This document shows, piece by piece, positions 1 through 64,000 of a stretch of DNA of 64,000 nt. Where the stretch lies: positions 140,394 to 204,393 of the forward strand of contig CAUYUJ010011159.1 in NCBI GenBank assembly GCA_963575745.1, given 5' to 3'. The stretch is from Prorocentrum cordatum (taxonomy: Eukaryota; Sar; Dinophyceae; Prorocentrales; Prorocentraceae). The translations under genes were made by a program, and so were the position numbers. Positions within the stretch are counted from its first letter, which is position 1. Each line of letters opens with the position of its first letter. The notes under the pieces are model-generated. The model saw only the letters and a program-made list of their open reading frames with translations. It searched no databases and was not told where the DNA came from.

Positions 1-45
1 GATCGGCGTGCAGCGGACACAACAATTTTCCCCTTCACCTCTCAG
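1..45 (+). other. Candidate 3' end of an intron (splice acceptor) upstream of the DUF4116 exon
   Basis: A pyrimidine-rich stretch (about 26-43) ends in CAG at 43-45 and is followed in phase by the DUF4116 reading frame. The frame is open back to base 1, but the upstream residues do not look like the repeat protein. The likeliest model is an intron that ends here. This is inferred from the sequence only. Confidence 0.45.
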
Positions 46-1725
46 CGCGTCGAACTGGGAGCCGTGGCCAGCCTACCAGACGTGTGCGTCGGCGACTTGG
101 CGAACTGGGCTGCCAACTACGATCCGACGAATTCCAACCCGAAGCGGTTTGCGGGCGATCTGCAGCGCTTCCTCCTTGGCGGCGCGAAGACATCCAGCCT
201 CGAGGACGGCTTCTTGGAGGAGGCGGTGGCAAGACCCGCGTTCATAGCGGACAGGTGCGATGTGCCCGAGGACACCGTCCCGACAAGCTGGCTGTGGGCC
301 GAAAGGAGCCTCGTGCTGAGCATGGTGGCGGAGAGCGGACTCGCGCTGCGCCACGCCCCAGAGGAGTTACGTGCTGACCGAGAGGTCGTGCAGGCAGCGG
401 TACAAGGGGACCACGACGCTTTCGCCTTCGCTGCGCCGGTTCTCCAGGCGGACCGAGAATTCGTCCTCAATGTGGTCTCTTCGCGTGGCCTGTCGCTGGC
501 CTTCGCGTCGCCTCACCTGAGGTCCGACGGAGAGATTGTTCTCGCCGCCGTGCAGTCGTGCGGCCTGGCCCTCGCGTACGCCGCCGAGCAACTGCGGGAC
601 CAGCGGGACATTGTCCTGCATGCTGTTCGGGAAGATGGCGCTGCGCTGGCATACGCCTCGCCCGTGCTGCGTGCAGACCTCGAGGTGGTGACTGCCGCTG
701 TTGAGGGGGACGGGTTGTCGTTCGAGTTCGCCGACGCTGGGCTTCGGTCGGACCGTGGGCTGGCGCTGGCCGCTGCGCGCGTGGCAGGGGACTCCCTAGC
801 GTTTGCGGCATCCTCGCTGCGCGGCGATTTCGACTTCGTGCTCGGTGCTGCGGCCTTAAGCCCGGAGCCTCTTGCCACGCTGCGACACGCGGCCCGGGAG
901 CTCTGGGCAGCCCGAGACTTCGCCCTCGCGGCTGTAGCGTGCTGCGGTCTCTCGCTGCGACTGGCGTCACCGCCCCTGCGCGGCGACCGCGAGGTGGTGG
1001 CCGCAGCCGCGCTGAACGACTGGAGAGCGCTGGTGGACGCGGCACCAGAGTGCCGGGAAGATGCTGGCTGTGTGCTCGCAGCGGTGAGATGCGCTGCCGC
1101 TGCCGCTCCGAATGAGATCGCGGACGCGTTGGCGCTGGCGTCGGACACTCTCGAGGCCGACCGCGAGTTTTGTTTCGGTCTGGCTGCGCACAGCGGGGTG
1201 ATGGCACTGCGCTTCGCGAGCAGAACTCTGCGGGGCGACCGCGACCTGGTGTTGAAGGCCTGCGCGCAGGACGGACAGGCGCTCGCCTTCGCAGCTCCAG
1301 CCCTCCGTGCAGACTGCGAATGCGTGCTGACCGCAGTGCAGCAGAGCGGGTTGGCTCTTAACTTTGCCAGCGAGGAGTTGCTGGCCAATCCTGGCATCGC
1401 GCTTGCCGCGGTGAGGCGGAATGGCGCCGCCCTGGCCCTTGTCGCCCCACGCCTGCAGGCGGATCGCGAGGTGGTTCTAGCAGCGGTGCAGCAGAGTGGC
1501 GTGGCGCTCGCGCACGCTGCTGCGGCGCTGAGGGCGGACGTCGAGATTGCCCAGAGCGCTGTCATGGAGAGCCAGGATGCCTTCCAGTTCGTCGACGGAG
1601 CTGCGCTACACGACCCCGTGGTCCTCCGGCACGCCCGCCCTGGAGCGGTCCAGACGGAACATCCCGTGGCCCCGATTTCACGCCCTTTTCACCCCCCAGC
1701 CCCCACCCCCCCCGGAGGAGCGTGA
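46..1725 (+). CDS. DUF4116-repeat protein, 3' exon (5' end outside window)
   Basis: The reading frame is about 560 codons and ends at TGA 1723-1725. From about residue 95 it consists almost entirely of ~27-residue repeats. Each carries an L-R-x-D-R-E-x-V-L-x-A-V core followed by a G-x-A-L-x-x-A-S/A segment, and I count about 16 copies. This matches the DUF4116 family (function unknown), which is abundant in dinoflagellates and some other protists. No catalytic motif, signal peptide or membrane segment is visible, and the repeats look like a helical solenoid. The first in-frame initiator-like codon at 64 is GTG, so the true start is probably upstream, beyond the acceptor at 45. The last 35 residues are proline-rich and unlike the repeats, so the exon could end earlier. 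No frameshifts or stops interrupt it, so it may be functional. Confidence 0.8.
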   Translation, partial: RVELGAVASLPDVCVGDLANWAANYDPTNSNPKRFAGDLQRFLLGGAKTSSLEDGFLEEAVARPAFIADRCDVPEDTVPTSWLWAERSLVLSMVAESGLALRHAPEELRADREVVQAAVQGDHDAFAFAAPVLQADREFVLNVVSSRGLSLAFASPHLRSDGEIVLAAVQSCGLALAYAAEQLRDQRDIVLHAVREDGAALAYASPVLRADLEVVTAAVEGDGLSFEFADAGLRSDRGLALAAARVAGDSLAFAASSLRGDFDFVLGAAALSPEPLATLRHAARELWAARDFALAAVACCGLSLRLASPPLRGDREVVAAAALNDWRALVDAAPECREDAGCVLAAVRCAAAAAPNEIADALALASDTLEADREFCFGLAAHSGVMALRFASRTLRGDRDLVLKACAQDGQALAFAAPALRADCECVLTAVQQSGLALNFASEELLANPGIALAAVRRNGAALALVAPRLQADREVVLAAVQQSGVALAHAAAALRADVEIAQSAVMESQDAFQFVDGAALHDPVVLRHARPGAVQTEHPVAPISRPFHPPAPTPPGGA

Positions 1726-3079
1726 CAAAACGCAAGTGGCATGTCGATGTCCAGGGTCAGGGGATGTTCCGAGCTGTGCACGGAGGACGCTCGCTTGTAC
1801 GCCTCTGAGTCGAGTCTACAGGCCGCCGCAGGAGAACGAGCTGGGCCAACCAGGCGAGGCGCGGCGGATGGGGGGCGACGTTCCCTGTCCCCTGTTCCTG
1901 GTCCCCTCTACAGCTACTCATTGTGAGCGCGAGGGGGACCCTCCTGCTGCCTCTTCCCTCCCATCCTCCCCCCCCTCCCCCTCTTTCCCCTCCTTGTCAT
2001 TCATCGTCCTCCTCCATCCCTCTTGCTTATAATAACTCTCCCCTGTCGCGCCACAAGACGTGTCGCTAGTGTGGGCCGGGCGTTTCGCCTGGCGCATCCT
2101 GACCGTCTACGATTTTGAAGCTTGAAATGTCCAGCAATTCTGCGGAGTGAGGGTGACCCGTTTTAGGCAAATTGTTCTCGCCAGAGGGCTGGTCGTTTTC
2201 AAAGCGGGGGCCTCTCGCCGCACGCATTTTCGTGTAAATGGCCCAGGAAGGACCCCAAGCATGAACTCGGGATCGATTCCTGTCTGTACGTGTGGTGGCC
2301 TTGAGGACTACTTGGCTCAAGTCGTCTTGCCGCGCTGCGCGTGCTGAGCCCCGCCTGGCCGATCCGTCTGCCTCTTCCGCCCCCCATTTCCTTTCGACCC
2401 CCCTCTCATGGCCAGGGCGCTGCTAGGTCTGTGTGGCCCGTGACGTGGACGGGCCCGCCCTGTCACGCGGCTCCGTTTGCGCGGCGCACGTTGCAGGACG
2501 ACAGCGCGCAGGGGGACGGCATGTCGGAGGACACGGGGTAGCCCTCGTCTGTTGCCTGTCTAGACGCAGGCTCAAACTGCCGACGGGCGCGACGGCGCCC
2601 AGCACAGCCGAAACGCTGGGCACCTCCAGTGCCACCATCATCCTGGAAAACCATCTGGGGACCCATGGTTCTCGCGGATCACTGGCTGGGCAAGTCGCAG
2701 GCCCGCTCATCTCCGCGAAGGGTCATTTCGGCCTTCGAGCAAATCGAGGCTCCAAAAGTCCGCCATCGAGAGATCGATGTTCACGCCAGCCTCGAGCAGT
2801 CGAGGCCTCAACACCGCTGCTCTGCGCGCCGGCTCAAGCCGAGGGCGAAAGCCGACCTGCGCGCTGCAGGGCCCTCCAGTACTGCTTGCCACCCGAACAA
2901 AGTCAGAAGTTGATCCACTCTGCGATCTCGCGGCCGAGCTCCTAGGCCACAACTATCTGTGCGATTTGGCGTGGGGTATCCACGTGCCGCAGCAAACCCC
3001 GCCACCGTGCCTGCACAACAGCGTAGCAGGAATGAACTTGAGTTTTAGCGCGTCGCGCATTCTCACCAGCCCATCCAGT
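1726..3079. other. Intergenic, no gene recognised
   Basis: Only short, compositionally driven open frames occur here. There is a C/T-rich stretch around 1935-2040. No domain, splice-bounded coding segment or long repeat was recognised. Confidence 0.5.
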
Positions 3080-4020
3080 AACGATGCCCAGGGGAGCTGC
3101 ACTAATTGGGGGTGCGTGGCATCATTTGGAGAGCTCGGGGAGCCTCCGTGGGCGCTTCTTGGATGCCTCTCGGAGTCTCTTGGGATGTCTCTCGGTGTCT
3201 GTTGGAGGTTTTTGGGAACGTCTTGGGAGCCTATGGGGACTCTTTGAAACGTCTTGGGGGCCTCTCTTGGCGGTCTTCAGAGCCTGTGTGTACCTCTCGG
3301 GGGCCTCTTGGGGCCGCTGGTGGAACTCTTGGGGGCATCTTGGGGCCTCTTGGGCGCCCCTCGGAAGGCCTATTTTGGCCCCCATCGGGTGGCCTGTTTT
3401 GACCTTTCCCCGGGGGAACCCTTATCGGGGGGGCCCTTATCGGGGGAGCGTGGCATCATAAGGATACATCTTGGGGCTCTTTTGGGGCATCTTGTGGTCC
3501 TCTTGGGGCTCCTTTTCCGGATCTTGGGGCCCTCTTGCGGTTCTGTTGGTGTCCTCTTGGGAGCCTTGGAGGGCCTCGTGGATCAATGTTGGAGTCCATC
3601 ACAAAGGGGGGGGTCCCATATCTAGGTCCCCCCTCTGGGCTCTCAAGATCGCCTCTTAGGGCCATCTTGGGCCCCTCTTGGGGCGCTCTTGGGCGCTCTT
3701 GGGGCCGTCTGGGTGTCATCTTGAGCCACTCTCGGGGCTCGCTTTGGTGATCTTTGGGCAATCTTGAGGTCTCAGCAGCGCATCGGAAGCGAAACGGCGA
3801 GAAGGCATGCATCATTGATGCTCCTTATGTGTTTGAAGTGTGTTGGCCTCTTGGGGGGGGGTCATGAGGGGGCTCCGAGAGCACTTGGAACCTTCTTGGG
3901 GCGGTCTTTGGGGCCTTCTGGAGCACGTTGGAAGCCGTCTTGAGCGATATTCGGCCATCGTGAGCAATCTTGGAGGCCATCTTGGCGCATTTGAGGGAGG
4001 CCCAGCCATGGTGGGCCATC
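3080..4020. repeat. Degenerate short-period repeat rich in TCTTGGGG / GGGGCCTCTTGG
   Basis: The sequence TCTTGGGG and variants (TCTCGGGG, TCTTGGGA, TCTTGGGC) recur every 8-20 bp on the plus strand, especially at 3150-3360, 3465-3580 and 3660-3770, and again at 3840-4010. The period is irregular, as in an old minisatellite. The open frames here (W-G-x-L-G type on one strand, R-P-Q-E type on the other) are translations of the repeat. Confidence 0.6.
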
Positions 4021-5452
4021 TAAGGCGCTCTGACCACTCGCGACCCCCCCCGTCCAGACCCAGGGGGAGGGGGTAGGGAGAGGGGTGGAGGCCCCTCGAA
4101 GACCGCAAGCCATCTCGCTCACTCCCACCCGCCCTCCCAGCAAATCAGCAGCACCTGAGTCTCAGCACATCTCCTAGGAGCGCCACGCATGCCATGTGCG
4201 CCACGGGCAAGGTGCACCAGGTACCCTGCAGGCCCAAGCGTGCGAGGCGCAGCAAGTGGTGCACGTGCTCCACGAGCGCTATGAGAAACCCTTCCCCGAC
4301 GAGGAAAAAGGAGAGGGGAAGAGGAAGCGCTCTAAACCACCTACGCCCAGAGGGCAGGTGGGATCACCCAAAATCGGCTCCGGGGAGGTGGGCTACTTCC
4401 TAGGCGCCCTTGCTTCCGAAACGCGCTAACTGTCGCTTCCCAAGCTAAGCAACAAAAACAAGAAAAACAAGACGCGCGGAGAGGTGCTGGAGCTCGGCCT
4501 GACTGATCCAGGGCAGCATGAGCACGAGTTCTCACAGCGCGAGATACCCAGCACGCGCGCGTCGGCGAGTTGCCACGCAGATTTAAAGCACAGAAATCGC
4601 CAGAAAGTTTACCGAAGCACCAGAAAGGGAACAACACTTGCAGTGGTCTTCGTCCCAGGTGCGGGCATCTCTCAGCGCCTAATCGGAAAATGTACAGAAG
4701 ACTTTGCGCTCACAAGCGGGTCTCCCGTGCCCGCGAGGGCCCGCGGCTGCGACGCGCCTCGCCCGCCGCCCGGCAGGGCGCGCTGACGTGCGAGCGCCTC
4801 TCGCGCAGCATTTTTCGGACGAGAACCGCCAGTGGCAAACGAGGAGCCCTTGCATCGCGGGCTGCGCTGATTCCGGCAGCTGAGATACCGCGCGGATGGG
4901 CAGTCCTTGCCTGGCCACCCGCTGCTTTGTCCGACTTTATACCAGCTCAGTGCTTAACGCACCCGCAGCGCGGATGTCGCTGCGGATGCGTCGCGTCTCT
5001 ACGCGACCACCGCCTTGGGCGGCGGGGGGGCTGCATGATAATTGTGGGCCCTTGAAGCCGCGTCCGTATTCGTCGGGTCCTTAAGAATCATCCAGTTTCT
5101 TCGTGGGACCTCGTGATTCTTCAGAATCCTAGGCGAGTCCTTTGTCGGAGACGCAACGGCGTCGCATCTCCTCTGGCTTCCCGAAACTTCCTGAGTCTTC
5201 CTTGGGTTCCGTGGCGCTTCCTGGGACTTCTTGGCGCCCCCCACCGGGCCCCAGAAGACCCCACTGGGTTGTACCAGGCCCATCTGCGGACTGTTTCAGC
5301 CCATTGGTTCGGTTCGAATTGGCAGGTCTTGTTCCGACCGATTCGGTTAGGCCTCCAGTCCGGCCAGCTGTGTCATGACGCCTTTGGCACTCATTTGACA
5401 TTGGCTTGCGTTCGTCCTGATACACGGTGGTGTAAAATACTAGGTGAACGAG
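4021..5452. other. Intergenic, no gene recognised
   Basis: Open frames are short and without recognisable motifs. There is no tandem repeat of note. The G+C level is similar to the flanks. Confidence 0.45.
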
Positions 5453-5497
5453 GAGGGGGAGGAGGAGGAGGAGGAGGAGGAGGAGGAGGAGGAGGTG
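5453..5497. repeat. (GGA)n microsatellite
   Basis: About 14 uninterrupted GGA/GAG triplets. Confidence 0.9.
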
Positions 5498-5635
5498 GAC
5501 CAGTGTAAACGCAAGAGTCATCAACGATTTTTGGGATAAACCCTCCCTCCAAGCTCTCTCTTCACAGGCCTCTAAGACAGTTCAGTTCCACTGAAAGAGC
5601 TGCCTCGTTGGAAGACAACCGTTTAAAAACTTTGA

Positions 5636-5815
5636 ATGATGCCAGGATATTATTATCGGGACGCCAACGCCACGGATCAACCTGACTGTTGCGTCTTGAC
5701 GATCTGGAATCGCGCCAGAAAGCCATTCCTGGGACCCCAGCGCCACGAATCAACGCAACTGTGGCGACCTCACAATCTTGAATCATTCCAGAACACCATT
5801 TTGGGTACGCTGATC
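5636..5815. repeat. ~73-bp tandem repeat, about 2.5 copies
   Basis: The segments CCACGGATCAAC (about 5670) and CCACGAATCAAC (about 5743) are 73 bp apart. GCCAGG/GCCAGA/TCCAGA segments at about 5641, 5714 and 5788 have the same spacing. The third unit merges into the 83-bp array that follows. Confidence 0.6.
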
Positions 5816-5857
5816 ACGGGAACCCGTAAAACTCTTGTATCTTTTGCACCGAATGCG

Positions 5858-6189
5858 CGCGGCGCTAAGGCGTGAACCACCTTTTGAAAACTACCCGCGC
5901 CCAATCCGCGAAACTCTTGCAAAGTGTTAAAACGATCGTGCGCGGCGCTAAGGCGAGAGCCGCATTTGGAAAACCACCCGCCCTCAATCCGTAAAACTTT
6001 TGCAACTTTGGAAAACGAATGTGCGCGGCGCCAAGGCGGCAGCCACATTTGGAAAGCGACCCGCCCCCCATTCGTGAAACTGTTGTAAACTGTTCAAACG
6101 AATGTTCGCGGCGCGAATGCGAGAGCCACATTTTGAAAACGGCCCGCCCCCCAATTGCGAAATTATTGCCACGTTTTAACCTCCAGGGG
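5858..6189. repeat. 83-bp tandem repeat, four copies
   Basis: The anchor CGCGGCG begins at 5858, 5941, 6024 and 6107, exactly 83 bp apart each time. Units read CGCGGCGC-AAGGCG-GAGCCACATTT-GAAAAC-CCCGC, with point substitutions. The end of a partial unit is visible just upstream (from about 5815). Confidence 0.85.
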
Positions 6190-6283
6190 CTATTAACGGT
6201 GAGGAAGACTCAGGCGCAACGCCCGCCCTGCCCTAAAACAAGCCTCGTGGAACGACAGGGAGAAGTCACTTATAAGGAAAAGG

Positions 6284-6371
6284 GATGGAGGAGGAGGAGG
6301 AGGAGGAGGAGGAGGAGGAGGAGGAGGAGGAGGAGGAGGAAGATCAGGAACAGGAGGAGGAGGAGGAGGTG
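6284..6371. repeat. (GGA)n microsatellite
   Basis: GGA triplets run for about 85 bp with one short interruption near 6340. Confidence 0.9.
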
Positions 6372-6626
6372 CTCCTGAATACCCCCAGAGCCCCTTCGGT
6401 GTTTCCCCCTCTTTGTCCCCTCCCTAGCCGTGTTGGCTTAGGCGCCTAAGTGAGTTCGAACTGTTCACCCGCCCGAGGAGAAAGGAACCCCTCTTCACCC
6501 AACTGCGACCCCCACGATCCCATATGTGTCAGTAGTCTGAGACAGTGGTAAGCGGAGCTATGTCGGAGGAAGCGGTGAGGCAGGCCATGAACCTCGGGGC
6601 GGGTGGACGCCCGGCGCACGAAGGCG

Positions 6627-7889
6627 ATGACGGCCGGCAGAGCAGGGGACAGACCCAAGGACATTTGGGAGGAGGTGAGCACGCCCGACACGAAAGCGAG
6701 AGGAACAGGATCAGCTGCACCTCCCGGAATCGATGACGGGCAGGATTGGGGGCCCAGTCGAGCCGGATCGAGTGGATCATGGAAGCAGGTGTGGCAGTGG
6801 ACTCCAGCCGAGGAGGAGACGACAATGTCGTGGAAGCGTGAAGACTGGTCAACCTCGGCATTGAAGGAAGCAGACTGGCAGCAAACCCCCCACTGGAGTC
6901 CAGGCTGGGAGACGACGAATCGGGATTTCGGTGTTCCTCCGTCGTGGCTCGGGTTTGACCACCTGCAGGTGTACAGAGACAATCTCAGAGCCTGGACCCG
7001 GAGAGCGGGATTCAAAGAGCAGACCCAGGCAGGCCGCGTTCTCGAGGGACTTCCAGTGGACATGCAAGTGAAGTTCCGCACGATTAGGACCGAGCTCGAG
7101 GCGCCCGACGGAGTGGAGAAGCTCATTCAGCACCTCTCTCTCCTGAGCGGCGAATGGCCCGGCGATGCAGAAAGAACGGCACTCAACTCGGCGCTGTTCG
7201 ACTACCAGATCCGCAAGACTGAATCGCTGACAGAGTATGTGATCCGGCGCGACGCCCAGGTGCTCGAAGCAGAGAAGCACAACCTCGTCCTGCCGGACAG
7301 CGCGAAGGCCCGCTACCTCGAAGAGGGAGCAGGCCTGAGCACGCAGAATCGCATTAACATGAAGACATTAGCCGCAGGACAGGAAGGATACGCAGCAGCG
7401 AGAAGTGCTTTGCTCAAGATGGACGTCCAAGACAAACCGACCCTCCCGAGCACGACGACGACGACCAAGAGCTTCCCGGCGGAGGTCCAGGAGCTCGTGC
7501 AGGACCTGAACGCCGACGAGGAGGTTAGGGAGGTGTACCTGACTGACATGGATGACTCCGTGGAGCTTCCCGAAGACGACGTCGACACCTTTCTCGCGGT
7601 GCTCGACGAGCAGGCTTTCGGGGAGCACGAGGTGCTGCAGGTCTTCGCGGCGGTCGTGGAGGATCGGCTTGGGGAGCCTCGCCGAAGAACGTGGCAGGAG
7701 GCTCGTCGCATGAAGGCGGCCAAGAAGGTGGATCGCGACGTCTTCGACCGACGCCGCGCCTCGAAGCCCGGATTCAAGCGATTGATGATGAGCGACGCGA
7801 AGATGCGCACGAGATGCGCGAATTGTGGTGACGCGCGCACTGGGCGGAGACGTGCAAGAACGAGTTCAGGTCGAAGGCCGACCGGATAG
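6627..7889 (+). pseudogene. gag: Copia Gag-like protein with a frameshifted CCHC zinc knuckle
   Basis: The frame from ATG 6627 gives about 420 residues. A tryptophan-rich N-terminus leads into a Copia-type Gag core (W-L-G-F-D ... W-T-R-R-A-G ... G-L-P-V-D-M-Q-V). An acidic region and a basic region follow. At 7815-7855 the pieces of a retroviral CCHC knuckle are visible: C-A-N-C in the Gag frame, then H-W-A-E-T-C two bases out of frame. One missing base near 7833-7837 would give CX2CX4HX4C. Downstream residues up to about 8000 continue in the shifted frame. Gag normally packages element RNA into virus-like particles; this copy is broken. Confidence 0.8.
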
Positions 7890-8012
7890 CGGGTGAGAAG
7901 AACGGCGGCAAGAAGGGCGTCTCCAAGAGTTTCTTCCATGACTTCGAGACGTGCGAGGGCGACTTCACAGCCATCTCGGTGGCCGACCTGGAACATGCTG
8001 ATGAAGACTTTT

Positions 8013-8500
8013 GCAGGCGCTCCGAATCTCTCCCTGAGGCAGATGGGCGACCGCGCGCTGGTGGACGCGGCCGCCGCTCAGGCCCTCGCGGGGGAGATCG
8101 ATCTCGATCGCATGGTCGACGCCTTCAGCCGGCTCGGTTTCAAGACCATAGTGAAGAAGGGCCTGGTGGTGGGAGCGACGGCGGGAGGCATCGGGGGACG
8201 AGTTGCACCGGTGGGCCGAGCCGGGGTGCCCGTGAGCATCTGGAAGTGCAGTATAGTGGAGTTTCTCATCCTGCCGGGCAGGTGCCCTCCACTTCTGCCG
8301 GCTCGCCACCTCGCGTCCCTTCGCGCGGCGGTGGATTTGGCGAGCGACGAGGTGGCGCGGGGCAGGCTGGACAAGGTACGGGGGCCCCTGGCGAGGCCGG
8401 AGGCGGGCCACCGGTCGCTCTCACTCGACCACTTCGAGCCCGAGGACTTCCACGTCGACCCGGATCTTCTCAGCCGGATGCCTGAGGACTGCCGCGGGGA
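8013..8500 (+). pseudogene. Retropepsin-like protease segment of the Copia polyprotein
   Basis: The frame has changed again relative to the zinc-knuckle tail. The segment contains R-A-L-V-D-A-A-A-A-Q (Asp codon at 8064-8066), then a G-G-I-G-G-R-V turn, V-P-V-S-I, and a P-P-L-L-P-A-R-H-L-x-S-L-x-A-A-V-D-L end. This resembles aspartic proteases of dinoflagellate Copia elements, with D-A-A where D-T/S-G or D-T-A would be expected. It would cleave the polyprotein. The altered flap or active-site residue and the frame changes argue against activity. The assignment is from motif memory, not a search. Confidence 0.6.
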
Positions 8501-9029
8501 GTGCGGGAGGGGGTGGGCGCTAGGGCCAGCCAGTTCAGACATCTCTCTCCTGTCCCCCCCCCTTCTCGGGGGCGTCTTGGGGTCTTTGGGGGGCCTCGAG
8601 GGGCGGCGAGCCAATTCAACGGGGCCGGATCCGTAGCCGTCTCGGCTCAACGCGTCGCTGGGCCCTCTCCAGCGGGCGCAAAGAATTGCCACGACGGTGA
8701 AGAAGAGAATCTCCTGCAAGCCGGCGCGGGCGTCGAGGCCCGGGCGGGCAATCTCCCGGCGCCCATTCACGAGAGCGAGGGCGAGGAGCTGGGCGGCGGC
8801 TGGGAGGAGGTGGACGACATGCCGGCGGAGATAGACCTGGCGAGGGAGACGATGTCGCCGCCGGTGAAACACAATTTCCTCAACGGAGTGGACGTGCTGA
8901 CGCCGCTGCAGTTGACGGACGGGAGGGGCGTCCTCTTGCGCTGGCGCCGCTGGGTTCTGAGGATGCTGCACGTGGCTCGCGCGCGCCTGCAGATCCGAGG
9001 CGTCGCGGCCCTGTGGCCGCAGGCGGTAG

Positions 9030-9785
9030 TTGCAGCAGGGCTCGGTGGAAGGATGTGTCCACCCGCCGCAGGCGATCCTGAGCGGCTCCAGCGGCGCCTC
9101 GGTCTACAGCCATTGCCGCATGTGCAACGCGCGCATTTCCCTGAGGGACAAGACTCCAGAGGAGAAGGCGCTGGCGAAGGCCAAGAAGCGGGCCCAGCAG
9201 GTGAAGAACGAGACTAAGTTCAAGCTGACGGACGAGGTGCAGAGGCTTGTGGCGACCTACTCGGAGGGCGACCCGTGGATGGCGCAGGCGGTGCCATGCG
9301 CGCCTCCGACCCCGAAGGCGCACGGCGGAGCAGCCAGCTCCTCGCGCGGGCGGGCAGCTCCGCGGGCGAGGGGGCCGCAGCCTCAGGCACGGGACCCACC
9401 ACGGGCCTTCGGCAGCATGATCGACCAGGAGATCGGGGAGGGAGTTCGAGGATACGACCCGGGGCTGATCGAGCAGGCCCGGGAGCTAGTCCAGCAGAGA
9501 ATGGGGGTACTACAACCCTCGGAGCTCCCTCGCGGGGTGCCGCCGACGGCGGTCAAGAGCCCGCCCAGCACGCGGCGCCCGGCCACGACGGCGGAGCGTC
9601 TCTCGCCCAGCCAGATCGAGGTCCACAGCAGTCAGATGAAGACGATCCTGGACCAGATGCACAAGCTCGGCGAGCAGCTGATGACGACCCAGCTCGAGGC
9701 CCACGAGCAGAGGGAGGAGCGCGAGAAGGACAAGACAGCACGCCAGGCGGGAGCAGCGCAGATGTCCGACCAGGAGCTCATATGA
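9030..9785 (+). pseudogene. Copia polyprotein linker with Cys/His cluster
   Basis: An open frame of about 250 codons starts with C-V-H-P-P and, 17 residues later, C-R-M-C-N-A-R. This is a possible C-x-H...C-x2-C zinc-binding cluster. A lysine-rich helix (K-T-P-E-E-K-A-L-A-K-A-K-K-R) and a long charged, probably coiled-coil region (L-D-Q-M-H-K-L-G-E-Q-L ... R-E-E-R-E-K-D-K) follow. It lies between protease and integrase in the element. The preceding 8640-9029 appears to be polyprotein in another frame. The role is unknown. Confidence 0.45.
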
Positions 9786-10046
9786 GGCTGGCTCGCACGA
9801 TCCGGGCCGCCGACAGGATGGAAGTGAAGGTGGGGGACGAGCAGCCAGCAGCCGGCGGCGAGGAGGGCAGGCCCTTTCAGCGGTGAGCTTGGAAGGCTGG
9901 CCCGAGCTTGCTCAGAGGAAGGGCATCCGAGGCCTGGGCAAAGGAGCGGAAGGTGAGAGCATGATTTTGAAAGACATGGCGATTCACTCACGCCGAGATC
10001 TCTCCATTCGGGGGCTCCCCCAGAAATCCAGGGAGGTTCGGGGCAT

Positions 10047-10817
10047 GTGGGGCCGGCTCCCAGGGGGGGCCTTTCCATTGACGAGGTCTCCGGAACTCTC
10101 GGTTGGGCCCGGAGGTCTCTGGGGGCCGAGGGCAAGTCAGCCTTCTTTGCTGGACTGGCTATGGGGCGGAGCGGGGCCCGGCCGCCTCGTAGTCTGACGC
10201 CTGGAGCCATTCGCCGGGCGCGCATTTCGAACGGCCCGGAAGTCTTGATCGACAGAGCCTGGCAGCATGCATCTTTCGAAAAAATTCTTGCGGCATCCAA
10301 GGAGCAGGAGTGGCAGGTAGAGTCACGGGGGGCCGGTAAGCGAGGAGGTCAAGGCGGGAAGGGGGTGGCGGCCTCAGATGGGCTCAGCGGGCGCGGCCCT
10401 CAGGGGCCCTCAGAAAGCGGCGCCGCGGCCTCGGCGGACCTTAGCAGGCGCGGGGCTCGGGGTGCAGAAGTCACGGGCTTAGCCGAGCTCGACGATCCCC
10501 GATCGGTTTCTCCCGGAGGCTTAGGCAGCGGCGAGGACGCTCAGGCCGCGGGCGCCCTGGGGCGGTGCTACGCGGTGGAGGTCGACGCCTTCCTGGCGCG
10601 AGGGCTCGATGGGGCTCCAGAGGGCCCTGGAGAGCCAACTGTGCCCCGCAGGGTGCGAAATGCCGCGCTCCAGGTCCTCAGCGGCCCCGGGGTTGCCAGG
10701 AAGCATGCGCGGCGAAAAGCTCAGCTTCAGAGGCGAGGGGGGGCCACAGGCGGGGCGGCTCTCCTCGAGATCTTCTCTCCTGCCCGTGTCTTGGAGGTTC
10801 TCAGGGCTCGGGGTTGA
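10047..10817 (+). pseudogene. Copia polyprotein segment ending L-E-I-F-S-P-A-R-V
   Basis: A low-complexity G/A/R/S-rich region ends in a conserved-looking A-L-L-E-I-F-S-P-A-R-V. After TGA 10815-10817 the same frame continues with V-D-S-E-T-G-W-D-L-D-S-E-E-G, so the stop interrupts a once-continuous frame. An L-E-x-F-S-P-P-R motif followed by G-W-D-L is something I associate with dinoflagellate Copia polyproteins upstream of integrase. Confidence 0.5.
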
Positions 10818-10925
10818 TGGGTCTCGGCGGCGGTCGACAGCGAGACCGGCTGGGATCTCGACTCGGAAGAGGGCGCTCGGGATCTCTGGAAGCTCGCTAG
10901 ACGGGGCCAGCCTCAGCGCGTTGCT

Positions 10926-11372
10926 ATGTCCCCCGTGTGCAAGGCCTTCAGCGTTGCCGCAGAGAGCGATTGGAACCGCATGGACGCGACCACTCGTGAC
11001 GAGCAAGAACGAAAAGGAATTGCGTTCATGCAGCTGCGTTGTGGCATTGCCCTGCATCACCTCGAGCACGGACGGGATTTTGTGCTGGGGCACCCCCTCT
11101 CGGCCAGCTCCTGGGGTCTTGAATGTATCGGAGTGACGGCGGCCTCGGAAGGTGTCGTGCCGCGCGTGCTTGACCAGTGCGAGCGCGGTCTTTCGGTGGC
11201 CCCGGGAACCGTGCCCAAGAAGCCCACTAGGCTGCTAGCGAGCTGTGCAGAAATTGTTGAGAAGTGTCGCAGGAGGCGCAGAGGGGGGCATGAGCATTCA
11301 CCGCTAGAGGGGAGCGGCAGGACGCACAAGTCGGAGATCTACCCTTCCAAGCTCGTGTCGGCGCTGGCCTGA
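10926..11372 (+). pseudogene. Conserved Copia pre-integrase block
   Basis: This 148-codon frame contains S-P-V-C-K-A-F-S, then R-D-F-V-L-G-H-P-x-x-A-S-S-W, V-L-D-Q-C-E-R-G-L, K-K-P-T-R-L-L and C-x6-H-x-H-S-P-L-E-G-S. I recall this motif order from Copia-like polyproteins of dinoflagellates. The final Cys/His group may bind zinc. Function is unknown. It is followed by the GAG-pre-integrase region. Confidence 0.6.
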
Positions 11373-11379
11373 GGCCGCG

Positions 11380-11896
11380 ATGCGGTGTCGAGAGCTAGGC
11401 GAGTCCGGCCCCTCCTTTCCGGTCCAGGGTGCAGCTGATGAGCTCGACGATGGCCCTGAACCGGACGGCGCTGGCGCTCGGGTTTGGGGCGAGGAGGCCG
11501 CGCGAGAGCCCGGGGGCCCAGGGGCCCAGACTGAAATAGATGAGGACATGAAGAAAGAGGTTGCCAAGCTGCACATCAATCTTGGCCACCCCTCTCTTGA
11601 TGATTTTACCTGAACCCTGAGGGTCGCCGGGGCGAGGTCCGAGGCGGTGTCTCGGGTGCTTCGCAGTTTACTCACGCGCGACCCCGCTGGAGGAGGCGAG
11701 CTCACTTGCCCAGAACGTACCGGCTTAATCGCCTCCTAGCGGTAGACCTCTTCTACATTGAGCTTCAGGACAAGAGCCTGCCCGTTTTGAATATGGTCGA
11801 CCACGGGGCCAGCTATCAGCAGTGCTGCATTCTCGAAGATGACGCGTCGGCCAGCGTCTGGAAGGCAGCATTCGGAAGGCACTGTGCCGCTACTGG
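11380..11896 (+). pseudogene. int: Integrase, first exon: GAG-pre-integrase and N-terminal catalytic core
   Basis: L-H-I-N-L-G-H-P-S at about 11567-11595 is the GAG-pre-integrase histidine motif. TGA 11611-11613 and a following frame change break the zinc-binding end. From 11706 the catalytic core resumes (R-L-L-A-V-D-L-F-Y, first catalytic Asp at 11745-11747; then N-M-V-D-H-G-A-S-Y-Q). Coding ends after ACT GG at 11896, immediately before GTTAATGGG. Joining it to 13172 gives T-G-A-F-G-L-P-E, the expected integrase continuation. Confidence 0.8.
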
Positions 11897-13171
11897 GTTA
11901 ATGGGAGGAAACGATTAAAACAGTTCTTGGGGCGGACGATTAAAACAATTGTTTCGCAGGCCCCCTCGCCCCCGCAATAGCGGGGGGGCAGGGCTGGCAG
12001 ACGGGGGGCTGACAATTCCGGGTTGCTTGGAAGGCCAGGGGGGGGGGCGCGGGGTGGCGATCCAGGGCGCGGGGGCCAGGGGGGTGGACGGGGTGATTCT
12101 TCAGGGCGAGCTCGTCCTCCCCCCCCGCCTCCGCCTCCGCCTCTTCCTCCTCCTCCTCCTCCTCCTCCTTGTCCTCCTCCTCCTCCTCCTCTTCCTCCTC
12201 CTCCTCCTCCTCCTCCCCCTCTCACCCTCGCCCTCCCCGCTCGGCGGGCAAGGGGGGCGGGCGCCCCGCGGGCGCCCCCCCTCGAATTGCGCAACGGTGC
12301 GCGCGGAGGAGAATTCTGGCGGAGAAAGGCAAAGCAGGCGGACCGTCTGTGGCGACGAACGTGCCACGTCGTGCTCTGCCATGCTACGCGTTGATCTTGA
12401 GCGCCACACTATGCAACGTCATGTTCGGGGCCGCTGTGCGATGCCATGCTTTGCGTTGCAAAGATTTGCGATGCAATTCTGCACTGCGCCACGCCGCGCC
12501 ACGCTGTGACATACTACGCTCTGCGGTGCTCTTCAACGCCCTGCCAAGCCGTGCTCTCGGGATCATTGCCCTGCTCGACATCCAACTGCGCGAGTGGAGA
12601 GGGGATCTACGCCATGGTAAGGGATGGGGGAGAGGGGTAGGCTGTCATATATGACGCGAGCGCACCTTGCTTGTCCCCCCCCCTCCTCCTTCCCCCCCCC
12701 CCCTCCTCCTCCTCATCATCCCCCGCCTCCCAATCGCAGCGGCCGTCCGCAAGGCCGCTCGGCGGCCGTCCGCAAGGGCGAGGGCGGTCAAGCGCTTCTT
12801 CCTCTCCCCACCCCCCACCCCCCTAATTGCCCCGCCCCCCTCCGCCCCCCCCCCCCCCCCGCGCCCCCCCCCCCGGCGAGCGAAGAGAACGAACAGAAAA
12901 TCAGCCCCCCCGAAGGGGCAAAAGCAAACGCGGGGGGGGGGGCGGGCGATGTTTATTTATTTATATATATATGTTTCCGGCGGCTGAATTCTAGTAGCCC
13001 GCCCCGCTCAATCATTTGTGTGTGTGCGTGTGTGTATGCGTGTGTGTGTGTGCGTGTGTGTTTTATATATATAACATAGTTTATATATATATATGAGTAT
13101 ACATATATGTATACATATATATACATAAGTATTAGTATTCTCTTATATATATAATCGTTTCCTCCCATTAG
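11897..13171 (+). other. Transposon-like intron (introner candidate) inside the Copia integrase
   Basis: The 1275-bp segment begins GT (11897-11898) and ends AG (13170-13171). Removing it restores the integrase frame and sequence exactly. Just inside the boundaries lie perfect 19-bp terminal inverted repeats, TAATGGGAGGAAACGATTA at 11899-11917 and its reverse complement at 13152-13170. The flanks are consistent with a 2-bp GG target duplication (ACTGGG / GGGCTTT; spliced ACTGGGGCTTT). The interior is noncoding: a partial internal repeat of ACGATTAAAACA (11911, 11937), a (CCT)n run 12118-12225, a degenerate GCCATGCTTTGC-like repeat 12360-12560, poly-C/poly-G runs, and (GT)n and (TA)n near 13015-13155. 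No transposase is encoded, so it would be non-autonomous. Splicing is inferred, not shown. Confidence 0.85.
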
Positions 13172-13711
13172 GGCTTTCGGCCTGCCCGAGATGATATTAT
13201 CCGACGGCGGCGCCGAGTTCGAGGGGGGCTTCTCCAGGGGCTGCGAGCGCAGCGGGATGCATCTCCAAGTCGCCCCCGCAGACCCCCTTCATTATAATGG
13301 AAAATGCGAGCGACACGGGGGCATCGTCAATCTCGCGATGTCGAGGGCTTCTCTTTCAGCTGCCCCGACTAGCCTCGACGAGGTCGACTTGCCTCTGCGC
13401 GAGGTTGTCTCGGGCGAGAACCGCGCGCATCACCGCGGGGCGGTCAGTTCCAGCCAGCTGGCTTTCGGAGAGAATCCGATAATACCTAGGCGCATGATGA
13501 CCGACGATGCCGCGGGCGAGATTGCAGTCGACGACCTTAGGCAGAGCTCGATCGATCAGGAGGATACAGCTGCTGCTGCTTTCGCTCGTGCTCATAAGCT
13601 TAGGTGTGAGGCCCAACGGGCTCTGGCTGCTCGCGATGCCCGTGACAGACTGGCGGAGGCCTCCCGGGCGCGTCAGCACGTCGATCGGTTTTCCATCCAG
13701 GCGACTGGGTC
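13172..13711 (+). pseudogene. int: Integrase, second exon: C-terminal catalytic core
   Basis: Starting with the last base of a Gly codon, the frame reads A-F-G-L-P-E-M-I-L-S-D-G-G-A-E-F. The second catalytic Asp is at 13203-13205. N-G-K-C-E-R-H-G-G supplies the catalytic Glu at 13308-13310, 35 residues after that Asp, as in D,D-35-E integrases. Near 13700 the frame breaks: G-D-W-V-Y-V-W-R, a C-terminal integrase motif, continues one base out of frame. Integrase would insert element cDNA into the host DNA. Confidence 0.8.
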
Positions 13712-14690
13712 TACGTTTGGCGCGGCGCTCCTCCTCCCGAGGCGCGGGGCTTTCCAGAGACTTCCGGAGCTCCGGAGCCAGGCTCGGGAACTACGGCGGA
13801 GATGCTGGAGGCTCGGTCGAGGACCCTTGGCGGACCTCGGGGCTCAGTCGAGCAGGGGGGGGGGGCTCTCCGGCCAGCTCGATCGGGCCCGCCGTGGCTC
13901 CAGCGGCTCGGCGAGAGATTCCGGAAGTGCCTGAATCTTCTGCGGTGGCCGCGGGCCCCCCCCCTCGCGCCATCGACGCCTGAAGCGGTGAGTATTGAGG
14001 GCCCGGAAGGTGAGAGGGAAGGAGTTTTTGAGCGCCATCCTCGGGGGCCCGGGGGCGAGATCCCACCCGAGGTGGCCCCTCCCACGTCGCGGCGGCGAGA
14101 GACTTCGCAGCCGCCAGCGAGGGAGAGGCCCCAGCCGAGCGGGGCCCAGCCATCGACCAGGCATCTGACGAGGACCGAGGATGTCAGTAGGGTCGACGTT
14201 GCCCGTGTGATTGCCGAGCGCGAGGGCGCGAGGCCGCCGGGATCGGTCGTCGCGGAGGCCGGATCCAGCCCGGCCGTCGCCGACCGAGATAGGGGTTCTG
14301 CTGCCGAGGCAGCCTCGAGCAGCGGAGAAGCGCGGACAAGGGGCCGCTCTCCGGCTGCTCTGCCTGCGCCCCAGACGCCCGGGAACATTCCCGCAGGCGC
14401 CAGGCCGACGATGGTCAGAGATGCCGCGTCCGGAAAAATAATGCGGGCATTATTTGAGCATGGGGGCTCCTGGGGGAAGGGGGGCCTCGAGCGGGACAGG
14501 GCGCTCTGCGAGGAGCTCGCGGCCCGGGGCGTTGACCGCGACGCCCTGTTCAGTCTCCAGCGCGGAGACGAGCGGGCCAACATTTTCCTTGATTTGGGGG
14601 ATTTTTTTGCGGGATGGCTAGCGCGGCCTCCCAGAGCGCCCCTCGGCGAGGGGCGGAGGTGCAGCTGAAGAACCTTTCCTCGGATGAGAA
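13712..14690 (+). pseudogene. Copia linker between integrase and reverse transcriptase
   Basis: This proline/arginine/serine-rich region is open in one frame for nearly 290 codons (13802-14668), with no recognised domain. By position it is the usual variable spacer between integrase and reverse transcriptase in Copia elements. It follows the G-D-W-V-Y-V-W-R motif and precedes R-L-V-R-R-R ... V-R-G-W. Confidence 0.45.
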
Positions 14691-15528
14691 AAAGCTGTCT
14701 GAGGCTTCTGATGCGAAGGAATGGGCCGCCATGACGGCCTCGGGGGCGGCCCGAGTCCTGACGGTTGAAGAGTCGCGCCTGGTCCGGCGGCGTCGCCCCG
14801 ACAGAATTCTTTTTGTTCGAGGATGGCGAGACGTTTTCAACCCGGCGAGGGGGCGGGGGCCGCCCTGGTGGCCAAGAGCAGGTAGTGCGCCCATGGCCAT
14901 CAGGATCCGGACGGCGAAACATTGCAAGTGCATGCCCCGACGCCACAGTCGGTGAGCATAATGCTATGTCTCCAGCTGGTGGCTTCGATGGGATGGGCCC
15001 TGGGGATCGCGGATGCCAAGAACGCGTTCTGCCAAAGCAATCGGCTGCAACGGCCCCGGGGAGCCATTTTCGTGGAGACCTGCGCGGGCCTGAGTTTGTC
15101 CAGGGAACAGCTCATCGAGCTGGCGGCGCCCGTTTACGGACTGAACGATGCCCCGTTGCTGTGGCACAGAACGCTCACCGATTTCTTGTCTGATTTGAAT
15201 TTCAAGCGATCGTTTTTCGAGCCATGCCTGCGGCTGCAGCGCTCCGAGAGCGGCCGACTGCAGTCTCTGATTTTGATAGAGGTCGACGACCTCATTGTGG
15301 CCGGCGATTCTAAGGTGCTTCCAGATGTGAAGAGGCGTCTCACGGAGAGATTCGGGTTCGGTAAGTGGGAGGCAGGCAAGGCTGATTACGCAGGCAGGCA
15401 GGTGCGACAGGTGGCGGGGGGGAAAATCTTGGTCGACCAGGAGAAGTACGTTCGCGAGAGGCTGTGTCCCATAGCCCATAGCCCTGGACAAGCAGCGCCG
15501 AGCTCAGACTCAAGATCATTCTGCGGGA
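14691..15528 (+). pseudogene. pol: Copia reverse transcriptase (RVT_2), 3'-truncated
   Basis: The start of the domain (E-S-R-L-V-R-R-R ... F-V-R-G-W-R) is in one frame. From about 14922 the main part reads A-P-T-P-Q-S, G-I-A-D-A-K-N-A-F-C-Q, V-Y-G-L-N-D-A-P-L-L-W-H and I-E-V-D-D-L-I-V-A-G. The V-D-D codons at 15282-15290 are the catalytic aspartates. It synthesises element cDNA. The fingers, palm and part of the thumb are present; RNase H is absent. Similarity ends at the junction with the repeat at about 15529. A further frame change near 15470 is likely. Confidence 0.85.
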
Positions 15529-16196
15529 GTCTAGATCATAGGGTCATAGATCCATAGGGGTTCGGGGATGTGTGTGTCTGTATTCTGTTGGGTGCCACTT
15601 GGGTTTTGCTTGATATCCATTGGATTTTGATAGATTGCATGTGGGCTTTGATGGGGATGGCGATGTGAACGGTGGTACCGATGGCGAAGGCGACGACGAT
15701 GATGGTGATGATGCAGGTGGGAGCTGGTGAAGTTGATGACGTTGATGATGGGATGTGGCGATGGTGAGGATCATGATGGTGATGGCAATAAATTCGATGA
15801 TGACGATGAAGATGGTGAAAATCAGGATGGTGGCGGTGCCGATTGTGATGGCGACGATGATAATGATGATGGTGATGATGATGATGTGATGATGGTGTGT
15901 TTTTGTTTTCGCAGGCGAGTACTGAATCAGCACAGGTCCATGCCCCAAACTTGGCAGGAGGCACTGTGCCACTCTGCCACCCCAAATGTCTAGATCATAA
16001 GGTTATTGATCCATAGAGTTTCGGGAATGTGTGTGTCTGTATTTTGTTGGGCACCACTTGGGTGTTGATTGATATCCATTGGATGTTGATAGATTGCATG
16101 TGGGCTTTGATGGGGATGATGATGTGGACGGTGGCACCGATGGGAAGTTGATGACGTTGATGATGGGATGTGGCGATGGTGAGGATCATGATGGTG

Positions 16197-16216
16197 ATGG
16201 CAATCGGTTCGATGAT
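16197..16216. repeat. Target-site duplication, left copy
   Basis: ATGGCAATCGGTTCGATGAT matches 16817-16836 at 19 of 20 positions. It is part of the GAT-rich repeat and is contiguous in unit A. Confidence 0.85.
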
Positions 16217-16331
16217 TCTTGCCCACCGAGATGGGGTCCTACGGGCGCCTCGGATACAGGCGGCGACGAGCGAGCCTAGTTCGATTCCGAGCTACGGGAT
16301 ATTGAACCAGGCTTGCGATTCCTGAGACCAC

Positions 16332-16729
16332 TCAGCCGTGCGCTTCCAGACGCCCGTTTGGGCGTCGAGGGAAAATTTTAAACATTGGCGTAATAAAAAT
16401 CTTACGCCCGCGGTAATCGAAACCCTCATAGGTACAAGGGGTTCCACCACCATCACCTCCAGTCTCGAACAGGAACGACGACTTCAAGATGATGTTGTTC
16501 TTGTCGGGGCGAAGACCAGCACGGCTGTCGAACTATATATTCTGAAAGTACCATCCCCGAAATTCCACGACCCGTGCCAACGCGTGATATTGCTGCCACA
16601 CTGCCACTGTACAAGACCAGTTTGTCCATCCAGGTATAGGACCCCCTTCTGAAATGCGTGTGTGACGTCCTCGTTGAAGTGCTGGTAAGCCGTCACTGTC
16701 CTTGGAGGAGTTACTGGAGCCAACGCCAT
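16332..16729 (-). pseudogene. Unknown ~130-residue protein in the retrogene, one frameshift
   Basis: The first ATG after the leader is at 16729-16727. An open frame of 81 codons runs to a stop at 16484. A one-base loss near 16535-16545 seems likely, because the neighbouring frame continues with P-D-K-N-N-I-I-L-K-S-S-F-L-F-E-T-G to a TGA at 16334-16332. The two parts together would be about 132 residues. Features include Y-L-D-G-Q-T-G-L-V-Q-W-Q-C-G and W-H-G-S-W-N-F-G-D-G-T-F, which look like a compact beta-rich fold. I do not recognise the family. No signal peptide or membrane segment is visible. Confidence 0.55.
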
Positions 16730-16795
16730 GGAACGCGTTGTAGCGGTTGGCAGGGCACTGTCACGATTGAAGGGTGTTCGGTCCCCAAATGGCGT

Positions 16796-16816
16796 CTTGA
16801 GCCAAATTGGCCACGG
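16796..16816 (-). other. DinoSL relic (19/21 match)
   Basis: Read on the minus strand, the sequence runs CCGTGGCCAATTTGG then CTCAAG. It differs from the 21 invariant bases of the dinoflagellate spliced leader at two positions (A to G at 5, T to A at 10). Its outer end coincides with the target duplication. The leader is added to mRNA by trans-splicing, so its presence in genomic DNA next to a gene indicates an mRNA origin. Confidence 0.85.
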
Positions 16817-16836
16817 ATGGCAATAGGTTCGATGAT
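16817..16836. repeat. Target-site duplication, right copy
   Basis: ATGGCAATAGGTTCGATGAT differs from 16197-16216 at one base. The GAT-rich repeat then continues as in unit A. Confidence 0.85.
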
Positions 16837-16997
16837 GACGATGAAGATGGTGAAAATCAGGATGGTGGCGGTACCGATTGTGATGACGACGATGGTGATG
16901 ATGATGATGATGATGATGATGCTGATGATGATGATGATGATGTGCTTTTGTTTTCGCAGGCGAGTACTGAGTCAGTGCAGGTCCATGCCCCAAACCT

Positions 16998-17110
16998 GGC
17001 AGGAGGCACTGTGCCACTCTGCCACCCCAAATATATACAGCAACCCGCATCAACCTGGACGGCAGAGGAGGCACTGCGCCACTCTGCCACCCAAATGTCT
17101 GCATCAGCCT
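16998..17110. repeat. ~65-bp repeat of the GGAGGCACTG-GCCACTCTGCCACC segment
   Basis: Copies lie at about 17002 and 17067, with an incomplete third start (CAGCCTGGACGGCAG) at about 17104. The same segment ends unit A of the upstream tandem repeat (about 15957). Confidence 0.65.
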
Positions 17111-20100
17111 GGACGGCAGCACGTTCTGTTATCATGTAGCCACCTGCGCGCCCACGCCTCGTCTCTTTCTGGCGTCTGTGTGAGCACTCGAAACAGCGGC
17201 GATCGATTTGCCCATTTGTTTGCGGCGGTATCCCAGACGCGCGCCTTCCAGGACGGTGCGTCGCGTAAACCAGGGCTGGCGTGAAGTTGGAATTGGCCGT
17301 TCCATTAGCCGCATTGCGCACACCCAGTGTAAACCAAGCCTGGGATAACAGGTGGCCCATGACCATGGATTCCTGCTGGCGGCGCGGGGGCTGCCGCTGG
17401 CGGCGGTAGCGGAAGCTCGGGCGCTGGCGGCGCCGGCGCAGCGCCTGGCACTGGTGGCGCTGGCGCTGGCGCGGGCGCTGGAGGTGCTGGCGCGGCGCCT
17501 GCTGGCGCTGCCCCTGGCGGTGGCGGTGGCGGCGGTGGTGGTGGCGGTGGAGGCGGCGGCTCCTCAGGAGGGTGGCCTGCCATGGGCCCAGGCTTGGCCT
17601 TCGCCTTGGCCTTTGTCTTCGCTTTCTTTTTCTTTGGGCCTGCAGTGTCCAAGCCAGCGAGTTTCCGTTTCTGGTGCAATTTGTATTCGGCGCATCGCTG
17701 CCGAATCTGCCTTTCCTTGATGGCCTTCCCGACCTCTGGGAAGTCGTTCTTGTCTTCAGCGTCGAGGTCCTCGAACACTATCTCGACCATCGCGTCATCG
17801 AGCGCTGAGGTGCAACCTACGTCGGACGTAAAGGACGTGTAGATCACATCACCCGCGACGTTGGCAGGGTCGTCGGGGTCCAGCGACTTCCCAATGATGT
17901 TACAAGCGTCCTTCGGAGTCGTCGCCCCTTCGGGAACGTCAACATCGCTGTTAAAGCGAGCGCACTGCAAGAGGTCCTGGAAGTTCAGCGTGTTAGCATA
18001 TGTCGTCAGCGCGTGCCTCATGAGAAAAGCTGGTTCTGCGATCTGTTTCATGACCACTCCAGCGCCGGCCTGCACGAATGCCACTGTGGGGACGACCTTC
18101 CAGTCGGATGGGTCCGTGACATGGAGCCACGCAACGGGATCCTCAGGGCGATGCACAAATATTGCCGCAGCTGCACCGACTAATGCGCCCTGCCCCATCA
18201 GAAGCATTGCCCGAACACCCTGGGCCGCAGAGGCGAACCCTGGTAACCAGAAAACCGAAACAACAAACAAACACTTAAAGCCTGAGGAGGGCGCAGCAGT
18301 CAACGAACAACGACAGCGCAATATTTGCGAGACCCTGGTCCTTGGTAAGTGTGAAATACGTGATGTCGTCAACGGCGTCACGGCGCAGCTGCCAGCCCAA
18401 GAAGGCCCACGTGTGGTGGCCAAGGGACAACCAAAAACTGTCTCCGTACTGGGCGACTTGCAGAGCTGGCACGAGCCTCGTGCAACGGGCCGCGCCCGAG
18501 CTAGCAGGGTTGCCAACGCGCCGACGCCGAGTATATTCGTGTAGCCACGCCCATGCCGCTGCAGCTTTGTTCGCCCACTCCTCGTTCAAAGTAGGCCATG
18601 ATTTTTTCCCCAGAATATTGGACCAGCTCGTTGGTAGCTTGTGCCTGCAGCTCCTGTATTTAGATGCCATTGCCTTTGGTTTCAGCACCTTGAAATGGTT
18701 GATGAAATCCTGCTTGCTCACATGTGGTCTGTGAGGCACACCGCGCGCATCGAAAGCTCCACTCGTGTTGACTAGATATTGAAGCCTGTTGTGCTGAATT
18801 TTTTAATTGGAATCCGCCCGAGTATCAAGCCGCAACGTGCCATGGGTGTCTTCGCAGCTTTTGTTGCCCGCAATTGTCCAAATCATACCTTTCAGTAAAT
18901 GCCTTCCAGCGAACGACCTACGGTTATATTTATCACGGCAAAAGAACTCAAACAGCGCCCTGATTGGCTTAGACTTTGCAACCAAGACCATGTCGTCCCA
19001 CAGCGCCTGTGCTGCGGCATTCGCGTGCCGAACATTCTAAAACCACAAGGTTGTGATGCTCCGTCCTCATCGTCGCGCAGGATCCGTCAGCAATGCGCGC
19101 GGAGGGCGACGCCACGGCTGCATAGCTATCAGGGGGCAGGCTGTGCTTGGTCATGGTCCACATCCGATTCTGAACAATGTGCAGCGTCAACGATAATGCC
19201 TTCTTGGCCTCCTCGCTCCCCCCTGGGTGCATGCCCATGAACTTCAAGTTGTCGCTGCCGTGAAGAGCATTGTAGACTGTGTTCCACACGTGGTCCTGGA
19301 ACTGCCACCCTCCATTGGCCAAGCCCATGAGGTAGTTGAACGCATGGCTCGGCGTTTTGATCTTTGCTACCTGCTCAGTATACCAATCCCAACATGGATT
19401 CTCAGCCACCTTTCGGAACAGGACGCGCAGCGCCCACAGCCACGCGCGCGCGCCCAATGCATTAGCACATGTTGTGGTTGCGGCATGTCGAACATATTGA
19501 TCACAAGCCTACTTGTCAATCTGAAAGGCCCGCCACAACCACCCCATTTGCGTTTGAGATTTGGGCGCGCCTGCATGGCTTCGGGAACAGCGCGCCCATG
19601 ACCTTGCCTTCATGATTTTTACGTTCGCGTGCATCGATGCCGTCATGAGTTGGTATGCTAAACGTAAGCCGCCTCCTGCTTTCAACAGTTTCACAAGTTG
19701 CGCCGAAGGATTCCTGCCAGCAAAACCATAGATTGAGTCGGGGTCGACGTCGTCCAGCTGTGACTCCAGCACCATCTTGGTGGCCCAGAACTCAGGGATT
19801 TGCTCGTGCGCTGCCTTGTTCCATGCGAACCAGTTGGCCTGCTTTGGCTGGCTCATCTTGTTCTTGAAAGACTCCATTTGCAATACGTTGTCGAATATGG
19901 CTTGGGTCTCTGCAATACTGTCACATGGCATGTTCCCATATTTGGCAATGTGGTGCAAGTACTTCCTGAACACTGGAGAATCGATATCAGAAGTTTGAGA
20001 AAATATGTCCAGCAGTCTTTTCTTTTTTTCGTGAAATTTGCTCCGCTATTGAAAGGCCTATTGTCCATGCCGTACAGGTACGCTGACCACATCTTGCACA

Positions 20101-20729
20101 CCATAAAAAGAGAATCCATACACTGCTTCTCTGCATTCTTCAAGTCCCTGATGACCCTGTGGATCTTGTCGAACCTGGCGTGGATCATCTTGCCCTGGTG
20201 GAAAATAGAAAGCGCTGCCCCTGTTGCCCCGATCGACCCCTGGTCAAGCATCAGCGTCAAAAGCGTGGCCTTCGCACAATCGGCGGGTAAAATTGCAAGC
20301 CGTTCTCCAGACATCCTGCCCACCACGTACGCAGTACCCGTTCCGCTCGCCACGTCTGGAACAACCATGCGAGACTCGGTCTGGTCGGTCGGCCTCACAT
20401 TCGCAGCGCCAGGCAAGTCGAGCTCGTCAAGCGTGCGCCCTGAAAGCAGGCAAAGCTGACGCGGCGTCCCCTGCAACTGCCTGTAGGCGGCCACGCGCTC
20501 AAGCTTGCTCCTCGCAGCTATGGTTGCGATGGTATCGCCCATTGATGCGCCGTCCTGCGTGAGCTCCTTCCCTGACAAGAGGTGCTGCCATGGCGGAAAC
20601 GCGCCAGTGTCCTCAAGGGCGCCGCCCAGAAACTCATTAACTCACCCTCTCCCTCCCCCCCTCCATACGAAGCCCAGAAAACCATGAGTCAAAATGCGAA
20701 CCCGACCATCACCAGATCCTGAGAAGGCG

Positions 20730-20734
20730 ATATA

Positions 20735-20765
<31 letters not shown>

Positions 20766-20805
20766 GAATAATAATAATAATAGTAGTAATCATAGTAGTA
20801 ATAAT
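20730..20805. repeat. (TA)n and (AAT)n microsatellite
   Basis: About 11 TA dinucleotides are followed by AATAAT/AGTAGT triplets. The tract lies inside the candidate intron. Confidence 0.85.
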
Positions 20806-20814
20806 AAGGGCAAT

Positions 20815-21725
20815 CCAGCAGGGGAGCGCTGTTTAGGGGAAAGAGCAGAAGACCCCCCTGCCCCCATATCCCCCCCTGCGACCTGAGTGCGCCACCCAGG
20901 CCAGCAGGGGGCGCCATAGGGCCATAGGGGGACAGGTGTACAGACCCTGCAGGGCGACGAGAAGCAGCAGGGCAACCCAGCAGGGGAGCGCTGTTCAGGG
21001 GAAAGAGCAGAAGACCCCCCTGCCCCCTATCCCCCCCTGCGACCTGCGTGCACCACCCAGGCCAGCAGGGGGCGCCATAGGGGGGCAGGTGTACAGACCC
21101 TGCAGGGCGACGAGAAGCAGCAGGGCAACCCAGCAGGGGAGCGCTGTTTAGGGGAAAGAGCAGAAGACCCCCCTGCCCCCTTACCCCCCCCCCCCCCCCC
21201 TGCGACCTGAGTGCACCACCCAGGCCAGCAGGGGGCGCCATAGGGGGGGCAGGTGCACGTACAGACCCTGCAGGGCGACGAGAAGCAGCAGGGCAACCCA
21301 GCAGGGGAGCGCTGTTTAGGGGAAAGAGCAGACGACCCCCCTGCCCCTTATCCCCCCCTGCGACCTGAGTGCACCACCCAGGCCAGCAGGGGGCGTCATA
21401 GGGGGACAGGCGTGCAGACCCTGCAGGGCGACGAGAAGCAGCAGGCAACCCAGCAGGGGAGCGCTGTTTAGGGGGAGGAGCAGAAGACCCCCCTGCCCCC
21501 TTATCCCCCCCTGCGACCTGAGTGCACCACCCAGGCCAGCAGGGGGCGTCATAGGGGGACAGGTGTGCAGACCCTGCAGGGCGACGAGAAGCAGCAGGGC
21601 AACCCAGCAGGGGAGCGCTGTTTAGGGGAAAAAGCAGAAGACCCCCCTGCCCCCTATCCCCCCCTGCGACCTGAGTGCACCACCAAGGACAGCAGGGGGC
21701 GGCATAGGGGGACAGGTGCGCAGAC
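20815..21725. repeat. ~155-bp tandem repeat, six copies
   Basis: CAGGGGAGCGCTGTT begins at about 20819, 20981, 21134, 21302, 21454 and 21608, giving spacings of 152-168 bp. Each unit also has GAAGACCCCCCTGCCCCC, CACCACCCAGGCCAGCAGG and CAGACCCTGCAGGGCGACG. Length variation is mostly in the poly-C run. The long minus-strand open frame across it is a by-product of the repeat. Confidence 0.9.
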
Positions 21726-21833
21726 CTTCGCGGCGCCGACACTGGGCGCCACGCGCCGACTGCGGGCCCGCAGGCAGCACAGCGAGCCCAGCGAGGCATG
21801 CGCGCAACCCCCGCATATGCCATCCGCGCTCGC

Positions 21834-21935
21834 TATATGTATATATATATATGTGTGTGTATGTAAATATGTGTGTGCTTACAACAACATATATATATAT
21901 ATGTATATATATATATGTATATATACACACATACA
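21834..21935. repeat. TA/TG-rich microsatellite
   Basis: Alternating ATATAT, GTGTGT and ACACAC tracts lie near the donor end of the candidate intron. Confidence 0.8.
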
Positions 21936-23194
21936 TGCATATCGCCCTCTCCCCCGAGACCCGATCCAGGCAGCGAGTTTAAACCCGAAGCCCAGTCCTG
22001 TTCCCACGAGTAGGCCAGAGTGACCAGGCACTCCATGTAGCTGTGATGCCCTGGATCAGATACGAAGTTGCAATGGTTGACGTCGTCCTTCGGCCAAAGC
22101 TTCTCGCACCTATTGTAGTAAAGCTGCAGGGCGATGTTTATCCATTTAGCCCCTGGCTTTCGGTGCAACCATAAGCGGCCTCGTCGCTTTTCAACGCAAG
22201 TGCTGCCTCGAGGCTGGTGCCGACCTGCATAGCCTTCTCGAGCAAGTCCCACGCGGCCTCAGCGTCAACTGCTACGTAATTGCGTTTGCATTTAGTCGTC
22301 CGAATAGCAGGGGGTGGGCGCATAACAGCGACATTGCCATCGTTACAATAGCGAGCTTGCACGAGCTCGGAGAACAAAACCCCCAAACACTGCGATACCA
22401 CAATTAAGAAGCACATGTTGCGAAACGTGTCCAGCCGTTCGCTAGGGCAGCGACCATCAGACCTGCGCTGCTTGCAAACTAAACATATGAACGCAAAGAC
22501 GTCGGCCAGCGAGTGGCTCTCGTACTGGAAAGGGCGCCGCAATCTGCCTTGAGCGTGCAAGGATCCCCAAAGATGCTCGACCACGTCCGCAGTCGCCTTA
22601 TGGCCACAGACCTCTGTGCACAGGAGTTGCCACCCATACATGCGCCCATCGCAGTCGATACTGAAACCACCATAGGGGCAATTGAGAATTCGCGGGCCCA
22701 GCGGCTGCACCACCGAACAGGACGCGGGTGCGACGTGCCGACACACGGCACATGGCACGTCGACGCCTTGCGCCGACCAAGAACCATCGATGCACTTTGC
22801 CAGGGCAACCAGAACGCCGACTGCAGTGCACGCGTTGGCGTTCAAGACATTGGCTGGCGGATCAGCTCGACGCAGATGCACGTGACAAGAACCAGACGTC
22901 GCAGGAGCTGAAGACAATGTACTTTTCACGCCGCATAGCCACTTGTGCCTCTTCAGCGTCGTAACACCAGTGTCCCTGAAGTGGGCATCGAGATAACCCA
23001 AATCCCACCATAATGCACCAGAGTTGCCGTTCTGCACCCAAAACTGCTTGATTGGAAACGCCGTCAACGGTTCGCCTGCAAGCGTTCTCCGCGCAAGACT
23101 TCCAGACTGCACGCAGCCAGGCGTTGCTGCGAGCACTCCTCCCGCGAGGCCAGAGCCACTGCCAGAGCCACTGCGGGAATGAGGCCCTTGCAGC

Positions 23195-23215
23195 CCCGAG
23201 CCAAAATGGCTATCG
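23195..23215 (-). other. DinoSL relic (17/21, 15 contiguous)
   Basis: On the minus strand the 15 bases TAGCCATTTTGGCTC are identical to the spliced leader. Two mismatches lie at the 5' side and two at the 3' side. It sits at the 5' end of the long minus-strand pseudogene. I could not find a convincing matching target duplication at the other end. Confidence 0.75.
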
Positions 23216-23235
23216 ACAGAAGGGCGCGAACACGG

Positions 23236-23450
23236 CGATGGTGATGATGATGATGATGATGATGACGATGATGATGATGATGGCGGGGAGGAGGAGGAGG
23301 AGGATGAGGAGGCGGGGAGGGGGGTGCTTCTCCCCCCCCCATCCCACCTCCTCCTCCGCCCCCCCCCCCCCCTCCCCCCCACCCACCCACCCTCCTCCTC
23401 CCTTCTCAACCCCCCTCCCCCTGCTCCCCCCCCCTCCTCGTGGGGCCATC
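23236..23450. repeat. (GAT)n then (GGA)n and C-rich low-complexity tract
   Basis: GATGAT runs at 23237-23283, GGAGGAGG at 23284-23325, then C/T-rich sequence with poly-C runs to about 23440. No gene. Confidence 0.85.
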
Positions 23451-23588
23451 TGGGAAGCCGCCCGAGAGCACTCCGAAGGCGAAATTCAGAACATGGCTCG
23501 AACGAGACGCTGCTTGTTCAAGAAATTAGCCTGGCGAAAGACCCAACCATAAGCAATTGTTAATACCGCAATTGTGAGCATCATCTTC

Positions 23589-24930
23589 GGTGGAGCTCCC
23601 TATGGGGCCACGAACCGTGTGAGGGATGCGCAAAAATGGAGCGGGGCCGCCATGCTGACCTTGCCACTGGGGCCTTCGGTGGAGCTCCCTGTGGGGCCAC
23701 GAGCCGCGTGAGGGGTGCGCCAAAATGGGGCGGCGCCGCCATGCTGACCCTGCCACTGGGGCCTTCGGTGGAGCTCCCTATGGGGCCACGAACCGTGTGG
23801 GGGGTGCGCCAAAATGGAGCGGGGCCGCCATGCGGACCCTGCCACTGGGGCCGTCGGTGGAACCCCCTATGGGGCAACGAACCGTGTGCGGGGTGCGCCA
23901 AATGCGGTGCCGCCATGCGGACCCTGCCGCTGGGGCCTTCGGTGGAGCTCCCTATGGGGCCACGAGCCGCGCGAGGGGTGCGCCAAAATGGGGCGGGGCC
24001 GCCATGCGGACCCTGCCACTGGAGCCTTCGGTGGAGCTCCCTATGGGGCCACGAACCGTGTGAGGGGTGCGCCAAAATGCGGGGCCGCCATGCTGACCCT
24101 ACCACTGGTGCCTTCGGTGGAGCTCCCTATAAGGCCACGAACCGTGTGAGGGGTGCGCCAACATGCGGGGCCGCCATGCGGACCCTGCCACGGGGGCCTT
24201 CGGTGGAGCTCCCTACGGGGCAACGAACCGTGTGAGGGGTGCGCCAAAATGCGGGGCCGCCATGCTGACCCTGCCACTGGGGCCTTCGGTGGAGCTCCCT
24301 ATGGGGCCGCGAACCGTGTGAGGGGCGGGCCAAAATGCGGTGCCGCCATGCGGACCTTGCCATTGGGGCTCTCGGTGGAGCTCCCTGCGGGGCCACGAAC
24401 CGTGCGACGGTTGCGCCAAAATGCAGGGCTGCCATGCGGACCCTGCTACTGGAGCCTTCGGTGGAGCTGCCTACTGAGGGGCCACGAACCGTGTGAGGGG
24501 TGTGCCAAAATGCGGGGCCGCCATGCAGACCCTGCCACTGGGGCCTTCGGTGGAGCTCCCTGTGAGGCCACGAACCGTGTGAGGAGTGCGCCAAAATGCG
24601 GGGCCGCCATGCTGACCCTGCCACGGGTGCCTTCGGTGGAGCTCCCTGCGGGGCCAGGAATCGTGTGACGGGTGCGCCAAAATGCGGTGCCGCCATGCGG
24701 ACCCTGCCACTGGGGCCTTCGGTGGAGCTGCCTACTAAGGTGCCACGAACCGTGTGAGGGGTGTGCCAAAATGCGGAGCCGCCGTGCTGACCCTGCCACT
24801 GTGGCCTCGGTGGAGCTCCCTATGGGGCCACGAACCGTGTGAGGGGTGCGCCAAAATGCAGGGCCGCCATGCGGACCCTGCCACTGGGGCCTTCGGTGGA
24901 GCTCCCTATGGGGCCACGGAACGCGTGAAG
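23589..24930. repeat. ~88-bp satellite, about 15 copies
   Basis: The anchor GGTGGAGCTCCCTA (or CCTG/ACTA variants) recurs every 84-92 bp, from 23589 to about 24894. Each unit has CCACGAACCGTGTGAGGGGTGCGCCAAAATG-GGGGCCGCCATG-GGACCCTGCCACTGGGGCCTTC (given here in pieces). Open frames on both strands (for example H-A-D-P-A-T-G-A-F-G-G-A-P) merely translate it. Confidence 0.92.
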
Positions 24931-25589
24931 GATGCGCCGAAACAGAGACATGCGGAGGGCAGAGGCAAGGGGGAGGGAGGAGGGGGACGAGGAGGAGGAG
25001 GAGGAGGAGAGGAGGAGGAGAAGGACGCGGGGCACCGTCTCTTCAAAACGAGGACCCAACACCACAGGATGGTTGGGAAACATCTAAATACATGAAAGCG
25101 TTTCGAATCGAGAGTCCACCCGCTCCTTTGTAACATTCGACTGTGGGGGGATGCCCCTACCGATTTGGCTTCTTGCTCGACGCCAGGGGCAATGGCTTCG
25201 GCCTCGTCCACAGTTTGATCTCGGGGTCGGCCTCGGCCCCCCAGGGGCAATGGCTTCGGCCTCGCCGCGAAGAAAATGCTACAGCTCAGAGAAGAGGATG
25301 CGTAAGGAGGACTTCGCTCGCGCTGGTGCGCTGGAACTCTCATCGACGATCGACGGGGGTGAGGAAGAGGGGGGGGGGGGGGGGGGGGGGGGGTGCGGAA
25401 TAAAGATGGAGGGGGACGGGGGGGGTGGGCTCGATGAGTTGAAGGAGGAAGGGATGGTAGACATGACACATACATGGGTGTCCGAATGCGGCACGTCGCA
25501 CAGCAACATTGCCGTGTCCGTCGCCTCCTGGGGCGCAGGGGCGAAGGGGGAAGCGGCGCGCGCCCCTCAGTGGCACATGGGGCGTGCAG
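24931..25589. other. Low-complexity intergenic, no gene recognised
   Basis: (GGA)n-type tracts lie at 24965-25025 and a poly-G run of about 22 bases at 25370-25392. Two copies of CAGGGGCAATGGCTTCGGCCTC lie about 60 bp apart (near 25185 and 25245). No coding region is supported. Confidence 0.5.
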
Positions 25590-25689
25590 NNNNNNNNNNN
25601 NNNNNNNNNNNNNNNNNNNNNNNNNNNNNNNNNNNNNNNNNNNNNNNNNNNNNNNNNNNNNNNNNNNNNNNNNNNNNNNNNNNNNNNNN
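25590..25689. other. Assembly gap, 100 N
   Basis: There are exactly 100 unknown bases. The sequence resumes directly in a 24-bp minisatellite, so the gap probably marks more of that repeat. Confidence 0.99.
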
Positions 25690-26230
25690 AGGAGTCCAAA
25701 GGAATTCCGAAGGAGGAGTCCAAAGGAATTCCGAAGGAGGAGTCCAAAGGAATTCCGAAGGAGGAATCCAAAGGAATTCCGAAGGAGGAGTCCAAAGGAA
25801 TTCCGAAGGAGGAGTCCAAAGGAATTCCGAAGGAGGAGTCCAAAGGAATTCCGAAGGAGGAGTCCAAAGGAATTCCGAAGGAGGAGTCCGAAGGAATTCC
25901 GAAGGAGGAACCCAAAGGAATTCCGAAGGAGGAATCCAAAGGAATTCCGAAGGATGAATCCAAAGGAATTCCGAAGGAGGAATCCAAAGGAATTCCGAAG
26001 GAGGAATCCAAAGGAATTCCGAAGGAGGAATCCAAAGGAATTCCGAAGGAGGAATCCAAAGGAATTCCGAAGGAGGAATCCAAAGGAATTCCGAAGGAGG
26101 AATCCAAAGGAATTCCGAAGGAGGAATCCACAAGGAATCCCGAAGGAGGAATCCACAAGGCATCCCGAAGGATTCCGAAGGATTCCGAAGGAATTCCAAA
26201 GGAAGCCGGAGGAATTCCGAAAACACCCTA
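25690..26230. repeat. 24-bp minisatellite, about 20 copies
   Basis: The unit GAGTCCAAAGGAATTCCGAAG plus GAG is repeated with very few changes (GAGTCC to GAATCC in the later half), then degenerates to CCGAAGGATT and GGAATTCCGCAGGAA to about 26310. Because 24 is a multiple of three, all frames stay open. None is a credible gene. Confidence 0.95.
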
Positions 26231-26319
26231 AGGAATTCCGCAGGAACCCCAAGGAATTCCGCAGGAATCCCAAGGAATTCCGAAGGAGTCCTGAAGAATC
26301 CTGAGGAATTCTGAAGATC

Positions 26320-26450
26320 CCATCCGTGGTTGGAATTGGTTTCATTTTTGCCTGAGTTGGAATTGGTCTCATTTGTGGTTGGAATTGGTCTCTTTTCTGG
26401 TTGCAATTCACCCCGAACGGTTGGGATTGGTTTTAGTCGGTTGTAATTCG
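26320..26450. repeat. ~23-bp degenerate repeat of GGTTGGAATTGGTCTCATTT
   Basis: About five copies of GGTTGGAATTGGT or GAGTTGGAATTGGT follow the minisatellite. G/C homopolymer-rich sequence follows at 26465-26580. Confidence 0.7.
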
Positions 26451-26624
26451 TACCACTTCGGGTCCGACCCCCCCCCCCCTCTCCCCCCCTTGGCGCTGGA
26501 AAGGGGGGAGGGGTTCAACCCTCCCCCATCCCCCCCTTTGCGCCGAACAGGGGGCCCGGGAGGGGGGGAGGGGGCTTCTCCCGCTTCTCCGTTCAGCACC
26601 AGAGAAGATGGTGAAGAGTACGGA

Positions 26625-27165
26625 GTAAGGAGTAGTGTATAGTAAGTAGTGAGTAGTGAGTAGTGCGTAGTGAATAATGAGTAGTGGGTAGTGAGTAGCG
26701 AGTAGGGCATCGGGAATAGGGAGTGGGGAGTAGTGGGTCGTGAATAGTGAGGGGTGAGTATTGAATTGCAAATTAGTGAATAGTTAATGATGAGTACTGA
26801 TTAATAACGAATGAGTAGCGAGTAGAGAGTAGTGAGTAATGAGTAGTGAGTGCTGAGTAGGGTGTAGGGAGTAGGGAGTAATGAATGAGTAGTGGGTGGT
26901 GAGTAATGAGTAGTGAGTAGTGAGTACTGGGGAGTGCATAGTAAGTAGTGACTCGTGGTAGTGAGTCGTGAGTAGTGAGTTCGTAGTGACTAGAAAGTAG
27001 TAGTGAGTAGTGGGTAGTGAGTAGTGCGTAGTGCGTAGTGAGTAGTGAGTTGTGGGTTGTGGGTAGTGTGTTGTGAGTAGTGCGTAGTGGGAAGTGAGTA
27101 GTGATTTGCGAGTAGTGAATAGTGGGTGGTGAGTAGTGCGTAATGAGTAGTGAGTGCTGTTTGGG
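26625..27165. repeat. Degenerate 7-bp repeat (TAGTGAG)n
   Basis: About 75 heptamers of GAGTAGT type (variants GCGTAGT, GGGTAGT, GAATAGT, GAGTAAT) run through the segment. At the 3' edge it grades into GGGCTAGGGTTAGTGTTTGGGGTTCGGG. Confidence 0.9.
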
Positions 27166-27852
27166 GCTAGGGTTAGTGTTTGGGGTTCGGGTGAGGTGTT
27201 CGGGTAAGAGTGAGGATTAGTGTGAGGGGTGGTAGGGGTCGGGTTCCAGAGCCCGGGGGCGCCGTGGCGAAGGGGGGGGGGGGTGGGCGGGGTCGAATTT
27301 GGCGGCCTAAGGAGGGGAGGGGGGGGGGGGGTCGGACCCCCCACTTTTGAAAGGGGGGGAGGGGGGGGGGGGTTCCCCGACGACGGACCGGGAAAGGGGG
27401 GAGGGGGGGTCCCGACAACGGATCGGGATATGGGGGGGAGGCGGGGGGTCCGAGACGGGATCGGGGAAAGGGGAGGGGGGGGGTCCCAACCCCCCCGTCC
27501 CCCTTGGGACCATCCAGCGGCGGGCCCTCCCAAAAATGCCCCAAGACAGCCTGGGCCCCACGAAGGCCCAAGACGCCCCCCAGAGTCAAGAGAGCATCAA
27601 GTGAGATCTCAAAGAGGCCGAGACCGCCAGCGGGCCCCCAAGAGGCCCTTGAGAGGCCCCAGAGGCCCCAACCATGCCCCCAGGAGAGTTCGCTAGAGAC
27701 CCAACCAAGCCTCGGAGCCCTCGCGTCCACATCCTAGATGACATTCCCAGAGAGGTTTCCGGGAACATCGATTTCGTTATCCCCGGAAGCCTCCCGAAGA
27801 ACAGCTACATCGATGTCCCCAGAAATTGTTCAACAAACCTTCAGAAGGCCTC
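27166..27852. other. G-rich intergenic, no gene recognised
   Basis: Runs of G (8-16 long) dominate 27265-27485. GAGGCCCCAAGA-like short repeats lie at 27600-27690. No domain was seen in any open frame. Confidence 0.5.
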
Positions 27853-27961
27853 CTCCTCCTCCTCCTTCTCCTCCTCGTTTTCCTTGCTCCCCCTCCTCCT
27901 CCTCCTCCTCCTCCTCCTCCTCCTCCTCCTCCTCCTCCTCCTCCTCCTCCTCCTCCTCCCC
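27853..27961. repeat. (CCT)n microsatellite
   Basis: CTC/CCT triplets run for about 110 bp, with the purest part at 27892-27958. Confidence 0.92.
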
Positions 27962-27989
27962 CTCCAAGCCAGGCAGTATGGAGCCGCCC

Positions 27990-28161
27990 GGAGGCTGTCA
28001 CCGACGCCACCTTCGAGGACGGCTGGGACGTCAGCGTGGCGTGCAGCTGCGTGACGATTTGGTCCGAGGTCCGAGGTCATCTTCGAGGGTGGGCCCGTTG
28101 ACGCGGCCATGAAGAGGAGCGTGAAGATGAAGCTCGCGGCGGTGGCCATTAGGATGCGCAT
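27990..28161 (-). CDS. Possible signal-peptide-encoding first exon, unknown gene
   Basis: From ATG 28161-28159 the minus strand encodes M-R-I-L-M-A-T-A-A-S-F-I-F-T-L-L-F-M-A-A-S-T-G. This is a good hydrophobic leader with a possible cleavage site near the A-S-T-G. About 35 further residues follow before the low-complexity CCT tract. GT dinucleotides near 27996-28010 could be donors. There is no downstream exon I can connect, and a chance open frame is quite possible. Confidence 0.25.
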
Positions 28162-29545
28162 GCCGACAAGGCTCCTGTAGGCTTCTGTGTTGATGGGCGG
28201 CTCGGTGGAAGTGTTGCCGAACGTAATGCCAAGTTCGAGAATGGGATGGATTGCAAAACTGATTTGCCCAAAACTTGATGTGTCCGTTTGGTCTACGAAA
28301 AATTAGAATGTTCGTCTACCTATAAACATTATACGAGAGTGTCGCTGTTCTGCGAACAGAACCACAGTTCTGGGGTGCATAAATTCTGTAGTCGGTCCCC
28401 TACTCGAGAAGTGCCCGCTGCCGTACCCCTTCGGCGAGGGCTTCGAGCTCGGCGAGGGGGCCTCGTGCTCCCCGCCCTGCCCCGTGCGGCGGGCGGGCGG
28501 CGGTCCGCGCGGAGGCTCGCCTAGGGTGCGCGCGCGCTGTTCTAGGGGAGCGTAGACTCGAGCTCGCCCGTGTTCGGGTCTTCCGGTGCTTTCCGACGAG
28601 CCCGTCCTGCCGTCCTGAGTTTTGACGGTCCAGTGTTCGTGGGATGCTTGCAGCGGGAGTTTGCGTCACAGGCGAACCCGAGTCCCCCGAGCCCGCGTCT
28701 TACGTCTCCCCGATGGTTGGGTGTTGTTAGCAGTGCCCCTGGCCCAATGTGCCCCTAGGATCCTCGGGGTGGCCCAGACAGCCTCCAGGGCACGCCGCAC
28801 GAGCCCAAGGCACCCCATAGGGGCTCCAGGATGGAGCGAAAAAGCTGGGGGCGCCTTGGGCCATGGGCACTTCTAGGAACACTCGAATGTTGGGTCTGGC
28901 ACGGCCCCTCGGGCATGGCCAACAGTGTCCAACGGTGTCCTGCATCTGGATTCCAGTTCGCGCCCCCTCGGCGCGGCGGCGGCGCGTGGCCCAGAGCTCC
29001 AAGGTTTGGGCCTGCGGCCGCGCGCCGGCGGCCACCGCGCGGTCAAGCCCAGGCACGCACCAGCCCAATGTCTCGCCGGGCAGTCGGCGTTGTGGAGCCC
29101 CCAGGACATAACCGACCCCAGGTCGCCTGACGAGCCCGTGGGGGACCGCCAAAGGCTCCCATGGGCAGGAGTCGATGATGCTCCTCAGCCCACCAGTACC
29201 GTGCTCCTACTTCCTTCCTTGTTTTGTTGTTTGAAGTAGCTTGCCAAACTGCTCGCGAGATCGCAGCTCGACCACCAGGAGCTGGAATTATGCGCCACAT
29301 GACCACGGTCCATCCTTCAGGCTCGCATCAGCCGCCCGAATATCTAGCAAAAGTGTAAGATCGGAGGTTGGGAGGTGAGATCGCAGTGGAACGGAGACCC
29401 ACAACCAGGGAATCGTTTCGTTTCGTTCGTGTCGTGCGTGCGGGCAAGGCGAAGCTGCGTGGGCGCGCGAGAGGAATGAACCCGCCGTTTCTAGGGCGAA
29501 GTCAAGACAAATGTTGCTCCCCCGTCCGCCCGGCGATGGCCCTAG
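28162..29545. other. Intergenic, no gene recognised
   Basis: 28200-28390 is less G+C-rich and has nothing recognisable. 28390-29500 contains only short arginine/alanine-rich open frames on both strands, typical of GC-rich noncoding DNA. Confidence 0.45.
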
Positions 29546-30235
29546 CGGTGTCCCGCGGTGTCCCGTGGTGTCCGCCGTTGCTAGGGCGAAGTCAAGACTA
29601 ATGCTTCTCCCCCGCCCGCCCGTCCGTCCGTCTGGCGGTGGCTCGCGATGTCCCGCGGTGTCCCGTGGTGTGCCGTGGTGTCCCGTGATGTCCCGTGGTG
29701 TCCCGTTGAGTGAGATAGATAGTGAGATCGATATTGAGATCGATCTATACTGACATCGATGTGTTGCCCCGAGGTGTCCCGTGGTGTCCCACAAAGTGAG
29801 ATCGATAGTGAGATCGACTGGTGTCCCGTGGTGTCCCGTGGTGTCCCGTTGAGTGAGATCGATACTGAGATCCCTGTGGTTCCCACGAGGTGACCCGTGG
29901 TGTCGCAAAAAGTGATATCGACAGTGAGATCGATATTGAGATCGATTGGTGTCCCGTGGTGTCCCGTTGAGTGAGATCGATAGTGTTATCGACAGTGAGA
30001 TCGATGTGGTGTCCCGTGGTGTCCCGTGTTGTCCTATGGTATCCCGTTGAGTGAGATCGATAGTGAGATCGATAGTGAGACCGATAGTGACATCGAGAGG
30101 TGTCCCGCGGTGTTCCGTGGTGGCCCGTGGTGGCCCGTGGTGTCCCGTGGTGTCCCGTTGAGTGAGATCGATAGTGAGATCGACAGGTGTCCCGTGGTGT
30201 CCCGTGGTTCCTGTTGAGTGAGATCGATTGAGTCA
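29546..30235. repeat. Composite minisatellite of GGTGTCCCGT and GTGAGATCGATA units
   Basis: Blocks of 10-bp GGTGTCCCGT repeats alternate with TTGAGTGAGATCGATAGTGAGATCGAT blocks (12-bp subunit) at least eight times. A 60-bp direct repeat with GTTGCTAGGGCGAAGTCAAGAC precedes it (about 29488 and 29576). Open frames across it (T-G-H-H-G-T-P-R-D type) are repeat translations. Confidence 0.92.
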
Positions 30236-31116
30236 GATGTCGGTTCCCCCCTCTCTGCCCCCACAACCTCGTTATCACCCGAAGGGTGGTCGTATAGGTA
30301 GGGTTGATGTTTCTTGACCTTGTTGTTGCACTCGGCTAGAACTGCGTGCACTACGTCCGCTAGGGCACTGGTTGGGGAACAGTCTCCTCGGCATCTTTAT
30401 CCCTCCTCCCTCCTTTGTTCCTCGCCCCCTCTTTTCTCCTGCATGACTCGTTTCGGCTACCTTCTGCAGCGCCACGCCTCGGTGTTGTTTGCGCGATCCT
30501 CGTGCGCCTTGCGTTGGGCTCACATGTTGGTATGCCCGCGTGGTCTGGGCCAGACTTCGCTCTGGTGGGGCAGTCCCAGCGCTGTCAACCGGGCCTATTG
30601 GGAGAGGGGGATCGGGGACGTGGGGGAGGGGGGAGAAGGCAGCGAGGAGGGGGCAGAAGGCAAAAGGAAAAGGGGAGAGGCGTTCCATCTCTCGTTACCT
30701 TCATGTCCATGTCATCCTCCGTCAGGTGAAAATCGCAGACAGTGGAGAAAGCCACGGATGATCCTGTGGTGCAACGGGCCTCCAGAGACCATCCTTGGTT
30801 CGGTCCGCAGGGGCACCCAGCAGCGAATATGCTGTGTTGACTTGTTTTACCTAGCACCGATGGTTTCTGTCCCGTCGAATTTGCGAAAGCGATGTAATTC
30901 TTAGACACGTAATCTGTCATGGTTGTTTTTTGCTCAAGCCAGAAGTCTGGCTCTCTCGGGTCTGCTTAGCACCGATGCAGTGGCCGTCGTGTAGGCAGAG
31001 TTCTGCCTCTCTGGCGGGGTGGTGATCCTGTAACGCGCGGGCGCGAAACCTCTTTGTTGCCCGGCCCACGCGTCTGTCAGAGGTAACGAAGTTAGCTCGC
31101 GTTTGTGGGCGAGTTC
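30236..31116. other. Intergenic, no gene recognised
   Basis: No tandem repeat or recognised domain. A short AGAAGTCTGGCTCTC / AGAGTTCTGCCTCTC pair near 30950 and 31000 is the only local repetition. This may include promoter or 5' UTR of the gene at 31117, but no motif was identified. Confidence 0.4.
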
Positions 31117-31860
31117 ATGGGACTCCCAGCATCGGGCCCGCGCAGCGGCACTCGGCCGCCAGCGTTCGCCGCGGTGGTTGCGTCGCTCCTCTGCGCCGAG
31201 TGGGCTCCCGCAGAGGCCACCAGGGTGGGCCGCTCGGGTCCCCCAGCGCAGGTGTCGAGGCAGCACAGGCTTGATCCCAGCGGAGCCCTCCCTGACCTCA
31301 GAGCTGTCGGCGACTCGCTGGGCCTCAGCGCGACGGCCGGCGCCCCGCACTGGCGCGCGCCGCGGGCGAGCGGCAGCCTTGCATTGGCGCGGACGGGGGG
31401 CGCGCGGGCGATGGTGGCACGGGGAGCACGTGCGCCGTCCGCGGACGCGGGCGGAACGTCGTGCCGTTGCGTGTGCGGGCACACGGTCGTGTGGCACAGG
31501 GAGATCTTCCGCGGGAACGTGGTGCGCGAGAAGGAGTACGAGTGCGAGGAGGAAGTCTGCCCAGCCGTCAGCATCCCTGGGCTCGTCGCCACGGGTGAGT
31601 GCACGTACGTCGAAGACATCCAGGAGCTCACCGCTGGGACCGTCTGCCTCTGCGTGTGCGGAGGGCGGGTCGCGTGGAGAGGCCGCGCGTTCTATGGCAA
31701 CGTCACGAGCGAGCGAGAGCGAGAGTGCCTCGAGGAGGTGTGCCCCGTCGTGAACCCCATCCCGGGCCTCCAGTTCGAGGCGAAGTGCCGCTTCGTGAAG
31801 AATTTGTTCATGGAGAGCGACGCGCGCAGCGCATCTCGGGGGGCACGCGCGAGGGTGGGG
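31117..31860 (+). CDS. Probable secreted protein with two cysteine-rich repeats (first exon or partial)
   Basis: From ATG 31117 the N-terminus has a hydrophobic stretch (A-F-A-A-V-V-A-S-L-L-C) that could be a signal peptide. A proline/alanine/arginine-rich spacer follows. Two tandem repeats of about 57 residues come next: C-R-C-V-C-G-H ... W-x-R-E-I-F-R-G-N-V ... E-C-E-E-E-V-C-P ... G-E-C-x-Y-V-E-D and C-L-C-V-C-G-G ... W-R-G-R-A-F-Y-G-N-V ... E-C-L-E-E-V-C-P ... A-K-C-x-F-V-K-N. Each has six cysteines in the same spacing, suggesting disulfide-bonded modules outside the cell. After about 31830 the frame is low-quality and enters a (TC)n tract, so the exon probably ends at an unlocated donor. 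The family is not recognised. Confidence 0.6.
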
Positions 31861-31919
31861 CAAATGTGGACAGCGCGAGCATCCCATCCTGGGTCAGAGG
31901 GACTTGTTCGTTCGCTCTA

Positions 31920-31953
<34 letters not shown>

Positions 31954-33384
31954 CCCCTCTCGCCCCCTATCCCCCCCCCCTGCACGCGCCCCGCATCGTG
32001 GCAGGGCTGCCAGGATCTGGTGTGGTGGGTTCGGGGCAGGCCCAGCTCCGCCGTTGTTCACTTGCCCTAGCCTCGCCGAGGTCCCCCAGACATCATCGCA
32101 GCCGCCCCCTACGAGCCCTGACTCGCCGGCGAAGTCGGCGGCCCTGGTCGCGGGCAGGGCAGGCGTTTGCTTGGCCGCCGCTGGCCTGCTCCCAGGGCTG
32201 GCATGAGGTGCGCTGCTTGGCCTGGCTGTGCGACGGAGGGAGCCACACGCCGCCCGCTGATTCAAAAACAGCTGGCACCGTCATGCTCCCACGCATCTCT
32301 CGAAAGCAATACCATCAGCATTTGCCTCGCTTCTGGGTGCCAAGCATCAGTCTGGGGCGTAAGGAAGAGGAGTGGAATCAGCACAGGAAGAGAGGAGTTA
32401 TGTGCCTCGGGGCTCCCATTGGCACCTTGCAGGGAGAGCATAATCGGGCAATCAGCTGTGAAGAGTAAGCCAGTGAACGACTACATACGTTCGGGCACTG
32501 CGATAGCATCAGTGGTGACGAGCGGCAGCACTTACACCGTGCAATGCTCGATCGAGAGGAGGGCGAGGGAGGAGGAGGTGAACGCGACCTCGGGAGGCCC
32601 TGGAAGGCCATGGGAAGCCCGCGGCTGAGACAATACGCTCAGGGGATGGGGACGCTGCACTCTCTGTTGCGGGACTGGGGGGACCGCGTATTCAGCAACG
32701 CTCCGATTCGTTTCGCTTTCCCAAGGAACCCACAGACGACTTGTCGTGAGCAGGATCGTGGACCAACGGCAGTGAAACACAGGAATCCCAAAAGGGGTCA
32801 GTCCAGGCAGGGCTTCGATAGCTGCGTCAGTCCTTGACTACCGTCGTTTACCCCGTCCGGCACTAGCGGCACTTAGCTTCGATTCATGCCGTGTGTTTCT
32901 ATTGTGGAGGTACGAGAGCATAAGTTTAGATGTTCGCAGCTAAGGGTAATTGATCTAGGTTGCCGTGCGCGAGTTTAGCTTAGTTTGGCCATGTTAAGCA
33001 TAGTTAGGACGGCGCTGTTCTATGTAGTTGATGTGATGTTATTTCATATGTGCTTGGCACATGGTAACTTAATGTATAATTAATGTAGCTTTGATTTGAT
33101 TAGCCTGTTGTTGCTGTGCTGGGCTGAGTTTGCGCTAGCCTGATATAGCATGGATAGCTTTGAGTAGCTTTGTTGAAACATATGATTGGGGATCTCTTGG
33201 GGCCTCTCGGAACTGAGAATCCAGGAACACATACCCTTTGCTTGCCGGGGTAAAAGAATACATTAGAGCTCCTGGTTGCAGGAGCAATTGAGACCGCAGA
33301 GAGGGAGTCCTAGTGGACCCAAGGTAAAATGAGCACACACATTTTGCAATCAGTGAGTGTTAGGGGGTACGGTTTCGATGATAG
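31861..33384. other. Probable intron or intergenic DNA, no gene recognised
   Basis: A (TC)n tract at 31921-31965 is followed by GC-rich sequence without domains to 32830. 32850-33200 is AT-richer, with repeated TAGCTTAG/TAGCTTTG/TGATTTGATTAG words. No downstream exon of the cysteine-rich gene could be assigned. Confidence 0.45.
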
Positions 33385-33399
33385 TGGGAACCAATCGTT
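33385..33399. repeat. Target-site duplication, left copy
   Basis: TGGGAACCAATCGTT is identical to 35069-35083 and directly abuts the DinoSL relic. Confidence 0.92.
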
Positions 33400-33420
33400 C
33401 CGTAGCCACTCTGGCTCAAG
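33400..33420 (+). other. DinoSL relic (19/21 match)
   Basis: The sequence runs CCGTAGCCACTCTGG then CTCAAG. It differs from the spliced leader only by two T-to-C changes (positions 10 and 12). It is followed by an 79-base 5' UTR with a CA repeat and then the ATG at 33500. Confidence 0.92.
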
Positions 33421-33499
33421 GCCTGGCACCGTCGTGCATTTCAGCACACACACACACTCACACACTACCCTGAACTTATTCGCCTTCGCACCTGCCAGG

Positions 33500-34855
33500 A
33501 TGGCGCCCGCCCGCTCGTGCGTGCTGCTGGCGTGCTTGCTGGCAGGCGCACACGGGGCGGCCTTGTACGGACTGGAGGCCGCCGCCGACTCTGACGCCTT
33601 GGCGATGCAGCTCTCCGACACCCTGGCGATGCAGCTCTCCGCGGCGATGCGCACGCCTCCGACGGCAGCCGTGAACGAGACGGACGAGAATTGCACGAAC
33701 GAGACCATCCCCTGGCTCCAACTCGGCTTCGCCATGGACTGCACCGGCAGCACCGGGGCGTACCTGGCGGCTCTGAAGACGACAGTCGGCAATTTGGCGA
33801 CCCAGTTGTCGGCTTCAGTCACCACGCTGCAGATGGCCTTTTTATGCTACCGCGACGAGGGCGATGTGTCCCCTCCCCGCTATGAGTGGGCAACGCACCC
33901 TAATCCGCTTGCTCATTGGTTCACGGACCCCGTGCAGCTGCAAGCCGCGATCGCCCCCTTCTACTCCGGAGGCGGCGGCGACAGTCCGGAGGACAACGCC
34001 GGCGCGATGGGCAGATGATCGATGTTGAACAACAAGCCATGGGATCCGAGCGCCTTGAAGGTTCTCATTGTCATCTCGAAGGATAGGGACTCCCAGCGGA
34101 CGCCGTATCAGACCGACGCCCTCCAGTGCAACCTGATGCAAGATATCAGGGCTGCTGGTATCAACCTCATCCTCTGGCATTTGGACACCAGCACGACATC
34201 ATCTATGCTGTGGGACTCGACGTACAAACCGACACTGCCATGGAGGGGATGATACGCGGACCCCTCCGATCCACACCAGCTGAAGGAGATCCAGTTCTCT
34301 GGCGTTACCGCGACAGAATTAAGCGCCCTGTTGATCGAGGAGATCAGCGACACAATCAGCACTGAACCAACAGACCCCACAGCAGTGGGCGATCCGCATC
34401 TCGTTAACATGCTCGGCGAGCATTTCGATATCATGCGCGCCGGCAGGTACAAGCTCTTCCACATCCCCCGCGACGCCGACAAACGCGACTTGCTGCTCGC
34501 CGCAAGTGCAGACGTGGTCCGATACGGGCACTCCTGCGACGACATGTACTTCACGGCCATCAACATCACTGGGCAGTGGTCCTTCGGGCACAAGAACACC
34601 ACTTTCGTCGCCGGGGCCGCCCCGCCCAAGACCAGCACGGGCTGGGTGGACTTCGGCACCGTCTCGCTGAAGGTGGTCCACAGCAGGACGGTCAAGGCCA
34701 CGCCGTACCTGAATTTCTTCGCGCGCCACGTCCAGCACGCGGGGTACAGTGCGGGATGCCTTCTCGGCGACGGCGACCACACGAAGGCCGAGACCCCAGA
34801 TAAGAAGTGCCAGAATCACATGTCGTTGCTGTCAAGCAGCTCGGTGCTCAGGTAA
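33500..34855 (+). pseudogene. Secreted VWA plus VWD-like (GDPH) domain protein, retrocopy with two in-frame TGA codons
   Basis: ATG 33500 opens a signal peptide (M-A-P-A-R-S-C-V-L-L-A-C-L-L-A-G-A-H-G-A). Two D-A-L/T-L-A-M-Q-L-S repeats and an N-glycosylation-rich segment (N-E-T, N-C-T-N-E-T) follow. A VWA-type domain comes next: D-C-T-G-S-T fits the D-x-T/S-x-S metal site, then F-L-C-Y-R-D-E-G-D and G-G-G-D-S-P-E-D-N-A. The C-terminal third starts V-G-D-P-H-L-V-N and keeps H-F-D-I-M-R-A-G and C-L-L-G-D-G-D-H-T, resembling a VWD-like domain. Everything lies in one frame for 452 codons apart from TGA at 34016-34018 and 34250-34252. The gene is intronless, as expected of a retrocopy. Nonsense decay is likelier than recoding. 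The parent probably acts extracellularly or at the cell surface. Confidence 0.8.
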
Positions 34856-35068
34856 AGCTGGCCTTCCAGTATACCCCTTGCCGCCGCGATGTCTCTCGCG
34901 ATCCTCTGACGGCAGTACATCTGGATTGTTTTCACTATGTTCTAGTTTTTCGGCGCTTCTTCGTGCCGAGACGCACGCTGGCGCAATAGTTTATCAACTG
35001 AGAGACCAAGGCGCCCCAGACTGCGCTTTTTGTCGTCCACACCTGTCGCGGTCGTTGTCTAAAACAAA

Positions 35069-35083
35069 TGGGAACCAATCGTT
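35069..35083. repeat. Target-site duplication, right copy
   Basis: TGGGAACCAATCGTT directly follows the A-rich tail of the retrogene. Confidence 0.92.
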
Positions 35084-35146
35084 GCAGATATTCCCTAGGA
35101 AGGCACCCTGATCTTCCTTGGAAGATCGGGGCCTTCTCGGAAGGAA

Positions 35147-35796
35147 TTGGGTACGGAGTTCGCGAGGGGTGCACCGATCAAGACATTGGCGCGGGGCCGA
35201 GCAGGGCGACGGATTTGGCACCGCCCAGGCGAAGCTCACACTCGCGGCCGCGCGCGCGCCCGCCCTCGCCGCCGCTGCGCCCGCGCCCGCTGGGGCGCCC
35301 GCCGCCGCCGACCCGGGCCGGCGCCCCGCCGCCCACGGCCCGGCGCCCGGCCGCCGCCCCGGGCCCGCCAGCCCCGGCGGCCCCCGCTGCCCCTGCCGCT
35401 GCCGCGCCAGCGCCGGGAGGCGCCCCCGCCGCGGCCGCCCCCGCCGCCGCCGGCCTGCGGGCGTGCGAGGAGTGGTACGTGGACGACGGGCAGGTTTTCG
35501 TCCGGCCAGCAGACCTTGACTCCTGGCTCAGGGCTCTGGACGCCAGCCTGGCTCGTTTCGGCGGCACCCGCGGCTCTGTCGCCGAGGGCACGGCCAAGAG
35601 CTCCTGCCGACTGCTGTGCCCGCCAGAGCAGCGCCACCTCCACGACGGCTGGGACACCGATTACGTGCGCGCCACCTGCAAAGTCCTCGACCCGCAGGGC
35701 CCCACGCTCGCCCTGGGCGCCCCCTTCGGTCGCGCGGAGGCGCTGGACGACGAGGTCAAGGCGGTTGTGGAGAACCCTGAGGTCGGAAACGCTTGA
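35147..35796 (+). pseudogene. Reverse-transcriptase fragment (RVT_1-like) after an Ala/Pro-rich stretch
   Basis: From about 35460 the frame encodes E-E-W-Y-V-D-D-G-Q-V-F. Y-V-D-D matches the catalytic Y-x-D-D of non-LTR-type reverse transcriptases. It is followed by L-D-S-W-L-R-A-L-D-A-S-L, G-G-T-R-G-S and a C-K-V-L ... L-G-A-P-F-G segment typical of the post-palm region in such fragments of dinoflagellate genomes. The upstream 100 residues are almost pure A/P/G/R and may be noncoding. Fingers, endonuclease and other domains are missing, so this is a 3' remnant. It stops at TGA 35794-35796, inside a hairpin. Confidence 0.65.
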
Positions 35797-35847
35797 AATA
35801 CAAGCGTAGGGTCTAACATAAATCATGACGCTTGAATTACAAGCGTA
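35789..35847. other. Two near-identical hairpins at the reverse-transcriptase stop codon
   Basis: ACGCTTGAAATACAAGCGTA (35789-35808) and ACGCTTGAATTACAAGCGTA (35828-35847) are direct copies. Each folds into a 7-bp stem (ACGCTTG/CAAGCGT) with a 5-base loop. ACATAA before and TTATGT after the second copy extend the symmetry. They could be a 3'-end signal of the retroelement. Confidence 0.6.
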
Positions 35848-35849
35848 TG

Positions 35850-36160
35850 TTATGTAGCAAAATGACATGTTGATCACGCATCGGTTGAAATATGTGTTTG
35901 GCCTAACCTCCTACAAACATCGTATGAAACTATCTATGTGTCTTCAAAATACTACAGATATCCAAGTTGCGATTTTAAGGTTGGCTCTTGTTTGATAAGT
36001 TACTCAGTGGTTGCCTAGCAGTTGTCCTGGACTGTTAATCAGTCTCGACGGGCGCGCAGAGCAGCGCGATCAGCGCATATATTTACCAGCGAAGGCGACA
36101 ACAAACAAAGGCGCAGATAGTTCAACCGATCATTGCTTCGAGCTCTTCATCCGCACGGCC
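35850..36160. other. AT-richer spacer, no gene recognised
   Basis: No repeats or coding signals stand out between the hairpins and the satellite. Confidence 0.45.
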
Positions 36161-36164
36161 AAGC

Positions 36165-37135
36165 GGAAACCGCGCGTTCATTTCGGCACGCCCCTCGCGC
36201 GAATCGCGGGCGCTGCAGCTGGCCCGCGTGCCCTTGATCCGAAATGCCATGAGCCATAATGGCGACAGCCGCGGGGGGCGGAGGGGGCGGAAGCCCTACG
36301 GCCCTATGAGGGCCCCTGCAGGAGAGACCCCCAGAGACCTCGAGAGGCCGCGGAGACCCGACGCCCATTTCGGCACACCCCTCACGCGGATCGCGGGCGC
36401 TGCAGCTGGCCCGCGTACCCTTGAGCCGAAATCCCATGAGCCAAAATGGCGACAGCCGCGGGGGGCGGAGGGGGCGGAAGCCCTACGGCCCCACGAGGGC
36501 CCCTGCAGGAGAGACCCCGAAAGACTTCGAGGCGCCGCGGAGACCCGACGCCCATTTCGGCACACCCCTCGCGCGGATCGCGGGCGCTGCAGCTGGCCCG
36601 CGCACCCTCGAGCCGAAATGCCATGAGCCAAACTGGCAACAGCCGCGTGGGGCGGAGGGGGTGGAAGCCCTACGGCCCTATGAGGGCCCCTGCAGGAGAG
36701 ACCCCCAGAGACCTCGAGAGGCCGCGGAGACCCGACGCCCATCTCGGCGCACCCCTCACGCGGATCGCGGGCGCTGCAGCTGGCCCGCGTCGTACCCTTG
36801 AGCCGAAATGCCATGGGCCAGACTGGCGACAGCCGCGGGGGGCGGAGGGGGCGGGAGCCCTACGGCCCCACGAGGGCCCCTGCAGGAGAGACCCCGAACG
36901 ACCTCGAGACGCCGCGGAGACCCGACGCCCATTTCGGCACACCCCTCGCGCCGATCGCGGGCGCTGCAGCTGGCCCGCGTACCCTTGACCCGAAATGCCA
37001 CGAACCAACATGGCGACAGCCGCGGGGGGCGGAGGGGGCGAACGCCCTACGGCCCTGCGAGGGCCCCTGCAGGAGAGACCCCCAGAGACCTCGAGAGGCC
37101 GCGGGGACCCGACGCCCACTTCGGCACGCCACAAA
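36165..37135. repeat. ~187-bp satellite, five full copies, each with spliced-leader-like motifs
   Basis: Five units of 185-190 bp contain ATTTCGGCACACCCCTC, GCGGGCGCTGCAGCTGGCC, CCCTTGAGCCGAAATGCC, ATGAGCCAAAATGGCGACAG and CGAGGGCCCCTGCAGGAGAG. The copies of the last-but-one motif are centred near 36256, 36442, 36628, 36817 and 37005. On the minus strand this block reads like a full DinoSL (up to 18/21) followed by a second, 5'-truncated one. Open frames on both strands translate the repeat. Confidence 0.88.
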
Positions 37136-37763
37136 GACCGCAGGGATGTCCTCCCCCCCCCTTTCCTCCGTCATTACTCCTCCTCCTCCTCCTCCGCCTT
37201 CTCCCCGGTAAGCCCGACCTCCCCCCTTCTCTTCCCTCTCCTCCTCCCCCTCCTCCATCTTCTCCTCCTCCTCCGCCTCCTCCTCCCCCTTGTCCTCGTC
37301 CTCGACCTCGTCCTCCACGGGAGGTGCCGCCGCGCGATGGCTCATCTGTCGTCGGATGCGCCGCGGTTAAGGGCGACGACCGCGATGGCGACGACTCCGA
37401 GGACGACCGCGGTGACTAGCGTCGCAACGGCGATGGCGACGATTCCGAAGACGGCCACGACGACCCACGACATCGATGGCGACGCGAGCAGCAAACGATA
37501 TCGGCCATCTCTCTGAGCAAGTACCCGACAGGCCCCAAGGAGTGGAGGAGGAAAGCATTTCGGACATCCTTCAGCGAGAAACCCGCGGGCATACCGCGCG
37601 CGCCTCGGCCGCGCAGCGTTTGCACACGCGCGTGAAGAACGAACTGCAAGGTGGCCCGCGGGCCGCTGGAAACTTAAAGTTGCCGCCGTCGTTGCCGTCG
37701 TCGCTGTTGTCGCAGTCGTCGCCGTCGTCGTCGTCGTCGCCGCCGTCGTCGTCGTCGTCGTCG
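37136..37763. repeat. (CCT)n-rich and (TCG)n low-complexity region
   Basis: CCTCCT-type tracts lie at 37176-37320 and a (CGT/TCG)n tract at 37678-37763. GGCGACGA words lie between them. No recognised gene. Confidence 0.75.
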
Positions 37764-38875
37764 TAGTTTGCGGGATGAGACGCGCGCGCGCCCCTTCCGC
37801 TCGGCGTCGGGAGATCCGCGCAATTGCGCGCGATGCAAAAGCACGTCAGCAGGACCCTTAACTAGGAGGCGAGCGTGGACTGTCATCCAGATCAGAGAGG
37901 ACAGGCCGCATTTGGAGCGGGGTCGACTGGGAGCGAAGATAGGGGGATGGAGGAGGAGACTCGTGGATGAGGCGGGCGATGCAGACATGGTGGTAACATG
38001 TTTCAAGGATTGCAAGCGGCGGTGAAGATAAGGATAAGGACAGTAGGGGAGGGCGGGGAGTGGGGCTGGGCTGCCTGCGCCAGCGTACTGGAGGCCCAGT
38101 GCTGGCACTGAAACTGCGCTTCAAACGGGGCGGCTTCTCCGCCAGCTAGGGATCGCTCATCGCTTGCAAAGGCGTCGGCAACAACAGAAGCAAAAGTCGC
38201 GCAGAACTCGCGCGGGCACACCTGCGAACCCTTGATTGCGCGGGTTCCAGTCACCCACGAGCCCTTGTCGCGCCGCCAACCCTTCGACTCAGACTTGGAT
38301 GGGTTCTTACGCTTCCGAGTCAAAAAAATCGGCTGGGCCACGTGACCAACGCGAGAGCGAGCATCGTGGGCAGATGTTTTGAAACATTGCAAAAAACGAG
38401 GTTGGGAATGTGCAGCCAAGTTCTGACGTCTTCATCGCGGCTGCACCGAAACCGCCCATGCATGTAAACGCGCGCTCAGCCGAACATGTGGAGAGCGATG
38501 GCGCAATGGCACCGTGCAAGTAAACAGGCTACTGGTTGGTTGCTCTGCCATCCAGCACACACTGCGCGAGTGCGCAAACGATTACATCCACGACCTGAGG
38601 GAGGAGGGGGGATGGGGATAATGAGGGCGTGGGGGGACAGCGAGGGGAATGCTCGGAGAGGTAAATGGAAAGGATGGGGAGAGGGGGGGGGGGGGGGGGG
38701 GGAGGAGGAGGAAAAGGAGAAGGAGGGGGGGGGGATGGCGAAGGCGGAGCAGGGGGAAGGAGGGAAGAAGGGGGGGGGGAGGGGGAGGAGAAAGGAGTAA
38801 CAGATGATAAAAACTCCCAGGAGGTAGGCGGGCGTTCAAGGTTGAAGTCGACATGGGGTGGGCCGCGGGAGAGTA
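37764..38875. other. Intergenic, no gene recognised
   Basis: 37764-38580 has only short open frames. 38600-38800 is G-rich, with a run of 21 G near 38682-38702 and further runs. No domain or repeat family assigned. Confidence 0.45.
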
Positions 38876-38909
38876 TAGGACACGGGGCCGTTAACGGCCC
38901 CGTGTCCTA
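38876..38909. other. 34-bp perfect palindrome
   Basis: TAGGACACGGGGCCGTT and its exact reverse complement are joined without a spacer (centre GTTAAC). This is a potential cruciform. Confidence 0.92.
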
Positions 38910-38944
38910 AGACGCCCTGGGCCAATTGACCCAGGGCGTCTTAG
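38907..38944. other. 38-bp near-perfect palindrome overlapping the first
   Basis: CTAAGACGCCCTGGG and its reverse complement surround CCAATTGA; only one base pair is mismatched. It overlaps the preceding palindrome by three bases. Confidence 0.92.
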
Positions 38945-39617
38945 CTGAGAAGGGCAGCCGTCGCACTTCGGGGGGTGGCGAGGAAGGCGGGGGGGGGGGG
39001 GGGGGCTCGAGGGTGGGCGCGCACTTTTGAATGCCCCGAGCTGACGCGACCGCAGCCGCGTGGTTCGCCTGCAGCACGTCCGTCCTCGAGTCGTTCCCAT
39101 GCACGTCCGTGCGCAGGCGCTTCGTGTGCCCCATCGATATGTGAAGCCACGTAGAACATTGCGGCGCAAAGTGGATCGCACCTCGTGCCACTACTGTGGC
39201 GGTAACATACATTGCATACAGCGCGCCAACCAACAGCGTAATGTCCTGGCGCGGGGAATGGCGAACATCAAACGTGTATCCAACCAAATCGTGAGCTTTG
39301 CACACGGCTCGAGCAATGCCACCGCTGCCAGCAAACATCTCGAAGAAAATCGTAGCGCGATTGATCCCAGGAACGACGCCCCATAATTCGGATGCTGTTG
39401 CGGATAGCATGCGAGTCGTGTCTTCGGGCTCATTGACTTGCCCTGGCACCCCGTTCGCAATCATAGCTCTGGATGCCACTGTGGCCCAGCGCCGAGCATC
39501 GACGTTCTCAGGAGAAGCGACAATCGATCCTGCCGAACACGCAGTAGCGCGCAAGATGAGAACTGTCGCTTCCAACCAGACACGAGCGGAAGCCATGATG
39601 CGGGAGCCGATATCCAA
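38945..39617 (-). pseudogene. DNA (cytosine)-methyltransferase-like fragment of a repetitive family
   Basis: The minus-strand frame from ATG 39617 has F-F-E-M-F-A-G-S-G-G-I-A-R-A-V at residues 91-105. This is a motif-I-like S-adenosylmethionine site (F-x-G-x-G-G). F-D-V-R-H-S-P-R-Q-D-I follows, then A-P-Q-C-S-T-W-L-H-I-S at 151-161 in the position of the catalytic P-P-C motif IV of C5-cytosine methyltransferases. The P-C pair is altered (P-Q-C). I associate F-A-G ... D-I-R ... P-P-C-S-T-W proteins with repeated dinoflagellate families, possibly element-borne. Only the N-terminal half is present and the frame degrades into proline-rich sequence near 39030. Function as a methylase is unproven. 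Confidence 0.5.
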
Positions 39618-40342
39618 CGTGAGAGCGCCAGTCTACCTTGAAGCTCTAAGAGGGTAAAGCACCTGAAACCGAAAGTGCGTCGGTGGCAGAATTTAGAAAT
39701 ATCTTTCAGCAGCGGGTTCAAACCTTCGCCCACGAAACAATTGTAAGCTTCCGGCGACCCGTGAAACTGAACCCTGAGGGCCGCGCGGCTTCTGACGCAG
39801 CACGCGGGGCGCGCGACGGAGGGCCGGGGCCGGGCGAGACGGGCGCGGAGGGGGGGCTAAAGAATAGGAGATGGGAGGGCCGAAGCAAAGGGGGGGGGGG
39901 GATGGGGCAGGTTGAGGGGGAGGGGGAATTCAAGGAGCAACCTCACCTCCCCTTGCACGCCGAATGCCTCCCGCGGGGGCTCGCGGCCGAGCCTCGGGCA
40001 TTCGAACCTCGACGACAGGGCCCCAGGCGCCCGCGGGGGCGGGAGGGGATTCCGGCACTAGGAGGAGGAGGGGGAGGAGGAGGAGAAGGAGGAGGAGGAG
40101 AGGGAGGAGGAGGAGGAGGAGGAGGAGGAGGAGGAGGAGGAGTAGGAGTAGTAGGAGGAGGAGGAGGAGGAGGAGGAGGAGGAGTATAGTTTCGTCTCGA
40201 CATCATTGGTTAGTTTCGCGTCTTCGTTGTTGTCCTGCTTCTCTTCCTCCTGTTTCCTCTGTCGCTGCGCTTTCGCTCCCAGTCTTTGTCGCCGTTTCCA
40301 TCCTTCCCATCCTCGCCCCCCCACCCCCGCCTCCTCGTCCGT
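39618..40342. other. G-rich intergenic with (GGA)n tract 40058-40185
   Basis: The GGA/GGAG microsatellite at 40058-40185 is the only structured feature. The remaining open frames are low-complexity. Confidence 0.7.
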
Positions 40343-42047
40343 CTACGTTCCCATTATCATCCTTATCTCTCCACCTCCACCTCCTCCTCGGCCTCCGCGT
40401 CCACTTCCCCCCCCCCGTCCCGTCCTCCACTCGGCCGCGCATTCAAACCCCGCGCGCGCAATATTGAATAAAAAGAGGTTCCTGTCTGCAAGATGCAGCG
40501 CCAAGTGGTGTTTCGGCGTCGCGTCAAGGTCCGCCGCTCTGCAGCGCTGGACGTGCGACGCCATTGGTTCTTTCGTGGTAGCGACGCCCTCTGGAGACAC
40601 TATCACAGGCTGGGTCCGCATCACTTCAAAGAATCGCTGCAGCGCCACTCCCGCGCCCAAGAGCGGGCCGCCGAAACGACCGGCCCCTCCGTGAGCAGCC
40701 AGCTCGCCAACTACAAAGTTCAACAAAATACCGCACTCGCCTGCCTTGAGGCTCATGTGGCCGCCAGGATGCTGCGCGCACTGAATGCCGCGTTTCACCC
40801 CACCAGTCTTAAACAGCACCTCCCCCCCCCACCCGCCCCTCGCACATCGCGATTTCGAGCCGAACCCTAATGGCGACGAAGACTTGCGCTGGACCCTCAC
40901 CTCAAACGCCTGCAAACATGAAAAATCAAAAAGAGGTCCTGGGTAGAGTAGCCACGTTGTTTCCCCATCATCTTCGCTGTGAGGCCGTCGATGCGGTCCT
41001 TGGGTTCCATTCCTTCTGCATCCTGCCACTGTTTTAATTCGGCCCATATCTGACGAACACCAGCATCTTGGACCATTTTCTCGCCCCCTGTGAAAGCCCA
41101 TGGGTTCTCGAAAAGAATCCCCCAAAGACACGATGAAACGTGCCGCGTGACCACGCCCAGGTGCAGACAGCGCATCGCATCGATTGCCGGCGCGCGAGCG
41201 GGGCTGGAGTGCAAGGAAGGGCAGAACAATGGACAACGATGTTGCACGGGGTCGAGAACTAAACCTGTTTATGAGATAGCCTCGGCCTCCAGAACACGAT
41301 TTTCATGGGCAGACGCGTGGCAGCCGAAAGGGGCGCGATATCTTGCAGGGCTTCGGATGGCTCCAACCTGTCACCTCGAAGAAGGCGCGCGCCTGCAATG
41401 GTCGCGTCTGTGCGCATGCACCTGCTGCGGATATGCTTCTCGATGTTTTTGGAGTTGTGCCTGTGCCACCGTAGACAGTCAATGGGCTCTCTCAACTGCG
41501 CGCGCGTGCTGATGTTCACCTCAACCTCGCACTTCTGTACTGTGCCCTCATAATCATTATGTGACCGAAGAGGCCATTGCTCCGTGCTGTGATCCATAAT
41601 GTATTCGGGGTGGTGGTCGCGCGTGTCATCCTCGCGTAATTCACAGAACTGGCAGCAACTATCTTTCTGCGCCCACGAGGACAAACCTAGTGTACGAGAA
41701 TGTTCGCACCAGTCACCTTTTACGAATAACAACACTGCTGAATACGAAAGCTCTGGAACTGCGGGGGATTGACTCTGAGGCCACGGGTCGCCGCTATGCA
41801 TCGCCGCGGGCCGACGACTTCGCGCCACGCCCTCGAGTTGCCAACGAATACACGACAAAAGTGGAAACAACGCACGCCAAGCTCGGCACCCACATTGGCA
41901 TTCGTCACTCTTTCGCAATGCGCACAGCAGGTGCCTCTTGGCAGATATTAAATTTATGAGCCAGAAACCAACCGCTGAATCCCTGCGGCCTGCTGCTCGT
42001 TGAATGTACGCCACCCCGTCCACATGCGCCCCCACTGGAATGGGCAT
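40343..42047 (-). pseudogene. Broken member of a large repetitive dinoflagellate gene family
   Basis: Three consecutive minus-strand pieces in three frames read as one protein. 42047-41259: L-F-V-K-G-D-W-C-E-H-S-R-T-L-G-L, C-C-Q-F-C, C-E-V-E-V-N-I-S-T-R and G-D-R-L-E-P-S-E-A-L-Q-D-I. About 41200-40897: L-H-L-G-V-V-T-R-H-V, E-N-P-W-A-F and L-T-A-K-M-M-G. 40800-40450: M-S-L-K-A-G-E-C-G-I-L-L-N-F and A-T-P-K-H-H-L-A-L-H-L. I recall this motif series (G-D-W-x-E, paired cysteines, H-x-L-G-V, M-S-x-K-A-x-E, P-K-H-H) from a high-copy family in dinoflagellates. No enzymatic domain is known to me, and a transposon origin is plausible. Frame changes near 41250 and 40890 make this copy non-functional. 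Confidence 0.55.
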
Positions 42048-44224
42048 GGGGGCGCCCAGCAGCTATGCTTTGCTGTGCAAGAGGGTTCGTCTGATACGCA
42101 GGGGTGTCCATGATGCTTTCAGGGCGATGCTCGGGGCCCATGCGCATGCGATCAAAAATGCTGGGGTCTGATGCTAGTTCATATCATATGGCCTCGCACC
42201 CGAGCTTAACCGGCACGCTAGGGGCTGTTCTCAGGGGCGAGTTGTGTGCATTCATTGGGACTTGTGTCAGGTGCAAATGGTTTGGCTGCGGTAAAACTCG
42301 ATCTAAGTGCTCCTGGCATCTGCCTGACTGGAGCCCCTCTGGTCTCGCATACAGTTGAAAATGACCGCCTGGGACATTGGCTTCATAGCAAAAGTGACAG
42401 GCGACGCAAAACTGTTGAGCAGTGATTCTGCACGATCCTCATAACGACAATAAAGGTTTGAGCAAATTCGCGCCAGCATTCCGCTCTGTGCCAGTTGTGT
42501 TCTGCCACGTCTGCTGGCGCCCGCGAGCAGTGCGGCTCCTGTCACGCGCTGCCACGCATGCGAAACACCTGAAACAGCTCTGGCTGACCACCGGTCTCGC
42601 CTGGCCCCCGTCTGAACGTTGCTGCTACTGGGCGGTGCGTTTGGTCATGTTTGGGTCGCGTTGCCCCGTGGCCACGCAAAAGTTCAACGCAAATGGGCCC
42701 GAGGATCCTACCAGAAACGGACAACAACAAGTTTACGGACTCTGGGTTCGAAATCACGATGTCTGAAGCCACACGACGTCTGAAGCCAATGCCCCAGCCC
42801 TGTCCAACAGTCAAATGCAACTCCTGGCGCGCCGAGCAAGCCAGGCCGACTGCGCAGCAAACTAACTAGCTCGAATCAGACGCGGCCCCTCTCCTCCTTT
42901 CGCTCTCTCCCCTCTCCCCTCATCCTCTCCCGCCCCTCTCTCGCAATGTTGCTTTATATGATGCGCAGCTCATGCCATGTGAATGTTATGAGCGCTCTGC
43001 TTAGCTGCGGTCTAGTACTGATCTCGTCCGTGCCCTCCCAGCCCCTTTCCCACCATCCGCCATCATTCGCGCATTGCGCATGCATTCTGGCGTGCTGCTG
43101 TATTTCCAACGATTTCCAGCGCACCAACCGCGCCCAACGGCGTGGAATTCCAACGCATTCCAACGCATTTCCAACGATTTTCCAACTGCGATGGTTTCCA
43201 ATTATGTGTCCAACGACGTGGGCTTCCAACGGTGCCGCTTTCCACTCTTATTGTGCCGTGCGTTGCTTGATTTTTGTCACGTCCAGTCACCGAGAGCCAA
43301 CGTAGTTTGCTGAGCGGGCTGCGCAGGGCCAGGAGCAATTCAACGTCACAGTGCGCGAGCGGAGCTACCGCGCATCACGAGGCCCGCCAGTGCAGCCCCA
43401 TTCTGGCGAAAGCAACGCGCGGCAACTCTGGCCGCGCAGAGACGTCGTCTGCGCTGAAATCACGGGCCAGCGCGCATCTTGCGCCAAATGCGGGCACGGC
43501 AAACATCCTGCGTTGTGCGAGAGCAATCCGAATATCTCGTCTTGGCCCACTCTCCCAGCACCTCTCCCGTGCGCCGTCGCCCTCCAGCCCCCGCCAGGAA
43601 CCGTCGTGGCCGACTTCAACCGAACGCAGGCGCCGATCTCGCTTCTCTTGCTCAGCCAAGCTTCCTGACGAATTGCTCCCCTCACATCCACCTCCGCCGC
43701 CCTCGCCCCTCCACCTCAACGTTTCCGCCTCTCGTTGACATTCGCCTTTGTCTTCGTCTGTTTCGTCGTTACCATTGCCCTATGCTTTCATTTTCGTTGA
43801 TAGATTGGGTCATGTTTGGCTCCGCGCTGGCTGCTATCCACTTTTACTTATCGTCGCCCACTGTGCACCTGCAAGGAAACAAGGGTGGCAGAGCGGGCGG
43901 GGCGACGCTGACGGACCCAGGGAATGTTGGACGCAAGACTATCGGACGATCTGCCCTTGTGCCACGGCCGATGCTGACATTGCTCTCGCACGCAGAGGGC
44001 GGGGGCGGCCGCGCAACCGGCACTCCCTCTGCCGACGACCACGTCGTTGTTGTTGTCATCGGCGAAGTTGGCCAGCTCGACGCGCCCGCCGCCCTAGCGG
44101 CAGCATTTTTCAATCAGGCACGCATCCCTTCAATGGCCATGCCACCCGCTCCTTCCCCCTTCTTCGCAGCCGCGTCAATTATAGGTACACTCCAGGTCAG
44201 AAAATATTATTCGATCGTTTTATG
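42048..44224. other. Intergenic, possible 5' remnant of the minus-strand family gene, else nothing recognised
   Basis: Minus-strand open frames at 42147-41905 and 42820-42542 could be older N-terminal pieces of the neighbouring pseudogene but show no motif I recognise. 43100-43240 has repeated TTCCAACG/ATTTCCAACG words. Confidence 0.4.
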
Positions 44225-44512
44225 GATGCAATGCTGCACCGATGCAATGCTGCATCGAGTCAATGCTGTATCGATGCAATGCTGTATCGATGCAATGCTG
44301 TACCAGTGCAAGGCTGCATCAATTCAATGGTTATCGATGCAATACTGTATCGTCGCAATGTTGTGTCAGTGCAATGCTGTATCAGTGCAGTGATGCATCG
44401 ATGCAATGTTTGCACTGCTTTACCCATGCAATGCTGTATCAGTGCAATGCTTTATCGATGCAATGCTGCACCGATTGAATGCTACATCGATGCAATGCTG
44501 TATCGATGGGGC
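44225..44512. repeat. 16-bp minisatellite GATGCAATGCTGTATC
   Basis: About 18 copies, with substitutions mainly at GAT/AGT and TGTATC/TGCACC. It ends at ATGGGGCGACG. Confidence 0.92.
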
Positions 44513-44801
44513 GACGAACGACCAAGAAATTGTCGGCACTATGACAGAACGCACGACGACACACATCACCAATGCACAGTAGGAGGCACAATGCATGCGC
44601 GAATATGGGAGATAAGGAGGGTGGAGCGGCGGGAGAGGGATGGAGGAAGATGGGGCTACGAAAGAGGAGGTGAGGAAGAGAAATGACGATACTCACGGGG
44701 AAGGGAAGAGAGGACAGGGGGCGGGCGACGCAATGATGGGGCAGAAGAGGGAAGAGCGCCCGATACATACATAGCTAAATGTATAGAAAACAAACGATGA
44801 G

Positions 44802-44847
<46 letters not shown>

Positions 44848-47561
44848 TACACCGATAGAGGAAATCGTGGGAGATGGGTGGAGGGCGGCGCGCAGATGCG
44901 CGCGCGCGAACAGCGAAGAAAGCATAGCATGTCAGCGAGGCGAGGTCAGCACATTGCCCGCGCACCTTACATTGAGTGAAGTTCGTTTTACTCATGTCTA
45001 CGAGTCAAACTGGCGTTGTATCACACTGTCGCGTGGACAGACCCACCCATCAGCCACGCCGTCGAGCGCGCGCAGGCGGGCGGAATCGCGCTGGAGTGAG
45101 GAAGAGAAACGCGTGAGAGTTCAGGGGGTGGGAGGGGTGGGGGGCGCGCCACTCTGGCGTCGCATTGGGTCGGGCATCAATAGCGACATGTACTGGATCG
45201 AGCAGAAGGGGGCGAGCCGACGAGAGGCAATGGACCTAGGCAGCATTCCCTGCGCCGAGAGTTGCGCCCAGGCGGGCAACAAAAACGACATTCGAGGCCA
45301 CTGCGGCCCGCGCGCCACTGCAAGAGAGATGAGGAGGACGGCGGCTGAGGACAGCGAAAGGATTGGGATGCATTGAGGTCGATGGGGGAGGGAGGGGGGG
45401 GGGCATGAGATGAGGTGGTTGTTGTTTATGTCTGAGGTTTGAACATCCGTAGAGCAGCGGCGAGGACGTGGGAGGAGATGGGGCCATCGCTTGCATGTCA
45501 GGGCGGGGGCAGGAGGAGGCGGCGGAGGTGAGCAGTGCCGAGGAGGAGGACGGAGTGGGGAGTGCCTGCGCAACGGCGCGCCACAGCGGCCTGGGCGGCA
45601 TTGTGGAATTCGAATGCCCCGACCACCGTGCACCACCATGAATGAGAGGCCAGGCGAGATGTCGTCAGCGCTTGCTCGCGCGCTGCGACGATCCTCGAGC
45701 GTGAAAATCACGCTGTCGCACGAGCTAGCAGATGATGCGTGCTAGCTCTATAAGAAATGAGAGCCTGGCAAGCAGCTCTCACACCACGCGAGCACCTTTA
45801 CAACGCCCATGTGAATTCCAACGCACTCCAACGGCATTCCACCGACCCTTGTTGTCAATTCCAATGGCATTTCCGTGATACAGTCGTCAAAAACAGGCGA
45901 TGCTTAAAATCGGTTTCCAACGGCATTCCAACGGCAGCCGGGACCTCAGATACACGTGGATTCGTCAAACACGCGACGATTTTAAGCGGCACACATGGGA
46001 CCAGTAGTTTTGTTATGAGATAAATCGCATGTCAACCGATTGTGCATCGTTTTCTTGATGGGCTGAGCGTTTTTGGGTTTCTCATCCTTGATGCCCCCCC
46101 CCCCCCCCGCTCGCGCGAGAGCAGCAGTGCCGAGGCAAAATCTGCGCACGGCGTGGTCTGCTCAGGCAGCCTTGTGCTTCCTGGTCTTCGGCTTCTTCTC
46201 ACTGGCCCCCCCTGCGGCGTCAGCCTTTGATTTGAGGGCCTTCATCTTCGCTTCGTGGAATTAAGACTTCCCCTCTCGGGCATGGGCCTTGTCGGGCCCA
46301 GATGGTTTTTCATGAGAAACTCTCCTTGGCTCAAATCATGTGTTTGGCATGGTCGGGCGCGTCTGCCCTGGGACCCGACGTCCATGCCTCGTGGCCCGCG
46401 GGGCCTGGCGGGTGGAGGGCCATGGATGCGCCTGCGCCCGCTGAGTGCGCCGTGCCGCGCAGTCGGGCCCAAGCGGGGCCATCTCACGATCCCGTTCAAC
46501 AAGGCGCCGTGCCGCCCCGCGGCGCCGCGCTGCGCCGCGGTGTCGCGCCGCGCCGCGCGCGGCGTCGGCCCATCGTGAAGCGAAGTGTGTTTGGTGGCCA
46601 CAATTAGTTCCAGTGGCTTGAGGTCTTTAGGGTTTCCGTGGTGCCGAACGTACGTAATGCAAGTGTTTTTGTCGTATCAATGTACACATGCTATACTATA
46701 GAAGGGTCGTATATTGGGCCTGGAGTGTTCGGGCCTGGGGCGTTTGGGTGTTCCGCTTCGGGGTCTGGCTGGTCTTAGGCTTGGGCCCTGGGGCCTCTGG
46801 CGTCTCGGAAGCTCTCATGCATGTGCGCGCAGACTTGTGATTGGGGCCAAAACCCGGCGCGGTTTGCGAAGCCCCAAAATCAACGTCTAAACTTTTGAAA
46901 ATATTGACGTCCGCGTTGGGGGGGGGGAGTCTGCAGCCCTGTCTGTCTTCGAAGAGGTTTTGCAATGGCCCTCCCTGCTGCTGCTGTTGCGCGCTTTGCT
47001 GGTGCGGGCTGCGCTCTCCTCCTTCTCCCCTTCGGCTCCTCGGCTCTTTGCTCTGCGTGATGCTTCGCTGGTTCGCTGGGCTGGCTTCGCTGCTGCTGCC
47101 AGGGTCACTTGCGGCCCTTTTTTTGCGGGGCGTCCGTGGGCCCAGCTAGATCGGGTCTGCAACCTTGGCCCAGGGATTGCCGAGGCGCCCCCACCGCCTA
47201 AGGCCCAGGTTGCCCCCGCCCCTTCTGCCGCCTGATGGCCAGGAGGTCGCGACCTGGCGCCCCTAGCGCTGCCTGGGTCGAGGGGGCCGTAGTCGTGGAT
47301 ACCACTTAACAAAATGACGGGTAGTGTGGAATTCAGTACATGCGTCGCTTTTGGGTTCGGTCACCAATGTGAGACGCCCCTGCAGTTTCTTTGGCGATTC
47401 CTGTGAATAGCAGCGTGGCTTTCGAGCGAGGTGTGTAATCTGGCACTATGAACACTCTTTGGATGCATTGCCCCCAGCCGTTTTGGCCCCAAGCTTGAAT
47501 TCTGAAACACACACGCACATTATTTGACAAGACGTGCATGGGATGACCAGAACATCAGCAC
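44513..47561. other. Intergenic, no gene recognised
   Basis: There is a (GA)n microsatellite at 44806-44844. ATTCCAACG words at 45815-45935 are similar to those at 43100-43240. A C-run lies at 46095-46110. 46260-46610 is GC-rich with short open frames on both strands. No protein domain or structural RNA was identified. Confidence 0.45.
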
Positions 47562-50500
47562 ATGTCTTCGGATGATGATTGGCTTCAGACGACCGTGCAA
47601 AGCAGTGATGGACGTCACGATTGGTTTCAAACGTTGAGCCGGGCTCGATCAGCTTCAAATATTGACCCCCAGCCTGGAGATGGCGATCTTGAAGAGTCGT
47701 GGTTGCCAGAGAGAACGTTAGAGCATTGTGATATTATTGTTATAACGGCAGCTTCTCGCCAGGAGGAAGCCCACATGAAGTCCATCAGAGATGCTGCCGT
47801 GCCGCCAGGTGGGACACATGCACGCCGCATCGGATTTCAGTCTTCGCCAGCTGCAGATTCGAGTTTGACCGCCAGGAAAAGGCCCGCTGCCTATTCGAAT
47901 GGATGCGTCGAGAAGGACCCGTACGGTGACCTAGGCAAACATATGTTGTATCCGACAGTTGAACACGCCACTCGGCCTTCGAGCAGCGCGAGCCTCGCAG
48001 CTGACATCGACGTCCAACCGTCGAAAATTCATAGGATGATGACAGCGCTCGCCTGCGCAGCCTACGACACCGCACGGGAGGCCATAAGCATGTTTGTGCA
48101 GAAAGCAGCTCATCAGTGTAAACGGCGGCAAGGTAGCACATTGGTGCAGCCAGTCTGCGCCGTGAGATACAAAACACACGACGGGACCAAATGCAAACAT
48201 ATCAGAGTGACAACTTTTTTCAAAGACGAAGATGGCGAAGAGCACCCCGCGACTCATAAGGGCGCCCACGAACTTTTCGTTACAGAAGGATGCTTCGCAA
48301 TGGCGTTCAGGCAGCTGTCAGGCCCAGATGAAAGAATCATGATTGTGAAAGTCCCGCAGCCAACGCTGTTGAGGTGCATCAATAGCACGAAGGCAGAGTG
48401 TATAGCAGCGGCCCTCGACCACTTACAACTACCATGCGGCAGTTTGATAGACGCGGAATCCCATCGAGTGGTCAATGCGCTTGTATGCGACGGCTTCCTT
48501 GGGAACCTCAGGGTTGAGAGGGCTCTGTTGCGCGACTCGCCTACCAGAACTTCGATCGGCCTGTTGTGCGACGCGCACAAGGAAGCCACAGTGCAAACCC
48601 TTGCGATGGCAACGCTGGAGCCGTCGGACACCCACATGATCAGGTTCGCGCTCGCGTTGCAGGGTGGTGCCAGAAGCGATTTTCGGAGGGAGTTGCAAAC
48701 CATCTTGCGGGAGCAATTCGTTATCAGAAAAAAGTGGGAATTGCCCAACTGAGGCAGCACCGCACAGACGTGCAATATTTGATTTGTTTATTCCTGGTGC
48801 AACGCCACATGATAAATACCGCAGGGGCCTGATCGAGAAGTTATTCAATGGAGACATGCGCCTTCGAGGACGGGTGGGGCACTATTGCAATGGTTGTTGT
48901 TCTTCGTATCGTGAGACGCTGCGGTTGTTTCTCAAAGAGGATGCGCAGGCACTTGCTGGGGCGGGCATCAGCGTCTTGCAGCGGGGCAATTGGACGGGGG
49001 CGTCGGAGTGCATCAATGGGATTGGTCTGGCATCGCACGTGCACGGGCTCGCTCCACAGGCATGGTTGAGAACAGTTCCAGCAAGGGCGGCTGCTTCCAA
49101 GGGGGGGGGGGGGGGGGGGGGCACGGGCGCAGAGCGACGCAGCTGGCGCGGCAAATGGAGAGTCGCAGTCGGCAGCGCCAGCAGGCGATGTCGCACAGGA
49201 GGGGGGCGGGGGCGCGGGGGGGGGGGCGCGCTGGGCGGCGACGCGTCCGTCTGGCGCCAGGACGCCGAGTCCAGAGCCAACGACGCCAGGAATTTGATCT
49301 CGAGCGGCCCCTTCGAGGATGACCTCCTCATCGCGCGCGTTCAGCACGGCCCGTGCGAGACCCTGATCTTGAAGCAGCTGGCGCTTTCTGGAGTGTCGCG
49401 GGAGCGCAAGCAGCAGGTGAGATACCTTCGCGACGGCGCAAGGACTTATCAGTTGTGGGGGGCCCATCGTGGCGAAGCTGAGGGGGCTTTCCAGGAGGAC
49501 GCGGGCGCCCTGCTAGCGGACGAAGATCGGTGGCGAACCGTTTCAGACTCCACCGAGGCGCAATCAATGAAGTTGTGCATCCTCTTGGCACGGATGGCTG
49601 CCGCAGCTTACGAGGTGGTCGAAGTTCCTCACAGGTGGTGGCCGTGCAAGACTTCTGCAACCTTGTATGATGATGCCCTTGGTGACCTAAAGAACCCAGA
49701 GCACTCTAATTGTTGTTTGGACGCTTACACTTCTGACTTTCTCAGCTACTACGCCGACGCAGTGGGCGGGTCTTGTGCGAGGGCCGAGCTCATGGCGCTG
49801 CTCTCGGTGATGGAGACAGACACGGGGTCAACGGAGAGAGAGAGCCCTCGACGAACGACAGGAGGAACAAGTTCAGAGTCATGACCCACGAGAAGCACTT
49901 GGACGAGCTCTCGGCATGGTTCTGTTCTCGCAGGTGTCGCTCGGACCGCAGAGATGTAGGCAAGAACCTGGTGCCGCAGAAGCGCCCCCGCGGAGCCGCG
50001 GTCACGGCGCGGGGCTGCGGCGACGCGCGGCCGCCCCCGAACAGGCACTCTTGGACGTGGAGGGCTTTCGTCCACGTGCAGGCCAAGGGTCGGTGCATGA
50101 CGGGGGCGGCCGCGGCCGAGATCAGCCAGGCTTATCGGAATCTGACTGCCGAGGAGAGGCCGTTCTACCAGGAGCTCGGCGAGCTTGCCGCGACGCAGAG
50201 GGCAGCGGGTCACCGCAGCTTCCCAGAGAACGCGAAGCCCCCCAGAGCGCCTCGGTCAGCTGGGCGCGGCAGGGGCGAGCCCCAGCCGTCGGCGCCACTC
50301 CCCCTCCAGGACGGTGCTCAACAGCCCCGTGGTCCTGAAGGCGATGTCCGAGCAGTTAGGCTTGCGCCTGCGGCCTCGGCTTCTGTGGAGGCGCCGACGC
50401 CGTTCGGCCGCATCCTGGCCGAGTCGCAGTTGGCCCTCAGCCGCGAGCGCGCGCGGGCCGCCGACGAGGCGAAGCAGGAGCGGGCCAGAGTGTCAGAGTT

Positions 50501-52487
50501 TCGGGACAATTCTCGCCAAGTTGTTGATGGGGCTGCAGAGTCTTGGGCGATTGTCGGAGGGGCGGCGGCGAACTCGGAGCTGACAGTGCCGATGAGCGAG
50601 CTATCTGCTGAGCCGTCCCCAGTCCTCGCGATGACTTGGCATCGTTCTGCGGACATTGTGAGAGAGGCTTCCCTGCAGCACCTGGCCAAGACTACGGTGA
50701 AGGCGAACGTGGAGAGATGGCAGGGGCTTCATTATTACGTTCGTTGTGAAGACGTGCCAAAGCTCGGGAAGGCCCCGACTAACCGCCGACGCTGCCACGA
50801 AGCTCAACGATGCATCTGCGCGGGCGACGGGCTGGCACTGGCAGCATTACAGAGCAAGTTGTTTGAATCATTTCGGATATGCTCACGCATACATTCGGAC
50901 TTTCGGCTTCTATTGAAGACAGGACACCTGGTTGCACGTCTACAGATGACCCGTCCGGTACGCTTTAATCCTTTTGATCCTCCCGCCGAGCCTCTTCCAG
51001 ATATTGTCGAGGATAGTTGGGGGCACGTGCCTTTGTTTTACGAGAAGCCGACCAGGCCAACCTTCGCGATGCTGGATAGGGCCCCCGAACGAGATGAGGC
51101 AGACACTTTGGGCGTAGAGGCGTTTGTACTTCAATGGTCCGACAAGCTCGTCGTCCCTACGATGTGGGAGTTCCTGGCTAGTACCGACTGGCGACAGGCA
51201 AGGACTTTGACACTGACTTGGTATCAACTGGTGTGCTTCCCGAAGCGACTGCATCAACCATTACAGCCGCGTCATCAGCGAATCCAGGCCACGAAGTTCG
51301 AGCCGATCGACCTCTTGGGCCTGGTTCTCCCGAAGAAGTCCCGAGACAAGGCTCCGCGAGGCCGCGGGCGAGGGCGAGCTCGCCGCGCTCGAGGCCGGGG
51401 TCGCGCAGGCCCGCGGGGCGAGGCGTCGGGGCGCGCTGGCCGCGGCCGAGGGCGGCGGGGGCGCGGCGCCGTGGCCATGGGGGAGGCGCTCTTCGACAGC
51501 ACGTCCTCCGACTCGGGCCTGAGCTTGCAGAAGGGGCACAGCGACGACGACGCGGAGATCCAGGAGCAGCCCGATAGAGGTTCCAGGGGGAGGTGGGTGG
51601 GGGAGGTTAGACAAAAAAACACGTTTTGCACGGCAGGTTTATCCTGGGCACGACGGTCGTGTTTTTTTGGTCCGAGGTCGTCGTTGAGTTTGGTCCCAGG
51701 GCTTGACTCTGACCCGCAAGGCGCTCGAATCGACCACCCGTCGAGTCGAACGCCGTGCCGATCAGAGCCATGTCCGATGGGGCTAGCATGGGATCTCCCA
51801 GGTTCGGTCGGCATGAACCCAGACGTGGGCGGGGACCTGTTCGATCCCGCTGGTGGCTCGGAGTCGGAGGTGTCCGTTGGCGGCAGCGTCGCCGACGATG
51901 TCCAGGCGCCCATCGCCGACGGCAATTTGGACGAGGCCCTCCGCGAGATGGAGGGCGCCCCTGCAGATGCTGACCCACCTCCTGCACCTCCTGACCCACC
52001 TCCTGCGCCTCCTCTCGCACCTCCTGCAGGCGGGCTTGCGCCCGTGCTCGGCGAGCCGCCGCTGTTTGAGTTGGCCGCCGACCCTCCGAAGCCAGGCGCC
52101 CGAAATCCTCTTCGCTTCGTCGTCAAAGTGTGGGGGTGCGGCAGCTGCGACTACTTGAGGTTTTACCCCGAGAAGTCCCAAATCGTGGCTGAATGTAACA
52201 CTCATTGCTCGTGTTTCAAAACCAAGACCGTTCGTAGTTCAGACGTGCCAGCTTTGGTTGGCCAGGGTAGGTGTGTAGGCTTCCTATTGGCGTGGTTGCG
52301 CCATCATGGCCGTTGTAAGACCCAGGTTGATCACGTGTACTGTCCAGACCCCTCGTTTGAAGAGCGAGATGCGCGTCGGTCCTTGTTCGAGAGTTTCTCT
52401 GCGAATGTAGCCGAGGTTCGGGGCCTCTTGGAAGCCGAGGCGCCCCGACGCAGCGGTGACAGTAATGAGCCCAAGCGGGCACCGTAG
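47562..52487 (+). CDS. Large family protein with HMG-box-like segment, RG-rich region and C-terminal Cys/His cluster; two frame changes
   Basis: Three overlapping frames read as one protein of about 1,600 residues: 47562-48752, about 48750-49850, about 49850-52487. The first break is explained by one extra base near 48741-48748; the second lies near the GA-rich stretch at 49840-49855. The first part has a C-H-K/V-R-Y-K-T-H-D region and G-T-x-x-x-x-H-I-R-V-T. The second has D-L-F-I-P-G-A-T-P-H-D, C-N-G-C-C, and poly-Gly from a ~19-base G run at 49101. The third starts with K-F-R-V-M-T-H-E-K-H-L, then W-R-A-F-V-H-V-Q-A-K-G-R ... I-S-Q-A-Y-R-N-L-T-A-E-E-R-P-F-Y, resembling an HMG-box-like helix pair. 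An R-G-R-G-R tract, acidic/proline linkers and C-G-S-C-D ... C-N-T-H-C-S-C-F-K-T-K follow, a likely zinc site. It appears to be a repetitive dinoflagellate family. It ends at TAG 52485-52487. Function is unknown. Confidence 0.65.
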
Positions 52488-54889
52488 AACCCGAACATGG
52501 TAAAAAGGGGTCGAGGGGGAAGGGCACGGGGGAGTGGAGGGGGTGCGTTTGGGCGGCGGAGCGATGACGGGGCGGGGGGAGATGAGGAGGAGGGGGGCAT
52601 TGGGGAGGACTGGCGGGGGGGGGGGGGGGGGATGGGTGGAGAAGGGCGATGAGGATGACGGTGGGGGGGGGGGGGGGGGATCTGGACGAAGCCCGAACCA
52701 GGATGCGGGGAGGGGGGTGGGCGATGAGAAGGCCGAGGATGGGGAGAAGGGTGGAGGCGTGGAGTAGATGAGAATGAGGAGGTGACCGCGAAGAGGGGGA
52801 ATGGTGATGCGATTTCTGAGTTCCGAACTCACAGCGGCTCGCGTTGCCGCGCCCCCCTCCCCAGGCCTCATCATCGTCGCCCTCCCTCTCTGCTGGGGGG
52901 GTGGGGGGCGGGGGATGGAAATGAGGGGGGTGAGACAACCGAGCCGATGTGATTTCGGGAAGGGGGGGGCTTTGGAATCACGCCCGCGGGGCCGCCCCCG
53001 CTCCAGGGCGCCCGAACCGTCCGCGGCGAATGTGGCCAGGTTCTCTTGCTTGTGTTGATGGTCGACCGCCAGGTGCCGCATCTAGTTTTCAAACGCGTGG
53101 CCTAAATACCAGGTGTTGTCTCAGTGGCCATGTCGGTTCACACACTTACACAATTCGTGCCATGCGTTGGTGCACGGGTGGCTGTTGACTTACGTGCTTT
53201 AGTCCAGCATAGAGAAATTATGCGCGAGCATGTAGGTGTGTAGCAATGTCGTGCTAACGCGCGCTAGGATTGCACGCGTGCGCCGTGGCCTAGGTTGCAT
53301 TTATCCGTCTGGCCACCTCGTGCTAGACGTGCCCACCAACAAAAAATATCAAATGGGGGTCCGCCTGTTGGGTCCCCTGTGTGCTTCCGTATGGGGTCCT
53401 CCATCGCGTTTCCTATGGGGCCCCCCTGTGGGGGGCCCATGCATTCGCCCAGTGGAACCCCGCATGATCACACCCCGTGGAGTCCACTATGGGCCTCTGC
53501 GCACCCCCATCCCCCCTACGACACCCTCAATGGAACCCTGGTGGAACCACCCAATGGAGCGTCCACGTTGGGTCCCTGGGGCCCCCTTGTGGTGCCATGT
53601 AAGGCTCTTGGGGCCCATCACGCGGGCCCCCCAATAAGCCCCCTGATGGCATCTCAGACAGGGCGCCCAGGTGCAATCCTCTAGCGCTGCCCCTGCAGGG
53701 TTCCCAGGTGGAGTCCGCTTCGGAGCCCGCCTGCAAGCCCCATGCGGCGTCGCCGCGGGGGGGCAGGGTGCCAGCCCTACGGCCCTTGTTGGGGTTGGCT
53801 GCGCCCGCGAGTTGGGGGGGGGGGGGGGGGGGAGGGGGGGGTGCGTTGGCGGAGCGCGCCAGCGTCAGGGGCGGGAGCGGGCAGCAAAGATGGGGGGAAC
53901 GAGGGGGGCATCGTGTCATGAAGGGAGGGGCAGGGCAGGGCGCGCTACGCTGGGCCAGAACAGCATCGCAGGGCGGATGCGAATATCAGTGATGCGGTCG
54001 GGCGGGGGCGAGGCTAGCATTGCGGGCGCCCCAACGGCAGCGCGCGCGAGGGGCATCGGGGTGGACCCGGCGGGCGGGGTTCAGGGCTGGCAGGGTTCGG
54101 CTGCTTCGTGCAGAGCCATCGTGTGCAACGGTGTAGCGGAGGCGGCGGGGGAGGAATGGGGCATTGCCCCCCCCCCCCCCCCCCCCCCCTCAGACCCGCC
54201 CCCCGCAGGTGCAGGCGGCGCAGGGGCGACGACGTGCCCGACGTCATCGCTGGCGACAACCACGCGCCGACCAAGTTCTTCACTCCACTCGCATGTGCCG
54301 ATGCGAACGCCCATGGCGTCGCTGGCCGTGGCCTTGCGACGCGGGCCGCCAGGCGCGGCCCGCGTCGTCCACGCGCCCCCCGCCTGTGGAGGCGCGGGGG
54401 TGGCGTTCGCGAAGAGGGCGCGGGCTCGGGGCACGGGGCTTTGGCCGAAGGGCTGATGGGATCGCGGGGGCGTGCTTGGGGTAGGCGTGGTGCTGAAGGC
54501 TGGCTGCTGGGGTGCGAGGCTTCGGGTTGCACGGTCGCGCCTGCGGGGGCTATGCGCGCGTTGCATCGCGATTCGGGTTTCGGGCTGGGGCGCGGTGGGG
54601 GGGGGGGGGGGGCATCTTGGGGCTTCGCGCTGGGGTGCGTTCGGCGTGCGGTTTTGGGAATTGCGTCGAGAGCCTGACGTTTCGGGGAGTGGGGCCCAGG
54701 CATTGGGCTGAGGCCGTCTGTGCCTTGGGCAATGCTGGCCTCGGGCAAGGGCTTCGGGTCCGCGACCGACCGTCACGCCGCTGCTATCTCCGAAGCCCGT
54801 TTGTCCGACAAGGCAATCTGCGCGGCCATGGTGAACTCAACTTTGCTGCTGGGAGGATTTGTCACCACCGGCCACAGGAACCATCGCGG
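52488..54889. other. G-rich intergenic, no gene recognised
   Basis: Poly-G or poly-C runs of 10-22 bases lie at about 52615, 52663, 53814, 54166 and 54595. 53340-53660 has irregular GGGGCCC/CAATGGAACCC repetition. The many long Pro/Arg/Gly-rich frames on both strands are compositional. Confidence 0.5.
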
Positions 54890-55195
54890 CGATCAATTTC
54901 CATCTATTTCTGCTTATTTTCCATCAATGTCCACCCGCTTCCATCAATGTCCATCAACTCCCATCAATTTCCATCAATTTCCATAGGCCCAGGGCATCAA
55001 TTTCCATTTGTTTCCATCAAGTGCCATCAGATCTGCACGCGCGAGTTGCGCGCGACTTCCATGAATACGATCAAAAACGATCAATTTCCATCCAGGCCAG
55101 CGACCAGGAACCATCACATTCCGTCAAAAAACGATCAACAGCAATCAATGTCCATCAATTTCCATCACATTCCATCAAAACACCATCAAAGTTTC
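54890..55195. repeat. ~10-bp degenerate repeat TCCATCAATT
   Basis: More than 20 TCCATCAAT-type words are present (variants CCATCAATGT, CCATCAAGTG, CCATCACATT, CGATCAATTT). The period is clear at 54940-54990 and 55140-55190. Confidence 0.85.
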
Positions 55196-57830
55196 AACTG
55201 CTTGCAAAGGCGGGGGGGGTGGGGGGCATGCGGAATTCCCGCGGGCGGTGGGATCCAGAGCTCCCATGCCGTAAGTGGTTGGCGGGTGGCTTGGGTGTGC
55301 GCGCGTGGGGTGGGGGGGGGGGGGGGGGAACGGGCTGCGGGCGGGCGGGCGGGGGTGCGGCGGGGAGGGGAGAGAAATGGGCGGGGGGGGGGGGGGGGAG
55401 GGCGGGGGGGGGGCGGGGGAGGGAGTGGGGCGGGGGTGGTGGCACAGCGCGTGGGTGAATGAGCGGCGGCCGATGGTTTGTGGGGCAGCGTGAATTGATT
55501 TGGCGTCAGGGGCAGGGCTTGGGTGGCATTCGCCCAGAGGTGTCTGTGCAAAGGCTTTGGGTTTCGCGCACCACGCGCGAGGGCTGTGGCATCGAGCTTC
55601 TGGTTCTGGGCAGTGGGCCCAGCGCGGAGGGCTCCGCGCCGCGCGCTCGGCGCCATGGTATCTGGCGCGGGGGGGCGGTGGCCCAGCGCCCGCGGCTTTG
55701 GGCCTCGGGTTCCGCGCCCCAGTCGACGGGGTCCCTGTCGCGCGGCTTGTTGTCGGGCGATTGGGGTGCGGTGCTCTCGGCTTCGGGTTTGCTGCCTCTG
55801 GGGCGATGGCTGAAAGCTTGTGTAAGCGCGTCGCAGGCTCCGTGGCTTGGGGGGGCGTCGGGCCTTCGGGCAGCGGGCATTCGGCTTCGCGCCGCGGGCG
55901 GTCGGCATCTGGTGGGGCACCGCGGGCTCGGGGCTTCAAGGTTGGGCGTTGGGGCTGGGCGCGTCGGGCCCGCTGCTTCGGGCTTGGGGCATCGGGGCGC
56001 GCGCGGCTCTCGGAGTTCGGGCGCGGGACCCGCAGCCCAATGTTGCAGCAGTTGTGTCGGGCGGTGGCGGAGGGCGGGCGGGGGGAGGGGCGGCTCCGTG
56101 GACCTGGCCAGGGCGCGATGGGCGCGAGGTGGGCGGGGCGGGGGGGAGGTTGGGCGGGCGTGGCGGCGCGGGGCGCTGGGCGATGGAGCCAGGGCCAGTG
56201 GCTCGGAGCTCTCGGCTTCGAAGAAAGTCCGCCGCCTTGGGCGCGCAGCCCTTGCCCCACGCACCCCAAGGGCCCTGCGCCCATTGGCCACGGGCCCAGC
56301 GGCATGGGCCCCGCGCCTTGGGCCCAGAGCCCACCGCCCTGAGCCCAGAACGCTATGGCCTAGCAGTGGGTCCGAAGCCTGAAGCCGCAAACCGCGCGCG
56401 CTGTGCCCAAAGCCGTGGGGCCCTGGGCCTTGCGCCCAAAACTGAATGCCGCGCGCCCTGCTTCTTGGGCGATGGGCCCTCAGCACTCAGCCGCCCGCTC
56501 TCGGATCGACGCCCTGTGCCTTGGTGGCTGAATTCTAAGCTTCAAAGCGTGGGCCCTAAGGCATTGGCCCTAAGCACTCGGCTCTACGCCCTGAGCCCAT
56601 GGCCCGATGCCCAACGCTCAAGCCCCGAGCTCCGCGCCCAGGGCCTTCAACCCCAGGCGCGACGCCGCGATCTCGGGGCCCGGCGCCGCGGACCTTGGCG
56701 GCTGGATCTTATGCGCGGGGCCTTGAGCCACGACCCAGGGGCCCTGGGCCTTGCGTCGGGCCCCCACTGCACTTTGCCCGCAGACGCGCGGCCTGGGCCC
56801 GCGTCCTTGCCGCCGAGCCCAGGTGTGTTAGCCCGTGCCATCCAACCGTGAGCCGAGAGATTGAAGCTTGCCGCCAAGTTAGCAACACCATGAATGCGAA
56901 TCTTTGCGCGCCGATCTATTGGGCCCAGATCCCAAGGCCATGCTCTTGCACGTCTAAGCCGTGGGCGTAGTGGGCGAGGTTTTGAACCATCAGCCGTGAG
57001 GCTTGGGCCACGGGCCCAAAGTTTTGGGCCCTGGGGCCAGGGTCTGGCTAAGTAACAACCGTTATGCTGTATGCCCTGGCCCTGGGGCCCTCAGGTCGAG
57101 CCACGCGCCGTGGGCCGTGGGCCTGGCGCCCAGGGCGTTGCGCCCAGCGCCTTGGGTTGTGGGCCGCGCGCCTTGAACTCTGAGCCCATGCGCCCTGGCG
57201 CCCCGAGCCCGATGCTTTGCGCCCTGAGCTATGGGGCCCCAGTCGCAAGCCCGAGGTATCCAAACCTGGGCGCCGGGCCATGTGCCTTAGGCCCACGGCC
57301 CGAAACTTGAAGCCTTGAGCGCTTGGGCATAAGCCCCGAAACTCGCGCCTCGGGCGCAGCCCAGAGCCCGAGTGAGCGATGGGCCCGCGGCCGAGGCCCC
57401 AGGGCCAGAAGCCTTGGTGCGTGCGCCATCCGCCCCGCGCCCTAGGCCGCGGGCCCATGCGGCTTAAATCTTGAGCCCGAAGCCCTGGGCCAAGAGCGCT
57501 CGACGCGAAGCTTGGAGCCCTGCGCCCCATGCTCTCGGCCCAGAGCCGTGAAACCTTCAGCCCGATACCCAAGCCCCGAGCCCTGGCCCCGAAGCCCGAA
57601 ACCCGAAGGCCGAAGGCTTCAGCTTTGAGCCTGGGCCATCGGTCCGACGGTCCGAGCCAGACAAGCCCTGGGCCTTGGGCCCGCAGCACCGAGCCCACAA
57701 TTCCAAGCGCGGAGACCCAAGGCTTGTCCTGAACCCTGAGCCCGCCGAAAGGGCGACGCCCCGCGCCGTGCCCCCCCAGCTCGGACACCGCGCCGCCGCG
57801 TTGCCGAGCCGAGTTGTTTATGCACCTAAG
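55196..57830. repeat. Decayed short-period GGGCTTCGG / GAAGCCC repeat with strand switch near 56220
   Basis: From about 55480 to 56215 the plus strand is rich in GGGCTTCGGG, TTGGGC and GCGGCTT words. From about 56250 to 57750 it is rich in the complements (GCCCTGAGCCC, GAAGCCC, CCCTAAG). Word spacing is mostly 6-8 bp. Poly-G runs lie at 55310-55328, 55383-55400 and 55406-55420. Very long open frames on both strands follow from the composition. No gene recognised. Confidence 0.55.
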
Positions 57831-58653
57831 CATTAGCCCTAGGGCCGAATGGTTGATCCTACGACACAGATATAATCTTACTTAGCCCGCCACCCGCCCC
57901 CCCCCGCCCGACCGCTGATCCTACGGCCCCCCCAAACAACGTGGACTAGAACAGATTGAAGGGATATTGTGTGTCAGTCGGCATAGGCATATTGTGCGGT
58001 ACGGCGTTTTACGTTCTGAAGTGTTTTAGGCGTTCAAGCAGTAGTTTCAGTAAGTCGCCCATTCACGTTAAAGCTCGTTCTTTGCCGTGGACCCCCCCTG
58101 GCCCCCCCCCCTGTCTCGCCTGGGCGCCTTCGGGGGGCTGATGTAAGGAGAGAGCGTAGGGGCGTTTTGCTGGCGCCCTGTCGCGCTGGGGGGGGGGGGG
58201 GGGGGCGCGCGCCAGCCTCGCCATTCTGTGACCTTTAGTGGGGGGCCCTCTCGCGTCGGGGGGGGGCACCGACCCACCACTTGCGATTGCGCCGTCGGGG
58301 GGGGGGGGGGGAACCGCAAAGGGGAGACCCCCTGATCCCCCCCAGCGGCAGGGGGGCGGGGAGCGGCGCGGAAGACGAGCAGAAACAGGAGGACGACGAG
58401 GAAAGGGGGAGGAGGAGCACGAGAGAAAATCATGAGGAGGAGTAAGGGCAGAGGATGCGTTTCCTGGTCTTCCCGAAGGAGGACAGAGGAAATGATTGGG
58501 GGAACGTGCGCGGGGCCAAGCCCAGATGGCGAGAGCAATCTTTTGATCGGACGTTGCGGTCTCTATATTCCACGGAGAAGCCCACCTTGTATGTTCTCCT
58601 GAGTGAAGAAGGCATCACGGGCTCTTTGCGTTATTCAGAATGCATATATTCAC
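57831..58653. other. Intergenic, no gene recognised
   Basis: Poly-C/G runs lie at 57900, 58190-58205 and 58300-58311. An open frame at 58455-58736 runs through the spliced-leader relic, so it cannot be the retrogene's own coding region. Its identity is unknown. Confidence 0.45.
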
Positions 58654-58675
58654 CCGTAGCCAGTTTTGGCCCAAG
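58654..58675 (+). other. DinoSL relic (one insertion, one substitution)
   Basis: The sequence runs CCGTAGCCAGTTTTGG then CCCAAG. It is the spliced leader with an extra G after CCGTAGCCA and T to C near the 3' end. The ATG of the downstream gene is 69 bases on, a normal 5' UTR length. The upstream flank (TTATTCAGAATGCATATATTCAC) has no match found near the gene's 3' end. Confidence 0.85.
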
Positions 58676-58743
58676 CGTTTCTTGGGCAGCCGGCAGATCT
58701 TCACGCCAGGCACTTCACATTACCTGCTTGCCCTGAAGGGGCC

Positions 58744-61700
58744 ATGGGGAAGGTGGGTCACGCCAAGGCGGCAGCACCCAAGCGCGGCAGATCCTCCGCT
58801 GCTGCTGCTGCTGCGGCAGGAGGGTCCGACGAGGCCCGCTCGAACAGCCCAGTCAGCGACCACTCGGAGGACGGGGGCTCCCGCGGACGCTCTCGCGCCC
58901 CCAAGGCCCCGAGGGCGGCTGCGCCGAAGGCTAAACCGACAGGGCAGCTTCGCATGTGCGGCAGGGCGACCTGCGACAGGAAGGAGACGACGAACGACCG
59001 TTTCCCAGATGGTTCGATCCTTGCGTGCAGTCGGTGCTACTGGCCGTGGATCTGGGCGTGGAAGGACCGCTTCCCAGAGTGGCCGAAGTTCTGCGTCAAG
59101 CTCGCCGCGGACAAGGGCATCGAGGAGCAGTTCGAGAAGTCAGCTGAGTGCGCCGAGGACGCCAAGACCAAGGCATTCGAGGAGGAGTCCGTAGATGTCG
59201 TCAGCAGGTGTGGCTTCAGGATGACCAACCATTACCGCACATGGAAAGAGCAGCCCTTCCGCGACGCGTGCCAGATCCCGCCAGACCTGCAGCCCTCCGG
59301 TCTCGGCATGGCCCCGTCCTCGATCGTGTTCCCAAGTGGTGCGAAGGTGGAGGGTTACGCGACGGCCAATCCAGACTTACCCTATGCTGACGTGGACAGA
59401 ATTGACGAGCATTTCGTCGAGAGGAGGCCGAAGTCGCTCACGGAGAATCGGCACATCGTGAAGGACCAGGCCAGCAAACTATTCAAGCGGGAGCTGGTAG
59501 CAGTGAAGGCCAAGATGCCGGAGGGCCAGGCGAAGTCCGAGGGTGGTGGGAGGCGCCCCGTCCTCCCCTTGCGTCCTGACGGCGACGGGCCAGCATCCCA
59601 AGCAGCAGAAGCAGCTGGCAGTGCCGACCCGGCCGAAGCCGCCAGCGACGGCCCCGACTCAGTCAACCTTGGCGCAGCATCATGCCTCGACGCCGCCAAG
59701 GCCTCGAGTCCAGCAGCCTCCCCAGCGAACGGCCTCGCAGACGGGGCCTTGCCCTCGTCGGAGGCGAGCCCCGCTCAGAGCCGAGCACCGACGCGCCTGA
59801 GATCGTCCGCCGACCTTCACACCCCATCAGCTCGCTCTCGATCGCGGGGCTCCGTGCGGAGTCATGCGACGGCTGCCCCGTCTCGCATTGGCAGCCGCGC
59901 GCGCAGCGCAGGAGCCGCCGCAGATGGTCCTGGGCCAGCGCGTGGAAGGCCAGTTCGGCCCCCTGTTTGCGGCGACGACATGGCGCGCATCAGAAAGCTA
60001 GAGGACGAGTGCAGCATCCACAAGATCTTGGACGGGGAAGGGATGGGCGATCGCGAATACGCGCATCGCAGGTTCTCCCCCAAGGTCCCCGACGCCGTGC
60101 GTCGGAAACAGACCCTCACTGAGTTGATGGACATGGCCTCGCAGCTTAGCCCAGCTAACCTTCACAACCTCCGCGGCAGGAACGACCTGAAGAACAAGTA
60201 CCTCACGAAGTTCAAGAAAGCAGCAGTGGACTACCAGCTGTGCCCGAAGTGGTGTTTCGCATGGGTTGCCGAGTGTCTTGCAGAGAACACCTCCAAGATG
60301 GACGCCTGGGAGATGCTTGATCCTAGCACTGATGTGGACCTCATCTTTGATCCGATGCACCCGGAGCTTGCGACCATCTACGTACCTGACGTCTCAAAGA
60401 TATGGGAGACCGCAAGGGACCACGCGCTGAACTACTTGACCCCCCCGATCCTCAAGAAGGGCAGCGAGGAGCTGGACGTAGTCAAGGAGCTCCGCCCGAT
60501 ACTCCAGGACAAGTTAAGTGCGACGGGATTTGACCCAGCCTTGACGGAGTTTCACAAATCACTTCAGCTTTGCCTCGTGATCATGGACACTCTGTCCGAC
60601 CACAGTGTGGATGCCGCAAGCTCTATCGAGGTGCCGTTGGGTGACTTTCGGAAGATGCTGCACGGTGAGCACGACAAGGAGTGGGTGTCGTTCTGCCGTG
60701 AAATGGACGACCACGACTATTGGAAGTACCAGAAGGGTGAGTGGCGACGCGCCGCACAAGGCGGCGACTGAGATGTTGGCGTCTCTCGAAGCCGACTTGG
60801 TTGATACCAAGACCTTCACAGATTGCGTGACCTCCTTGTCCAAGTTGTTCAAGTGCTGTAGGAATGGGACCGTGCTCCCAGTGATGCAGGCGTACTTCAA
60901 GGCGAATGAGGTGTTCCTCGACCGAGCCGCTTTGGCTTCGATTGATGAGCAGGTCTCGGACTTGCCCAAGCACGCCTCCATGCTCACGGATCTGGGGCGC
61001 CTCAGCGAGGCCTTCGAGAAGGGGGAGACCACCGGGGGCATCATTGACGTGATGGGGCCGCGGGCCAACCGCACCTCCGAGAGGCTGTCAACGTTGATCG
61101 AACGTGTGAAGGCGACGGCTGTCGCCAACAAGGTCCTCAAGGCCCTCGCGGACTTCGACGGTGCAGAGAATAAGGACGAGGCACTAAAGACGATCAGGCA
61201 GAATGAAGCAGAGCTGGGGCCCGTCAAATTCAACGACCCAGATCACGTGGACATCATTGCCAACGCTGCGAACACCATTGCCAAGTACTACCTGGACGAT
61301 CCCAAAGTGGACAGCAACGATGCCGTTCTCGCTTTCGATACGCGGCAGCCGACTTCAGTGACGGAACTACTCCAGAAGGTGTGCGACCTGACGGACGCGT
61401 CGGAGGCCAACCCCCACCTCAATGCCATCTTGCACCGCCTCTCCTTCCTGGCCGCGGTGTGGGACGTGATCAAAAGGCAGCAGGACTTGATGAACCTCGG
61501 GTCCCCAGACGAGCAGGTCTCCAACGAGAACGGCGAGATGATCGACTACGCCCTCAAGAAAGCAACAGACCAGGCCAAGAAGCGCTGGAGTGCCCTAGAC
61601 ACAGGCCTTGAGGATGCAACCACGACGCTCATCAACGATACCCAGATCAAGGAGACTTTCGGCGAGGCCATCTCTTCGGCCGAGCTGGCGGCCAGCAACT

Positions 61701-62194
61701 ACGAGGGTGCTGATATCAAGTATTGCCTTGCTGAGTGCAAGGGTGTGCACAATAACTTGCTAGATGCCGTTTCTCTTGGCGACGAGCTGCTGGGCTGGAG
61801 GGCAGGGGCCCAAGACTCCGACGCATTCGAGGTTGTGGAGGCGCACGCGAGGAAGACGCTCATCTCCATCAAGGGCCTACCGATCAAGGTGAGCACATTG
61901 TCGAAGAGCCCCGCGAAAAGCATGGGTCACTTCGAGGGCGTGCTGAAGTCTTACAAGCAGGACGGTCAGCACACGGAGGACGCCCAGGAGTGGACTAGGC
62001 CGCAGAAGCTCGCGAACCTCACGCAGTTGGAGGCCTCAGCCATTCAGGCGACCAGGGCGGCGGCGAGGACCAGCAAGGAGGAGGCCGTCTCCACGGCCCA
62101 GAGCATCATGGACCTCCTCCCAGAGAACGACGTGTCGATGGCGATGTTCCACCCTGCGGCCCAGACGAAGCTGAACACGATCCTCAGGTCTTGA
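58744..62194 (+). CDS. Intronless retrogene for a ~1,150-residue zinc-finger-like protein of unknown function; one frame change
   Basis: ATG 58744 follows the spliced-leader relic. A low-complexity N-terminus (poly-Ala, S/K/R/P) precedes C72, C77, C95 and C98 (M-C-G-R-A-T-C-D ... L-A-C-S-R-C-Y-W), a likely zinc site. Then come W-x-W-A-W-K-D-R-F-P-E-W and Y-R-T-W-K-E. A Ser/Arg/Ala-rich linker (about residues 300-420) includes S-A-R-S-R-S-R-G-S. The C-terminal half is helical and acidic/basic, without recognised motifs. The first frame ends at TGA 60769-60771. The second, overlapping from about 60735 (A-T-E-M-L-A-S-L-E-A-D), continues unbroken to TGA 62192-62194, so a single extra base near 60745-60760 is implied. 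Sequencing error cannot be excluded, and apart from it the copy is intact. I associate the family with multicopy dinoflagellate genes. Confidence 0.75.
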
Positions 62195-62999
62195 GCCCCC
62201 GCCTGAGGAACGACTTTGAACACGTCCGCTGTCGAGTTCCGCAGCGATGGGCGGGAGAAAAAAACAGCGCTGCTTTCTGCGGCGGTGGGTCTGGGAAACA
62301 CGCGAACATAACAACGCAACAAAACCTGCGCTGAGAGAAACACCGAACAGCAAACAAGAAGAGACGGGGGGGGGGCGGAGGAGAGGAGGGGGTGCGGAGG
62401 AGGGGGCGAGGAGGAAGAGGACGAGGGCGAGGACGAGGAGCGCGAGGAGGACGAGGAAGAGGGGGGGGGAGACGAGGGAAGAAGAGGCACGAGGAGGTGA
62501 AGAGGAGGAGGAGGAGGATGAGGAGGAGGCAGAAGAGGAGAACGCCCTCGCCGGCGCCCTCGTCAGCGCCCTCGCCTACGGCCGCGCCCCTCGCTGGAGG
62601 ACGCCCAAGGGGGGCGGGGGGGAAAGGGGGGGGTGTGGGGGGGGGGGGGGAAAGAGGGGGGGGGGAAGGGGCGGCCAGGGGAAGCGGGAGAAGGCGAGGA
62701 CAATGAGGAGGAAGTGCGAGGGGCGCAACGGAGAAGGGGAGGCGGGCGGAAGGAGGGAAGTTAAGGAGGACGGGCGAGGAGGAGAGGGATGATGAGGATT
62801 TGTTGTTCGCGAGCGGCGGCCCCCGTATCCATCCACGCACGTCGTTGGCTTCGGCCTGTCGGTTGAAGGCGGGCCCTGCGGCCCCTGCCCTCGGCGCGCC
62901 CTCGGGGCGCGCCGCGCGAGCAACTCGCGCCCCACCCAACAGCGGGAACGCGATCTCAATCCGCCCCCCTGCCACGGAACGTGCCCAACACTTTGGCGG
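62195..62999. other. Low-complexity intergenic, no gene recognised
   Basis: The first ~150 bp may be 3' UTR of the retrogene (GAGAAAAAAACAG near 62250). GGA/GAG-rich and poly-G sequence occupies 62360-62780. Confidence 0.55.
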
Positions 63000-63575
63000 C
63001 GACCATGCCGCTGCGTAAGGGCAGCAACAGCAACCATCAAAACCCCACGGCACATTCTTCATCAAAACCACATGGGCAGAGTTCATCACAGAGTGCGCCT
63101 GGCTCGTCACCCCGTCGCACTTGGACTTCAGCATTCTGAGCTTGCCCATCAGCATGTCGATCGCTGTCTTCTCACGCGCTCCGCCGCGACCGCCACGCTT
63201 GCCCTTTTCACCGCCTGTGGGCCCCCCTGCAGCACCAGCAGCACCTGCGCCGGCAGCATCTGGGCCAGCGCCAGCAGCGCCTGGGGCCCCCGCCGACGCT
63301 GAGGCTGCCTCTGCTGCTGCTGCTGCTGCCGCGCCGCCCTCTGCTGACGGCCTCGAGCTCGACGCAGCCGCGGGGGGGGGGAGGGGCTTCTGCTTCTTCT
63401 GCTCGGCACCCTGTGGCCGTGGACCAGGCTGGTCGAGATGCGATCCAGGAGCGCGAGCTGGGCGCGCGTTGCACGTGCCCCATGGGGCACGTACAACGCG
63501 CGGATGGTTCTCTTCGGACTCGCCGAACTTCACCCAGGGGGATCCCATGGACAAGCATTTCTTTACGTGCGCTTA
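63000..63575 (-). CDS. Possible exon, Ala/Pro-rich then short helical segment, unknown
   Basis: The minus strand is open from upstream of 63554 to 62184. The credible part is G-G-A-R-E-K-T-A-I-D-M-L-M-G-K-L-R-M-L-K followed by S-K-C-D-G-V-T-S-Q-A-H-S-V-M-N-S-A (about 63180-63065). This is amphipathic and unlike the compositional frames around it. The preceding Ala/Gly/Pro/Lys-rich part resembles linkers of repetitive dinoflagellate proteins. No start, splice site or family can be assigned. Confidence 0.3.
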
Positions 63576-63629
63576 GGCGCACTCCGAAGAAAGGAGCGAG
63601 GAGGAAGATGGCTAGGGGCAGGATGCGGC

Positions 63630-63692
<63 letters not shown>
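63630..63692. repeat. (GA)n microsatellite
   Basis: About 30 GA dinucleotides without interruption. Confidence 0.95.
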
Positions 63693-63798
63693 GTGGAGGA
63701 GGAGGGGAGGGAAGAGGAGGAGTATAATGAGAGGGAGGAGGAGGAGGGAGGAGGAGGAGGAGGAGGAGTGAGTGGGTCAACGTGAGTCGGGGCAGGAG

Positions 63799-63935
<137 letters not shown>

Positions 63936-64000
63936 AGAGACAGGAGAAGGAGGAGGAGGAGGGGGTGGAGGAGAACGAGGCACCCCGAACGCATCTCCAC

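Follow-up and report, generated by a model that had tools for sequence, protein, structure and literature searches.

Is an intron-like insert in the integrase of a Copia retroelement a genuine introner, that is, a transposon that behaves as an intron on insertion, or a transposon copy with edges that resemble splice sites by coincidence? The question is raised by a segment of Prorocentrum cordatum DNA at positions 11897-13171 of the stretch analysed (64,000 nt, referred to here as the window), which reads GT at 11897-11898 and AG at 13170-13171. A sequence-only reading of this locus had favoured the introner. The structure of the insert, the state of its host, its relatives across the genome, its target site and its edges are considered in turn below.

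The insert and its ends

The perfect 19-bp inverted repeats that had been described just inside the GT...AG edges were confirmed at 11899-11917 (left terminal inverted repeat or TIR, plus strand) and 13152-13170 (right TIR, minus strand). They bound a non-autonomous DNA transposon at 11899-13170, with no strand assigned, of 1272 nt including a TA at each end. If the outer TA of each TIR (11899-11900 and 13169-13170) is the target duplication, as the tandem-repeat register of two other copies suggests, the element proper would be 11901-13168. The proposed donor GT, on the plus strand, belongs entirely to the flank beside the TIR, and the proposed acceptor AG, also on the plus strand, is made of the last base of the right TIR and a flanking G; both are judged fortuitous. 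A subterminal direct repeat occupies 11911-11953 on the plus strand (units 11911-11928 and 11936-11953; family D14, 89%), within the conserved left end of the family, and the right end of this copy is, by sequence, a GT/AT microsatellite at 13017-13151 (no strand assigned); most full-length matches to other copies end near 13017-13028. None of three ORFs of the insert matched Pfam at E 1.

In the 64-kb window the TIR was matched twice at up to 3 mismatches, both matches being the insert's own ends, with 0.00 expected, and no complex inverted repeat found at spacings up to 8 kb is longer (19 nt, the next being 14 nt). A predicted fold of the whole segment has the two TIRs paired with each other, and the two 45-nt stretches around the insert ends have a predicted pairing of -38.2 kcal/mol; since any perfect inverted repeat gives such pairing in predicted RNA, it does not imply splicing. 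Other TIR and splice-site pairs in the window numbered 8 on the plus strand and 10 on the minus strand, with no excess over 30 one-strand shuffles (5-16), in a scan with a complexity filter that scored the insert as only 11 nt.

The host Copia retroelement

The placement of the insert within a Copia integrase held up. The relative P0008 (1316 aa) runs contiguously from integrase through reverse transcriptase; since both flanks of the insert align to parts of this contiguous protein, the insert truly interrupts the integrase. The part before the insert (11670-11896, plus strand) aligns to P0008 residues 181-246 with 43-44% identity and contains AVDLFYI, which presumably carries the first catalytic Asp, and the part after it (13172-13688, plus strand) aligns to residues 257-426 with 35% identity and contains SDGGAEF, which we take to carry the second. 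Downstream of the integrase, a PF07727 match at 14922-15557 (E 2.3e-18) indicates a Copia-type reverse transcriptase; the remnant of this domain (RVT_2) covers 14653-15476 on the plus strand, with a frame change near 14820, a stop at 14883 and similarity to about 15476. Seven Copia relatives were found (P0003-P0009), RVT_2 being present in 7/7, and the three nearest are Prorocentrum cordatum by name, with 68, 62 and 60% identity, P0003 being the nearest at 68%.

Recognition of the integrase by other means was poor: Pfam did not detect it in the host, the joined integrase matched a solved retroviral integrase weakly (E 0.42), and protein searches returned 0 matches at 1e-3 with the joined integrase and 0 matches at E 10 with the part after the insert. 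Scans of viral contigs with the TIR, reverse transcriptase, integrase and alignment A1, and of genome contigs with alignment A1, gave nothing useful.

Reading of the host frames by eye against P0003 and P0008 showed two stops in frame 0 (10815 and 11370), a stop at 11611 in the different frame that holds the pre-integrase part, and further frame changes near 11690, 13688 and 14820, in addition to the stop at 14883. A search for an LTR-like pair around the Copia found no flanking repeat of 80 nt or more, and another repeat starts by 15529, past the end of reverse transcriptase similarity. The host Copia is dead and, because it has other stops and frame changes, nothing in it needs splicing.

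Several other features were observed in the window. The region beyond the reverse transcriptase end (15529-17032) consists of diverged repeat copies, with 77% and 89% identity, and two places within it carry the string TTTTGTTTTCGCAG|GCGAGTACTGA, which resembles an intron 3' end. A 428-aa ORF at 6603-7889 has a Cys-containing C-terminal part that looks gag-like by eye, with no Pfam match at 0.01. Tandem arrays are located at 20807-21726 (unit of about 153 nt), 23585-24942 (about 86 nt, 15.6 copies), 25690-26204 (about 24 nt, 21.6 copies) and 36179-37127 (about 187 nt).

A transposon family across the genome

The published P. cordatum genome is given as 4.15 Gb with a mean of 59.7% G+C (PMC10666404). 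The assembly searched here, which holds the window, comprises 4,128,499,153 bases in 21,875 contigs, and it bore out the expectation that further paired copies of the TIR would be found. Exact matches to the TIR numbered 7 against 0 for a reversed control and, with up to 3 mismatches, 1024 against 111; with two ends per copy, 1024 against 111 would correspond to about 450 copies. Around the best-matching TIRs, a choice that was not random and that puts distant copies outside the sample, 70 loci were taken. For 21 of them the retrieved sequence contained no second TIR; the remaining 49 had a candidate pair, and once repeated entries and pairs exceeding the mismatch limit were dropped, 40 distinct two-ended elements were left.

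The interior of the insert was matched by 37 of the 39 other two-ended copies (E <= 1e-4), the best with 85% identity over 1147 aligned positions and the weakest over a span little above 100. Copy length ranged from 463 to 1642 nt with a median of 971 (n = 38, leaving out L057 and L058). Counts by eye, made with copy L024 mis-oriented, gave a left end of the GGGGCGGAC type in 33/40 copies and a G-rich right end in 32/40; the insert has the GT/AT microsatellite instead. Left and right TIRs are identical in the insert, as in four of the 40 elements. Over 985 ungapped columns the insert carries 69 private substitutions, compared with 13-36 in seven other full-length copies; judged by these columns, it is old or of a diverged subfamily. 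A look at 10 ORFs, taken from 7 loci among the 21 with unpaired TIRs, found no transposase.

The genome-wide excess of TIRs, together with the shared interiors, shows a real non-autonomous DNA transposon family, so that the proposal of such an element nested in a Copia survives. It also bears on the idea that the TIRs are a chance inverted repeat in an ordinary intron or a decayed spacer. The 20 shuffled windows do yield inverted repeats of 13-17 nt (the largest complex one being 17 nt); however, chance would not supply 1024 genome matches and homologous two-ended copies, and the idea, which has practically no probability left, is refuted by the genome-wide family.

Some neighbours of the family deserve mention. 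The elements at L057:1524-1701 and L058:1474-1653 (178 and 180 nt) carry a TIR that is akin to that of the family but distinct from it, their interiors do not match the family, and the TIR variant AAATGGGAGGGAACGATTA occurs at least 12 times among the genome matches listed at up to 3 mismatches; elements of the L057/L058 type are possibly a separate small MITE family. The ORF at L051:2335-3258 matches adenylate kinase weakly (E 0.0044, which does not reach the curated cut-off); two unpaired TIR ends lie no more than about 750 nt away, and the place is a candidate for a copy inside or close to a host gene. A search of the literature found nothing recognised as the TIR family of the insert; absence from print is not claimed.

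Target site and reading frame

The target was approached through copies that lie within tandem repeats, where the register of the repeat constrains the length of the empty site. Two of the 40 copies are of this kind, L032 in a 5-bp unit and L039 in a 4-bp unit. With one TA left in place their periodic runs extend over 16 and 21, with no base over 9 and 7, and with five other fills over 0. The TIR with a TA target reads TA|ATGGG...CCCAT|TA, and from these two informative copies TA is inferred as the target duplication. A TTAA or TTA/TAA target was rejected, with a score of 0 in the same register test of L032 and L039. Beyond the TIR, no consistent flank duplication of 1-10 nt was found in the 40 copies: z was 1.38 at 3 nt, 1.90 at 5, 1.75 at 6, 2.64 at 7 and 2.17 at 10, and less than 0.7 at the other lengths, peaks which we take as noise among ten tests. 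A duplication of 8-9 bp was likewise rejected (z 0.3 and 0.12).

The 2-bp flank duplication suggested earlier fits this copy and not its family: a GG target requires that the element include T 11898, but no conserved outer T is present in the family, a T standing at 14/76 ends. GG was rejected as the target duplication on this ground.

The reading frame is a point on the other side, as are the positive z at some flank lengths, the small number of copies informative on the target (2 of 40), the failure to find a transposase and the choice of copies by closeness to this TIR. Removal of 11897-13171 (1275 nt = 3 x 425) leaves two stretches in one open frame, and the deletion product reads a plausible AFGLPE at the junction. 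Against a TA-inserting transposon, the 1275-nt removal keeps the frame and gives AFGLPE, and one leftover TA does not. The frame is retained because the length is a multiple of three, which is a one-in-three event. It had been claimed that this removal exactly restores the integrase; the single open frame stands, the exactness does not, since the stretch from VW to FG has 13 residues in the joined protein and 10 in P0008, and therefore the junction cannot be called exact from P0008 alone.

With a TA target the pre-insertion site would be out of frame, exceeding the proposed spliced exon by 5 nt. An out-of-frame empty site fits a Copia that had already decayed, although it does not prove the order of events. 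With one TA kept (window 11895-13173) the empty site reads GGGTTAGGG, which is telomere-like, and from VW to FG it exceeds P0008 by 14 nt, possibly by chance.

The edges of the family as splice sites

If the family inserted as introns, the edges of its copies should be usable as splice sites more often than by chance. GT and AG were allowed up to 3 nt from the ends on both strands of the 40 copies (80 orientations, a count that includes L057 and L058 and in which L029 and L039 are one base out of register). GT...AG edges were found in 9/80 orientations, compared with a mean of 9.3 (range 4-16) when right flanks were permuted, and because the sampled copies carry them at chance frequency the edges of the insert look like a chance outcome. 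The TIR's own T was used by 7 of these 9 orientations, and 3 of the 9, the insert among them, have a length divisible by 3. In a second test L057 and L058 were dropped and the register of L029 and L039 was corrected, giving 76 orientations from 38 copies, and six donor/acceptor definitions, with GC/GA donors and AGG acceptors, showed no excess (permutation P 0.61-0.81). Next to the TIR, on its outer side, the base varies (G 32, A 21, T 14 and C 9 at 76 ends); since G is the commonest, many copies have GT at one edge. The GT of the insert lies just outside the TIR, one base further out than the family's usual pair of G and TIR T.

Empty junctions were also examined for open frames in 36 of the 40 elements, selected by flank length, a set that does not include the insert. 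The mean longest open span was 149.9 aa with one TA, against 152.5 aa with permuted flanks, and 148.6 against 153.1 aa without TA, so these 36 copies gave no sign of longer open frames at their empty junctions.

These results weigh against the view that the insert is a true introner, in which a GG duplication and the element's outer T and A would supply the splice sites and the element would be spliced from the Copia transcript. Such an origin would account for the GT...AG edges with AG followed by G, the retained frame and the pairing of the TIRs in predicted RNA, and introns ended by inverted repeats are reported as enriched in P. cordatum (PMC10666404). However, the edges are not splice-site-like across the family, the outer T is unconserved, two copies indicate a TA target, the host Copia is broken, and at the junction the joined protein exceeds P0008 by 3 residues. 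A true introner is thus unlikely, and the membership of an introner family claimed for the insert is not supported, given the frequency of GT...AG, the results with the GC/GA and AGG variants, the open spans at 36 empty junctions and the TA target of the two informative copies.

Alternatively, a TA-target transposon that happens to be spliceable may now serve as a new intron, the Copia remnant around it being transcribed. The same edges and frame speak for this, and among the sampled copies about one orientation in nine carries GT...AG within 3 nt, as by chance, so that some copies could be spliced. Nevertheless the host is broken on both sides of the insert, which leaves no selection for splicing, and GTTAAT, compared with the usual consensus, makes a weak donor; this possibility is considered very unlikely.

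Origin of the insert

The explanation preferred here, at a probability of about 85%, is that the insert is a copy of a TA-inserting, MITE-like transposon in a broken Copia and intron-like by coincidence. The stretch 11899-13170 would be an old member of a non-autonomous DNA transposon family of high copy number, with Tc1/mariner-like behaviour and a TA target. A transposase, presumably supplied in trans, would have moved it into a TA inside the Copia integrase remnant, and decay of the Copia probably took place before or around this insertion. No splicing would be needed at any step, the GT being wholly flank and the AG a joint product of the TIR's last A and a flanking G.

A broader proposition is that a TA-targeting family, without being one of introners, may yield chance introns, with the insert as one such case and the family as an illustration of how introners begin. 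With their T...A ends, copies of this family acquire GT...AG on landing between Gs. If this were true, the family would represent a stage of introner origin at which no target preference has yet fixed splice sites at the ends; it is regarded as quite improbable for the insert. In any case, the family offers many marked insertions for studying chance intron creation.

Comparison with known systems

The host shares RVT_2 with all seven Ty1/Copia relatives and integrase order and similarity with P0008, and differs from them in being broken and truncated. The insert belongs beside MITEs and other non-autonomous TIR transposons, of which those with a TA target are Tc1/mariner-like, Stowaway being an example. 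Like MITEs, the insert family is short, has no coding domain found in it, has TIRs, reaches a high copy number and has a probable TA target. Unlike Tc1/mariner and Stowaway elements, its TIR was matched to no named family, and no transposase was identified that would establish its superfamily; the Tc1/mariner trait of a TA target was seen in 2/2 tandem-repeat copies among 40 examined, a small sample.

Introner families elsewhere differ among themselves in TIRs and duplications (Gozashti et al., 2022, PMC9860276), and introners have been described in dinoflagellates (Roy et al., 2023, as summarised in PMC11453091). The insert family shares with introners its non-autonomous nature, TIRs, many copies and a dinoflagellate genome, whereas its sampled edges act as splice sites at chance frequency and no duplication that would supply splice sites was found. 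In P. cordatum, introns are reported to be enriched in introner elements, which were called by a letter pattern in predicted introns, namely 8-20 nt inverted and 3-5 nt direct repeats no more than 30 nt from both intron ends, and AGG acceptors are given as 79.7% (PMC10666404); the pattern follows the approach used in Amoebophrya (PMC7789003). The insert has this pattern, with its 19-nt inverted repeat and GGG at 11895-11897 and 13171-13173. An ordinary DNA transposon can thus show the pattern that defines introner elements in P. cordatum and Amoebophrya, and because a TA-inserting family with probably several hundred copies can do so, pattern-based introner counts may include ordinary transposons. 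The family may serve as a caution for such counts rather than a test of them: inverted repeats at GT...AG edges are no evidence of an introner unless other copies share the position of the splice sites.
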